From contig JAAWBG010000023.1 in the NCBI GenBank assembly GCA_022792535.1, positions 1-33,300 of the forward strand: a stretch of 33,300 nt of DNA, in the 5' to 3' direction. The DNA is from Lachnospiraceae bacterium. Lineage in GTDB: Bacteria; Bacillota; Clostridia; Lachnospirales; Lachnospiraceae. The notes under the pieces were generated by a model. It saw nothing but the letters and a program-made list of their open reading frames with translations. It searched no databases and was not told where the DNA came from. Shown here piece by piece: positions 1-33,300 of this stretch. The position numbers were made by a program, and so were the translations under genes. Position 1 is the stretch's first letter. Every line of letters begins with the position of its first letter.

Positions 1-26
1 CCTATTTGTTGACGGATATAATAAAA

Positions 27-42
27 TGTTTCACGTGAAACA
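27..42. promoter_or_regulatory. parS: parS centromere site 1
   Basis: The 16-bp palindrome TGTTTCACGTGAAACA is a perfect match to the bacterial chromosomal parS consensus. ParB/Spo0J binds such sites and spreads from them, which allows ParA-driven origin segregation and SMC loading. It lies upstream of the parA promoter, 88 bp from a second identical site. Confidence 0.95.
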
Positions 43-82
43 TTAAGATTATTTAAATATTGTTTTATATTTGTATTGTATG

Positions 83-91
83 TGCTATAAT
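83..91 (+). promoter_or_regulatory. extended -10 promoter for parAB
   Basis: TGC followed directly by a perfect TATAAT (86-91) forms an extended -10 element. No good -35 box lies 16-18 bp upstream, which extended -10 promoters tolerate. Transcription would begin near base 98, so the second parS would lie in the untranslated leader. The promoter is bracketed by the two parS sites, so ParB binding could influence it (inference). Confidence 0.55.
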
Positions 92-114
92 AAAAAACAC
101 ACGATAATTGTAAA

Positions 115-130
115 TGTTTCACGTGAAACA
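115..130. promoter_or_regulatory. parS: parS centromere site 2
   Basis: This second TGTTTCACGTGAAACA palindrome is identical to the site at 27-42. It lies between the parA -10 box and the parA start codon, so it is probably transcribed as part of the leader. Paired parS sites next to parAB are typical of origin-proximal loci. Confidence 0.95.
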
Positions 131-155
131 TAGAGGAAAGGATTATGGATTTACT

Positions 156-923
156 ATGGGAAGAGTGATAGCAATTGCTAATCAAAAGGGTGGGGTTGGA
201 AAAACAACGACAGCTATTAATCTATCAGCTGCCTTAGCTGAAAAAAATAAGCAAGTTCTTTTGATTGACTTAGATCCACAGGGGAATGCAACAAGCGGTG
301 TTGGAATTGATAAAACACAATTAGAGAATACGGTATATGATTTGATATTGGGAGAAATATCTATACAAGAGTGTATTGAATATACGGAGTTTGAAAATCT
401 ATTTATTATACCGTCAAATGTAGATTTGGCTGCCGCCGAGATAGAATTAATTGGTATTCAGGAGAAAGAGTTTATTATCCGAAAAGAAGTTGAAAAGATT
501 AAGGATAGATTTGATTTTATTTTAATTGATTGTCCTCCTTCTTTGAATCTATTAACTATCAATGCTATGACTACGGCTGATACGGTATTGGTTCCTATCC
601 AGTGTGAGTATTATGCGTTGGAAGGATTAAGCCAATTAATACACACCATTAATCTGGTAAGAGAACGATTAAATCCTTATCTTGATATTGAGGGTATTGT
701 ATTTACTATGTTTGATGCAAGAACAAATCTCTCATTGCAGGTAGTGGAAAATGTACGCGCAAATGTAAAGCAAAGAGTATATGCGACGATCATCCCAAGA
801 AATATACGGTTGGCGGAAGCTCCCAGTCACGGATATCCAATTACAATCTATGATTCAAAATCAGCAGGAGCAGAAAGTTATCGATCATTAGCGGAAGAAG
901 TAATAAACAGGGAGGAAAGTTAA
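156..923 (+). CDS. parA: ParA/Soj chromosome-partitioning ATPase
   Basis: ParA-family ATPases bind DNA non-specifically in the ATP form and work with ParB-parS complexes to move replication origins; in Bacillus, Soj also affects DnaA. The 255-residue product has the deviant Walker A motif KGGVGKTT at residues 11-18, followed by LLIDLDPQGN and DFILIDCPPSL, all standard for the family. The ATG at 156 is chosen because family members begin just before the IAIANQKGG strand. An earlier in-frame ATG at 114 would force parS to be coding and add 14 residues that are not typical. The only visible ribosome site (AGAGGAAAGG, 132-141) is 14 bases from 156, which is long. The gene ends directly against parB, so the two are one operon. 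Confidence 0.95.
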   Translation: MGRVIAIANQKGGVGKTTTAINLSAALAEKNKQVLLIDLDPQGNATSGVGIDKTQLENTVYDLILGEISIQECIEYTEFENLFIIPSNVDLAAAEIELIGIQEKEFIIRKEVEKIKDRFDFILIDCPPSLNLLTINAMTTADTVLVPIQCEYYALEGLSQLIHTINLVRERLNPYLDIEGIVFTMFDARTNLSLQVVENVRANVKQRVYATIIPRNIRLAEAPSHGYPITIYDSKSAGAESYRSLAEEVINREES

Positions 924-1844
924 GTGGCAGCAAGAAAGAGCGGATTGGGAAAAGGATTGGATAGTTTAATTCCTGAGACAATAAAAACGACACAGTCAGG
1001 GAGAGAAAAAGTAGTTGAAAAAGTAGTAGAGAAGATAGTAGAAAAGCCTATAGAATTGAAGGTGAAAATATCAAAGGTTGGTCCGAATAAAGATCAGCCC
1101 AGAAAACAATTCGATGAGGACGCATTGATGGAACTTGCAGATTCTATCAAGCAATTTGGAATTATACAGCCTTTAATTGTTCAGGAGAAGAACGGCTTTT
1201 ATGAAATTATTGCGGGTGAAAGAAGATGGCGGGCGGCAAAGCTTGCAGGACTAAAAGAAGTACCTGTAATTATCAAAGAGTATACGGATATTGAGGTTGT
1301 AGAAATCTCTTTAATTGAAAATATTCAAAGGGAGAGCCTGAACCCCATTGAGGAAGCAATTGCTTACAAACGTTTGTTAGAAGAGTTTCATTTAAAGCAG
1401 GATGAGGTTGCTGAACGAGTATCAAAAAGCCGTACAACTGTTACAAATTCTATGCGCCTCCTGAAGTTGGATGAACGCGTACAGCAAATGGTAATCGACG
1501 ATATGCTGACAACGGGACACGCAAGAGCATTATTGGGAATTGAAGATCCGGAATTACAAGCCCTGACAGCTGCACGTGTTTTTGACGAAAAGCTGAGTGT
1601 GCGGGAAGTTGAGAAAATTGTAAAAGATCTTCATAAGGAAAAAAAGGAAAAGAAAACAGAATCCGTTGTAGAAGATTTTATCTATACAGATTTAGAGGAG
1701 AAGATGAAAACAGCAGTGGGAAGTAAGGTATCCATTCATCAAAAAGCAAAAGGAAAGGGAAAAATTGAGATAGAATATTATTCCAGAGACGATCTTGAAA
1801 GGATAATTGATTTAATTATAAATAGTTCCCAAAGTATAAATTAA
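924..1844 (+). CDS. parB: ParB/Spo0J chromosome-partitioning protein
   Basis: ParB is the parS-binding CTP-dependent clamp that works with ParA and loads SMC. The 306-residue product has the N-terminal LGKGLDSLI motif (residues 7-15) that stimulates ParA. It also has the ParB/Srx-type domain with the arginine-rich GERRWRAAKLAG box near residues 98-109, then a helix-turn-helix (EVAERVSKSRTTVTNSMRLLKL) and a C-terminal dimerisation region. The start is a GTG at 924, directly after the parA stop, with GGAGG about 10 bases upstream. A short repetitive linker of Val-Glu-Lys units (about residues 30-42) separates the N-terminal motif from the core. The two parS sites upstream of parA are its expected targets. 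Confidence 0.96.
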   Translation: MAARKSGLGKGLDSLIPETIKTTQSGREKVVEKVVEKIVEKPIELKVKISKVGPNKDQPRKQFDEDALMELADSIKQFGIIQPLIVQEKNGFYEIIAGERRWRAAKLAGLKEVPVIIKEYTDIEVVEISLIENIQRESLNPIEEAIAYKRLLEEFHLKQDEVAERVSKSRTTVTNSMRLLKLDERVQQMVIDDMLTTGHARALLGIEDPELQALTAARVFDEKLSVREVEKIVKDLHKEKKEKKTESVVEDFIYTDLEEKMKTAVGSKVSIHQKAKGKGKIEIEYYSRDDLERIIDLIINSSQSIN

Positions 1845-1929
1845 GAGAGCATTTAAATTTTTGTTGATAAACATTGGTATAGAAGAAACATAAGAAAAGT
1901 TTAATATGATACGGCAGGAGGAAAGCAAC

Positions 1930-2445
1930 GTGAACAGCCCTATTCTAGAGTATATATATCAATATACAGGAATTGATCCAGCATATTATATTTTGGCATT
2001 GGCATTTCTTATTATCATATTGATTATTTTAATGATAGTAATGTTATGTAAATCAAGAAAACTAAAAAAGCGAATAGAAGCCTTTTTAGAAGGAAAGGAT
2101 GCTATGAGCTTGGAAGAAACGCTTCTTTCTTGTATGGAAAAGGTTCAGATAGTTGATAAGGCAAATCGAGAGATACGGCAGGAAATGCAGATAATGCAGA
2201 AAATCCAGAGTATGACTTACCAAAAAATGGGAATTGTAAAATATGATGCATTTCGTGAAATGAGCGGAGAATTGAGTTATGCGGTCGTCCTTTTGGATCA
2301 GCAGCAAAATGGATTTGTAATAAATTCTGTTTATGCCAACGAAGGCAACTATTCCTATATCAAAGAGATTGTAAAAGGGGAAAGTCAAATTCAGCTTTCA
2401 GAAGAAGAACAGAAGGCATTGAACAAAGCAAAAGGTATAGATTGA
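1930..2445 (+). CDS. DUF4446 family membrane protein
   Basis: DUF4446 proteins are small membrane proteins of unknown function, often found just after parB in Clostridia. The product of about 171 residues has one hydrophobic segment near residues 20-40 (rich in Ile/Leu), a basic stop-transfer patch, a helical stretch, and the conserved core GIVKYDAFREMSGELSY followed by VVLLDQQQNGFV. The start is taken as GTG 1930, which has AGGAGG 7 bases upstream. An in-frame ATG at 1906 has only a weak ribosome site and would add 8 residues. The gene lies 85 bases after parB, with a possible extended -10 element (TGGTATAGA) near 1875-1883. Membership is recognised from the conserved core; the function is not known. 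Confidence 0.8.
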   Translation: MNSPILEYIYQYTGIDPAYYILALAFLIIILIILMIVMLCKSRKLKKRIEAFLEGKDAMSLEETLLSCMEKVQIVDKANREIRQEMQIMQKIQSMTYQKMGIVKYDAFREMSGELSYAVVLLDQQQNGFVINSVYANEGNYSYIKEIVKGESQIQLSEEEQKALNKAKGID

Positions 2446-2470
2446 AGTAATTATTTTTGAAATACCAGGC

Positions 2471-2499
2471 TTGAAAAATAAAAGCCAGTGGTATATGAT
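2471..2499 (+). promoter_or_regulatory. sigma-A promoter for serS
   Basis: TTGAAA (2471-2476) and TATGAT (2494-2499) are separated by 17 bp, a near-ideal housekeeping promoter. Transcription would start near 2506 and leave a leader of about 60 bases. This is too short for a T-box, and no T-box motif is seen. The region 2463-2493 also forms an imperfect inverted repeat (TACCAGGCTT against AAGCCAGTGGTA) overlapping the promoter spacer. Confidence 0.6.
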
Positions 2500-2564
2500 G
2501 GTAACAGTTTAAAAGCAGTTTGCAAAAAAATAATAGAAATATAAAATATAAGGAGAAAATCATT

Positions 2565-3860
2565 ATGTTAGATATGAAATTTGTACGGGAAAATCCGGAT
2601 ATTGTAAAGCAGAATATTAAAAATAAATTTCAGGATCAAAAGCTGGAGCTGGTAGATGAAGTGATTGCATTAGACGCAGAAAAGCGTGCGGCTCAGCAGG
2701 AGGCAGACAATCTGCGCGGAGCACGGAATAAGCTTTCCAAGCAAATCGGCGCATTGATGGGGCAGGGAAAGAAAGAAGAAGCTGAAGAGATTAAAAAGCA
2801 GGTTGCGGCGGAAGCTGACAGACTTGCCGTACTTTCGGAAAAAGAAAAAGAGCTGGATGAAAAGATTTTAAAAATTATGATGACAATTCCCAACATTATA
2901 GATCCGAGTGTTCCGATTGGAAAGGATGACAGCGAAAATGTTGAGGTTCAGCGTTATGGAGATCCGGTAGTACCTGATTTTGAAATTCCTTACCATACGG
3001 AAATTATGGAGAAGTTCAATGGAATTGATTTGGACAGCGCCAGAAAAGTTGCCGGAAATGGATTTTATTATCTGATGGGAGATATTGCGAGACTGCATTC
3101 TGCAGTGATTTCTTATGCCAGGGATTTTATGATCAACAGGGGCTTTACTTACTGCGTGCCTCCCTTTATGATCCGCAGTAATGTGGTGACAGGCGTGATG
3201 AGTTTTGCAGAGATGGACGCCATGATGTATAAGATTGAAGGAGAAGACCTGTATCTGATCGGAACCAGCGAACATTCTATGATCGGAAAATTCATCGACA
3301 CCATCTTAAATGAGGAACAGCTGCCTCAGACGCTGACCAGCTATTCCCCCTGTTTCCGAAAGGAAAAAGGCGCCCATGGAATTGAGGAGCGGGGAGTTTA
3401 CCGCATTCATCAGTTTGAAAAGCAAGAGATGATTGTAGTCTGCAAGCCAGAGGAATCTCCCATGTGGTTTGAAAAACTGTGGCAGAATACCGTGGATCTA
3501 TTCCGTTCTCTGGATGTTCCAGTACGTACGTTAGAGTGCTGTTCTGGAGATTTGGCAGATCTGAAAGTAAAATCCATAGATGTGGAAGCATGGTCTCCAA
3601 GACAGCAGAAATATTTTGAAGTAGGAAGCTGTTCCAATTTAGGAGACGCTCAGGCTAGAAGATTAAAAATCCGGGTAACAGGAAAGGGTGGAAAATATTT
3701 TGCCCATACTCTAAACAACACGGTGGTAGCGCCTCCTCGTATGCTGATTGCATTTTTAGAAAATAATCTCTGTGCAGACGGAAGCGTACGAATTCCAGAA
3801 GCGCTGCGGCCTTACATGGGCGGACAGGAAAAGATTGTTCCGCCTGATACACAGAAATAA
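2565..3860 (+). CDS. serS: seryl-tRNA synthetase (copy 1, complete)
   Basis: This class II aminoacyl-tRNA synthetase charges tRNA-Ser (and tRNA-Sec) with serine in the cytoplasm. The 431-residue product has the full family layout: an N-terminal two-helix coiled-coil arm that grips the tRNA long arm (roughly residues 30-100), the serine-site motif GTSEHSM, motif 2 (FRKEKGAHGIEERGVYRIHQ) and motif 3 (VAPPRMLIAFLEN). The start is ATG 2565, with AGGAGA 9 bases upstream. An earlier TTG in frame is not needed. A second serS begins at 32675. Bases 3051-3190 of this gene are identical to 33161-33300 of that paralogue, although the upstream halves differ clearly. Confidence 0.97.
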   Translation: MLDMKFVRENPDIVKQNIKNKFQDQKLELVDEVIALDAEKRAAQQEADNLRGARNKLSKQIGALMGQGKKEEAEEIKKQVAAEADRLAVLSEKEKELDEKILKIMMTIPNIIDPSVPIGKDDSENVEVQRYGDPVVPDFEIPYHTEIMEKFNGIDLDSARKVAGNGFYYLMGDIARLHSAVISYARDFMINRGFTYCVPPFMIRSNVVTGVMSFAEMDAMMYKIEGEDLYLIGTSEHSMIGKFIDTILNEEQLPQTLTSYSPCFRKEKGAHGIEERGVYRIHQFEKQEMIVVCKPEESPMWFEKLWQNTVDLFRSLDVPVRTLECCSGDLADLKVKSIDVEAWSPRQQKYFEVGSCSNLGDAQARRLKIRVTGKGGKYFAHTLNNTVVAPPRMLIAFLENNLCADGSVRIPEALRPYMGGQEKIVPPDTQK

Positions 3861-3873
3861 ACGTGGGTGAATT

Positions 3874-4743
3874 ATGAAAAAAAAGTATATGATTTTAGGA
3901 ATTGCAGCGGTATTAGCAGTTCTTTTGATCGGAACTGTAATCTGGGCCATGCCTTATATTCAAAGCGCCCGTGTGTTTCATGGAGTAAAAGATTTCGGGA
4001 ACTTTCAATATGAGGTATCCATAAAGCCGCGGGAAGCAAATTTGTCTCAGGAACAGCGGAAGCTGATAGAGGCGGTTTCCTGGTGTCTGGGAGCGGAAGA
4101 CAGTCAATCCTGGAAAGCAGTTGGAAGAGTATGCGATGATAAAATATACGCAGAGATATACTGGGAAGGGGTAGAAGATCCTGTGACGGAAGTTTATTTT
4201 AGTCAGGAGGAAAGTCTGCTCAATGTAAAAATGCTCTATGAAACCATTCAGAAGAATGCGGTGAGCGCTCATCCTTTGGTGGGGAAAGCACTGCCTGATT
4301 GGAATGCTGGAACCTTTTTGTCGCAAAAGCAGATCGAAGAGATTTTTCAGATGGATTTGGAGAAAATACTTCAGATCAATGTGATTCTGGAAGATCAAAA
4401 GTCTTCTGCTTGGCATAGTTTTTCCAGTCTTGCGAAGATGGACAGGGAAAAGGGACAACAGGGGAATCCCCGCTTTGAGACAGAACGGGAAAACTATCAC
4501 ATATCCCTGGAATTTGAGAGAGAGGAGGGAATTCCCACTGTTCGAATGAAGGCCGCTGATCAGACCCAGAAAGAAGAAATTGCAGAGTACGAAGGAATGG
4601 TGCAATTTGCTGAACCAGAGGAGATTGTTTTTCCAGAAGATCTCATGAGGGAAGAAGAAATTGAAAGATTTGCTAAATTCTGGTCAGGTTTTCAGGAATT
4701 GAAAAATGATACTATTCCAGGACTTTTGCAGATTTTTTCTTGA
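3874..4743 (+). CDS. hypothetical membrane-anchored extracytoplasmic protein
   Basis: I do not recognise a family for this 289-residue protein. It begins MKKKYMILGIAAVLAVLLIG, a basic start followed by a hydrophobic segment (about residues 6-26). This indicates a signal anchor or uncleaved signal peptide; there is no lipobox cysteine. The remainder (residues 30-289) is polar, acidic and rich in Glu/Gln, with scattered Trp, and is probably an extracellular domain. The ATG lies 13 bases after the serS stop with only a weak GTGGGTG ribosome site, so it is probably translated from the serS transcript. A hairpin follows at 4779-4843. The reading frame is clean over its full length. Confidence is high that it is a gene and low on function. 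Confidence 0.75.
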   Translation: MKKKYMILGIAAVLAVLLIGTVIWAMPYIQSARVFHGVKDFGNFQYEVSIKPREANLSQEQRKLIEAVSWCLGAEDSQSWKAVGRVCDDKIYAEIYWEGVEDPVTEVYFSQEESLLNVKMLYETIQKNAVSAHPLVGKALPDWNAGTFLSQKQIEEIFQMDLEKILQINVILEDQKSSAWHSFSSLAKMDREKGQQGNPRFETERENYHISLEFEREEGIPTVRMKAADQTQKEEIAEYEGMVQFAEPEEIVFPEDLMREEEIERFAKFWSGFQELKNDTIPGLLQIFS

Positions 4744-4778
4744 GGCAGGATGTAAGAAGTTTGAATAGAAAAAGCTCT

Positions 4779-4843
4779 TGTAGAATAATAGGAAGCACAA
4801 AAACTTTTTTAGGAAAGATTGTGCTTCCTATTTAACTTCTACA
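4779..4843. terminator. inverted repeat, probable transcription terminator
   Basis: TAGGAAGCACAA (4789-4800) pairs perfectly with TTGTGCTTCCTA (4819-4830). An outer pair, TGTAGAA (4779-4785) and TTCTACA (4837-4843), extends the stem with small bulges. No clean T-run follows, so it could be an imperfect terminator for the serS transcript or a degenerate palindromic element. Confidence 0.45.
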
Positions 4844-4885
4844 TGAGTAATAAGATTTTAATCAGTGCTATACGGGAGGAAAAGG

Positions 4886-5011
4886 ATGAGAAAAAATAAA
4901 GTAATTGTGGTGCAAAACATCAATGTTACAGTTTCAGAAGAAAATTTTGATGATTATATCTGTATTACTGATATTGTAAACGCTAAAAAGACTGAAAGAA
5001 GCGGAGAATGA
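4886..5011 (+). pseudogene. truncated KilA-N-type protein fragment
   Basis: A 41-codon frame with a strong ribosome site (GGGAGGAAAAGG) encodes a peptide starting MRKNKVIVVQNINVTVSEEN and including DDYICITDIVNAKK. This resembles the N-terminus of KilA-N domain proteins, DNA-binding proteins of phages and mobile elements, in which a short beta-rich start is followed by a D/EDYI-x-(L/I)TD motif. The frame stops where the main domain should begin, so this is most likely a remnant. The family assignment is by eye and tentative. The surroundings are more AT-rich than the flanking genes, in keeping with a decayed acquired element. Confidence 0.5.
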
Positions 5012-5234
5012 TGTAAAGAAAGTTGAATGGGATGCAAAAAGATTTCTGTCTAAAAATAATTATTTGATTCAAAAAATCAGGGAGTTATGCGATCTTCAGC
5101 GATCTTCACAGGGGAAGGTAGAAAAAGTTCGTGACAATTACTTGATATCAGCGGGGAGGGGAACTGAGGAGAGATTGCCCAGTTTATTTTTATATGCAGA
5201 TAGAAATTCTTGTATAATATTACCAAAAATATAA
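4980..5234 (+). other. degraded open stretch in AT-rich gap
   Basis: Downstream of and partly overlapping the KilA-N-like fragment, another frame is open for about 85 codons without a convincing start codon or ribosome site. It would encode a charged helical segment (including KRLKEAENDVKKVEWDAKRF) followed by a short irregular tail. I recognise no family. It may be the continuation of the same decayed gene after deletion or frameshift, or chance. The stretch also contains a short direct repeat CGATCTTCA (near 5090-5107). Nothing else is visible between 5011 and 5272. Confidence 0.3.
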
Positions 5235-5272
5235 AAAGAGAAAAAAATATTTTAAAAATTTTCAATAAACCC

Positions 5273-5301
5273 TTGACTGATATACCGGTATATCGTATGA
5301 T
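5273..5301 (+). promoter_or_regulatory. sigma-A promoter with palindromic operator in the spacer
   Basis: TTGACT (5273-5278) and TATGAT (5296-5301) are exactly 17 bp apart. The spacer holds GATATACCGGTATATC (5279-5294), a perfect 16-bp palindrome directly between the two boxes. A repressor bound there would block RNA polymerase, so this is very likely an operator controlling the sugar-acid operon that starts at 5332. No regulator gene is adjacent, and I do not assign the site to a regulator family. Confidence 0.75.
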
Positions 5302-5331
5302 AAGGATACAAAAAGCGAGAAGGAGGTTCCT

Positions 5332-6225
5332 ATGAGTAAAGTTGGTTTTATTGGTCTTGGCATTATGGGAAAGCCTATGGCAAAGAATTTATTAAAAGGA
5401 AATATTGACCTGATGGTATGTGATGTGAATCAGGAGGCAGTGGAAGAGGTGAAAGCAGCAGGAGCGTCAGTGGGAACTTATGGAGAGATCGGCGCTCAGT
5501 GTGATGTGATCTTCCTGATCTTACCTAATGGAGATATTTCTAAGAGCGTTCTGTTTGGAGAAGGCGGGGTGGCTTCCACCATCACAAGTGGAAAGACAGT
5601 CTGCGATATGAGTTCTGTGACCCCGGTGGAGTCCAAAGAGTGTTATGAAGGGCTGGCCAAATTAGGAGTGGGTTTTGTGGATTCTCCTGTATCCGGCGGA
5701 GAACCGGGAGCCATCAACGGAACATTGGCATTTATGGCAGGGGGCGATCAGAAGGATTTTGATGCATTGACGCCATATTTTGAGATTATGGGCTCTTCTG
5801 CAGTATTGATCGGCGGAAGCGGAAGCGGTTCTGTGACAAAACTGGCGAATCAAATTATTGTCAATAATACCATTGCCATTGTGTCAGAGGCATTTGTACT
5901 TGCCTCCAAGGCTGGAGCAGATCCCGTGAAGGTCTATAATGCTATTCGAGGTGGATTAGCTGGAAGCGCGGTACTGGATGCAAAAATTCCCATGATTGTG
6001 GAGCGTAATTTTGTACCGGGAGGAAAGATTTCCATCAATCACAAGGATATCAAAAATGTAGTGAATACAGCCCACTCTCTGGATGTACCAATTCCTTATT
6101 CTGCACAGTTGTATGAGATTCTGCAGACTCTTAAGATTCACGGCCATATGAATGATGATCATTGCGGAATCGTACAGTATTTTGAAGGATTGGCAGATGT
6201 TCAGGTAAAGAAGGTAGAAGATTAG
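5332..6225 (+). CDS. beta-hydroxyacid dehydrogenase (tartronate-semialdehyde reductase / threonate dehydrogenase type)
   Basis: The family performs NAD(P)-dependent oxidation or reduction of short beta-hydroxyacids; GarR and LtnD are examples. The 297-residue product has the dinucleotide-binding start GFIGLGIMGKPMAKNL (residues 5-20), the substrate motif DSPVSGGEPGA (117-127) and catalytic Lys170 in KLANQ, with Asn174. Asp31 at the end of the second strand suggests a preference for NAD over NADP (inference). The start ATG has AAGGAGG upstream. It is the first gene after the palindrome-bearing promoter and lies 10 bases before a four-carbon acid sugar kinase. It is therefore more likely to act on a threonate- or erythronate-like acid than on tartronate semialdehyde. 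The exact substrate is unproven. Confidence 0.85.
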   Translation: MSKVGFIGLGIMGKPMAKNLLKGNIDLMVCDVNQEAVEEVKAAGASVGTYGEIGAQCDVIFLILPNGDISKSVLFGEGGVASTITSGKTVCDMSSVTPVESKECYEGLAKLGVGFVDSPVSGGEPGAINGTLAFMAGGDQKDFDALTPYFEIMGSSAVLIGGSGSGSVTKLANQIIVNNTIAIVSEAFVLASKAGADPVKVYNAIRGGLAGSAVLDAKIPMIVERNFVPGGKISINHKDIKNVVNTAHSLDVPIPYSAQLYEILQTLKIHGHMNDDHCGIVQYFEGLADVQVKKVED

Positions 6226-6235
6226 GAGGGATATT

Positions 6236-7657
6236 GTGGCGTTAAAAATTGATGTACTGCAGTCCTATCCGGCAATTGATGAAAATGCAGTGGATGCGCT
6301 TTTGTCCAAAGAGATCGAGAAGAACAATAAGAAAATTGTTGTATTGGACGATGACCCCACTGGCGTACAGACAGTTCATGATATCTCTGTTTACACCAAT
6401 TGGAGTAAGGACAGTATTGCCAAAGGATTTGCAGAAAAGAATAATCTGTTTTACATATTGACTAATTCCAGAGGGTTTACCACTGCAGAGACAGAGAAGG
6501 CCCATAAGGAAATTGCGGCAGTGGTAGATGAGGTGGCGAAAGAGGCCGGGAAAGAATATATTTTTATCAGCCGAAGCGATTCTACTCTCCGGGGACATTA
6601 CCCATTAGAGACTATTATTCTGAAGGAAGCCTATGAAAAAAACACAGGCAAAAAGGCAGACGGAGAGATTCTCTGCCCATTCTTTAAAGAAGGCGGACGC
6701 TTTACGATCGGAGACGTGCATTACGTAAAAGATGGAGAAGATCTGATTCCGGCAGCGGAGACAGAATTTGCAAAGGATAAGAGCTTTGGATACAAGTCTT
6801 CTAACCTGAAAGAATACGTGGAAGAGAAAACCGGCGGGGCATATAAGAAGGAAAACGTGACAGCAATTTCTCTGGAAGATATTCATGCAGTGAACATTGA
6901 TAAGATAGAAGAACAGTTAATGGCAGTGAAGGATTTTAATAAGATTATTGTAAACGCCATTGACTATGTGGATGTAAAAGTGTTTTGTGTGGCATTGTTC
7001 CGGGCCATGGCAAAGGGCAAGACTTTTGTGTTCCGTACAGCGGCGGCTATTGTAAAAGTTATGGGCGGCGTGACGGATCAGCCTCTGCTCACCAGAGAAC
7101 AGATGGTGGTAAAAGAGATAGATAACGGTGGGATTGTCGTAGTAGGTTCCCACACCGAGAAGACCACCAAACAGCTGGAAATGTTAAAAGAGATTTCCAA
7201 CATGGAATTTGTGGAACTAGACGCCACATTAGTGCGGGATGAAGAGGCATTTGCCAAAGAGGTGGAACGCTGCCTTGCCCTGGAAGAAAAATATATCAAG
7301 GCAGGAACTAGTGTCTGCGTCTATACTACAAGAGCTCTGATCACAGCAGATACAGATGATAAGGAAGATAATCTGCGGCTGGCAGTTAAGATTTCTGACG
7401 CGGTGCAGTCATTGGTTGGAAGATTGTCCATCGTTCCCAGCTTTGTCATTGCAAAAGGAGGAATCACATCTTCTGATGTGGGAACCAAAGCCCTGGCAGT
7501 GCAGAGAGCCAACGTCCTTGGACAGATTAAGCCTGGAATTCCTGTTTGGCAGACCGGTGAGGAAAGTAAATTCCCGCTGACGCCTTACGTAATTTTCCCA
7601 GGAAACGTGGGAGAAGTGAGCACTTTAAAAGAAGCAGCAGAAATTTTGATGAAATAA
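6236..7657 (+). CDS. four-carbon acid sugar kinase family protein (DUF1537, OtnK/DtnK-like)
   Basis: DUF1537 kinases phosphorylate four-carbon sugar acids such as 3-oxo-tetronate, D-threonate and D-erythronate, feeding them towards dihydroxyacetone phosphate. The 473-residue product has the typical N-terminal VVLDDDPTGVQT motif (residues 35-46), the FISRSDSTLRGHYP segment, and a C-terminal nucleotide-binding domain with VVVGSHTEKTT and KGGITSSDVGTKAL. The start is GTG 6236 with AGGAGG about 7 bases upstream, 10 bases after the dehydrogenase stop. The first 30 residues are a slightly longer leader than some members have. The isomerase (OtnI) and decarboxylase (OtnC or PdxA2) that usually accompany such kinases are absent from the window. 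Confidence 0.9.
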   Translation: MALKIDVLQSYPAIDENAVDALLSKEIEKNNKKIVVLDDDPTGVQTVHDISVYTNWSKDSIAKGFAEKNNLFYILTNSRGFTTAETEKAHKEIAAVVDEVAKEAGKEYIFISRSDSTLRGHYPLETIILKEAYEKNTGKKADGEILCPFFKEGGRFTIGDVHYVKDGEDLIPAAETEFAKDKSFGYKSSNLKEYVEEKTGGAYKKENVTAISLEDIHAVNIDKIEEQLMAVKDFNKIIVNAIDYVDVKVFCVALFRAMAKGKTFVFRTAAAIVKVMGGVTDQPLLTREQMVVKEIDNGGIVVVGSHTEKTTKQLEMLKEISNMEFVELDATLVRDEEAFAKEVERCLALEEKYIKAGTSVCVYTTRALITADTDDKEDNLRLAVKISDAVQSLVGRLSIVPSFVIAKGGITSSDVGTKALAVQRANVLGQIKPGIPVWQTGEESKFPLTPYVIFPGNVGEVSTLKEAAEILMK

Positions 7658-7660
7658 GAG

Positions 7661-7682
7661 CCATCTTGAGAGAATGGTTTTT
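7661..7682 (+). terminator. weak hairpin with T-run, possible attenuator
   Basis: CCAT (7661-7664) and ATGG (7674-7677) flank a short imperfect stem, directly followed by TTTTT. It lies between the kinase and the cyclase gene and could give partial termination, so that the third gene is made in different amounts. The stem is short and the call is tentative. Confidence 0.3.
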
Positions 7683-7715
7683 ATATAAAATTTATTTATT
7701 AAGGAGGAAATGATT

Positions 7716-8405
7716 ATGTTTATGTTTTTATCACACCCATTAGATCCCGATGGATATGCATGGCCCGGAGAACCAGTGGTATCTACCAAACAATGTACAG
7801 ACGTGTCCGAGGAAACCCCATTCTGCAGTTTTATTTCAGAGCTTCCAAATCACTGCGGTACTCATATGGATGCACCTCGTCACTTTGTAAAAGACGGATT
7901 AGACATCAATGAACTTCCCATTGAGTACTTCTGCCACACAGAAGTAGCGCTTTTAGATATTCCAAAAGGACCGGCAGAGGGAATCCACAAAGCAGATTTA
8001 GAACCATTTGCAGATACTTTGTCCAAAGTTTCTTTTGCATTGATCCGTACCGGAATGGAGCAGTATCGCGATACCAATCAGAATCTGTACCAGAATGAAG
8101 GGGCATACATTGCGCCAGATGCTGGGGATTATCTCACAGAGACCTTCCCGAATCTGAAAGGTGTGGGAATGGACTTCCTCGCAATTGGATCTGCTTCTTC
8201 TAAGTGTCCAGAAGGGGAACTTCCGCCAGACTGCCACAGACATATGTTAGGATATTACACCGGAAAATTTGTAACTGGAGTAGAAGATATGCATTTGTCA
8301 GAGATTCCAAAGGGCGCAAAGATCACAAGATTCTTCAACGCACCTCTTCGGATCAAAGGATTAGATTCCAGCCAGGTAGTATGTATTGCTGAGATTGAAG
8401 ATTAA
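7716..8405 (+). CDS. cyclase family protein (kynurenine formamidase-like metal hydrolase)
   Basis: This superfamily contains metal-dependent amidases and hydrolases such as bacterial kynurenine formamidase and isatin hydrolase. The 229-residue product carries the metal-binding signature HxGTHxDxPxH as HCGTHMDAPRH (His46, His50, Asp52, His56) and a conserved later block DFLAIGSASSK. The start is ATG 7716, 8 bases after AAGGAGG (7701-7707). An in-frame ATG at 7710 would leave only 2 bases. The gene follows a sugar-acid dehydrogenase and kinase, so its substrate may be a cyclic or amide derivative of a four-carbon acid, for example a lactone, rather than formylkynurenine. That is inference; no tryptophan-pathway gene is nearby. 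Confidence 0.82.
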   Translation: MFMFLSHPLDPDGYAWPGEPVVSTKQCTDVSEETPFCSFISELPNHCGTHMDAPRHFVKDGLDINELPIEYFCHTEVALLDIPKGPAEGIHKADLEPFADTLSKVSFALIRTGMEQYRDTNQNLYQNEGAYIAPDAGDYLTETFPNLKGVGMDFLAIGSASSKCPEGELPPDCHRHMLGYYTGKFVTGVEDMHLSEIPKGAKITRFFNAPLRIKGLDSSQVVCIAEIED

Positions 8406-8514
8406 GTTGTCGTTATTTTCTGAAAACACAAGTAATTTAGGGAAACATATTACGTTGTTATTGCATTGAGCGGGCTTGTCAGTTTGACAAAATAATCATT
8501 TAAAATGAAAAAGA

Positions 8515-8555
8515 GACTGCTGCATGAGAAGTTTTCATGCAACAGTCCTTTTTTT
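8515..8555 (+). terminator. rho-independent terminator after the sugar-acid operon
   Basis: GACTGCTGCATGA (8515-8527) pairs with TCATGCAACAGTC (8535-8547) with one mismatch and is followed by CC and seven T. It ends the dehydrogenase-kinase-cyclase transcript. About 110 bases after the cyclase stop (8406-8514) show no other clear feature. A structured repeat begins immediately at 8556, the same arrangement as at 29352-29389. Confidence 0.85.
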
Positions 8556-8867
8556 ATCTTATAGGATTAGGGTGTCAAAAACGCCTTTGGCGCTGCACTC
8601 ATACCATATATTGCTATTGCAAGCTTGCTTGCACATCAATATATGGTATAGAGTGGGTGCATCGCACCCTTTTGACACCCGAATCCTTATAGGAAAGACC
8701 TTGTCCCGCTAAAGCGTGAAAGTATATTCCTATAAGATAAAAATAATATGCGCACTCGCACAAGAGGTAAAAGATTGCTTCGCAATTGTGCTCGGCGCAG
8801 CAAACCGTCCAGGGCCCTCATGAGTGAGGGATTCAGGGAGTTGAAGCGGACCTGTCCGCTTTGTTCT
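8556..8867 (+). repeat. structured multi-hairpin repeat, copy A (interrupted by a small inverted-repeat element)
   Basis: Apart from the insertion at 8565-8685 and its duplicated flank, this noncoding sequence is roughly 85-90% identical by eye to 29389-29572. It contains a series of hairpins: CTTATAGGAA against TTCCTATAAG; GCGCACTCGCACAA (8750-8763) against TTGTGCTCGGCGC (8786-8798) with ATTGC-TTC-GCAAT nested inside; CCCTCA-TGAG-TGAGGG (8815-8830); and AAGCGGAC-CT-GTCCGCTT (8844-8861). The last stem differs from copy B by two compensatory pair changes. TTGTCC and TATATT 16 bp apart (8701-8728) resemble a promoter. It ends about 25 bases before lacZ, so the lacZ leader may contain this structure. 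I do not recognise the family. Confidence 0.8.
8565..8685. mobile_element. MITE-like inverted-repeat element (long form) inserted in the structured repeat
   Basis: This 121-bp element has terminal inverted repeats GATTAGGGTGTCAAAA (8565-8580) and TTTTGACACCCGAATC (8670-8685), matching at 15 of 16 positions. It is flanked by a perfect 7-bp direct repeat CTTATAG (8558-8564 and 8686-8692), a probable target-site duplication. An inner inverted repeat (8596-8613 against 8637-8655, built on ATACCATATATTG) makes it one long cruciform. It encodes nothing. A shorter relative lies at 23842-23895. Confidence 0.75.
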
Positions 8868-8889
8868 GGAAATAGAAATCAGGAGGTAA

Positions 8890-11910
<3,021 letters not shown>

Positions 11911-11927
11911 AGGAGGAATAGAAATCA

Positions 11928-13763
11928 ATGGATCAATTTGTAGTAAATATTATCCACCGTCCAGAAATGGTGCCGGAATACGCAGAAAAAGTAACCGGCC
12001 ATGGAAAGGCAGAGGATATTGGAAGAAAAGCATTGCTGACAGAATCCCTTGACATTTTTAAGACTCAGCAGAGGCTGGCCCATGAAAATGGTTTAAAGAC
12101 AACGATTCAGATGACATATGCAAGTCTGTTTAATGAGGAAGCAGTGGCTCTCGCCAAGGCAGATCATGAAACATACGGGGATGAGATCGCCCTTTCTCTG
12201 CTGGGGCTGCCCTGCAAGGAATTTCGTGAAAAGTACAACACGAAAGATTTCTGTATCTGGATGTTTTCTATGGAAGACAAAAAATCTATCGTAGACGATG
12301 TGTTTGAAAAGTTTTACCAGAGTTTTGGATTTTATCCAGAGTCCACCGGATCTTATTACATGGATGCGGATTTGACCAACTATATCAAAGAAAAATACCC
12401 TTCTGTAAAATGTGCGGTGGCGACCTGCTGGGAGGAAGGACCAAAGGCATACCATACCTGCAATAATTCCTGGTATACGCTGTTTGACGGAGGCCCCTGG
12501 GCACCCTGGATTCCTTCGAAACAAAACACCCATGCTCCAGCGGCAAATGAGGCGGAAGACAGTGGAATTGTTGCGATTCCCCACCTTTCCAGAGATCTGC
12601 TGGCATGTTATGATGGAAATGGCTCCAATTTTGGTACTCATCCTCAGAACGTACTCCGGGGCATGATCTATGACAGTCAGACTTGGGAATACCCCTATTT
12701 GTATAATCTGATTGACCAATACCGTTCTTTGGAGAAATACAACAATGGTTACGCCTATAATATGATGTTTGTGGGACCAGGCTGGATGAATAAAATGGGA
12801 CGCTGGGAGGCTCCCTATGAACTGCTGGAAAAATCCTACTCGGATGGCTGCGCTTACTATGGAAAACTGAAAAAAGAAGGCAAGCTCATTGATATGACTA
12901 TGGCGGAATTTGCAGATTATTACCGTGAGAAGAAAAGCTACACGGAACCGGAATGCGCTCTGTGGCGTGATATCTTATATGGTTCTGATAAACAAGTTTT
13001 CTGGTACTGCGATCCCTATATGAGAGTATGCGTCAATATGGATCAGGGAGGAGCCATTGTAGACCTGCGTCCCTATGCGGCAAAATTGGAATGGCCGGTG
13101 GGAATCGGAACTAAGCATGTACAAGATGCCTCTTATCCATTTTTGATTCAGGAAAAATACCGCGCGGGTTATTTTACCCATTATGCCGGAGAAGGTACTG
13201 TTCGAAGCGCAAAACTTTCCTACAATGGAGAAGAAGTGGATCTGTGCCTCTGCCGGACCAAAGCGCATTTTTCCCAGGAAGGAAAGAACAGGATCTTGAC
13301 TTTGGATCCAGTGGAAATCGAGTTTTATGATTTGACGGTAAAACTTCAGACAAAGATTTATTTTGAAGAGGGAAATTCCAGCGTTAAGATAGAACGCAGG
13401 ATTTTAGAGATGAGCAATCCAGAGGCAGAAGTAGAGCTGAACGAGTATATGGTGGCATGTTACGGAACCACGGAATATCCAGAGGACATGACAGGAATTA
13501 CCCTAAAATGCCAGGGAAAAGAGGAAAAGACGATTTCCTATGAATACAAGTGCAGGGAGGCGCAGCTTCTGGGGGCGGATGCAGTCAGCGCAGTGATTCC
13601 GGCTATTGAGACGAAAGTGTCTCTGACGCCCTCAGACAAAGACGCTCTGGGCTATGTGAGAGAAGGTTATGCATTTTCTCCTATGTTTACGCTGGGTTAT
13701 ACGAAAACAATATCAGAGAAGGAGGTATTTGCAACATGGCTCAATCTGGAAAAGGCAGATTAA
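11928..13763 (+). CDS. unrecognised 611-residue protein of the galactan locus (possible carbohydrate-active enzyme)
   Basis: I do not recognise a named family. There is no signal peptide or membrane segment. The N-terminal part (to about residue 340) alternates predicted strands and helices and holds many aromatic residues and short Trp-rich segments such as GGPWAPWIPSKQN, GPGWMNKMGRW and CAVATCWEEGPK. This would suit a barrel enzyme of the deacetylase or GH57/GH38 kind, but that is speculation. The C-terminal part (about 360-611) looks beta-rich, as in galactose-mutarotase-like sandwiches. The ATG has AAGGAGG upstream and starts 17 bases after lacZ. The position between lacZ and a GH53 galactanase argues for action on galactose-containing glycans. 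Confidence 0.75.
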   Translation: MDQFVVNIIHRPEMVPEYAEKVTGHGKAEDIGRKALLTESLDIFKTQQRLAHENGLKTTIQMTYASLFNEEAVALAKADHETYGDEIALSLLGLPCKEFREKYNTKDFCIWMFSMEDKKSIVDDVFEKFYQSFGFYPESTGSYYMDADLTNYIKEKYPSVKCAVATCWEEGPKAYHTCNNSWYTLFDGGPWAPWIPSKQNTHAPAANEAEDSGIVAIPHLSRDLLACYDGNGSNFGTHPQNVLRGMIYDSQTWEYPYLYNLIDQYRSLEKYNNGYAYNMMFVGPGWMNKMGRWEAPYELLEKSYSDGCAYYGKLKKEGKLIDMTMAEFADYYREKKSYTEPECALWRDILYGSDKQVFWYCDPYMRVCVNMDQGGAIVDLRPYAAKLEWPVGIGTKHVQDASYPFLIQEKYRAGYFTHYAGEGTVRSAKLSYNGEEVDLCLCRTKAHFSQEGKNRILTLDPVEIEFYDLTVKLQTKIYFEEGNSSVKIERRILEMSNPEAEVELNEYMVACYGTTEYPEDMTGITLKCQGKEEKTISYEYKCREAQLLGADAVSAVIPAIETKVSLTPSDKDALGYVREGYAFSPMFTLGYTKTISEKEVFATWLNLEKAD

Positions 13764-13954
13764 ATTACAGATGTCCTTCCTGCTTTATGCGGGATCTGGA
13801 CATTGATATGTTCTATGATAAAGAAAAAGAGGAATATTACTGTATCCGCTGCCAGTATACTGGAAGTGAAAAAGATGTGCTGGAAAAAAATGAGATGGTG
13901 CGGTTCCGCTACCGGGCCATGGCAGAACGGATCACAAAATTTGATTTTGACTGA
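13736..13954 (+). CDS. small zinc-ribbon protein
   Basis: The 72-residue protein has two CxxC pairs, CPSC (Cys13, Cys16) and CIRC (Cys36, Cys39), spaced like a zinc ribbon, with an acidic and aromatic stretch between them. Its C-terminal half is a basic helix. The function is unknown; such ribbons often bind nucleic acid or protein. The ATG lies inside the end of the preceding gene (28-base overlap, different frame) and has a strong AAGGAGG at 13719-13725, so translation is probably coupled. It stops 17 bases before the GH53 start. It could be a general small protein rather than one devoted to galactan. Confidence 0.75.
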   Translation: MAQSGKGRLNYRCPSCFMRDLDIDMFYDKEKEEYYCIRCQYTGSEKDVLEKNEMVRFRYRAMAERITKFDFD

Positions 13955-13971
13955 CGCAGAGGAAAGAGATT

Positions 13972-15096
13972 ATGGGGAAGATTGGAGAGAAAAAATTTAT
14001 AAAGGGAATGGATGTCTCCTCATTTCTGGAGTTGGAACATCTGGGAGCAAAATTCTACGATAAAGATGGAGACGAGCGGAATCTGCTGTCCATATTACTG
14101 GAATACGGAACGAATGCGGTCCGCCTTCGTCTCTGGAACAATCCTTACTCTCCAGAGGGAGAACCATATGGGGCCGGCACCAATGATATGGCGGCTGCTT
14201 TAGAGCTGGCAAGACAGGTGCGGGAGAGAGGCATGGACATTCTGCTGAATCTTCACTACAGTGATTTCTGGGCGGATCCAGGGAAACAGATCAAACCCAA
14301 GCTCTGGGCGGATTTTACAGGAAGACGCCTGGAATCTGCAGTGTATGATTATACCAAGGCAGTTCTTCAGGAATTTCAGAGAGAGGGTCTCCTTCCCGAT
14401 ATGATCCAGGTGGGAAATGAGTTGTCCAATGGACTGCTGTGGCCGGATGGACAGCGTCCGAATTTTGAAAATATTGCCTTATTTGTCAGCGCCGGAATTC
14501 ATGCAGTACGAGAGATAGACAGGGATATTCCAGTGATGGTTCATTTGGACAATGGTGGAAATAACCGGTTGTACCGGGAGTGGTTTGACAATTATTTTGA
14601 AAACGACGGAGCAGATTTCGATCTCATCGGTCTGTCTTACTATCCATTCTGGCATGGTTCCCTGGCAGATCTGGAGTATAATATGAATGATATTGCCGGA
14701 CGTTACGGAAAGGAACTGGTAGTGGCGGAAGTTTCTATGGGATATACCATGGAAGACTATGCCTCCTATGAAAAATTAGAGCCTTTCCAGCGGAAGGGAA
14801 TGGCCACCCGGCCAGAGCTGGTAAAGAAAATTGAGTATCCTATGACGAAACAGGGGCAGGCCGATTTTATGGCAGACTTTATGAAACGGATACGGAATGT
14901 GAAAAATGGCCTTGGAAAAGGATTCTTTTATTGGGAACCAGGGTGGATTCCAGTGCCAGGAAGCGGCTGGGCAACAGAGGCCTCCCTGAAATATATGAAA
15001 GATCCGGGACCCTGCGGCAATGAATGGGCCAATCAAGCATTGTTTGACTATGAGGGGCGTCCATTACCGGCTCTGGATGTGATTCAAAGATTTTAG
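13972..15096 (+). CDS. arabinogalactan endo-beta-1,4-galactanase (GH53), apparently cytoplasmic
   Basis: GH53 enzymes cleave beta-1,4-galactan, the type I galactan side chains of pectin, by retaining hydrolysis. The 374-residue product matches the family throughout: KGMDVSSFLELE near the N-terminus, NAVRLRLWNNPY, LLNLHYSDFWADPGKQ, the acid/base Glu150 in QVGNELSNGLLWP and the nucleophile Glu253 in VVAEVSMGY. Most bacterial GH53 enzymes are secreted, but here residue 1 leads almost straight into the barrel with no signal peptide. The protein probably trims imported galacto-oligosaccharides alongside LacZ. The ATG 13972 has GAGGAAAGAG upstream. A strong terminator follows at 15141-15174. No transporter for the oligosaccharides is visible nearby. 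Confidence 0.93.
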   Translation: MGKIGEKKFIKGMDVSSFLELEHLGAKFYDKDGDERNLLSILLEYGTNAVRLRLWNNPYSPEGEPYGAGTNDMAAALELARQVRERGMDILLNLHYSDFWADPGKQIKPKLWADFTGRRLESAVYDYTKAVLQEFQREGLLPDMIQVGNELSNGLLWPDGQRPNFENIALFVSAGIHAVREIDRDIPVMVHLDNGGNNRLYREWFDNYFENDGADFDLIGLSYYPFWHGSLADLEYNMNDIAGRYGKELVVAEVSMGYTMEDYASYEKLEPFQRKGMATRPELVKKIEYPMTKQGQADFMADFMKRIRNVKNGLGKGFFYWEPGWIPVPGSGWATEASLKYMKDPGPCGNEWANQALFDYEGRPLPALDVIQRF

Positions 15097-15140
15097 GACG
15101 GTTACCGCCATAGGAAGAAACAATCACTTTAGTTTAGAAA

Positions 15141-15174
15141 AGCGTCTGTATTTTGCGGCAGACGCTTTTTTTTT
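15141..15174 (+). terminator. rho-independent terminator of the galactan operon
   Basis: AGCGTCTG (15141-15148) pairs perfectly with CAGACGCT (15159-15166) over a 10-base loop and runs into a long T-tract. It closes the lacZ-to-GH53 operon. The upstream AAA also pairs with the T-run, so it could work in both directions. Confidence 0.92.
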
Positions 15175-15247
15175 GAGTTTATTAATGGTAGAATGAAAGA
15201 CAGTTGTGGTAAAGTACATGGATGGTGGGAGAATTAGGAGGAGAAAA

Positions 15248-16945
15248 ATGAAAAAAGATGAGAAATTTAGAGATATTCCTTATCAAAGAATGGATTCTGA
15301 GGAAATCCAGAGAAAAATAGATGACTTTGCAGAACAGATCGCTCAGGCAGAGGATTATGAGACAGTTAAGAGAGTGCTGATGGAACACCAGGAACTTCAG
15401 AAAGAAGTAGGGGAAAATCAGACTTTGGCTATGATTCGTATGTATCAGGACTCTACTGACAAATATTACGAAGAGGAATTTGTGGAACAGAGCCGCCAGG
15501 AGGCCCTGCGGGATAGTAAGAAATTAAATCAGGCTTTGATTTCTTCGAAGTTTGCAGAAAATATCAACCAAGAATTTGGACCGGAATTTCTTCGGGGATT
15601 GGATCGGGATAACAAGTTGTTTGCAGAAGGAAAAGAGCTGCAGGCCAGGGAACAGGAACTGACCGCCCGGTATCAGCAGTTAAAGGCAGGGCTTAGATTT
15701 GAGTTTCAGGGAAAGAGTTTGAGCGAAGGGGAGCTTCGGCCTTATCGGGAGAATACAGACCGAAATGTCCGCAGAGCATGTATTCAGGCAATGTATCAGG
15801 GTTATCTTGCCAAGAGAGAAGAATTTGCAGAGATTTTAGATGAATTGATCAAGCTGCGCCGGGAGATTGCCAAAGCCAATGGATTTGACAGTTATCTGGA
15901 CTATATGAATCTGGAAAAGGGAAGAAGAGAATATGGAGAGCGGGAGCTGGCAGCTTTCCGCAGGCAGATCAAAGAAGAAGCTCTGCCTTTGAGAAAGGTT
16001 CTGGTTCAGCGGCAGAAAGAAAGGCTGGGATTAGAAAATCTGACAATATATGATAATACATTGGTCTTTCCAGACGGTAATCCAAAGCCGGCAGGAGATT
16101 TGAAAAAACTGTATGAGGCGGCCAGAACCATGTATCATGGGCTGGGAGAAGAGATCGGAAGATTTTATGACGACATGTTAGACCATGAGCTTTTAGATGC
16201 TGAATTTTCCAGAAATAAGATTACAGGGCTGGGATTCTGCACCTCCTTAAATCGTACGGGCGTTCCTTTTGTGTTTGCCAATTCCAACGGCACCATGGCG
16301 GATGTGTCTGTGCTGACTCATGAAGTGGGCCATGCATATCAGGCTTATTGTTCCATGAAAAAGCAGCCTTTGACAGAATATTATTGGATGGCCAATGATC
16401 TGGTGGAGATTCCCTCTAAGACCATGGAATTGTTTGCTTATCCCTATGCAGAAGAATTTTTTGGGGCAGATGCAGAAAAATTTCTCTTTATGCATCGTCA
16501 TGATATCATAGAAGACATGCTGTTTTATACCATGACAGATGAATATGAAGGGTGGCTGTATGAACATCCGGAGGCTTCTTTGGAAGAACGGTGTGAAACA
16601 TACAACAAAAAGTTTCAGGAATTTCATCCAGATGTGGATATCAGCGAATTTGCAGAGGAGATCCGTCAGGGAGCTATGATGTTTAGCAATATGGGGATAT
16701 TTATGTTTCCCAAATATCTGATCAGCTATGTGCTGTCTGAAATGTGCGCGTTGGAATTCCAGGAGCGGATGGAACAAGATCCAGGGCAGGCATGGGAAGA
16801 TTACCAGAAATTCTGTGAGACAGGAGCCTCCCTGGGATATGGCCAGTTAATGAAACAGTCGCACCTGCATCCGGCTTACGAAGAAGGAGCGGCAGCCCGC
16901 GCATTAAAAGGAATCAAAGAATGGCTGCTGGAAGAAGTCCGATAA
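15248..16945 (+). CDS. M3 family oligoendopeptidase (PepF-like)
   Basis: M3 peptidases are cytoplasmic zinc metallopeptidases that degrade oligopeptides. The 565-residue product has the HEXXH zinc motif as HEVGH (His358, Glu359, His362) in SVLTHEVGHAYQAY. Glu387 is a likely third ligand, 29 residues after the first His as in thimet-type enzymes. The remainder is the expected helical shell, and there is no signal peptide. The start ATG 15248 follows AGGAGG by about 6 bases; an upstream in-frame GTG at 15206 is not supported. A possible extended -10 promoter (TGG-TAGAAT, 15186-15194) lies just after the previous terminator. The next gene begins 46 bases downstream with no terminator between. 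Confidence 0.92.
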   Translation: MKKDEKFRDIPYQRMDSEEIQRKIDDFAEQIAQAEDYETVKRVLMEHQELQKEVGENQTLAMIRMYQDSTDKYYEEEFVEQSRQEALRDSKKLNQALISSKFAENINQEFGPEFLRGLDRDNKLFAEGKELQAREQELTARYQQLKAGLRFEFQGKSLSEGELRPYRENTDRNVRRACIQAMYQGYLAKREEFAEILDELIKLRREIAKANGFDSYLDYMNLEKGRREYGERELAAFRRQIKEEALPLRKVLVQRQKERLGLENLTIYDNTLVFPDGNPKPAGDLKKLYEAARTMYHGLGEEIGRFYDDMLDHELLDAEFSRNKITGLGFCTSLNRTGVPFVFANSNGTMADVSVLTHEVGHAYQAYCSMKKQPLTEYYWMANDLVEIPSKTMELFAYPYAEEFFGADAEKFLFMHRHDIIEDMLFYTMTDEYEGWLYEHPEASLEERCETYNKKFQEFHPDVDISEFAEEIRQGAMMFSNMGIFMFPKYLISYVLSEMCALEFQERMEQDPGQAWEDYQKFCETGASLGYGQLMKQSHLHPAYEEGAAARALKGIKEWLLEEVR

Positions 16946-16991
16946 AAGGGAAGAAGGGTGTCTGGAAAAGGAAAAGCAAGGAGGAAGGCTT

Positions 16992-18182
16992 ATGATAGCA
17001 AAGAAGATGCAGCAGGAAATCGCCAACAGTTCTGCCATTCGCGCTATGTTTCTGGAAGGAAAGGAACTGGCAGAAAAAGTCGGTTCCGAACATGTATATG
17101 ATTTTAGTCTGGGGAATCCCATGACGCCGGTGCCGGAAAAGTATAATCAGGCTATTATAGAGGCAGTGCAGCAGGAAAATGCCCTGGAACTTCATGGCTA
17201 TATGGACAATGCCGGATATCCAAAAACCCGGCGGGCGGTGGCAGAAAACTTGAATCAGCGGTTTGACACAAAGTTTGACGAAAGCAATATTGTGATGACA
17301 GTGGGAGCTGCCGGAGCTTTGAACGTGGTATTTAAGACTATTTTAGATCCAGGAGATGAGGTGCTGGCCCTGGCTCCTTATTTTGGAGAGTATCGGGGAT
17401 ACGTGTCCAATCATCAGGGGACCCTTCGGGAAGTTCGGCCGGATACTTCTACCTTTCAGCCGGATCTGACAGATCTGGAAGCAAAGATTACAGAGAAAAC
17501 GAAGGCTTTGATTATCAACAATCCGGTAAATCCCACTGGCGTGATCTATTCCAGGGAAACCATTCAGAAAATAGCGGATATTTTAGAGCAGAAGCAAGAG
17601 GAATACCATCACGAGATTTACCTGGTGTCTGACGAGCCTTATCGGGAATTGGTGTATGATGGAATGGAAGTGCCCTTTTTGACAAATTATTATGACAATA
17701 CCTTTGTGACCTATTCTTTCAGCAAATCCTTGTCCATTCCAGGGGAACGAATCGGGTATATTGCAGTCTGTCCCCAGATGGCGGACTGTGCCAGGACTGT
17801 CAGCGGGCTGTCAGTGGCAAATCGAATTTTGGGGTTTGTCAACGCTCCTTCTCTGATGCAGAAAGCATTGGTCTCATCTCTGAATGAACGGACTGACGTG
17901 GCCTATTATGACAGAAATCGGAAATTGATTTATGAAAAGCTGACGGAGCTGGGATTTACCTGCGTGAAACCACAGGGAGCCTTTTACCTCTTTCTTAAAT
18001 CCCCGGAACCGGAAGAAAGGAAATTTGTGGAAAAGGCCAAAAAATATCATATTCTGCTGGTAGGAGGCAGTTCTTTTTCCTGTCCCGGCTATGTAAGGCT
18101 GGCCTATTGTGTCTCCTATGAGATGATTTTGCGTTCCCTGCCGGCTTTTGAGAAACTGGCAGAAGAATATCGGGAGGAATAG
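16992..18182 (+). CDS. class I/II pyridoxal-phosphate aminotransferase (aspartate aminotransferase-like)
   Basis: Fold type I aminotransferases move amino groups between amino acids and 2-oxo acids. The 396-residue product shows the family marks: GNPMTPVP near the N-terminus, TVGAAGALNVV for cofactor phosphate binding, INNPVNPTG (residues 175-183), SDEPYREL and the PLP-binding Lys245 in YSFSKSLSIPGERIGY. The start ATG has AAGGAGG about 7 bases upstream. It is followed after 2 bases by hisC, so the two are co-translated. The amino-acid substrate cannot be told from sequence; aspartate- or aromatic-type specificity are both possible. Confidence 0.9.
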   Translation: MIAKKMQQEIANSSAIRAMFLEGKELAEKVGSEHVYDFSLGNPMTPVPEKYNQAIIEAVQQENALELHGYMDNAGYPKTRRAVAENLNQRFDTKFDESNIVMTVGAAGALNVVFKTILDPGDEVLALAPYFGEYRGYVSNHQGTLREVRPDTSTFQPDLTDLEAKITEKTKALIINNPVNPTGVIYSRETIQKIADILEQKQEEYHHEIYLVSDEPYRELVYDGMEVPFLTNYYDNTFVTYSFSKSLSIPGERIGYIAVCPQMADCARTVSGLSVANRILGFVNAPSLMQKALVSSLNERTDVAYYDRNRKLIYEKLTELGFTCVKPQGAFYLFLKSPEPEERKFVEKAKKYHILLVGGSSFSCPGYVRLAYCVSYEMILRSLPAFEKLAEEYREE

Positions 18183-18184
18183 AG

Positions 18185-19240
18185 ATGCAGACATGGGAAG
18201 ATTATGTGCGTAAAGTAGTACCTTATACACCAGGGGAACAGCCGAACCGCCCCAATATGATTAAGTTAAATACCAATGAAAACCCCTATCCCCCAGCTCC
18301 AGGGGCAGCAAGAGCGCTGAGAGAGTTGGACCTGGACAGTCTGAGACGGTATCCAGACCCGGCAGCCGGTGTGCTGGTGGAAGCCATTGGAGAATACTAT
18401 GGCCTGCCCAAACAGCAGGTATTTGTGGGGGTGGGATCAGATGATGTGCTGGCCATGAGTTTTTTAACCTTTTTTAACAGTAAAAAACCTGTGCTGTTTC
18501 CAGATATTACCTACTCTTTTTACGATGTGTGGGCGGATTTATACCGAATTCCCTATGAGTGTCCGCCTCTGGATGAGAATTTTCAGATTCTTACGGAGGA
18601 TTATCTAAGGGACTGCGGCGGTATTGTGATCCCTAATCCCAACGCGCCTACCGGAGTGGAGAAACCTCTGGAAGAATTAGAGCGGATCATTGCAGGAAAT
18701 CCAGAAGTAATTGTAATAATTGATGAAGCATATATTGACTTTGGAGGGACATCTGCGGTATCATTACTTCCGAAGTATGAAAATCTGCTGGTGGTACAGA
18801 CCTTTTCCAAGTCCAGGAGCCTTGCAGGTATGCGGATCGGGTATGCCATGGGAAATGAAAAACTGATTCGATATCTCAATGACGTGAAATATTCTTTTAA
18901 TTCTTATACCATGGATGTAACAGCTTTGGCGGCAGGTGTGGAAGCCTTGAAGGACGATACATATTTCAGAGAGACATTACAGAAAATAATAAATACCAGA
19001 GAGCGCACCAAGAGAGAGCTTCACAGATTGGGGTTTGTGTTTGCAGATTCCAAGAGCAACTTTATCTTTGCATCCCATCCAAAATGTCCGGCAAAAGAGA
19101 TCTTTGAGGCGTTAAAGAAAGAAGACATCTACGTACGTTATTTTCAAAAACCCAGAATTGATAATTATCTGCGGATTTCCATCGGTACGGATCAGGAGAT
19201 GGATGTTTTACTTGGTTTTCTGGAAGACTATTTAAAGTGA
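18185..19240 (+). CDS. hisC: histidinol-phosphate aminotransferase (HisC type)
   Basis: HisC converts imidazole-acetol phosphate and glutamate to histidinol phosphate; many Firmicute members also serve tyrosine and phenylalanine synthesis. The 351-residue product begins with the typical KLNTNENPYPPAPG (residues 27-40) and has RRYPDP, IPNPNAPTG (149-157), IIDEAYIDF, Lys209 in TFSKSRSLAGMRIGY and the terminal LRISIGT phosphate loop. No other his genes are present, so it is an orphan next to another aminotransferase and may have broader specificity (inference). The start ATG is 2 bases after the previous stop, with GGGAGGAATAG upstream. Confidence 0.88.
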   Translation: MQTWEDYVRKVVPYTPGEQPNRPNMIKLNTNENPYPPAPGAARALRELDLDSLRRYPDPAAGVLVEAIGEYYGLPKQQVFVGVGSDDVLAMSFLTFFNSKKPVLFPDITYSFYDVWADLYRIPYECPPLDENFQILTEDYLRDCGGIVIPNPNAPTGVEKPLEELERIIAGNPEVIVIIDEAYIDFGGTSAVSLLPKYENLLVVQTFSKSRSLAGMRIGYAMGNEKLIRYLNDVKYSFNSYTMDVTALAAGVEALKDDTYFRETLQKIINTRERTKRELHRLGFVFADSKSNFIFASHPKCPAKEIFEALKKEDIYVRYFQKPRIDNYLRISIGTDQEMDVLLGFLEDYLK

Positions 19241-19257
19241 AAGTTAGGAGAGAGTCT

Positions 19258-20106
19258 ATGATTCGAATGATTTTAAAAGGCGTTGTCATCGGAGTGGCAA
19301 ATATCATTCCTGGCGTCAGCGGCGGCACCATGGCGGTATCCATGGGGATTTATGACAAGATGATCCATGCGGCAACCCATCTGTTTTCCGAATTTAAGGA
19401 AAGCATGAAAGTACTGATTCCCATTGTGATCGGAGCGGCCCTTGGGGTGGTGGCTTTGGCCAGAATTATTGAGATCATGTTTGAAAATATTCCCTTTCAG
19501 ACCAATCTGCTGTTTATCGGTCTGATTCTGGGCGGCCTTCCGGCAATGACCAAAAAGGTAAAGGGAAAGACCATCCGGGCCGGTCATCTTCTGGCCTGTC
19601 TGCTCTTTTTTGCTATGGTAGTAGGGCTGGCAGTGATGGGAGAGCGAGAGGGAGCGGCAGCCGATCTGAGTTTTAACCTGCTAAATGTGATTAAATTGTT
19701 TGGTGTTGGAATTGTGGCTTCGGCTACTATGGTAATTCCCGGCGTCAGCGGTTCTATGATGTTGATGCTGATGGGATATTACAATCCTGTTTTAAGTGAG
19801 ATCAACCGTTTTATTGATAATCTTTTGGATTTTAATGTGCCAGGACTTTTAGAGGGATGCCTGGTGCTGGTTCCCTTTGGGATTGGCGTGGTAATAGGAA
19901 TTTTTGCCATTGCCAAAGTGATTGAGATTATATTTGAAAAGTTCCCCGAACATGCTTATTGGGCTATTATTGGTCTGATTGTGGCTTCTCCTATTGCTAT
20001 TTTGTTGATGAATGAGTTCGGTGCTATCAATGCAGTGGCAATTTTAACAGGAGTTTTTGCTCTGGCGGCGGGGGTGGTAATCGCTCTGAAGTTAGGAGAA
20101 GAGTGA
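19258..20106 (+). CDS. DUF368 polyprenyl-phosphate transporter (PopT-like)
   Basis: DUF368 proteins are polytopic membrane proteins; recent work identifies the family (PopT) as undecaprenyl-phosphate transporters that recycle the cell-wall lipid carrier across the membrane. The 282-residue product shows the internal duplication typical of the family: ANIIPGVSGGTMAVSMG near residue 15 and TMVIPGVSGSMMLMLMG near residue 160, with around eight hydrophobic segments. The start ATG 19258 follows TTAGGAGAG. A GTG at 19237 overlapping the hisC stop is also in frame but lacks a ribosome site. It seems to be cotranscribed with the upstream aminotransferases; there is no obvious functional link to them. 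Confidence 0.85.
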   Translation: MIRMILKGVVIGVANIIPGVSGGTMAVSMGIYDKMIHAATHLFSEFKESMKVLIPIVIGAALGVVALARIIEIMFENIPFQTNLLFIGLILGGLPAMTKKVKGKTIRAGHLLACLLFFAMVVGLAVMGEREGAAADLSFNLLNVIKLFGVGIVASATMVIPGVSGSMMLMLMGYYNPVLSEINRFIDNLLDFNVPGLLEGCLVLVPFGIGVVIGIFAIAKVIEIIFEKFPEHAYWAIIGLIVASPIAILLMNEFGAINAVAILTGVFALAAGVVIALKLGEE

Positions 20107-20167
20107 GAGAAGAGCCAAGCCAGAATGGAAGAATGGAAAATTCCGGCGGGCAGAAACGAGGGGACAA

Positions 20168-20446
20168 ATGACAGAAATAGAATATGGAATCATGTTCTAT
20201 CTAATCCTGATCAATATTATAGGATTTCTATTGATGGGACTGGATAAATGGAAAGCAAAAAACAAAAGATGGAGAATTTCAGAAAAGACCTTGTTTGGCA
20301 TAGGTATTCTGGGCGGAAGTATGGGAGCCTGGGTGGGAATGTATGCATTCCGCCATAAAACCAGACATTGGAATTTTGTAGTGGGAATGCCTGTAATTCT
20401 GGCAGTTCAGACGGGGATATTTTTCTTAGCTATGTTAAAAAAATAG
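20168..20446 (+). CDS. DUF1294 small membrane protein
   Basis: The 92-residue protein has three hydrophobic segments and the DUF1294 pattern: LMGLDKWKAKNKRWRISEKTL (DK-KA-x8-R-ISE), GGSMGAWVGMYAFRHKT (GG-x-GA-x8-RHK) and the following F-x2-G. The family is found across bacteria and its function is unknown. The start ATG 20168 has GAGGGGAC upstream. It sits 61 bases after the DUF368 gene and 39 bases before glyA, with no terminator between, so it may be carried on the same transcript. Confidence 0.85.
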   Translation: MTEIEYGIMFYLILINIIGFLLMGLDKWKAKNKRWRISEKTLFGIGILGGSMGAWVGMYAFRHKTRHWNFVVGMPVILAVQTGIFFLAMLKK

Positions 20447-20485
20447 CAAAGTGTACATATTAACAAAAGAAAGGAAGAAAAATCA

Positions 20486-21724
20486 ATGTATTCATTTGAG
20501 GAAGTAAAGAAAGCAGATCCCCAGGTGGCGGAAGCGATCACCGCGGAGATGGAGAGACAGAACAGCCATATTGAGCTGATTGCATCTGAAAATTGGGTCA
20601 GCAAGGCAGTTATGGCAGCGATGGGAAGTCCTATGACTAATAAATATGCAGAAGGGTATCCGGCAAAGCGGTATTACGGCGGCTGCGAGTGTGTGGATGT
20701 TGTGGAAAATCTGGCCATTGAACGGGCAAAAGAGTTGTTTGGATGCGAGTATGCCAATGTACAGCCTCATTCTGGCGCTCAGGCAAATATGGCGGTACAG
20801 TTTGCCATGTTGGAGCCGGGAGACACTGTCATGGGAATGAATTTAGATCATGGCGGACATCTGACTCATGGAAGTCCTGTAAATTTTTCCGGAACTTATT
20901 TCAATATTGTACCTTATGGCGTCAATGATGAAGGATTTATTGATTATGATAAAGTTCGTGAGACTGCACTGGAATGTAAGCCGAAGCTGATCATTGCCGG
21001 AGCCAGCGCTTATGCCAGAACCATTGATTTTAAACGTTTTCGTGAGATTGCAGAGGAAGCAGGAGCCTATCTGATGGTAGATATGGCGCATATTGCAGGA
21101 CTTGTGGCAGCAGGGCTTCATCCAAGCCCCATTCCCTATGCTCATGTGGTAACCACCACTACCCATAAGACGCTGCGGGGGCCAAGAGGAGGTATGATTC
21201 TTGCCAGCCAGGAGATGGCAGACAAGTTCAACTTTAACAAAGCTATTTTCCCAGGAACCCAAGGCGGTCCTCTGATGCATGTGATTGCAGCTAAGGCAGT
21301 GTGTTTGAAAGAGGCGTTAGACGACAGTTTTAAGACATATCAGCAGAATATTATAAAAAATGCCCAGGCATTGGCCCAGGGATTGAAGAATCGTGAAATC
21401 AAGCTGGTTTCCGATGGAACAGATAATCATCTGATGCTGGTAGATCTGACTCCTTACGATCTGACCGGAAAAGCATTGGAAAAATTATTGGATTCTGTTA
21501 ACATTACTTGTAATAAGAATACCATTCCCAACGATCCCAAATCTCCTTTTGTGACCAGCGGAATCAGACTGGGAACACCGGCTATCACTTCCAGAGGATT
21601 TACAGAGGCAGATATGGATAAAGTGGCAGAGTGTATTGCTAAAATGATCAAAGAAGGGGAGGCGGCTTCTGAAGAAGTACGCGGAATGGTAAAAGAACTG
21701 ACAGAAAAATACCCATTGGCATAA
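20486..21724 (+). CDS. glyA: serine hydroxymethyltransferase
   Basis: GlyA interconverts serine plus tetrahydrofolate with glycine plus methylene-tetrahydrofolate, the main source of one-carbon units. The 412-residue product has all the family blocks: LIASENWVS (31-39), [15 protein letters not shown] (52-66), [25 protein letters not shown] and the PLP Lys228 in [16 protein letters not shown]. The length is normal. The start ATG has AAAGGAAG upstream. The 3' end is unusual: the last codons and stop are followed by two further diverged copies of the same stretch (21730-21795). The operon ends at the long hairpin at 21818-21916. Confidence 0.97.
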
Positions 21725-21795
21725 AAGAGCTGAGAGAAAAATACTCATTTGACATAAAAGAGCCGACCAAAAAATATCCATCGGCGGAAAAGAAC
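21698..21795 (+). repeat. tandem duplication of the glyA 3' end
   Basis: Three imperfect copies of a 32-33 base unit begin at 21698, 21730 and 21763. The first encodes the GlyA C-terminus LTEKYPLA plus its stop. The second and third would encode LREKYSFD and PTKKYPSA in a shifted frame but lie beyond the stop. The copies have diverged at several bases, so the duplication is not recent. Confidence 0.7.
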
Positions 21796-21817
21796 GGGAT
21801 AAAATGATAGGATAAAA

Positions 21818-21921
21818 GGGGCTGTTGCAAAATGGCAGATTCCTACAAGATAATGTGCAAATATGATTGCTGTTATAACCATATCTTGTAGAACTGCCAT
21901 ATTTTGCAACGGCCCCTTTTT
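21818..21921. terminator. long hairpin terminator between glyA and the chemoreceptor gene
   Basis: GGGGCTGTTGCAAAAT (from 21818) pairs with ATTTTGCAACGGCCCC (to 21916). A further inner match joins GGCAG and CTACAAGAT with ATCTTGTAG and CTGCC, giving a stem of over 30 bp with few bulges. TTTTT follows on the plus strand and AAAA precedes it, so it can end both glyA (plus) and the convergent receptor gene (minus). It is longer than a usual terminator and could derive from a palindromic repeat element. Confidence 0.8.
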
Positions 21922-21956
21922 CATGTTATGGATTCATAACATTGTCCAGCCTTTCA

Positions 21957-23642
21957 TTAATGATGTTTGCGCAGACGGAATTTATGTACAGAGACTTTTA
22001 ATTCTTCTGATTGATTCTGCAGTTCTCGAGCAGAGGCGGCAGATTTCTCAGCAGTGCTGGCATTGGTCTGTACAACGCCTGCGATCTGTTCCATGCCTGC
22101 GGTGAGCTGATGGAGTGCCTGGGACTGCTGAGTGGCGGAACCTGCGATCTGTTCGATCAGATCCGTTGCTTGTTTTGCGCCTACCATAACATCGGCCAGG
22201 GAACTGGTGGTATCTGCAGTCAATTCGGTTCCGTGTTTGATCATTCGAATGGAATTTTCGATCAATTCTGTAATATCCTTTGCGGAAGCAGAGCTTTTAT
22301 TGGCCAGGCTCTGTACTTCTTCAGCCACAACTGCGAAGCCTTTTCCCGACTCTCCGGCACGTGCAGCTTCCACTGCGGCATTCAAAGCCAGGATATTGGT
22401 CTGGAAAGAAATATCTTCAATGGTTTTGATAATTCCGCCGATTTCCTGGGAAGCGTTGGAAATGTCGTTCATTGCGGCGGTCAGGTCCTCCATCTTATCA
22501 TTACTTGCAAGAAGAAGGGCGGCGGCGCTTGTGGAACATTTCTGAGCGGTATCTGCATCAGAAGAGGTACGATCCACCTGGACGGATAATTCCTGGATGC
22601 TGGCAGATAATTCCTGAACAGCAGAGGCCTGGGCAACAACGCCATTAGAGAGAACAGCGGCGTCAGAGGCCATTTTTCTGGATTCCTCAGAAACATGTTC
22701 TGCAGTGAGATTGATACGGGAAAGAGCCAGGTTAAGGGAATCTAAGATCTGGCGCATTGCATCCCGAATGGGTAAAAACTCTCCCCGGTAGTCGTCTCCA
22801 ATCACAAGGTCCATATTTCCCTGGGCCATCTCTGATAATTTTGAGTCAATATCATGAATATATTTTTTCAGTTCCCGTTTGGTCTCATGAATGGATTCTA
22901 CCAGCATACCAATCTCAGAAGTGTTGGACTTCAGCGGGAAGTCTGCAGAGAGATTTCCCTGAGAGATCTCGCTCATCTGATCCCGGACAGTAATGACAGG
23001 ACGCAGTACCCGTCTCTTAATAATAATCATGCTAAGAAGCTGGATCACCCCTACAACCACCAGTGCGACAATCATTTCGACCTTTATGGAAGCGGATTTT
23101 TGAAGCAAAGTCTCTACTTCGGCGCCTGTTCTTTTATCCAGATCAGCAAGAAACTGCTCTTTCAGAGCATTGATCTGTGCGATGGAAGAGTTATATTCTT
23201 CTCCATATACATAATCCAGCGCTTCCTGCATATTGCCTTCCTGTACATGCTTCATGGCTTCGTCTTCCAGGGGAACCAGCGTATTGGACAGATCGGACAT
23301 ATCGTCGATCATTTTCTGTTCTTCTTTTGTGATACCGATTTTCTGCATGGCTTCAACGCCTTTGTCACGGTTTTTCAGATTATCCACCTCATTCCAATAA
23401 TTGTCATAATGTTCCTGCTGGCCGGTGGAAGCGAAAGCACGGACTTCATTGGTGAGATAAGCGGATCCATTCATAAACCGATTGGCATTGTAAGTCAGAA
23501 GAAACCGATCTTCGCTGGCCTGGTTCAGTTTATTGCTCACTCTGCTGTATGACGTCAGAGAAAAGATCAAAAATAAAAGCGCGAGAATGGAGATCCCGTT
23601 TAGAATAAAGGTGAGTGTAGATTGGTTGATAGATTTTTTCAT
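21957..23642 (-). CDS. methyl-accepting chemotaxis protein
   Basis: This transmembrane chemoreceptor senses extracellular signals and controls CheA through CheW. The 561-residue product has TM1 (about residues 11-32), an extracellular helical domain of about 150 residues resembling the four-helix-bundle (4HB_MCP) type, TM2 (about 187-209), HAMP (about 210-262) and a long coiled-coil signalling domain. The hairpin tip is [31 protein letters not shown], given here only as the highly conserved core [19 protein letters not shown]. The protein ends in a basic FRLRKHH with no CheR-binding pentapeptide. The start ATG has GGGAGGAG 7-14 bases upstream. It is the only minus-strand gene in the window, and no other chemotaxis or flagellar gene is nearby. 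Confidence 0.94.
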
Positions 23643-23722
23643 TTTGCCCGCTCCTCCCGGTGTAATACTAAAATTTTTTCGCCAAAAATGTATGTGATTG
23701 AATATTAATAATTATTCAATCA

Positions 23723-23752
23723 AGTATACTTTTAGTTTACAGAAAATAACAA
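23723..23752 (-). promoter_or_regulatory. probable sigma-A promoter of the chemoreceptor gene
   Basis: On the minus strand TTGTTA (complement of 23747-23752) and TATACT (complement of 23723-23728) are 18 bp apart, about 80 bases upstream of the start codon. No match to a flagellar sigma-28 promoter (GCCGATAA box) was found, which suggests housekeeping expression. Confidence 0.45.
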
Positions 23753-23841
23753 TAAATTTCAAGACATAAATCTAAAATTAGAATGGAAATTTAAGGCGGG
23801 AAAAGGAGGCGGACAGGCCGGCAATTGAATTTTGAAATGGA

Positions 23842-23895
23842 GATCAGGGTGTCAAAAACATCTTTGGTGCGCAGCACCCTTTTGCCACCCTAATC
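23842..23895. mobile_element. MITE-like inverted-repeat element (short form)
   Basis: GATCAGGGTGTCAAAA (23842-23857) and TTTTGCCACCCTAATC (23880-23895) are inverted repeats matching the ends of the element at 8565-8685. The inner part, built on CTTTGGTGCGCAGCACCC, corresponds to the outer stem of the long form without its inner AT-rich hairpin. It is flanked by AAATGGA (23835-23841) and AAATGAA (23896-23902), a probable 7-bp target duplication with one change. It encodes nothing. Confidence 0.7.
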
Positions 23896-24070
23896 AAATG
23901 AAGCAATGTCCAAGGCAGTCTATGTTAAGAAAATATTAAGAAATTTTGTTAGGATTTATCATCGTTTTGTGATAAGATGGATAAGGAACATTAGTAGCAG
24001 ACATAAGATAGGAGATGAATGTGAAGAACATCTCAATCGTGATAAATTGATTGGAAAGGATTTGCAAATT
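23896..24070 (+). other. noncoding leader region before the exporter operon
   Basis: I see no gene here. TTGTTA (23947-23952) with GATAAG 18 bp downstream (23971-23976) is a possible weak promoter. Two small stems are visible: TTATCA with TGATAA (23957-23976) and GAGATG with CATCTC (about 24012-24034). An open frame of 69 codons crosses the stretch but has no ribosome site and runs into the palindromic array. Confidence 0.35.
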
Positions 24071-24137
24071 CATACCTTATTTGAATATAGCAGCTCAATA
24101 AGTATACCTTATTGAAATTAAGTTCAATAAGTATAAG
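24071..24137 (+). promoter_or_regulatory. promoter with iterated palindromic operator for the exporter operon
   Basis: Four half-sites related to TTCAATAAGGTAT alternate in orientation: ATACCTTATTTGAA (24072-24085), CAATAAGTATAC and ATACCTTATTGAA (together forming the palindrome CAATAAGTATACCTTATTG at 24096-24114), then TTCAATAAGTATA (24123-24135). TTGAAT (24081-24086) and TATACC (24103-24108), 16 bp apart, form a possible promoter inside the array, so a bound repressor would cover the -10 box. The ATG of the first adaptor is at 24154. No regulator gene lies next to it. Confidence 0.6.
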
Positions 24138-24153
24138 TTTTAGGAGGAAAAAG

Positions 24154-25650
24154 ATGGATAAGAAAAAAATAGGCATAATTGCGGCGGCAGTGATTGTGAT
24201 TGCAGCGGCGGCAGGCGGAGGCGCATGGTATCTGCTGAAAGGAAATGGCGGAGGCGGAAGCAGTACGGATAAAGTGTATGTGGAGTCTGTGTCATCTTTG
24301 AATTCTTCCGGATCTGGAAGCCAGAACCGTTATTCTGGCGTGGTGGAAGCACAGGAGACTTGGGAGGTAAACAAGGAATCGGAAAGAGAAGTAAAAGAAG
24401 TTTTTGTGAAAGAAGGAGATACCGTAGAACAGGGAACGCCTTTATTTGAATACGATATGGAAGAAGCAAAAACAGAAGTACAGCAGGCGGAGCTGGAACT
24501 GGAAGGAATGAGAAATGAGATTACCAGTCTCCAGAGCCAGATCAATCAGCTCAGCCAGGAAAAAAATGCAGCTTCTGAGGAAGATAAGTTTGAGTATACT
24601 GCCGAGATACAGGAAAAACAAAACAGTATTAAGCAGACAGAGTATAATATCGAGAGCAAGAAGGTGGAGATACAAAAGAAAAAAGAGTCCATTGAGCATG
24701 CGGTAGTTACCAGTGAGATTGCAGGTGTGGTAAAATCCATCAACGATTCTGGTATGGATTCCATGACAGGAGAGACAGCCGCTTATATGACGGTGCTGGC
24801 AGTGGGAGATTATCGGGTAAAAGGAACTGTCAGCGAGACCAACATCCAGATGCTCTCTGAGGAACAGCCGGTGATTCTTCGCTCCAGAGTAGATGAGGAA
24901 CAGACCTGGAAGGGAACCATTAGCAAAATTGATACTCAAAATGAAGTAAAGAATGACAATGAGACGTATTATGATTCTGGAAGCGGAAGCGAGAAAGCCA
25001 CAAAATATCCTTTTTACATTACTTTGGAATCCACAGAGGGCCTTATGATGGGACAACATCTGTTTATTGAGCTGGATATGGGACAGACAGAGCAGAAAGA
25101 AGGAATCTGGCTTTTTGAAGGATATATTGTAACGGAAGGCGAAAAGTCTTATGTGTGGGCTGCAAATGACAGAAACCGTCTGGAAAAACGAGAAGTGGAA
25201 TTAGGAGAATATGATGAGGAGTTGGGCGAGTATGAGATTCTGTCAGGGCTGAAAGAAGACGACGCCATTGCCTTTCCGATGGAAGGCTTGTATGAAGGGG
25301 TAGCTGCAGTGACAGACGCCTCAGAAGTGGATTATGATTCCCCCCTTTATAACCAGGAAGGCGAGGAACAGCCGGAGGACGGAGAAATGCCAGGGGAAGA
25401 TACGATGCCGGAAGGCGGAGAAATGCCAGGGGAAGATATGATGCTGGAAGACGGAGAACTGTCCGACGGAGATATAGTGCCGGAAGGCGGAGAACAGTCT
25501 GAGGATGGAAAAGACCAGGAAGGTGATGGAAGTTCGGAAGAGAGTTCAGAGACAGGAGAATCAGAAGAGGGCGGAGAAGATTTCAATGCAGAAGACGCTC
25601 CCAAAGAAGGAAAATTTGCAGGGGAGGAGACCCTGCGCGAGGGTAACTAG
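24154..25650 (+). CDS. exporter membrane-fusion/adaptor protein (MacA/HlyD-like) with acidic repeat tail
   Basis: Adaptor proteins of this type sit outside the membrane on MacB-like ABC transporters. The 498-residue product has an N-terminal anchor (about residues 6-27), a split lipoyl-like domain around VKEVFVKEGDTVEQGTPLFEY (80-100) and SEIAGVVKSI (188-197), a coiled-coil hairpin between them (about 102-182) and a beta-barrel part (about 200-390). The C-terminal ~95 residues are unusual: very acidic and rich in Gly, Glu, Asp and Met, with 12-residue repeats. The ATG 24154 follows TTAGGAGG by 6 bases. It is the first gene of a four-gene operon with an ATPase, a second adaptor and a permease. 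Confidence 0.88.
   Translation: MDKKKIGIIAAAVIVIAAAAGGGAWYLLKGNGGGGSSTDKVYVESVSSLNSSGSGSQNRYSGVVEAQETWEVNKESEREVKEVFVKEGDTVEQGTPLFEYDMEEAKTEVQQAELELEGMRNEITSLQSQINQLSQEKNAASEEDKFEYTAEIQEKQNSIKQTEYNIESKKVEIQKKKESIEHAVVTSEIAGVVKSINDSGMDSMTGETAAYMTVLAVGDYRVKGTVSETNIQMLSEEQPVILRSRVDEEQTWKGTISKIDTQNEVKNDNETYYDSGSGSEKATKYPFYITLESTEGLMMGQHLFIELDMGQTEQKEGIWLFEGYIVTEGEKSYVWAANDRNRLEKREVELGEYDEELGEYEILSGLKEDDAIAFPMEGLYEGVAAVTDASEVDYDSPLYNQEGEEQPEDGEMPGEDTMPEGGEMPGEDMMLEDGELSDGDIVPEGGEQSEDGKDQEGDGSSEESSETGESEEGGEDFNAEDAPKEGKFAGEETLREGN
25381..25524 (+). repeat. 36-bp tandem repeats coding for 12-residue acidic units
   Basis: Four in-frame units of 36 bases begin at 25381, 25417, 25453 and 25489. They encode GEMPGEDTMPEG, GEMPGEDMMLED, GELSDGDIVPEG and GEQSEDGKDQEG. 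The first two are close at the DNA level and the later ones increasingly diverged, as expected for growth and decay of a coding minisatellite. Unit number may vary between strains. Confidence 0.8.
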
Positions 25651-25674
25651 AAGAATGCCTAGAGGAGAACAGGA

Positions 25675-26367
25675 ATGATATTAGATTTACAGAATATATA
25701 TAAGGATTATCAGCAGGATAAATTGGTAGTTCCAGTGTTGAAAGATGTTTCCCTTCAGGTAGAGGAGGGAGAGTATGTGGCGATTATGGGGCCTTCCGGT
25801 TCCGGGAAGACAACTCTGATGAATATTATTGGATGTCTGGACCGTCCTACTTCCGGGTCTTATCAGCTTGCAGGGGAAGATGTTCTGCAGTGCAAAGATA
25901 AAGACATGTCAGATCTGCGTCTGCGCAGCATTGGATTTGTGTTCCAGAGTTTTCATCTTCTTTCCAGACAGACCGCCTTGGATAATGTGGCGCTGCCATT
26001 GAGTTATGCGGGAATCCGAAAAAAGGAACGAAGACAACGGGCAGTACAGGCTTTAGAGCGCGTGGGCCTTGGAGATCGGGTCAGTTTCAAACCTACACAG
26101 TTGTCCGGCGGACAGAAACAGCGTGTAGCCATTGCAAGAGCTATGGTGAACAACCCTAAGATTCTTTTGGCGGATGAGCCTACAGGAGCTTTAGATTCCA
26201 AATCGGGAGAACAGATTATGGAGTTGTTTCAGAAGCTGAATGACGAGGGGGTGACCGTGGTTATGATCACTCATGACAGAAATATTGCCTCCAATGCAAA
26301 ACGGATCGTACACATTATTGACGGTATGATCACAGAAGAGAACCATAAGGAGGAAGCAGATGAATAA
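25675..26367 (+). CDS. ABC transporter ATP-binding protein (MacB/LolD type)
   Basis: This cytoplasmic ATPase powers the exporter. The 230-residue product has Walker A GPSGSGKTT (39-47), a Q-loop at FVFQSFHLL, signature LSGGQKQ (143-149), Walker B ILLADEPTG with Glu168, and the switch His in VMITHD. The short length and the MacB/LolD-type spacing fit a partner of the FtsX-like permease at 28023. The start ATG has AGGAG about 9 bases upstream. Its end overlaps the second adaptor by 8 bases, so translation is coupled. Confidence 0.95.
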   Translation: MILDLQNIYKDYQQDKLVVPVLKDVSLQVEEGEYVAIMGPSGSGKTTLMNIIGCLDRPTSGSYQLAGEDVLQCKDKDMSDLRLRSIGFVFQSFHLLSRQTALDNVALPLSYAGIRKKERRQRAVQALERVGLGDRVSFKPTQLSGGQKQRVAIARAMVNNPKILLADEPTGALDSKSGEQIMELFQKLNDEGVTVVMITHDRNIASNAKRIVHIIDGMITEENHKEEADE

Positions 26368-27997
26368 AAAAGGAATCATAATTACTGCGGTATCCATTGG
26401 TGTTGCGGCCATTGTGATTTTTGGCGGAATCAAAACGTATCAGCATTATCAGAACAGCAATCTGACTGCAGAAGTGGAACAAGTGTCAGATCTGAACTCT
26501 TATTATTCAGAAGGGGAAATGAGCAGTTCTGGAATCGTAACCAATGATCAATCTCAGGACGTGTACGCGTTGGAGGAAAAGACAATCACAGAGGTGTTTG
26601 TGGAGGAAGGACAGCAGGTGGCTGTGGGAGATCCTCTGCTCTCTTATGATATGACCTTGTCTAATCTGGAGCTGGAAATGAAAGAATTGGAAGTTGCGAC
26701 CATGGGAAGCAAGCTGGAAGCGGCAAAGAGACAGCTGGAAAAATTAAAGACTACGACGCCTGTGGCGCCAGAACCGGATGTTCCAGATGAGCCGGATATT
26801 CCAGAGGAACCAGAGAATACAGACACAGGAGAAGACAGGCTGGAGGAGGGGACGCCGACGCTTCCTGCAATTCCAGAAAAGGACGGAGACGCTTATAATT
26901 ATATAAAAAAGGGCGCAAAGGCAAACGGAGGAAAGGGAACGAAAGAAAAACCCTACGTGTATCTGTGTATGCCAAGCTGCTATGTGATGGGAGAATTTAT
27001 CAACAGCTTGTCTGCAGATAAAGACCATCCTGTCTATGTGAGCCTGGAAATTCACAAGAAAAATGTGCTGACCGGAAAGCTGATTTCATCCTGGGAGATC
27101 AGCGGAGAAAGCGGACTTCCCAAGATGGCAGATGATTCCATGTGGTCAGTCAGTACCAGAACTCAGGTGATAGAGGAAGAACCAGGAGAGCCGGAAGAGC
27201 CAAAAGAGCCGGAGACGCCAGAAGAACCAGAACCGCCGGAAGAGCCGGATTTTCCCTATGAATCTGGCGGCGGGCAGCAGGGATATACAGCGGAAGAATT
27301 GTCTAATATGATCCGTGAAAAGGAAGATGAGATCCGTGATCTGGATCTGGACCGGAGAAAAGCAGAAGTGGAGTTAGAGCAGATGAAACGCGTCTCAGAG
27401 GATGGCACTGTAACTGCTACAGTAAATGGCACAGTAAAAAGTATCGGAGATAAGGACAAACCCTCTACTGACGAACCATTTCTCACAGTGTCAGGGTCGG
27501 ATGGATTGTATGTCAGCGGTTCTTTGAGCGAACTGCAGTTAAAGGATATTCAGGTAGGACAGGTGGTGTACGCCAACTCCTGGGAAAGCGGCAAGAGCTT
27601 TGAGGCCACCATCACAGAGATTTCTCCTTATCCTCAGGAGAACAGCAATGCCTGGGGGGAAGGAAACCCCAATGTGTCGTACTACCCCTATACTGCCTAT
27701 ATTGAGGATACGGAAGGACTGCGCAACGGAGAATATGTAGATCTGACCATGACCAGCAGGCAGGCAGATGAAAATGGTATTTATCTGGATAAGGCATATG
27801 TCCGGGAAGAAGATGGAAAAAAATATGTGTTAAAAGCCGGTGAGGATAATCGTCTGGTAAAACAGTACGTAAAAACTGGAAAAACCGTCTGGGGTCAGGC
27901 TGTGGAAATTATATCTGGATTAAGCACAGAGGACAGGATCGCTTTTCCTTATGGAAAAGCCGGAAAGGAAGGCATTAAAGTAAAAAGTGACGAGTAA
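26360..27997 (+). CDS. second exporter adaptor protein with a domain inserted in the coiled-coil hairpin
   Basis: The 545-residue product has an N-terminal anchor (about 5-24), lipoyl-like half-motifs TITEVFVEEGQQVAVGDPLL (75-94) and DGTVTATVNGTVKSIG, and a beta-barrel C-terminal part. The coiled-coil hairpin is split: helix 1 spans about 99-130 and helix 2 about 310-345. Between them lie about 180 residues with two Pro/Glu-rich linkers (about 134-152 and 272-298) enclosing a compact segment (about 170-270) containing YLCMPSCYVMGEF. I recognise no family for the insert. The start overlaps the ATPase gene by 8 bases, with AAGGAGG inside that gene. Two different adaptors in one MacB-like operon is uncommon. 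Confidence 0.85.
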   Translation: MNKKGIIITAVSIGVAAIVIFGGIKTYQHYQNSNLTAEVEQVSDLNSYYSEGEMSSSGIVTNDQSQDVYALEEKTITEVFVEEGQQVAVGDPLLSYDMTLSNLELEMKELEVATMGSKLEAAKRQLEKLKTTTPVAPEPDVPDEPDIPEEPENTDTGEDRLEEGTPTLPAIPEKDGDAYNYIKKGAKANGGKGTKEKPYVYLCMPSCYVMGEFINSLSADKDHPVYVSLEIHKKNVLTGKLISSWEISGESGLPKMADDSMWSVSTRTQVIEEEPGEPEEPKEPETPEEPEPPEEPDFPYESGGGQQGYTAEELSNMIREKEDEIRDLDLDRRKAEVELEQMKRVSEDGTVTATVNGTVKSIGDKDKPSTDEPFLTVSGSDGLYVSGSLSELQLKDIQVGQVVYANSWESGKSFEATITEISPYPQENSNAWGEGNPNVSYYPYTAYIEDTEGLRNGEYVDLTMTSRQADENGIYLDKAYVREEDGKKYVLKAGEDNRLVKQYVKTGKTVWGQAVEIISGLSTEDRIAFPYGKAGKEGIKVKSDE

Positions 27998-28022
27998 AGA
28001 ATAGATAGAAGGAGAAAAACAG

Positions 28023-29276
28023 ATGTTAGAAAATATCAGATTGTCTTTTCAGGGACTGTGGTCACATAAAATGCGTTCCTTTCTTACCATGCTTGGTATC
28101 ATTATCGGTATTGCAGCGATCATAGCAATTGTCTCAACGATTAAGGGAACCAATGAGCAGATTAAAGAGAATTTGATCGGTTCAGGTGACAATACAGTGA
28201 ATGTACAGCTTTATCAGGGAGATAACACTTACGAACTGGATTATTATGGAGTTCCAGACGGAGTACCTGTTATTACAGAGGAAGTCCGGGAAAAAATACT
28301 GGAGCTTGGACATGTGGAAGGAGCTTCCTTATATACATCGAGAGAAGCTTATAATGTGGTGTATTACCAGAACGCAGGATTGTCCGGCGGACAGATACGG
28401 GGAATTGATAGAAATTATCTGGATGCCTGCAATTATATTGTCAAAAAAGGCAGAGGATTTACAGAATCAGATTATAAGAATTTTCGTAAAGTCGCAGTGC
28501 TGGATGAAGATTCTGCCGAGACTTTATTTCAGGGAGAAGAACCTGTAGGGAAGACTTTGGAAATTCAGCGGGAACCATTTACCGTAGTAGGCGTCATAAC
28601 CAAATCCTCTAAATTTGAACCAGTAATCAACAACATAGATGAGTACTATACTTATGCGGAATCCAACAATGGGGCAGTCTATGTGCCGGATACCACGTGG
28701 CCCATGCTGTATGGATATGATGAACCGCAGTCTCTGGTATTGAGATTAGACAGTGTGGATAATATGACTGTGGCCGGACGGGAGGCATCCGCAATACTGA
28801 ATACAGGTTTAAATGTTTCGGACGATACCATTAAATATAAGGCCGACGATCTTTTGAAACAGGCAGAAGACATTCAGAAGCTCAGTCAGTCAACCAATAC
28901 CATGTTGATCTGGATCGCAGGAATCTCACTTTTGGTAGGAGGTATCGGCGTTATGAATATTATGCTGGTGTCCGTCACAGAGAGAACCCAGGAAATTGGA
29001 TTAAAAAAAGCAATCGGAGCCAGAAAAGGCAATATCCTGGGGCAGTTTCTGACGGAAGCTGCAGTGTTAACCAGCCTGGGGGGATTGATCGGCGTGATTG
29101 TGGGAATCGTTTTAGCGGAAGTGATTTCTAAGATGACCAATACCCTGGTAGCTATCAGCGTGCCTGCGGCAATATTGGCAGTGGCATTTTCTATGGCAAT
29201 CGGAATTGTTTTCGGGCTGCTGCCTTCTTATAAAGCGGCAAATCTGGATCCGATTGAAGCGCTGCGTCATGAATAG
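28023..29276 (+). CDS. ABC transporter permease (MacB/FtsX family)
   Basis: The permease carries mechanotransmission-type export with the ATPase at 25675. The 417-residue product has the MacB layout: a short cytoplasmic start (SHKMRSFLTMLGIIIGI), TM1 (about 19-39), a large extracellular MacB-core domain (about 45-280), three more TM segments in the last 130 residues, and the conserved TERTQEIGLKKAIGA coupling motif and LDPIEALRHE terminus. The start ATG has AGAAGGAG upstream, 25 bases after the second adaptor. A terminator at 29352-29388 follows. The substrate is unknown; peptides or antimicrobials are typical of the family. Confidence 0.95.
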   Translation: MLENIRLSFQGLWSHKMRSFLTMLGIIIGIAAIIAIVSTIKGTNEQIKENLIGSGDNTVNVQLYQGDNTYELDYYGVPDGVPVITEEVREKILELGHVEGASLYTSREAYNVVYYQNAGLSGGQIRGIDRNYLDACNYIVKKGRGFTESDYKNFRKVAVLDEDSAETLFQGEEPVGKTLEIQREPFTVVGVITKSSKFEPVINNIDEYYTYAESNNGAVYVPDTTWPMLYGYDEPQSLVLRLDSVDNMTVAGREASAILNTGLNVSDDTIKYKADDLLKQAEDIQKLSQSTNTMLIWIAGISLLVGGIGVMNIMLVSVTERTQEIGLKKAIGARKGNILGQFLTEAAVLTSLGGLIGVIVGIVLAEVISKMTNTLVAISVPAAILAVAFSMAIGIVFGLLPSYKAANLDPIEALRHE

Positions 29277-29351
29277 GACGGTGAGGACAGGAGTATCAGG
29301 CAGACGCCAGGAAGCCATGAGAGAACCATAGAGGTAAATAATAGAGATCAA

Positions 29352-29388
29352 ATACTGTTGCAAACATCACGTTGCAGCAGTATTTTTT
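29352..29388 (+). terminator. rho-independent terminator of the exporter operon
   Basis: ATACTGTTGCAA (29352-29363) pairs with TTGCAGCAGTAT (29372-29383) with one mismatch and is followed by six T. A structured repeat starts right after it (29389). The terminator at 8515-8555 stands in the same relation to the other repeat copy and shares a TGCA-rich stem and T-run. Confidence 0.88.
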
Positions 29389-29607
29389 ATCTTATAGGAA
29401 AGACTTTGTCACGCTAAAGCGTGAAAGTATCTTTCCTATAAGATAAAAATAATATGCGCACTCGCACAAGAGGTAAAATATTGCTTCGCAATTGTGCTCG
29501 GCGCGCAAAATGTCCAGGCCCCTCATGAGTGAGGGGTTAGGGGAGCTGAAGTGGGCCTGCCCACTTTGTTCTCTTATAGGAAATTCCTTCGGATCTCCTA
29601 ATAAGAT
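29389..29607 (+). repeat. structured multi-hairpin repeat, copy B (uninterrupted)
   Basis: This 219-bp noncoding element is bounded by ATCTTATAGGA (29389-29399) and TCCTAATAAGAT (29596-29607), near-perfect inverted ends. Inside are five stems. They are a long hairpin with perfect 15-bp arms (29389-29403 and 29430-29444) capped by TCACGC-TAAA-GCGTGA; GCGCACTCGCACAA (29456-29469) against TTGTGCTCGGCGC (29492-29504); CCCCTCATGAGTGAGGGG (29519-29536); AAGTGGGC-CT-GCCCACTT (29549-29566); and a last imperfect stem. TTGTCA (29406-29411) and TATCTT (29428-29433), 16 bp apart, resemble a promoter, as in copy A. No coding potential is seen and I recognise no known RNA family. Confidence 0.82.
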
Positions 29608-29625
29608 AAAAAAGAATTATTGCAC

Positions 29626-29694
29626 TGCGGCGGAAAGGAAATGAACCGCGGGAGCGGTCCGCCGCAGGCAGAGAATCTTGCTAAGCAGGATTCT
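29626..29694. repeat. two further hairpins upstream of the LytTR operon
   Basis: TGCGGCGGA (29626-29634) pairs with TCCGCCGCA (29658-29666). A second compact stem spans 29672-29694, with AGAATC at one end and GATTCT at the other and an 11-bp stem allowing one wobble pair, followed by TTCTT. The second may be a weak terminator or an operator. Both lie before the promoter at 29740. Bases 29277-29351, after the permease, show nothing further. Confidence 0.5.
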
Positions 29695-29739
29695 TTCTTG
29701 TATCTTGAAGGACAATAAGTGCATCTTCCGGAAATCTGG

Positions 29740-29768
29740 TTGCGCTCTTTGAAAAAAGCAGGTATAGT
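29740..29768 (+). promoter_or_regulatory. sigma-A promoter of the LytTR operon
   Basis: TTGCGC (29740-29745) and TATAGT (29763-29768) are 17 bp apart, placing the transcript start near 29775 and the ATG at 29804. LytTR proteins often control their own operon, but no clear pair of LytTR half-sites is recognised here. Confidence 0.6.
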
Positions 29769-29803
29769 AGTCCAAAGAGAATGACTGGCGGAAGGAGGAA
29801 GCC

Positions 29804-30262
29804 ATGAAGGTCAGTATGGAGCAGATTACAGAGGGACAGGAAGAAATACGAATCCGATACCGGAAGATGACGCCGGAAATACGAAGAATACTGAAATTTT
29901 TGTATCAATCCTCTGAAATTCCAGGGAAAAATGAAGAAGGCCAATACAGGCTGTTTCCAGAACAAATATATTATTTTGAACGGGTGGATGACAAAATATT
30001 TGCGTGTACGAAGGAAGCGGAGTATCAAGTAGACTGGACCTTGAAAGAGGCAGAAGAAAAGTTGAAAATATACGGATTTTTTCGCTGCAGCAAATCTTTT
30101 GTGGTGAATGTTCATTGTATTGTTTCTGTTAAAAGCGAGATTGGAAACCGGATGGATGTACGTTTGGATAATGAAGAGCATCTTATTATTTCCAGACGAT
30201 ACGTGAAAGAATTCCGGGAGTTTCTGAAAGGGGAAAGCGAGAATGAACAGAACGGGGAATAG
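29804..30262 (+). CDS. LytTR-family DNA-binding transcriptional regulator
   Basis: LytTR domains bind DNA as beta-rich recognition modules. The 152-residue product has a short N-terminal part (about 1-45) and a LytTR domain (about 46-145) with the pattern QIYYFERVDDKIFACT, then FFRCSKSFVVNVHCIVSV and ISRRYVKEFREFL. There is no receiver domain, so it is the stand-alone type usually encoded next to a DUF3021 membrane protein. The ATG has AAGGAGG 2-8 bases upstream. The next gene starts within its last 20 bases. It probably regulates this operon, including the ABC exporter downstream. Confidence 0.9.
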   Translation: MKVSMEQITEGQEEIRIRYRKMTPEIRRILKFLYQSSEIPGKNEEGQYRLFPEQIYYFERVDDKIFACTKEAEYQVDWTLKEAEEKLKIYGFFRCSKSFVVNVHCIVSVKSEIGNRMDVRLDNEEHLIISRRYVKEFREFLKGESENEQNGE

Positions 30263-30767
30263 AACAAAGGGGAAGAGAGAAAAAATAAATAAGATCAGGA
30301 AATATCTTCTGATTGAGACAGAAGTGGAGATATTTGCCTGTATCCATGCCACGTCTATGATCTTTATCTATGGATGTCTGCAATGGATGGCAGGAAAGGA
30401 ACTTTCCTTTCCAATTCTTGCTGTCCAGATGATCTTGGGATATGTCATTGCCTGGGTGCAGAAAGGATTATTTTTTGGAAAGAAACATTATTCTGATCGG
30501 GAATACAGAATACGAGAAGTTCTCTGGTGTCTGCTTCCTGGGGTTTTGGTTGTGGCGGCAGGACGGATGGGACATTGGTTTTCCCATGAGCTTTGGCAGG
30601 TGTCAATTTGGTTTTATGGAATTATGGCGGCCTATTTTATTTTTCTCTGGCTGTTTCTGAAAAATGTCTGCCGGAAGGAGACAAGAGAGATGAATGATCT
30701 GCTGGAGCAGTGGCGGCAGAAAAGCAAAGAAGCAGACGAAAGAGCAGAAGGAAGGGTGAAAAGATGA
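30243..30767 (+). CDS. DUF3021 family membrane protein
   Basis: DUF3021 proteins are four-helix membrane proteins encoded beside stand-alone LytTR regulators, which they are thought to control at the membrane. The 174-residue product has hydrophobic segments at about 30-50, 57-77, 96-116 and 120-140, then a basic, charged cytoplasmic tail. The gene overlaps the LytTR gene by 20 bases and the ATPase gene by 4 (ATGA), so all three are translationally coupled. The assignment rests on topology plus context, since the family is poorly conserved in sequence. Confidence 0.75.
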   Translation: MNRTGNRTKGKREKINKIRKYLLIETEVEIFACIHATSMIFIYGCLQWMAGKELSFPILAVQMILGYVIAWVQKGLFFGKKHYSDREYRIREVLWCLLPGVLVVAAGRMGHWFSHELWQVSIWFYGIMAAYFIFLWLFLKNVCRKETREMNDLLEQWRQKSKEADERAEGRVKR

Positions 30768-31720
30768 GTGAAAGAACTTTGATAGAATTGCAGGGAGTGA
30801 CCAAAGATTATGGGAAGGGAAAAGGAGTGTTCGATCTATCTTTTTCGGTGGAAAAGGGAGAAGTATTCGGGTACTTGGGGCCTAATGGAGCCGGAAAGAC
30901 TACCACCATACGTCAGCTGATGGGTTTTATCCGTCCAGAACAGGGAAAGTGCCAGATTGCAGGATGGGATTGTTTTACACAGGCAGAAAAGATCCAGCGG
31001 ATTACAGGATATCTTGCAGGGGAACTGTCCTTTCCGGAGGATATGACAGGAATGGGATTTTTAAAACTGATGGCAGAGCTGAAGGGGATCAGGGATTTAA
31101 AAATAATGAGAGAGCTGATGGAACGTTTTGAGCTGGATCCTCATGGAAAGATCGGACGGATGTCAAAGGGAATGAAACAAAAAATAGGAATTGTAAATGC
31201 ATTTATGCATGAGCCAAAACTGGTGATCTTAGACGAACCTACCAGCGGGTTAGATCCTCTGATGCAGAACCGTTTTGTGGAGCTGATTCTGGAAGAAAAA
31301 CAAAAAGGGACTACAGTGTTGATGTCTTCTCATATGTTTGAGGAGGTGGAGAAAACCTGTGACCGGACTGCTGTTATCCGCCAGGGAAGAATTGCAGCCA
31401 TAGAGGATAGAAAGACCCTTGCAGGAAAACGGAAGAAAATTTACCAGACCGTGTTAAAGGATCAGGAAGCAGTCAGAAGATTTTTGGCGGAACCTGGGAT
31501 TGAAGCCCTGCAGTATCACTGTATGGATGGAAAAGTAAGTCCTGCCCCCAATCAGACAGAGTGGACCATAGCAGAGAACCGAAGCCTTGCAGAGGCTTTG
31601 CGCATTCTGGCAAAGTATGAACCTCAAAGTCTGGAAACACGGGTGCAGAGCTTAGAAGAACTTTTCTTTCAGTATTATGAGAAAGGCGGTGAAGAACATG
31701 ATCTCTCTTCCACTGTTTAA
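30764..31720 (+). CDS. ABC transporter ATP-binding protein (CcmA/drug-export type)
   Basis: This is the ATPase of an ABC-2 exporter. The 318-residue product has Walker A GPNGAGKTTT (39-48), a degenerate signature MSKGMKQK instead of LSGGQ, Walker B LVILDEPTSGLD and the switch His in MSSHMFEEVE, followed by about 100 residues of C-terminal extension, as in bacitracin- or lantibiotic-type exporters. The start ATG overlaps the DUF3021 stop (ATGA). An upstream in-frame start at 30710 would lie inside that gene with no ribosome site. It pairs with the permease at 31698, which it overlaps by 23 bases. Confidence 0.93.
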   Translation: MSERTLIELQGVTKDYGKGKGVFDLSFSVEKGEVFGYLGPNGAGKTTTIRQLMGFIRPEQGKCQIAGWDCFTQAEKIQRITGYLAGELSFPEDMTGMGFLKLMAELKGIRDLKIMRELMERFELDPHGKIGRMSKGMKQKIGIVNAFMHEPKLVILDEPTSGLDPLMQNRFVELILEEKQKGTTVLMSSHMFEEVEKTCDRTAVIRQGRIAAIEDRKTLAGKRKKIYQTVLKDQEAVRRFLAEPGIEALQYHCMDGKVSPAPNQTEWTIAENRSLAEALRILAKYEPQSLETRVQSLEELFFQYYEKGGEEHDLSSTV

Positions 31721-32498
31721 AAGGAATCTAAAATTAGCGGTTTTTCCGTTTCTGTTGATTCTGGCAGTGCTGTCTATGTACACCACGGTGATTATTTACA
31801 TGTACAATCCAGAATTGGCGGAAACTTTGAATACGTATCAACAGACGCTGCCGGAAATGATGGCGGCAGTGGGGATGACAGGAATGGCCTCTAACCTGCT
31901 GGAGTGGATGCAGATCTACTTGTACGGATTTATTATGCTGCTGTTTCCCCTGATCTTTCTTCTGATGATTGTTCAAAAACTGCTGATGGGAATGATTGAT
32001 AAAGGAACTCTGGCAAATTTTTTAGCCACCCCCAACTCCAGAGGGAAAATGATTCGAACCCAATTGTTCTCTATGCTGCTTTGGCTGTTTTTGTTAATGG
32101 GAATGATTACAGTGATCGGGGTGATAAGCTGTGAGGTTATGTTTCCGGGAGAACTGGAGATTGAGACTTATCTGGCCCTGAATCTTCGAACCTTTCTTCT
32201 GCAGCTTGCAATTCTGGCTTTTGTATTTTTGGCGGCTTGTTTTTGTAGTGAAAATAAATACTACTATCTGATAGGCGCCGGAGTGCCCGTCTTATGTTTT
32301 CTGATGCAGATGATTTCAAATATGGGAGAAAAGCTGGAAAAATTAAGATATGCTACCATCTATTCGCTGCTGGATGCAGAGGAAGTCATAAAGCAGGGGT
32401 CTGGATTGGGCTGGCAGGGGATTCTGCTGCTTGGAATGAGCCTTTGTATGATTCTGATTGGTGTAAAACGGTTCCAGAGGAGGGATTTTTTCTTATGA
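31698..32498 (+). CDS. ABC-2 type transporter permease
   Basis: The 266-residue product has about six membrane segments: near residues 12-34, 68-92, 114-138, 158-182, 190-212 and 236-256. It has the short loops typical of ABC-2 permeases and contains FLATPNSRGKMIRTQL, a motif common in this subgroup. It overlaps the ATPase gene by 23 bases and completes the LytTR-regulated exporter. ATG 31698 is chosen because GGCGGTGA stands 5-12 bases upstream; ATG 31677 lacks a site. The substrate is unknown. A tiny frame begins in its stop region (32495). Confidence 0.88.
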   Translation: MISLPLFKRNLKLAVFPFLLILAVLSMYTTVIIYMYNPELAETLNTYQQTLPEMMAAVGMTGMASNLLEWMQIYLYGFIMLLFPLIFLLMIVQKLLMGMIDKGTLANFLATPNSRGKMIRTQLFSMLLWLFLLMGMITVIGVISCEVMFPGELEIETYLALNLRTFLLQLAILAFVFLAACFCSENKYYYLIGAGVPVLCFLMQMISNMGEKLEKLRYATIYSLLDAEEVIKQGSGLGWQGILLLGMSLCMILIGVKRFQRRDFFL

Positions 32499-32560
32499 GA
32501 GGTTACTTGAAAAACTTAATTTCCCTTGGTCAGGCGGCAGAAAAACGCCTTGTAAGTTGA
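32495..32560 (+). pseudogene. 21-codon open frame coupled to the permease, possible gene remnant
   Basis: An ATG overlapping the permease stop (ATGA arrangement) opens a 21-codon frame beginning MRGYLKNLISLGQ. The coupling geometry matches the other genes of this operon, so this may be the start of a lost fourth gene, cut short before the serS promoter. It may equally be chance. An AGGCG/CGCCT stem within it (about 32531-32550) is too weak to call a terminator. Confidence 0.25.
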
Positions 32561-32585
32561 ATAATCAAAAGGGTTGTGTTATACT
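32557..32585 (+). promoter_or_regulatory. promoter of the second serS
   Basis: TTGAAT (32557-32562) and TATACT (32580-32585) are 17 bp apart, with an extended -10 TGT directly before the -10 box. The leader would be about 85 bases. A second candidate, TTGACA (32613-32618) with GATAAT 15 bp on, is less well spaced. The leader shows no T-box motif. Confidence 0.6.
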
Positions 32586-32674
32586 TTTAAGAATGAAAAT
32601 TCAGATATATATTTGACATAATGTAAAGTGGAAGATAATGATTTCCGTTGAGGGAAGAAAACAGGAGGAAAATA

Positions 32675-33300
32675 ATGATTGATTTAAAATTTCTAAGAGA
32701 GAATCCAGAAGTGGTAAAACAGAATATCAAGAACAAATTTCAGGACAGCAAACTGCCTTTGGTGGACGAGGTGATCGAGCTGGATGCTCAGGCCAGAAAG
32801 ACCCAGCAGGAAGCAGACGCACTGCGGGCAGAACGCAAAAAATTGTCCAAGCAGATTGGCGCGTTAATGGGACAGGGCAAAAAAGAAGAAGCAGAAGAAA
32901 TTAAGGCACAGGTAAATGCAGGGGCAGAACGTCTGGCAGAGCTGGAACAGTTAGAGGGAGAACTTCAGGAAAAAGTGACCAAGATTATGATGACAATTCC
33001 AAATATCATTGACCCTTCTGTTCCCATTGGAAAAGACGACAGCGAGAATGTGGAGGTACAGAAATACGGAGAGCCGGTGACGCCGGATTTTGAGATTCCT
33101 TATCATGCAGAGATTATGGAACGTTTTCAGGGACTGGATCTTGACAGCGCCAGGAAAGTAGCCGGAAATGGATTTTATTATCTGATGGGAGATATTGCGA
33201 GACTGCATTCTGCAGTGATTTCTTATGCCAGGGATTTTATGATCAACAGGGGCTTTACTTACTGCGTGCCTCCCTTTATGATCCGCAGTAATGTGGTGAC
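32675..33300 (+). CDS. serS: seryl-tRNA synthetase (copy 2, 3' end beyond the window)
   Basis: The first 208 codons of a second seryl-tRNA synthetase are visible, beginning MIDLKFLRENPEVVKQNI, with AGGAGG (32663-32668) 6 bases upstream. The N-terminal coiled-coil arm and the start of the catalytic domain align with copy 1 without gaps, but with many substitutions up to base 33160. From 33161 to the window end the DNA is identical to 3051-3190. The catalytic motifs lie beyond the window, so whether this copy is intact cannot be judged. Two SerRS genes may reflect resistance to a serine-mimicking inhibitor, differing expression, or simple duplication. Confidence 0.93.
   Translation, partial: MIDLKFLRENPEVVKQNIKNKFQDSKLPLVDEVIELDAQARKTQQEADALRAERKKLSKQIGALMGQGKKEEAEEIKAQVNAGAERLAELEQLEGELQEKVTKIMMTIPNIIDPSVPIGKDDSENVEVQKYGEPVTPDFEIPYHAEIMERFQGLDLDSARKVAGNGFYYLMGDIARLHSAVISYARDFMINRGFTYCVPPFMIRSNVV
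33161..33300 (+). repeat. 140-bp direct repeat shared by the two serS genes
   Basis: These bases match 3051-3190 exactly, offset by 30,110 bp. The base just before (33160, A) differs from its counterpart (3050, T), and upstream the two genes differ at many positions. The repeat reaches the window edge, so its true length is unknown. Confidence 0.95.

Follow-up and report, generated by a model that had tools for sequence, protein, structure and literature searches.

Multicopy intergenic repeats of a Lachnospiraceae bacterium, probable non-autonomous derivatives of IS91-family transposons, are found beside intrinsic terminators

Two structured repeats in the window

The window analysed here is a stretch of 33,300 nt from a Lachnospiraceae bacterium (positions 1 to 33,300 of contig JAAWBG010000023.1). 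A first-pass annotation of this DNA had described two noncoding copies of a repeat with common, ordered hairpins at about 8556 and 29389, and reading of the sequence confirmed them. Copy A occupies positions 8557 to 8866 on the plus strand. Its target site is an intrinsic terminator on the same strand (8515..8556; stem 8515-8527/8536-8548 plus T-run), which was read from the sequence, probably belongs to the gene ending at 8405, and falls under the class-wide test for a hairpin and T-run upstream of such elements described below. Comparison with autonomous IS91 elements gives TCTTATAGG and GTTC as the ends of copy A. Three modules follow each other on the plus strand: H (8686..8746), the hairpin of the left, ori-like end; A1 (8747..8800), a long branched stem (P1-P3) with the strongest covariation; and A2 (8801..8866), which forms the ter-like end, contains P4 and P6 as well as the alternative long-range stem P5, and terminates in GTTC. 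The H hairpin is split by an unrelated palindromic element (8565..8685, strand not assigned) with the ends GATTAGGGTGTC and GACACCCGAATC, 16-nt imperfect terminal inverted repeats and a 7-nt direct repeat, CTTATAG, at 8558-8564 and 8686-8692. Copy A is longer than copy B because this separate 121-nt element is nested in its first hairpin. The 121-nt element is multicopy in the genus, and it adjoins or interrupts H hairpins repeatedly (also in L011, L062 and L069).

Copy B lies behind the intrinsic terminator (29350..29389, plus strand) of an ABC-permease-like gene that ends at 29276, and consists of two consecutive units on the plus strand. The first (29390..29571) has the structure H-A1-A2 and the ends TCTTATAGG and GTTC; the second (29572..29700), directly 3' of this GTTC, has a short H, a B body and the terminus CTTG. 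That the terminator is the target site is indicated by its sequence and by relatives: six have retained the genes on both sides within the stretch compared, and all six lack the element. In L155, the gene, the terminator and the next promoter are present without the element.

Across the loci, the H hairpin has the arms TCTTATAGGAAA and TTTCCTATAAGA, A1 contains a conserved purine-rich inner loop, and the B body, by eye, is an A1-like stem followed by a hairpin with the terminus CTTG. Units are of the types H-A1-A2, H-B, and H with a short tail (90 nt). They stand singly or head to tail, and A and B bodies have the same orientation within a locus (41 loci of the window's genome examined).

Two further features of the window were noted. 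At 21814-21920 there is a terminator-shaped long inverted repeat with 39-nt arms holding TTCCTACAAGATA and TATCTTGTAGAA, which resembles the H arms in reversed order. Near the window ends, 30.1 kb apart, stretch pairs within 2562-3148 and 32672-33258 are 72-82% identical and are probably paralogous genes.

Copy number and distribution

The annotation had described a repeat of two copies. Both exist, but a covariance model of the body (R1) gave at least 89 matches in the window's genome. The same model yielded 67, 90, 93, 5 and 2 matches in five other genomes of the genus, so that four of the six genomes have 67 to 93; all these counts are lower bounds, as at most 150 candidates were scored per genome. 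At the DNA level, 105 matches were found in the window's own genome, 44 of them at least 130 nt long. Eight of the latter start at base 1 of a contig, and the repeat may therefore account for contig breaks in such genomes.

A DNA search of 61 genomes gave matches in 31, the window's own included, namely in all 29 of the genus and in two others. In the family, 56 of 397 genomes matched, representing 52 of 334 genera, and in the class a model search was positive for 18 of 391 genomes, several from other families. A pattern scan of named genomes had, among the matches listed, Blautia, Roseburia, Butyrivibrio, Anaerostipes, Mediterraneibacter, other Lachnospiraceae, a few other Clostridia and, with doubtful meaning, two Coatesbacteria. 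Phage and plasmid collections contained no match to the repeat. Five viral contigs from IMG/VR (L397-L401) contain the ter-end core, one of them (L397) together with a whole body (96.5 bits), and for this reason the elements may travel on prophages.

Secondary structure and compensatory changes

The stem changes reported initially were found as described. The 3'-most stem, GCGGAC/GTCCGC in copy A (8846-8859), differs by two two-sided changes from the GTGGGC/GCCCAC of copy B, and the middle stem gains one pair in copy B (GCCCTCA..TGAGGGA in A, CCCCTCA..TGAGGGG in B). Homologues were collected and a covariance model was built, as the annotation had proposed, and relatives were found across genus, family and class. 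A model trained on 48 rows, both window copies among them, has just two matches in the window (E=1.6e-33 and 6.9e-32).

The compensatory changes are strong. In the 48 rows, 93.6% of the cells of P1-P4 and P6 are paired, compared with 84.5% after shuffling, and two-sided changes occur at 17 of 28 pairs, in 171 cells versus 60 in shuffled data. For the alternative stem P5 the corresponding values are 82.3% and 77.0%, with 67 two-sided cells versus 22.8. P5 is independently supported, because its covarying pair 78-120 (A-U in 21 rows, G-C in 21) lies in the loop of P6 and is explained by P5, not by P6. Weak spots of P5 are the pairs 74-125 and 75-123, which mostly fail, and 68-128, which fails in 23 of 48 rows. 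H is paired in 91.2% of the cells (84.8% shuffled) and shows 74 two-sided cells versus 19.4; less striking is the number of H pairs with two-sided changes, which is 8 compared with 5.4 after shuffling and was reached in 7 of 500 shuffles.

Whether the covariation goes beyond phylogenetic expectation, a check suggested with the original observation, was addressed with a strict null in which substitutions are shuffled or moved along a tree. On 67 mostly same-genus rows only 2 of 17,955 pairs were significant, both in P3. On 55 diverse rows, in an alignment that was made by the model and leans towards the structure, 11 pairs were significant: 8 in the structure, all of them in A1, and 3 outside.

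Covariation by itself is no proof of a functional RNA. The earlier statement that the motif could not be linked to a known RNA family agrees with Rfam, which gave no match above the gathering score in the window; in 20 related loci it found just T-box, tRNA and c-di-GMP-I. With lax thresholds, 16 weak matches below the gathering scores appeared and were judged to be chance.

Ends shared with IS91-family transposons

The scan of named genomes led to a locus of Butyrivibrio hungatei NK4A153 (L332) in which an H-type end and an A2-type end enclose a 408-aa gene on the opposite strand, whose start lies next to the A2-type end. The 408-aa protein is an IS91-family transposase (NF033538, E=8.3e-93; PF04986, E=1.3e-39; PF14319, E=1e-24). 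Three further transposases from the genus (L414, L407 and L424) likewise belong to the IS91 family, the four tested proteins spanning E=8e-93 to 2e-95 with NF033538, and the transposase of genome G013 shows HUH and Y..Y motifs.

An A2-type right end is located beside the transposase start codon in all 30 distinct close-clade elements for which the gene start and the upstream 110 nt were available (28 by a pattern written after examples had been seen; L419 and L259 by eye). This set is biased, since many of its loci came from a scan with the core of the repeat itself. A genus-wide search with PF04986 is independent of the repeat: among 30 loci retrieved by it the end was present in 12 (11 distinct elements) and absent from 18, which comprise distant transposases (seven at 25-27% identity) or copies with the gene start unmatched. 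Distant-clade PF04986 transposases lack the end of the repeat. As controls, 30 Y1-transposase loci and 40 other loci were scanned with the end pattern; it occurred in one of the former and never in the 275,222 strand-bases of the latter. On the other side of the IS91 elements, the left end core ATAGGAAA was detected in 18 of 21 entries, of which two are one place and some are broken copies.

Two IS91 copies in G013, which differ at 3 of 1585 compared positions, fix the ends of the autonomous element as CTTTATAGG ... TTTGTTC. Over the last 53 nt, the first unit of copy B is identical to this IS91 end at 51 positions and copy A at 44. Both ends are common to the repeats and to transposase-carrying elements, and the two ends are unlike each other, without terminal inverted repeats, in autonomous elements (CTTTATAGG/TTTGTTC) and window units (TCTTATAGG/GTTC) alike. 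The right end is a terminator-like hairpin with the terminus GTTC or CTTG. These are the complements of GAAC and CAAG, two of the IS801 targets (GAAC, GGAC, CAAG and CGAC) given in the available excerpts of PMC3189936, where it is also stated that the left end of IS801 starts with GAAC and that the IS801 transposase acts in trans.

Autonomous and non-autonomous units stand directly behind each other's right ends. In G013, the GTTC of a non-autonomous unit is followed immediately by one of the IS91 copies, a non-autonomous H starts right behind an IS91 end in L327 and L411 (by eye), and L387 contains two IS91 copies in tandem (by eye).

Because the window units have no HUH/Y2 transposase gene and PF04986 (Y2 transposase) has no match in the window's genome (G000, 92.7% complete), we class them as non-autonomous derivatives only. 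PF04986 matches are also missing from 18 of the 29 genus genomes, and from genomes G028 and G017 considered below. The A1 module was seen in no autonomous element.

In 16 of 16 loci checked, the IS91 transposase has a conserved, small and acidic ORF beside it (54-57 aa in two cases; PPEGM..DMD), for example L332:5221-5385 on the minus strand. It is located between the transposase and the ATAGGAAA end, and for the two ORFs tested NCBIfam gave no match and Pfam none above the cut-off.

Insertion sites at intrinsic terminators

At its left end (T/C-TTATAGGAAA, hairpin H), the element tends to lie directly against the T-run of a terminator. We used 132 elements with H and 90 nt of upstream sequence, a set that includes orthologous copies of related genomes and is thus not composed of independent cases. 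TTTT is found close upstream in 111 of them, and a called terminator hairpin (dG -8 or better) before TTTT in 77, compared with 93 of 788 control TTTT sites from the same loci; the enrichment on T-run sites has a Fisher p=4e-37. The remaining 55 copies have no called upstream terminator, and by eye some of them follow other elements' ends or T-runs missed by the rule. At the opposite end, read on the opposite strand, a terminator was called in only 2 of 198 cases, drawn without requiring H and possibly including some autonomous ends. The association with intrinsic terminators, beside which insertion is in one orientation, is well supported.

The four letters before the left end were collected from 112 copies and were TTTA in 45, GTTC in 24, TTTC in 10, CTTG in 7, TTTG in 6 and others in the rest. 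GTTC or CTTG, the termini of the elements themselves, thus precede 31 copies, and the commonest word, TTTA, is not among the published IS91/IS801 targets. In 82 of 112 copies, versus 42.4 expected, the base that precedes the left end has its complement in the right arm of H. Either this base is a part of the element, or the targets are chosen or corrected by pairing.

In L234 and L243, the left end of the element is located about 20 nt behind T-box leaders found by Rfam. In L409 and L233, a sequence resembling a group II intron end (domain V-like, by eye) directly adjoins the H or ori-type end of the element; it looks as if group II introns may land in these hairpins, too.

Filled and empty sites

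Genomes G028 and G017 are a close pair: 14 of 17 compared G028 loci have a partner, with at least 99.2% identity in all alignments. For 12 G028 elements, the flanking sequences were used as queries against G017. Judging from the spacing, both genomes have an element at five of the sites (L437-L441), and at L435 the occupant differs in length; L111 is diverged, L432, L434 and L442 match two different contigs, and L433 was not found. The site L436 is empty in G017: following TTTTTTATTTA, exactly 90 nt make the difference, and apart from an ambiguity of 2 nt nothing is duplicated. It is the one precise empty site, compatible with gain as well as with loss, and the polymorphic 90-nt unit has no A1. 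Together with the two IS91 copies in different flanks, this filled/empty pair indicates that no target-site duplication arises in the resolved cases. Differences between genome pairs at L141/L142 and L117/L120 proved to be other repeats.

Comparison with known systems

Secondary structure has been described for the oriIS and terIS ends of ISCR/IS91 elements (PMC13393415, in the part available). Like members of the IS91 family (IS91, IS801, IS1294, ISCR), the partner elements of the repeats carry an HUH/Y2 transposase, lack terminal inverted repeats and show no target duplication, and their ter end, which adjoins the transposase start, has a hairpin and the GAAC terminus given in excerpts of PMC3189936 (here GTTC, on the other strand). 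Unlike them, the window elements are gene-less, and the clade sits behind intrinsic terminators, mostly after TTTA, with a ter end that is itself terminator-like. Miniature IS801 fragments, which arise by one-ended transposition, are also short IS91-type derivatives with one parental end and a target-like tetranucleotide at the finish; however, in the same excerpts they are simple pieces of the parent element and low in copy number (PMC3189936), whereas the type seen in the window keeps both ends, adds modules not seen in the parent and reaches the high copy numbers given above.

Non-autonomous Helitrons, as far as the accessible text of PMC4778049 describes them, are likewise gene-less rolling-circle derivatives without target duplications and have a hairpin near one end, which serves as a termination signal, but they are eukaryotic and differ in transposase (RepHel) and target. 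The pneumococcal BOX and SPRITE repeats are similar in being modular, structured, multicopy and intergenic, with terminator-like parts and one BOX between T-boxes; they differ in sequence and host, and for BOX no autonomous partner is named in the passages available (PMC3049150).

In titles and abstracts of the open-licence PMC literature, nothing was found on this repeat, on such IS91 satellites in Lachnospiraceae or on IS91 targeting of terminators. A text search of the portion available of a MITE review (PMC10969869) gave no mention of IS91, and the available part of PMC12306157 names neither Blautia nor Clostridia nor Lachnospiraceae. Thousands of gut RNA candidates have been predicted, and parts of the repeat could be among them without a name (PMC8040213, excerpts).

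Alternative explanations

A structured RNA, cis-regulatory or small, that is multicopy by chance and uses a P5/P6 switch at its 3' side as an attenuator for the next gene, would agree with the strong covariation, including the loop pair 78-120 that fits P5 and not P6, with the concentration of significant pairs in A1, and with the position of the copies between terminators and downstream genes, two of them behind T-boxes. We nevertheless consider this quite improbable as the main explanation, since unrelated genes precede the copies, the right end is a transposon end, a 90-nt unit without A1 is polymorphic, and Rfam has no match. The inner module may still have an RNA role. Template-switch correction of imperfect palindromes during replication can also yield paired changes, and it could have acted here on elements whose transposon origin is assigned correctly, so that the changes would not reflect selection on the fold. 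The covarying stems are indeed DNA palindromes, and the base before the left end, which does not belong to the element when TCTTATAGG is taken as the boundary, has its complement inside H more often than expected. However, the long-range stem P5 and the branched A1 stems covary as well, and internal-loop letters are conserved across genera; we therefore regard this explanation as unlikely, though not negligible.

Other mobile elements were considered, too. Intergenic hairpin repeats in arrays, with ends lacking inverted repeats, are reminiscent of REP/RAYT-like elements moved by a Y1 (IS200/IS605-type) transposase. Although Y1 transposase (PF01797) is present in 18 of 29 genus genomes, it has no match in G000 or in the copy-rich genomes G024, G021, G017, G011 and G002; the ends of the repeat sit on Y2 elements, and the end pattern was found in just one of the 30 Y1 loci. 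The matching IS91 ends have largely refuted such an origin, which now appears extremely improbable. Group IIC introns insert behind terminators, and this similarity of target had raised them as candidates, which were dropped once the IS91 elements appeared. A classical MITE does not fit, as terminal inverted repeats and target duplication are both absent.

We conclude that the repeats are very probably non-autonomous, MITE-like derivatives of a Clostridia clade of IS91-family rolling-circle (HUH, two-tyrosine) transposons, and their IS91 origin is close to settled. Of the view that covariation points to selection on a folded RNA or DNA form, the covariation has proved genuine; the idea of an orphan RNA motif has to be given up, given that the right end matches a known transposon end, that of the IS91 family, an outcome which the annotation had itself named as one that would refute its reading. 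The fold is most readily understood as hairpins formed by the DNA of a rolling-circle transposon.

Proposed mechanism and implications

According to the mechanism which we propose, an IS91 transposase supplied in trans would nick the ori-like end, a single strand would be displaced, and the hairpin end would mark termination. The strand would then be joined next to a terminator, where the A-run beside H would pair with the terminator T-run. Since each element carries a terminator-like end, a new target would be regenerated by each insertion, giving rise to head-to-tail arrays. It is tempting to speculate that terminators are chosen by base pairing of the H-hairpin A-run and neighbouring bases with the T-run and the insertion-side base, and that the satellite-specific A1 aids the spread, for example as a second-strand start site on the single-stranded intermediate; we consider this combination possible but rather doubtful.

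Next to a terminator, an element can insert and leave the genes intact, and the insertion brings hairpins into intergenic stretches and behind T-box leaders. Given a rolling-circle transposon of bacteria whose satellites reach scores of copies, form arrays and follow a clear target rule, one can test how IS91 targets are chosen, how bacterial non-autonomous rolling-circle elements arise and how their insertion affects read-through.
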